Assembly: GCA_031282225.1 (NCBI GenBank)
Contig: JAITEC010000041.1
Location: forward strand, 1 to 11,238
Direction: 5' to 3'
Length of the DNA stretch: 11,238 nt
DNA from: Oscillospiraceae bacterium
GTDB lineage: Bacteria; Bacillota; Clostridia; Oscillospirales; Oscillospiraceae
Shown: positions 1-11,238 of the stretch, one piece after another
How positions within the stretch are numbered: the first letter of the stretch is position 1
Layout: each line of letters begins with the position of its first letter
Notes under the pieces: model-generated
What the model saw: the letters and a program-made list of their open reading frames with translations, nothing else
The model's database searches: none
Told to the model about the DNA's origin: nothing
Position numbers and translations under genes: made by a program

Positions 1-42
1 GGGCTTTTTGAGTTTCGCAATCGGCTAACACTTATATTTTCC

Positions 43-48
43 AGGAGG
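43..48 (+). promoter_or_regulatory. Ribosome binding site of the alpha/beta hydrolase gene
   Basis: A perfect AGGAGG lies 8 bases before the ATG at 57. This supports that start over the in-frame ATG seven codons later. The bases before it (1-42) hold no gene; the opening GGGCTTTTT could be the tail of a terminator belonging to a gene outside the window, but its stem is not visible. Confidence 0.8.
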
Positions 49-56
49 TTTTCATT

Positions 57-1001
57 ATGCGAGTCGTAAAAACGTCCATGCCCGATCCAGGCAACCCGCT
101 TGTAATGCCACTGATGGACACGTCGTCCATATCTCGCAAGTGGATCGACGTCGACTACACACCGGATTGCCCCCATCCCGCCAGGCGGCTGGATATATAT
201 CTCCCCGATACCGGCGCCGGCCCCTTCCCCACCATAATCTGCATACACGGCGGCGCGTTCACGGGGGGTGCAAAGGACGATTTTCAGGTATCCGGCTTCG
301 TGGAGGGCGTCGCGCACGGCTTTGCCGTCGCTTCCGTCGAGCAGCGGCTGTGCTATATTAAGCCGGACGGCACATACGCAGACGACGGAGCCTTCCCATA
401 CTCGCTGTTTGACTTCAAGGCAGCCATACGCTACCTGCGCGCGAACGCGGAAAAGTACATGCTCGACCCCTCCCGTTTCGCCACGGCGGGCGATTCCGCA
501 GGCGGGTTCCACGCCATCATGGCGGCGGCCACGTCCGGCTGTGCCGCCATGTACGACGATTCCCTGGGGCACGCGGGCGTAGACGACTGCGTACAGGCCG
601 TTGTGGACTGGTTTGGGTGCGGAGACCTCATAATAGAGTCGGAGTTCAACGCCGCCAACCCAACAATGACAATGCCCGACGGCACGCAGATACCGCGCGT
701 CGTGTTTGAGGACGTATTTCTCGGCTTGAAGTGCGTCGACCACAAAAACCTCGCCCGGTTCGCCTCGCCGGAAGTCTGGATAACGGACAAATTGCCCCCC
801 GTCCTGCTGCAGCACGGCAGCGCGGACGAGATAGTCACCGCCGAGTGCTCGCGCCGCCTCGCCGCAGTTATCGCCTCGCGCGCGGGAGATGGCCGCGTGA
901 CGTTCGACGAGTTCCCCGGCTGGGCGCACGGCGACGAGCGTTTCTACAGGGACGAAAACCTGGAGCGCGTCTTCAATTGGCTAAAGGAAAAGTTGGCGTA
1001 A
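57..1001 (+). CDS. Alpha/beta hydrolase, esterase/lipase-like (BD-FAE / acetyl esterase type)
   Basis: A 314-residue serine hydrolase, probably a cytoplasmic carboxylesterase acting on a small acyl ester; the substrate cannot be read from sequence. Visible family marks are the oxyanion-hole motif HGGAF at residues 64-68, the nucleophile elbow GDSAGG at 145-150 (Ser147), a likely acid Asp257 in the HGSADEIV stretch, and a likely catalytic His291 in GWAHGDE. The order and spacing match the esterase families that share HGG and GDSAGG motifs, and the length is normal. There is no signal peptide or membrane segment. The ATG at 57 follows a perfect AGGAGG. It stops 29 bases before mobA on the same strand, so the two may be co-transcribed, although no functional link is evident. 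Isoleucine is coded mostly by ATA (about 10 of 15 codons by eye), unusual for a GC-rich gene. Confidence 0.88.
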   Translation: MRVVKTSMPDPGNPLVMPLMDTSSISRKWIDVDYTPDCPHPARRLDIYLPDTGAGPFPTIICIHGGAFTGGAKDDFQVSGFVEGVAHGFAVASVEQRLCYIKPDGTYADDGAFPYSLFDFKAAIRYLRANAEKYMLDPSRFATAGDSAGGFHAIMAAATSGCAAMYDDSLGHAGVDDCVQAVVDWFGCGDLIIESEFNAANPTMTMPDGTQIPRVVFEDVFLGLKCVDHKNLARFASPEVWITDKLPPVLLQHGSADEIVTAECSRRLAAVIASRAGDGRVTFDEFPGWAHGDERFYRDENLERVFNWLKEKLA

Positions 1002-1030
1002 CCCGCTGACCGTCATCATAAAGGCCGGTT

Positions 1031-1624
1031 ATGAGCACAGCCGTTATATTGGCGGGCGGCAATAGCCGCAGGATGGGGCGCGACAAGATGGCGCTCGATT
1101 TTGGCGGTAGCTCGCTGCTCCGCTCCGCCGTAGCGAGGTTTTCGCGTTTTTTTGACACGGTCCTAGTCAGCGTGGCGAGTCCCGGGGCGTATGGCGGCGA
1201 GGGATTTACTACCGTGCCGGATATCATTCCCGGGCGCGGCCCACTCTCCGGCCTGCACGCCGCGCTCACGTATACGCGGGACGGCGGCGTTTTCCTCTCC
1301 GCGGGCGACCTCCCTTTCGCGAGCCCGGCGGCAGCCGTCAAGTTGACCGAGCTGTGCGGCAGCCACGAGATATGCGTCGTGGACGGCACATTGGGCAAGC
1401 GCGAGCCGCTGTTCGGCTTTTATAAAAAAACGCTGCTCAACAAGACAAGCCGAGCCCTGCTGGACGGGCGGCACAGCATGTCCGAATTCTTGGACTCGTC
1501 GGATACGCTATACGCGCCGCCCGCGCTTCTCGGCGAACTGTGGGACGAGAAAATGCTCACAAACATCAATTCCCCAGACGATTATATAAAACTGACCAAA
1601 TCGCCCTTCACAGCCTCGCCTTGA
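1031..1624 (+). CDS. mobA: Molybdenum cofactor guanylyltransferase MobA
   Basis: MobA-like nucleotidyltransferase of 197 residues, which joins GMP from GTP to molybdopterin to make the guanine-dinucleotide form of the molybdenum cofactor in the cytoplasm. The N-terminus has the nucleotide-binding signature LAGGNSRRMGRDK (residues 7-19), followed by GRGPLSGL at 68-75 and the metal-binding AGDLPF with Asp93. The NINSPDDY motif near the C-terminus matches the typical MobA ending. Length is normal for the family. The ATG at 1031 follows an AAAGG at a 6-base gap. The last 17 bases overlap the end of nspC on the opposite strand. A specificity for CTP (MocA-like) cannot be excluded, but LAGGxSxRMGxDK favours MobA. 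A second, HD-fused member of this superfamily lies at 7989-9089. Confidence 0.9.
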   Translation: MSTAVILAGGNSRRMGRDKMALDFGGSSLLRSAVARFSRFFDTVLVSVASPGAYGGEGFTTVPDIIPGRGPLSGLHAALTYTRDGGVFLSAGDLPFASPAAAVKLTELCGSHEICVVDGTLGKREPLFGFYKKTLLNKTSRALLDGRHSMSEFLDSSDTLYAPPALLGELWDEKMLTNINSPDDYIKLTKSPFTASP

Positions 1625-2744
1625 AATCCCCGTATCCGAATTCTCGCACCGTGCGCACGGCACCGTCGGTGCCCAGTACTGCGATGGACGGCAGGTTCAT
1701 GCCGTTAAACGTGGTATTTTTAACCGTGGTGTATATCGCCATGTTCCCAAACGCGAGCCTGTCGCCGGGGCGCAACGGCGCGTCGAACGAGTAGTCGCCA
1801 ATCACATCGCCGGACAGGCATGTGTTGCCCGCCAGGCGGTACGTATGCGGCTTTTCGCCCGCGCTGCCCGCTCCGGCGACATCCGGGCGATACGGCATCT
1901 CGAGCACATCGGGCATGTGGCAGGCGGCGGAAGCGTCGGTTATCGCTATGTCCATGCCGTTCGTGACGACATCGAGCACGGTGGCAACCAGCGCGCCCGC
2001 GTCGAGCGCCACGGCCTCCCCGGGCTCGAGATACACCGTAAGCCCGTATTTCGCGCGGAACTCCCTAATGCGGCGCACGAGAGAGGCAATATCGTAACCC
2101 GGCCGCGTTATGTGGTGTCCGCCGCCAAAATTTATCCACTCCAATTGATGAAAACACCTGCCGAACAACCGCTCCACTTCGTCGAGTGTGGCTATGAGAG
2201 CGTCGCTGTCCTGCTCGCACAGCGTGTGGAAGTGCAGCCCGCTTATCCCGGGCGGCAGCTTGTCCGGGAAGGCGGCGGCTACGGTGCCCAAGCGGCTGTA
2301 CGGCGCGCACGGGTCGTATATGGTGTGCTCTTGAGTTGAAAACTCCGGGTTCACGCGGATGCCAGCCCTCGCGCCGGAGGCCAGTGCCCTCTCTCCGTAG
2401 AGCTCCCACTGCCTAAACGAGTTGAACACCACGTGGCCGGCGTACCGCAGCAGCTCGTCGAACTCCTCCGGCCTGTAAGCGGGCGAGAACACGTGCGTCT
2501 CCCCGCCCATCTCCTCATATCCCAGGCGCGCCTCGTGCAGCCCGCTCGCCGCCGTCCCGTCGAGGTAACGGCCGATCAGCGGGTATAGCGCGTAGTTGGC
2601 AAAAGCCTTCTGCGCCAGCAACACGCGGCACCCGGCCCCGTCGCCGACGGCGCGCAGTATCTCCAGGTTTTGTACCAGCTTCGCCTCGTCTATCACGTAG
2701 CACGGCGTGGCGAGGCGTCTCGCCGCAGCGATGTAGTCTGTCAT
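1608..2744 (-). CDS. nspC: Carboxynorspermidine/carboxyspermidine decarboxylase
   Basis: PLP-dependent decarboxylase of 378 residues, the normal length for NspC. It removes CO2 from carboxyspermidine or carboxynorspermidine to give spermidine or norspermidine. It has the fold-III (alanine racemase-like) barrel: the PLP lysine is probably Lys46 in LLAQKAF, followed by HFHTLCE (171-177), the phosphate-binding INFGGGHH (204-211), EPGEAV (240-245), and a C-terminal catalytic cysteine, Cys309, before SGDVIGDY. Those motifs separate NspC from the related diaminopimelate and ornithine decarboxylases. It begins 9 bases after the dehydrogenase gene with no clear Shine-Dalgarno sequence, which points to translational coupling. 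It is the last gene of the polyamine operon and ends within the convergent mobA. Confidence 0.93.
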   Translation of the reverse strand: MTDYIAAARRLATPCYVIDEAKLVQNLEILRAVGDGAGCRVLLAQKAFANYALYPLIGRYLDGTAASGLHEARLGYEEMGGETHVFSPAYRPEEFDELLRYAGHVVFNSFRQWELYGERALASGARAGIRVNPEFSTQEHTIYDPCAPYSRLGTVAAAFPDKLPPGISGLHFHTLCEQDSDALIATLDEVERLFGRCFHQLEWINFGGGHHITRPGYDIASLVRRIREFRAKYGLTVYLEPGEAVALDAGALVATVLDVVTNGMDIAITDASAACHMPDVLEMPYRPDVAGAGSAGEKPHTYRLAGNTCLSGDVIGDYSFDAPLRPGDRLAFGNMAIYTTVKNTTFNGMNLPSIAVLGTDGAVRTVREFGYGDFKARL

Positions 2745-2753
2745 GGCGCCGGC

Positions 2754-3959
2754 TCAGTCCACTAACACCGGGGAGAAATCCTCCGTCCACGGCAATCCCC
2801 ACTTGCCGAGCCCGTCCATGAACGGGTCCGGGTCGAACTCCTCCACGTTATACACGCCCGGGCGGCGCCAGGCGCCGGTCATTACAAGTCCCGCGCCTAT
2901 CATTGCCGGCACGCCCGTGGTGTACGATATGGCCTGCGAGCCCACCTCCCTGTAGCACTCCTGGTGGTCGCAGACATTGTAGAGGTAGTAATTTACCGGC
3001 CTGCCACCCTTTTCGCCCGTGAATACGCAGCCTATGTTCGTCTTGCCTCGCGTGCGCTCCCCGAGCGAGGCGGGATCCGGCAGCACCGCTTTTAGGAATT
3101 GCAGCGGCACGATCTCCATGCCGTTGTACTCTATCGGCTTTATCGACGTCATACCCACGTTCTCCAGGCATCGCAGATGCGTGAGATAGCTCTCTCCGAA
3201 CGTCATGAAGAAGCGTATGCGCCGGACTCCCTTTATATTGACGGCCAGGCTCTCTATCTCCTCGTGGTGCAGCAGGTACATATCTCGCGGGCCCACTTGC
3301 GGGAAGTCGTACCCGCGCTTTATCTCCATAGGCGCCGTGTGCACCCATGCGCCGTCCTCCCAATAGCTGCCCGGCGCCGTCACCTCGCGGATATTTATCT
3401 CGGGGTTGAAGTTCGTGGCAAACGGGAGCCCGTGGTCGCCGCCGTTGCAGTCGAGGATGTCTATGGTGCGTATCACGTCGAAATAGTGCTTCTGCGCGTA
3501 CGCGGAGAACACTCCCGTGACGCCGGGGTCGAAACCGCAGCCCAACAGCGCCGTGAGACCCGCCTCCTCGAAACGGCTGCGGTACGCCCACTGCCAGCTG
3601 TACTCGAATTTCGCCGTGTCGGGCGGCTCATAGTTGGCGGTGTCTACATAATGCACCCCCGCCTCCAAGCACGCGTCCATAATGGACAGGTCCTGGTACG
3701 GCAGCGCGAGATTGAGCGCGACATCGGGTCTATACTCCCGCATGAGCGCCGCGAGCGCCGCCGCGTCGGAAGCGTCCACGCGCTGCGTATACACGGCTGT
3801 CGGCGTGCCGGTCGCGTCGAGCCTCGCTTTTAAGGCATCGCATTTTCCCTTTGTGCGGCTGGCTACCATGACCTCGCCGAATACCTCGCTGTTTTGGCAG
3901 CACTTGTGCGCCGCAACCGAGGCGACTCCCCCGCAGCCGATTATAAGCACCCTCCCCAT
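2754..3959 (-). CDS. Carboxy(nor)spermidine dehydrogenase (saccharopine dehydrogenase family)
   Basis: NAD(P)H-dependent enzyme of 401 residues. It condenses aspartate beta-semialdehyde with a diamine (putrescine gives carboxyspermidine; 1,3-diaminopropane gives carboxynorspermidine) and reduces the imine. The N-terminus is a Rossmann fold with GCGGVA at residues 8-13 and a second-strand VASRTKGK region that suggests NADPH. The C-terminal half has the saccharopine dehydrogenase-like region ending in the CDHQECYREVG and TTGVPAMIGAGL segments typical of this subgroup. The following gene, nspC, is its known pathway partner, which favours this role over lysine-pathway saccharopine dehydrogenase. 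The start at 3959 has a perfect AGGAGG 7 bases upstream. Diamine preference cannot be read, but the neighbouring speA and speB make putrescine the likely substrate. Confidence 0.92.
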   Translation of the reverse strand: MGRVLIIGCGGVASVAAHKCCQNSEVFGEVMVASRTKGKCDALKARLDATGTPTAVYTQRVDASDAAALAALMREYRPDVALNLALPYQDLSIMDACLEAGVHYVDTANYEPPDTAKFEYSWQWAYRSRFEEAGLTALLGCGFDPGVTGVFSAYAQKHYFDVIRTIDILDCNGGDHGLPFATNFNPEINIREVTAPGSYWEDGAWVHTAPMEIKRGYDFPQVGPRDMYLLHHEEIESLAVNIKGVRRIRFFMTFGESYLTHLRCLENVGMTSIKPIEYNGMEIVPLQFLKAVLPDPASLGERTRGKTNIGCVFTGEKGGRPVNYYLYNVCDHQECYREVGSQAISYTTGVPAMIGAGLVMTGAWRRPGVYNVEEFDPDPFMDGLGKWGLPWTEDFSPVLVD

Positions 3960-3966
3960 GCGCGTA

Positions 3967-3972
3967 CCTCCT
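3967..3972 (-). promoter_or_regulatory. Ribosome binding site of the dehydrogenase gene
   Basis: AGGAGG on the minus strand, 7 bases before the ATG at 3959, inside the 30-base gap after speB. It is the strongest site in the operon and fixes the start. The gap holds no terminator-like hairpin, so read-through from speB is expected. Confidence 0.75.
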
Positions 3973-3989
3973 CAAATTAATAAACGACT

Positions 3990-4841
3990 TTATTTGTGAA
4001 TTATCAGCAGCAGTTCCCGCAGGGTCACGCAGGCGGCGGCGGCGGATATGCCGCTCGTGTCGTAGTGGGGGGACAGCTCCGTTATGTCCGCGCCTACTAT
4101 GTTGGCGCCCGCCAGCTCCAAAACAGCGGCGAGCAGCTCGCGGAATGTCGCGCCGCCGGGCTCAGGCGTGCCCGTGCCGGGCAGACACGACGGGTCAAGC
4201 ACGTCGAGGTCCACGGTCACGTATACGGGCAGTCCGCCGAATGAGCGCACGGTCTCTCCCACGCCACGCAGGTCATACATCCGAGTGACGGCGTGCTCCG
4301 CCGCGAATTCGAGCTCGCGGCGCTCCCCGCTGCGTATGCCAAACTGGTAAATCCTGCCGTCTCCCACAAGCTCGTGCGCGCGCCGCATTACCGTGGCGTG
4401 CGACAGTCTCTCTCCCATATACTGCTCCCGCATGTCGCAGTGCGCGTCGAAATGCACAACGCGCAGATCTGGGTGCGCCCGGGATGCGGCGCGCAGCGCG
4501 CCCAGCGTCACCAAGTGCTCGCCGCCGAGCATGACAGGGCGCTTGCCGTCTCGCAGGTACTCCCCGGCGCGCTCGTCTATGAGTTCCAGCGCGGCGGCGG
4601 CATTTCCGAAAGGCAGCTCCAGGTCGCCCCCGTCAAAGACGCGTATATCGCCAAGATCCCTGTTTTGGTACGGGGAATATGTCTCTATGCCATACGACTC
4701 CGCGCGTATGGCGCCGGGCCCGAAGCGCGCCCCGGGCCTATATGAAGCCGTGCCGTCGAACGGCGCGCCGAATACTGCGGCATCCGCCCTCTGGTACGTG
4801 CTATCGCAGCCTATGAACTGCTCATGTCCCGCGTTCGGCAC
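3990..4841 (-). CDS. speB: Agmatinase / agmatine ureohydrolase family
   Basis: Ureohydrolase of 283 residues that hydrolyses agmatine to putrescine and urea with a two-manganese centre. All the ligand motifs of the arginase/agmatinase family are present: GGEH (His109), FDAHCD (Asp132, His134, Asp136) and VDLDVLDP (Asp211, Asp213), plus Glu255 in DITELSP. The N-terminal GCDSTY and GAPFDG motifs are typical of bacterial SpeB. The start is a GTG at 4841 that overlaps the end of speE by 20 bases; no ATG lies in frame nearby, and a GAGGAG sits about 10 bases upstream. Next to speA it most likely completes the arginine to putrescine route. Acting instead on aminopropylagmatine, as in Thermus, is possible because speE is adjacent. 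Confidence 0.93.
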   Translation of the reverse strand: MPNAGHEQFIGCDSTYQRADAAVFGAPFDGTASYRPGARFGPGAIRAESYGIETYSPYQNRDLGDIRVFDGGDLELPFGNAAAALELIDERAGEYLRDGKRPVMLGGEHLVTLGALRAASRAHPDLRVVHFDAHCDMREQYMGERLSHATVMRRAHELVGDGRIYQFGIRSGERRELEFAAEHAVTRMYDLRGVGETVRSFGGLPVYVTVDLDVLDPSCLPGTGTPEPGGATFRELLAAVLELAGANIVGADITELSPHYDTSGISAAAACVTLRELLLIIHK

Positions 4842-5682
4842 TTCTCAGCATCTCCTCTACGTATGTGGGCAGGCAGAAAGCTCCCGCGTGCAGCTTCGTG
4901 TTGTAGTAGCGCGTGCGCAGTCCCAAGGCGTTCCATGCATCCGCGTCGAGCCCGCGCACGGGGTGCATGCCTTTAGACGCGAACCCGAACAGCCAATAGC
5001 CCGAGGGGTATGTGGGTATGTGCGCGTGGTACACGCGGCATAGTTCAAACGAGCTGTATATGCGGCTGTGCGCGCGCTTCATCGCGTCGGCGTCCGCCGC
5101 GTAGAACGGGCTCTCGTGCTGGTTGACCATTATGCCGCCGTCGCGCAGCGCCTTGTGGCAGCTGCCGTAGAACTCACGCGTGAACAGGACCTCTCCGGGG
5201 CCGAACGGGTCGGTAGAATCGACAATTATCAAATCGTACTCGCTCTCTCGCCCGCGCACGAACCGCAGCCCGTCTTGGTAGTGCAGCGCGACGCGGCTGT
5301 CGTCGAACCCGCACGACACGCTCGGCAGGTACTCGCGGCACACCTCCACCACGGCCGGGTCTATCTCCGCCACGTCCACGCGCCTTATCCCGCCGTACCG
5401 CACTAGCTCGCGCACCGCTCCCCCGTCGCCCGCGCCAATGACGAGCACGTCGCGGATATCCGGGCGGACGGCCATCGGCACGTGCGTTATCATCTCGTGG
5501 TAGATGAACTCGTCGCGCTCGGTGAGCATGAGATACCCGTCGAGCGTCAGCACGCGCCCGAACTCGTCCGACTCGAACACGTCTATGCGCTGGTAGTCGC
5601 TGCGCCCGCTGTACAGCTGCCTGTCAAACCTTATCCAGAATTTTACGTTCTCGGAGTGGTCCTCCGAGTACCACAGTTCCAT
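4822..5682 (-). CDS. speE: Spermidine synthase (polyamine aminopropyltransferase)
   Basis: Aminopropyltransferase of 286 residues, which moves the aminopropyl group of decarboxylated AdoMet onto putrescine (possibly agmatine) to make spermidine and methylthioadenosine. It has a small N-terminal beta domain, then a Rossmann-like domain with GAGDGG at residues 83-88, AEIDP (Glu106, Asp108), YQDG (Asp137) and the gate motif DSTDPFGPG (Asp155, Asp158). The YHEM motif at 62-65 is also present. These are the standard substrate-binding and catalytic positions, and the length is normal. It starts 19 bases after speA, with a weak AGGCGG site about 11 bases before the ATG, and its last 20 bases overlap speB. 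The upstream speD would supply its aminopropyl donor. Confidence 0.94.
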   Translation of the reverse strand: MELWYSEDHSENVKFWIRFDRQLYSGRSDYQRIDVFESDEFGRVLTLDGYLMLTERDEFIYHEMITHVPMAVRPDIRDVLVIGAGDGGAVRELVRYGGIRRVDVAEIDPAVVEVCREYLPSVSCGFDDSRVALHYQDGLRFVRGRESEYDLIIVDSTDPFGPGEVLFTREFYGSCHKALRDGGIMVNQHESPFYAADADAMKRAHSRIYSSFELCRVYHAHIPTYPSGYWLFGFASKGMHPVRGLDADAWNALGLRTRYYNTKLHAGAFCLPTYVEEMLRSAERGT

Positions 5683-5701
5683 ATAAAAATCAATCCGCCT
5701 C

Positions 5702-7150
5702 TCAAGCGAGAATATTGATGTTCTCCGTCGCCATGTCCTCTGTACCCGTCAGCGAGCAGCCCTTTTCCTTCGCGTACAGTATATAGTCGGCTATGTCCGC
5801 CGTTATGCGCTCGCCGGGCGCCAGTATCGGTATGCCGGGCGGGTAACACATGACAAACTCCGTGCATATCCCACCCACTGCGCCCCTCACGGTCGCCGCC
5901 CTGTGCGGAGCGTAAAACGCGTCCTGCGGCGTCATCTCCACGTGCGGGGCGATATACTCGTACCGCAACAGGCCGCTCCCGTCGCGCTTGTATCGCCTGC
6001 GTATCTCGTACATAGCGCTTATGAGGCGCTCTATGCTCTTTATCTTGTCGCCCGCAGTTATATACGCCAGGATGTTCGCTATGTCGCCAAACTCTATCTG
6101 TATGTCGTACTCGTCGCGCAGTATATCGTAAACTTCGATGCCTGCAAGGCCGATGCCGAGCGTATTCACGGACAGCTTGGTCCTGTCGAAATCGAAGACC
6201 GAGTCCCCGTTTACCAGTTCCGAAGAGAACGCGTAGTAGTCGCCTATGGCGTTTATCTCGCCGCGCGCGTAATCGACGAGCCGGACCGCTTTCGCAAAAA
6301 GCTCCGCGCCGCGCAGCGCCAGGTCGCGCCGGCATATGTCCAGGCTCGACAGCAGGAGGTACGACGCGCTCGTGGTCTGGGTGAGGTTGATCATCTGCCT
6401 TGCCCTGTCCGCGTTCACGCGCTCGCCGCATACGAGAAACGAGCTTTGCGTGAGGGAGTTGCCGGACTTGTGCGCCCCGATGGACGACATGTCCGCCCCC
6501 AGCGCCATTGCGCCGCTCGGCATCCCCTCGCCGAAGTAGAACTGCGTCCCGTGCGCCTCGTCGGCAAGTACAAGCATGCCGTATTCGTGCGCGCGCCGCG
6601 CGATGCCCGCCACGTCGGAACACACCCCGTAGTACGTGGGATTATTTACCAGCACGGCCTTGGCGCCAGGGTTTTTCTCAATGGCATGTGCCACATCCCG
6701 CGCGCCCATGCCGAGCGCTATGCCCAGCCGGGGGTCGGTCTGCGGGTTCACGTACACGGGGACGGCGCCCGTGAGTATCAGCGCGTTTATTACGCTGCGG
6801 TGCACGTTGCGCGGCAATATTATCTTGTCGCCGCGACCGCACGCGTAGAGCACCATCGCCTGTACGGACGACGTGGTCCCGCCCACCATGAAAAACGCGC
6901 GCGCCGCCCCGAAAGCGTCCGCCGCCAGCTCCTCCGCCTCACGGATGACGCCCACGGGGTGGCAGAGGTTATCGAGCATTTTCATGGAGTTCACGTCGAC
7001 GGAAAGGCACCGCTCGCCGAGGAAGTCCTGCAGCGGCCCGCTCCCTCGCCCGCGCTTGTGTCCTGGCACGTCAAACGGCACTATGCGCATGTCGCGCAGC
7101 TTGGAGAGCGCCTCGTATATAGGTGCTCTCCCCTGGTTCGCCGCGTCCAT
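5702..7150 (-). CDS. speA: Arginine decarboxylase, Bacillus SpeA type (Orn/Lys/Arg decarboxylase family)
   Basis: PLP-dependent fold-I decarboxylase of 482 residues, predicted to convert arginine to agmatine. It carries FDVPGHKRG (26-34), a GGTTSS stretch (90-95) that would bind the PLP phosphate, ADEAHG (Asp197, His200) and the Schiff-base lysine Lys228 in SIGAHKSGNS. The length fits the short Bacillus-type class without the N-terminal wing domain of E. coli CadA or SpeC. Lysine or ornithine specificity cannot be excluded on sequence, but agmatinase in the same operon makes arginine the best guess. The frame stays open upstream to 7648, but that part overlaps speD and has no family similarity. 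The ATG at 7150 is chosen because it overlaps the speD stop in a TGATG and the family N-terminus begins there. Confidence 0.92.
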   Translation of the reverse strand: MDAANQGRAPIYEALSKLRDMRIVPFDVPGHKRGRGSGPLQDFLGERCLSVDVNSMKMLDNLCHPVGVIREAEELAADAFGAARAFFMVGGTTSSVQAMVLYACGRGDKIILPRNVHRSVINALILTGAVPVYVNPQTDPRLGIALGMGARDVAHAIEKNPGAKAVLVNNPTYYGVCSDVAGIARRAHEYGMLVLADEAHGTQFYFGEGMPSGAMALGADMSSIGAHKSGNSLTQSSFLVCGERVNADRARQMINLTQTTSASYLLLSSLDICRRDLALRGAELFAKAVRLVDYARGEINAIGDYYAFSSELVNGDSVFDFDRTKLSVNTLGIGLAGIEVYDILRDEYDIQIEFGDIANILAYITAGDKIKSIERLISAMYEIRRRYKRDGSGLLRYEYIAPHVEMTPQDAFYAPHRAATVRGAVGGICTEFVMCYPPGIPILAPGERITADIADYILYAKEKGCSLTGTEDMATENINILA

Positions 7151-7914
7151 CAGTACAGGTTTATCCCGCTGAATATCTCGATCATTTCCTGGCGCAGATT
7201 GTTCGTGATATTCAGCCTTGTCTTGGGCGCTATCTCGTACACGTCGGTATTGAACAGATAGTTTTGGAGCACGACTTCCTTGATGAGCATCTTCGTGTGG
7301 AACAGGTTCGACTGGTACACGTTTATGTCCACGGCATCGTACCGCGCCAAAATATCGTCGTCTATATAGTCCTGTATGGACCTTATATTGAGGTCGGAAA
7401 ACAGTTTTTTCCCCGATACGTCGCGCGTAAACCCGCGCACCCTGTAGTCCATCGTGATTATGTCGGAGTCGAAGCTGCCAATGAGAAATCCAAGGGTAGA
7501 AAGCGGCGTTATATCGCCGCAAGTGGCGACATCTATGTCCACCCTGAACGTGGCTATTGAGTTGCCGGGATGAAACTCCGGATATGTGTGCACGGTGACA
7601 TGGCTCTTGTCGAGATGAGCCAGCACCGCGTCGCCTTGCAGGCGGCACGCCGTCGACTCGTCGGCTATGAGGAGCGCGGCGGAGGCGCCCTGCGGCTCAT
7701 AGTCCTGCTTGGAGATGTTTATCACGTTCGCGCCTATCATCTCCGTCACCCTTACGAGTATGCTCGTCAGCCGCTCGGAATTGTACTGTTCGTCCACATA
7801 CGCGATGTAGTCTTGCTGCTCGCGCTCCGTCTTCGCGTAGCAAATGTCGTAGATATTGAAACACAGCGACTTTGTCAGGTTATTGAATCCGTATAGCTTC
7901 ATCTCGTTTGTCAT
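7150..7914 (-). CDS. speD: S-adenosylmethionine decarboxylase proenzyme, E. coli class
   Basis: Pyruvoyl-dependent AdoMet decarboxylase of 254 residues, which makes the aminopropyl donor for SpeE. The proenzyme should cut itself between Lys103 and Ser104 in LDKSHVTVHTYPE, turning Ser104 into the pyruvoyl group. His110 and the likely proton donor Cys132 in VATCGDI follow. The remembered E. coli SpeD shares long stretches with it, such as YGFNNLTKSL, DYEPQGAS, DYRVRGFTRD and NVYQ-NLFHTKML, so this is the longer E. coli-type class rather than the short Bacillus/Thermotoga class. GGGGGA lies 6 bases before the ATG. First gene of the polyamine operon, with its own promoter candidate. Some SpeD homologues elsewhere have become arginine or ornithine decarboxylases; the high similarity to E. 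coli and the adjacent speE argue against that here. Confidence 0.94.
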   Translation of the reverse strand: MTNEMKLYGFNNLTKSLCFNIYDICYAKTEREQQDYIAYVDEQYNSERLTSILVRVTEMIGANVINISKQDYEPQGASAALLIADESTACRLQGDAVLAHLDKSHVTVHTYPEFHPGNSIATFRVDIDVATCGDITPLSTLGFLIGSFDSDIITMDYRVRGFTRDVSGKKLFSDLNIRSIQDYIDDDILARYDAVDINVYQSNLFHTKMLIKEVVLQNYLFNTDVYEIAPKTRLNITNNLRQEMIEIFSGINLY

Positions 7915-7963
7915 CTATCATCCCCCATTCCGGGAAAATTCGCGCCTATGTCGCGCTGCGCAT

Positions 7964-7992
7964 AATATACGCTCCCGCAAGGGGAAAGTCAA
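7964..7992 (-). promoter_or_regulatory. Candidate sigma-A promoter of the speD polyamine operon
   Basis: On the minus strand TTGACT (7992-7987, 5 of 6 consensus bases) is followed by a 17-base spacer and TATATT (7969-7964, 5 of 6). The -35 box overlaps the TGA stop of the mocA-HD gene. Transcription would begin near 7957, leaving a leader of roughly 43 bases that contains the GGGGGA ribosome binding site of speD. It would let the polyamine genes be expressed apart from rplL and mocA-HD. No riboswitch or clear operator was recognised in the short leader. Confidence 0.55.
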
Positions 7993-9089
7993 CTGTCCGA
8001 TTCTGCGACAACGCCGTACCGCTCTTCCAGCGCGCGCGATATGTCCATCGCGCGCGTGATGCGCGCGCGGGCAGCGGCGTACGCGGCGGGGTCGGCGGCA
8101 AAGCGGCGGGCCGTGTCTCGCAGCGTGGCCTCCAGCGGGACCGTGCCGCCCGCGCGGCACAGCTTGTCCGCTAGATACAGCAGCATAGAGGCGTCTATAT
8201 CGACGCGCTCCGGCGGCATCTCCATGTGGCGGCCCACGGCCATGGCGGCCTCGGGGTACCCAAGCGACAGGAGCAGCAGCATCCCGGCACGCGCGTGATC
8301 CGGCTCGCGCCTGCATATGTCGTGCAGCAGGCACGACGACCTGAGCAGCCCGACGTCTATATCCGCGCCCGCGCCGTTGCAGCGGCGCGCCAAGGCATCC
8401 GCTACGCGCGCCACACTCTTGCAGTGCGCTACGATGTTCCCCGGGGTGCCATAACGTTCTAGCAGCGCGAGCGCCTCGCCCTCGTCGGGGTACGTCGGCA
8501 GCCCGAGTATCCGCAGCAGCGCGGCGTATCCCTCCGGCGTGTCCATGTCGGCGGCGGCGCCCGGGTCGTCCACGCGCACGTCCAACCGCCGAAAGCGCGA
8601 TAGATAGGCGCGCATACCGCCCTCGCCGTCAAATTCGCCGATGGAGCTCAATACTCCCGCCGGGATCAGCGGCGGGTGTCCCGGCGCGCCGTTGAATACG
8701 GGGTATACAACACGCCCCGGCGCCCGCCGGGATGCGGACAGCAGGCGCTTTAGTGTGTCTTGGCTAACCGCGCAGCAATCCACAGGCAGCAGAAAGAACG
8801 CTTCCGTATCCGCACAGAGAGCGCGCGCCCCGGCAATGACGGACGACAACATCCCATCGTCGTAGCGCGCGTTGTGTACGATATCCACGTTCAAGCCGCA
8901 ACGCCGGAGCTCCGCCCCGACGTCGCAGCTCCGGTAACCCGTTACGACCGTCACGCGCTCAACGCCCGCCTGTTTCGCCAGATGGACGGCGCGCGCTACG
9001 GCACTTTGCCCGCCGACGGGCAGCAATGGCTTGAACGCCCCCATCCTAGACGAATACCCCGCCGCGAGGATCACCGTTGCAGGCTTCAC
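7989..9089 (-). CDS. MocA-like nucleotidyltransferase fused to an HD domain
   Basis: A 366-residue two-domain protein. Residues 1-190 form an NTP-transferase domain: LAAGYSSRMGAFKPLL (8-23), a metal-binding Asp104 in LLPVDCC, GHPPLIP (137-143) and DMDTPEGY (181-188). This pattern fits the MocA/YgfJ branch, which makes the cytosine-dinucleotide molybdenum cofactor or serves related molybdenum hydroxylases. Residues from about 205 on form an HD domain with His222, the His256-Asp257 pair and Asp308 in LADKL, the metal ligands of HD phosphohydrolases. Comparable fusions are known next to molybdenum hydroxylase genes, but their exact reaction is unclear to me. The start is probably the GTG at 9089, 22 bases after the rplL stop and without a good Shine-Dalgarno, so translation may be coupled to rplL. 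Its 3' end carries the -35 box of the speD promoter. Confidence 0.85.
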   Translation of the reverse strand: MKPATVILAAGYSSRMGAFKPLLPVGGQSAVARAVHLAKQAGVERVTVVTGYRSCDVGAELRRCGLNVDIVHNARYDDGMLSSVIAGARALCADTEAFFLLPVDCCAVSQDTLKRLLSASRRAPGRVVYPVFNGAPGHPPLIPAGVLSSIGEFDGEGGMRAYLSRFRRLDVRVDDPGAAADMDTPEGYAALLRILGLPTYPDEGEALALLERYGTPGNIVAHCKSVARVADALARRCNGAGADIDVGLLRSSCLLHDICRREPDHARAGMLLLLSLGYPEAAMAVGRHMEMPPERVDIDASMLLYLADKLCRAGGTVPLEATLRDTARRFAADPAAYAAARARITRAMDISRALEERYGVVAESDS

Positions 9090-9111
9090 AGCGCCGATTG
9101 AGCGAACCGGT

Positions 9112-9495
9112 CTACTTTACTTCAACCGTGGCGCCGACCGCTTCGAGCTTCGCCTTTACCCCGTCGGCCTCGTCCTTGTTTACCGCCTCTTTGATCTTCG
9201 CCGGGACGCCCTCTACGAGAGCCTTGGCCTCCGCCAGCCCGAGTCCGGTTATGGCGCGCACTTCCTTGATGACCTTGATCTTCTCGGCGCCGAAACTCGT
9301 CATTACGACATCGAACTCCGTCTGCTCCTCCGCTGCGGCCTCCGCGCCCGCAGCTGCTCCGCCTGCGGCCGGCGCCGCCATCGCCGCCGCCGACACGCCG
9401 AATTCCTCTTCCAGGGCATGTACGAGTTCCGACAGTTCGATCACCGTAAGCGCCTTGACCTCTTCGATGAGCGCGGTTATTTTTTCACTTGCCAT
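9112..9495 (-). CDS. rplL: 50S ribosomal protein bL12 (L7/L12)
   Basis: The 127-residue stalk protein of the large ribosomal subunit, which binds uL10 as dimers and recruits translation GTPases. It shows the dimerising N-terminal helices (about residues 1-33), an alanine-rich hinge (about 37-58) and the conserved C-terminal domain with [23 protein letters not shown] and a VEVK ending. Length and sequence are normal, so it should work. GGAGG lies 11 bases before the ATG. Codon use differs from its neighbours: ATC is favoured over ATA for isoleucine, as expected for a highly expressed gene. The place is unusual: it normally follows rplJ directly and precedes rpoB, but here a foreign-looking amidase gene separates it from rplJ and a mocA-HD gene follows. 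It ends with TAG. Confidence 0.97.
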
Positions 9496-9504
9496 TATTA
9501 TAAA

Positions 9505-9531
9505 TACCTCCGTTTAATTATACACATTGAG
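9505..9531. repeat. Imperfect direct repeat, left copy, at the rplL leader
   Basis: Matches 10850-10876 at about 20 of 27 positions without gaps. The first 14 bases match at 12 (minus-strand consensus ATTAARCRGAGGTA), and the last five, TTGAG on the plus strand, match exactly. It covers the rplL ribosome binding site and the end of the amidase frame. Part of the likeness is due to both copies being ribosome binding sites, but the match extends well beyond them. Confidence 0.45.
9507..9511 (-). promoter_or_regulatory. Ribosome binding site of rplL
   Basis: GGAGG on the minus strand, 11 bases before the rplL ATG. It is part of a 14-base stretch that recurs with two changes at the ribosome binding site of the amidase gene (10850-10863). 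Confidence 0.75.
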
Positions 9532-10845
9532 TGCGGAATGTCCATAATAAGAAGTTGCGTTAGGATTCCAAAATTGCAGAACATCGCCTTTTCTTAATGT
9601 TGTGCTGATATTTGTGTATACTGAATTATCATTGTACCCTGTAGCCCTTGGTCCGTTACCGGTATTTGCCGTTGCAAAATCCCACAAATCCGCTACTCCT
9701 ACAAATGCAGGTTTTTCATTTCCTGTAGAGTCGTAATTACGACCCCACCAACCAGTTACCATTCTGTAGTCAGCTGCAACTCGAGCTTTTAGTGCTACTG
9801 CTGTTGGATTAGAATATGTGTTATCGGTATAAAGGTTCTAAATAGTATATCCTGAAGTTCCCCCATATCCCGCCCATATGCACTGCGAAACAAAATTGGT
9901 ACAATCGGGAGATGAACGCTTGAAAACATAGTTATCGTATTTGTCTCCAAGCCAATATCCCCACGAACGCGCTGATGCCGCATCATAACTTACGCTAATG
10001 GTCTGCACAAGAAAAGTGTTATCGACGTTTTCACCTATATCTCTTGCAGACTCTTTGCTTCGAGTTACCTCTATTTCATTTTCCATTTCATTTATAGAAA
10101 CTGCGCCAGTCGCGCTTTCGTTGTCAGAGGCAACTATATCCGCGCTCTTTCCAGAAAACAGCTCATCGATAATTTTAAATAATTCATCATCGGTAAATAT
10201 TGACTTCCCGTGGACAGCTTTTGCGTTTTCTAGTTCTGCGAGGCGACAGTCAATGTCTGAAGACTCGGCTCTGATTTCAGTTACCTGCCTGTTTTTGATT
10301 TTCAGAGTAAATATTGTACCCTGCCCACTCCGCTCTCCGGCGAATTGATATGAGGCTCCAGCATACACTTCAACCTCCATGTGAGATTCAAGGTCTGTAA
10401 CATTCAAGACGGTAAGCTGGCTGACTTCAACATCAGAAATGCCGCCATAGTGAATTTTGTAACTGGAATACTGAAACACTTGCTCTTTCATTATCAAATA
10501 AGAAATTGGGTCTAGCTTTTCCAAGTCAAAGTCGGAAAGACTTCCCGTCTCAAGAACTGCGTAATAATTCTCAAAAAAGTCGCACAGTATGTCCGCAATT
10601 TCAGGATACCCACCATCATCAAACGAGTACACTAGCGATTTTTTGAGTGGAGCTTCCATTTGAGCCTCCACAGGATTTTGAAGCTTCCCGTCATCAGGAA
10701 GAGTAACCTCTGAATTGCTCAATTGCGCATTTTGCGAACTGGGCATAGTTTCAGCTTCCTGCTTGCTCTGCGCGCTAGACAATAATCCGCCGCAGACGAA
10801 AAGAATTGTGCAAGCAATGACGACGTGTATAAATGTTTTTTTCAT
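9514..10845 (-). pseudogene. Secreted amidase-domain protein (Amidase_6-like), broken by an in-frame TAG and 3' truncated
   Basis: A frame of 443 codons with one TAG at 9838-9840 (codon 336). The first 335 residues start with a signal peptide (Lys2-Lys3, hydrophobic residues 6-22), then a polar region rich in Ser, Glu and Asp, a mixed alpha/beta region (about 70-235), and the start of a C-terminal putative amidase domain with the likely catalytic Cys315 in SPDCTNFVSQC. After the TAG the same frame goes on with GWWGRNYDSTG, GDVLQFWN and a likely catalytic His436 in GHSALNV. It then stops at once, about 30 residues shorter than I expect for this domain. The domain is typical of exported cell-wall or peptide hydrolases in Firmicutes. 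Base composition is far lower in GC than the neighbours, which suggests acquisition. Start at 10845 with AGAGG upstream. The unbroken 335-residue product would lack the catalytic histidine. Confidence 0.75.
9517..9544 (-). promoter_or_regulatory. Candidate promoter for rplL inside the end of the amidase gene
   Basis: The minus strand has TGGACA (9544-9539, 5 of 6 consensus bases), a 16-base spacer and a perfect TATAAT (9522-9517). Transcription would start only a few bases before the GGAGG of rplL, giving a very short leader. Both boxes lie in the last ten codons of the interrupted amidase frame, so the TATAAT may partly reflect coding sequence (Tyr-Asn). If active, it would restore rplL expression independently of read-through from rplJ. 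Confidence 0.4.
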
Positions 10846-10849
10846 GAGC

Positions 10850-10876
10850 TACCTCTGCTTAATAATTAGCGTTGAG
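10850..10876. repeat. Imperfect direct repeat, right copy, at the amidase leader
   Basis: Partner of 9505-9531. It holds the AGAGG ribosome binding site of the amidase gene and the AT-rich sequence before it. Its position at the right edge of the low-GC island, with the other copy at the left edge, makes the pair candidate boundaries of the insertion. Confidence 0.45.
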
Positions 10877-10889
10877 TTTTGACACTCCC

Positions 10890-10913
10890 GCTATGCGTGC
10901 CGCCGGCAATAGC
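10890..10913 (-). other. Hairpin just after the rplJ stop codon
   Basis: Starting one base after the rplJ stop, the RNA could fold with an outer stem GCTAT/ATAGC and an inner stem TGCC/GGCA closed by a GGC loop, with three unpaired bases on the 3' side. No T run follows, so it is not a standard intrinsic terminator. It could be an attenuator, a processing site or mRNA-end protection between rplJ and the downstream genes. The rest of 10846-10914 shows no clear promoter. Confidence 0.35.
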
Positions 10914-10914
10914 C

Positions 10915-11238
10915 TTACTGCCCGGACTGCGTTTCGGCCGATGTTACGGCTTCAGCTGCCGTGTCTGTGACCGGAGCTTCCGGATCCGTGTCCGCGCCGT
11001 TTTGATCGCCGCCGCCTTTTTTCTCCGCTATCGCCTTGACGACGGCGGCAAACATCGCTATCGGCGCCAGCATCGTGCCGAGCACCTGCGCGCGCAAGAT
11101 GGGCAGCGGGGGAATGGCGGCCAAGGCGTTGACCTCGTCTACGGACAGCACCTTGCCGTCCATGAAGCCGCCCTTGATGAAGAAGTGGTTATCAAACTTC
11201 GTCGCGTACTCCTTGATAAGCCGCGCGGGCGCTATGGC
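10915..11238 (-). CDS. rplJ: 50S ribosomal protein uL10 (L10), 3' part, cut by the window edge
   Basis: The last 107 residues of L10, the base of the ribosomal stalk, which anchors bL12 dimers through its C-terminal helix. The reading frame stays open to the window edge, so the gene begins outside. Recognisable parts are an APARLIKEYA start, FFIKGGFMDGKVL, LPILRAQVLGTMLAPI and the helix ending AIAEKK that binds bL12. After AIAEKK come about 33 residues rich in Gly, Asp, Glu, Ala and Thr, longer than the usual short end of bacterial L10. It stops with TAA, 69 bases before the amidase gene that splits it from its usual partner rplL. The core domain looks intact and functional. Confidence 0.95.
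   Translation of the reverse strand, partial: AIAPARLIKEYATKFDNHFFIKGGFMDGKVLSVDEVNALAAIPPLPILRAQVLGTMLAPIAMFAAVVKAIAEKKGGGDQNGADTDPEAPVTDTAAEAVTSAETQSGQ

Follow-up and report, generated by a model that had tools for sequence, protein, structure and literature searches.

Gene order on the contig

The window, by which is meant the whole 11,238 nt stretch analysed here, is one complete contig (C143) of a MAG of 1.22 Mb in 224 contigs that is 63.6% complete and 1.3% contaminated. On the minus strand it carries the 3' part of rplJ, encoding uL10 (10915-11238, where the contig end cuts the gene), an interval of 1,419 nt, an intact rplL, encoding bL12 and ending with TAG (9112-9495), and, adjoining rplL, a MobA-like/HD gene of the NTP transferase/HD kind (7989-9089), for which the closest named matches among 8,000 candidates scored are Oscillospiraceae bacterium records. 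There are no tRNAs in the window, nor any RNA families at the gathering threshold. A run of polyamine-type genes is present on the same strand at 1608-7914, including by Pfam a PF00278 decarboxylase, an Orn/Lys/Arg decarboxylase (PF01276), and an AdoMet decarboxylase (PF02675), and by eye ORFs like spermidine synthase, agmatinase, and carboxynorspermidine dehydrogenase, such that two routes to polyamines seem to be encoded next to each other.

The identity of rplL is given by PF00542 (E 3.2e-29), PF16320, and TIGR00855 matches and by 89% protein identity to rplL of the sibling genome G001. A Pfam search with the rplJ fragment gave nothing; the fragment matches NF000955 with 53.6 bits over model positions 85-155, a score below the whole-protein cut-off of 85 as is expected for a fragment, and is 86% identical to residues 91-164 of the sibling L10. 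Both genes are on the same strand and the interval between them is exactly 9496-10914, as described in a first-pass annotation of this sequence, which had reported them to be separated by an insert in the same orientation.

The rplJ-rplL pair in related genomes

In G001, the order is rplJ (PF00466, NF000955), 31 nt, rplL, and the NTP transferase/HD gene. The end of rplJ and rplL from the window both match there; this is the same locus minus the interval. Sequences matching both genes were found in 56 of the 60 genomes searched, the window's own among them, and in all 55 of the others rplJ and rplL are close together on one strand; the remaining four (G002, G011, G013, and G022) matched neither gene and are uninformative for the split. 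The rplJ matches stop at query residue 156-165. Counting from there, rplL lies 53-551 nt away in the 55 other genomes (median 110), as against 1,518 nt in the window. The largest of these distances, in G030, is due to a long rplJ tail, the reading frame there reaching 32 nt before rplL. The closeness of rplJ and rplL that marks an rplJL operon is seen in these genomes and not in the window, where the genes are 1,419 nt apart.

The first-pass annotation had held that the two genes are normally adjacent, that this is a rare place for an insertion, and that the spacer should be compared between related genomes. The comparison bears this out, with 31 nt in G001 and no comparable split in any of the 55. 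Nor was a normal rplJ-rplL pair found elsewhere in the window's own genome, which at 64% completeness has one rplL and one partial rplJ. The empty site within the genus is that of a single congener, G001, the other congener, G002, being without a match to either gene.

The lengths of rplJ and of the spacer vary within this group. Long rplJ frames are present in some relatives, of 258 codons in G001 (L004, 641-841) and 339 codons in G030 (L009), and in G001 the gene has a repetitive acidic tail, unlike the shorter tail of rplJ in the window. In G008 (L020), about 280 nt upstream of rplL, there is a long rplJ-rplL spacer containing CTCACGTCC three times, without a continuation of rplJ, which would suggest that this spacer can gain extra sequence elsewhere in the family.

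An interrupted amidase coding sequence

Most of the interval is taken up by an Amidase_6 coding sequence (9521-10845, minus strand) with about 42% GC. From the ATG at 10845 the frame runs to 9514, which is 444 codons or 1,332 nt, with one in-frame TAG (9838-9840) and no frameshifts. The first ORF is of 335 codons, from 10845 down to 9838, and its TAG lies inside the Amidase_6 domain, more of which is carried by the frame beyond it. Both pieces match PF12671, with 26.7 and 29.9 bits against a cut-off of 23.2, and read across the TAG the match is of 55.2 bits. The TAG parts the Cys motif, DCTNFVSQ, from the conserved His motif (HS), which presumably form the catalytic dyad, so that Cys and His are not in one open frame as they are expected to be in a functional member of this family. 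PMC10318531 places Amidase_6 among the families that have a complete core and can dispense with the third triad residue, and the two Amidase_6 proteins of B. subtilis are classed as uncharacterised in PMC10653849. No solved relative was found by sequence at E values up to 1.

The 3' end of the gene is also missing. The PF12671 match goes no further than position 123-124 of the 163 in the profile, short of a complete domain, and the homologues P0002-P0005 have about 50 further C-terminal residues with a conserved VAQH...KMRLLRF ending that is absent at the rplL joint; the final stop of the frame (9514-9516) is within host-derived sequence. That rplL ends with TAG, both in the window and in G001, indicates that TAG is an ordinary stop in this organism. 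The first-pass annotation had described a gene coding for an exported amidase. The Amidase_6 domain is indeed present, and the N-terminus is, by eye, like a signal peptide, but the coding sequence is interrupted by a nonsense codon and truncated at its 3' end, and from the sequence it is best read as a pseudogene that looks dead.

Between the domains of the window amidase and P0002, 40 of 60 residues are identical before the TAG and 64 of 106 after it. The ratio of post-TAG to pre-TAG identity is inside the range of other homologue pairs. When the window and P0002 are each compared with the six partners they share, the window has the slightly lower ratio every time; this may be a sign of some decay or come just from the aberrant residues next to the joint. 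The domain identities, and the single stop without any frameshift in 1,332 nt, indicate that decay is not far advanced, and the insertion is probably recent.

Composition and relatives of the amidase

The amidase frame has a GC of 0.42 and a GC3 of 0.38, against 0.52-0.68 and 0.74-0.84 in the 11 other tabulated genes, which confirms the low GC noted in the first-pass annotation. Amidase_6 domains are present in 47 of 99 genomes of the family and order, the window's own included, a few of them in frames of 379-1153 codons, and there are none in the two congeners. Given how common the domain is among its kin, it is only this kind of Amidase_6 protein that looks foreign. The 335-residue piece found matches in 81 of 400 family genomes, its own among them, and in the 80 others the alignment is confined to residues 229-334, the region around the Cys motif; at the sensitivity of that search, no match covering the N-terminal two thirds was found in the 399 other genomes. 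Horizontal gain, as proposed at first pass, is thus supported by the composition, by the intact rplJ-rplL pair of G001, and by this lack of family matches to the N-terminal two thirds.

Among 5.8 billion proteins there were nine matches, one of them the window's own, and in clustering at 90% identity the amidase piece stands alone, as a single member from a single contig. The best other match is 37% identical over the whole query, with the next three 32-34% identical over 76% of it; in alignment A2, P0002-P0005 are 28-39% identical to the window amidase. In named genomes 35 loci match, many beyond the best covering only a short part. The top ones by E-value are from MAGs of Herbinix (31%), Lachnospiraceae (30%), and Clostridiales (23%) and from an uncultured bacterium (30%), and Lachnospiraceae make up most of the best matches. 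The nearest full-length relatives are Amidase_6 proteins, predicted to be exported, of Lachnospiraceae-type genomes. The nearest homologue is less than 40% identical, so that the donor group would be no more than a probable one. The Herbinix protein (L075) and P0002-P0005 are like the window amidase in their signal-peptide-like N-terminus (by eye), long N region, and DCTNFVSQ...HS catalytic domain; the window copy is unlike them in having a TAG within that domain and in being without the last 50 or so residues. In both Herbinix (L075) and the uncultured bacterium (L077), the amidase is followed by a gene whose product is predicted to be exported, and by eye no mobile element was seen at either locus.

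The joints and a direct repeat

The right joint is at 9520/9521, where similarity to the spacer DNA of G001 starts; positions 41-449 of the blastn query used here aligned at 83% to G001, and alignment A3 places the joint there as well. As this similarity continues from 9520 through rplL, the GGAGG Shine-Dalgarno sequence of rplL and its start region are native. The only other match to this query in the window's own genome is a 32 nt stretch inside the coding part of rplL. The left joint is in or near the spacer between the rplJ stop and the amidase start (10846-10914, minus strand), which is GC-rich near rplJ and AT-rich near the amidase.

An imperfect direct repeat of 28 nt surrounds the insert, with its left copy at 10850-10877 and its right copy, which includes part of the rplL Shine-Dalgarno sequence, at 9505-9532 (both minus strand), identical at 21 of 28 positions. 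Among 600 shuffled pairs the maximum was 20 identities, a figure that flatters the repeat since the alignment was chosen after inspection. With the Shine-Dalgarno sequence held in register, the 22 nt upstream of it match at 15 positions, as in 0.005% of 20,000 shuffles, again for an alignment made after inspection. Compared with the rplL leaders of 29 relatives the left spacer has at most 17 matches, and two amidase leaders (L075 and L077) have 17 matches to the right side. The possibility that the repeat is a duplicated rplL leader was considered and is weakened by the 25% difference between the copies, more than a recent duplication would show, and by the left copy's agreement with the rplL leader of G001, which at 15 of 28 positions is no better than chance. 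The divergence of the two copies also argues against a fresh target-site duplication.

Neither terminal inverted repeats nor an exact target-site duplication could be made out convincingly at the ends of the insert. There is no second copy of the insert in its own genome, as far as that 64% complete assembly extends, and searches with the insert found no match among phages and plasmids and no relative among viral contigs. Among ORFs of at least 60 aa, neither the amidase pieces nor the three others that overlap the interval match a recombinase in Pfam, and those three have no Pfam match of any kind.

Sequences upstream of rplL

The GGAGG Shine-Dalgarno sequence of rplL is retained. Across the right joint is a promoter-like sequence, TGGACA-16-TATAAT (9517-9544, minus strand), with its -35 in the insert and its -10 over the joint. 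It agrees with the consensus at 11 of 12 positions and is the best promoter-like sequence in the region, 21 nt before the rplL start codon. Seven promoter-like sites were found in the region, where 2.4 are expected. A score of 11 out of 12 was reached by 0.34% of 5,000 shuffles of a 105 nt stretch, and among 29 relatives in one, L005, where the site ends at the start codon. A transcript starting seven bases after the -10 would begin at 9510, inside the Shine-Dalgarno sequence, which lowers the odds that such a hybrid promoter feeds rplL. Terminator-like sites on the coding strand number two, against 2.4 by chance. Judged from these motifs, transcription of rplL may start upstream, in the new sequence, or in both places.

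The 1.4-kb insert sets the window apart from the rplJL operon of B. subtilis, which is not known to carry one. Otherwise the two are alike in having rplJ followed by rplL on one strand, and in B. subtilis the operon is described as being controlled by L10(L12)4 at an upstream leader (PMC4538822), a region that in the present genome would be outside the contig, which ends inside rplJ. If the hybrid promoter were active, bL12 would be made partly from its own transcript with a very short leader, outside L10(L12)4 autoregulation, and the stalk proteins would be uncoupled; this is considered unlikely.

Origin of the interval

The best explanation, to which we give a probability of roughly 0.7, is that a foreign, low-GC amidase fragment was captured in the rplJ-rplL spacer by illegitimate recombination and is now a young pseudogene. 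Some 1.3-1.4 kb of foreign DNA, carrying most of an exported Amidase_6 gene like those of Lachnospiraceae-type genomes, would have entered the short spacer of one Oscillospiraceae-type lineage. The preferred mode of joining would be illegitimate recombination assisted by short homology. With its right joint upstream of the rplL Shine-Dalgarno sequence, the event would have spared the translation signals of rplL and cost the amidase its last 50 or so residues. The TAG between the Cys and His motifs may have arisen in place or come along with the DNA, and transcription presumably runs through the pseudogene as a long stretch separating rplJ from rplL.

It is improbable that the interval is instead an artefact in which a stretch from a low-GC organism was stitched into the spacer during assembly. 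The fragmentation and incompleteness of the MAG, the contig end inside rplJ, the solitary one-contig cluster of the amidase piece, and the failure to find the split in a second genome among 55 others would fit such an error, but it requires two independent false joins, each into the same sibling locus. That both flanks match one sibling locus makes a chimeric assembly unlikely, there is no second match in the own genome, and by eye the longest exact run within the 28 nt repeat is six bases, which leaves no obvious repeat to mislead an assembler. Slightly less probable is that a small mobile cassette integrated site-specifically, with the repeats as its attL/attR-like ends. The imperfect repeat around the insert, which no shuffled pair equalled, and the poorer agreement of the left spacer with the rplL leaders of relatives would favour it; against this, the repeat alignment was picked after inspection and includes the Shine-Dalgarno similarity, the cargo is truncated at its 3' end, and there is neither a recombinase match in the ORFs searched, nor a second copy in the own genome, nor a phage, plasmid, or viral-contig match.

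That the TAG is read through, and that an exported amidase is made together with the stalk proteins, is the least probable of these alternatives and very unlikely. The single stop and absence of frameshifts, the family conservation much retained in the part after the TAG, and the Shine-Dalgarno-like AGAGGTA that precedes the amidase ATG in the spacer at 10846-10914 would be expected of a functional gene, but TAG terminates rplL in the window and in G001, and the C-terminal residues conserved in the homologues are absent regardless. Capture of a gene fragment, now a pseudogene, is preferred. A shift in stalk-protein stoichiometry, as expected in the first-pass annotation, would be no more than a possible consequence of the insert. 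If the lineage does live with a 1.4-kb dead insert, then the tight linkage of rplJ and rplL is less binding than assumed, or a compensating promoter has formed, and the locus would serve as a natural experiment on how the uL10:bL12 ratio is maintained. Otherwise, it is an ordinary case of gene-fragment capture, if in a striking place.

Comparison with known insertions

No published case of a split rplJ-rplL pair was found in the titles and opening parts of abstracts searched, which does not show that none exists. The conserved rpoBC/ribosomal operon cluster is described as taking gene insertions, such as nrdHEF between rplL and rsmC in the Lactobacillaceae (PMC8046335). Foreign DNA inside a ribosomal operon is therefore a known kind of event, of which this is a new instance in a rarely hit place. 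The window is like the cases given in that report in having genes inserted within a highly conserved ribosomal operon cluster; the inserts named there are whole genes located after rplL or between operons, whereas here it is the rplJ-rplL pair itself that is split, and by a broken fragment.
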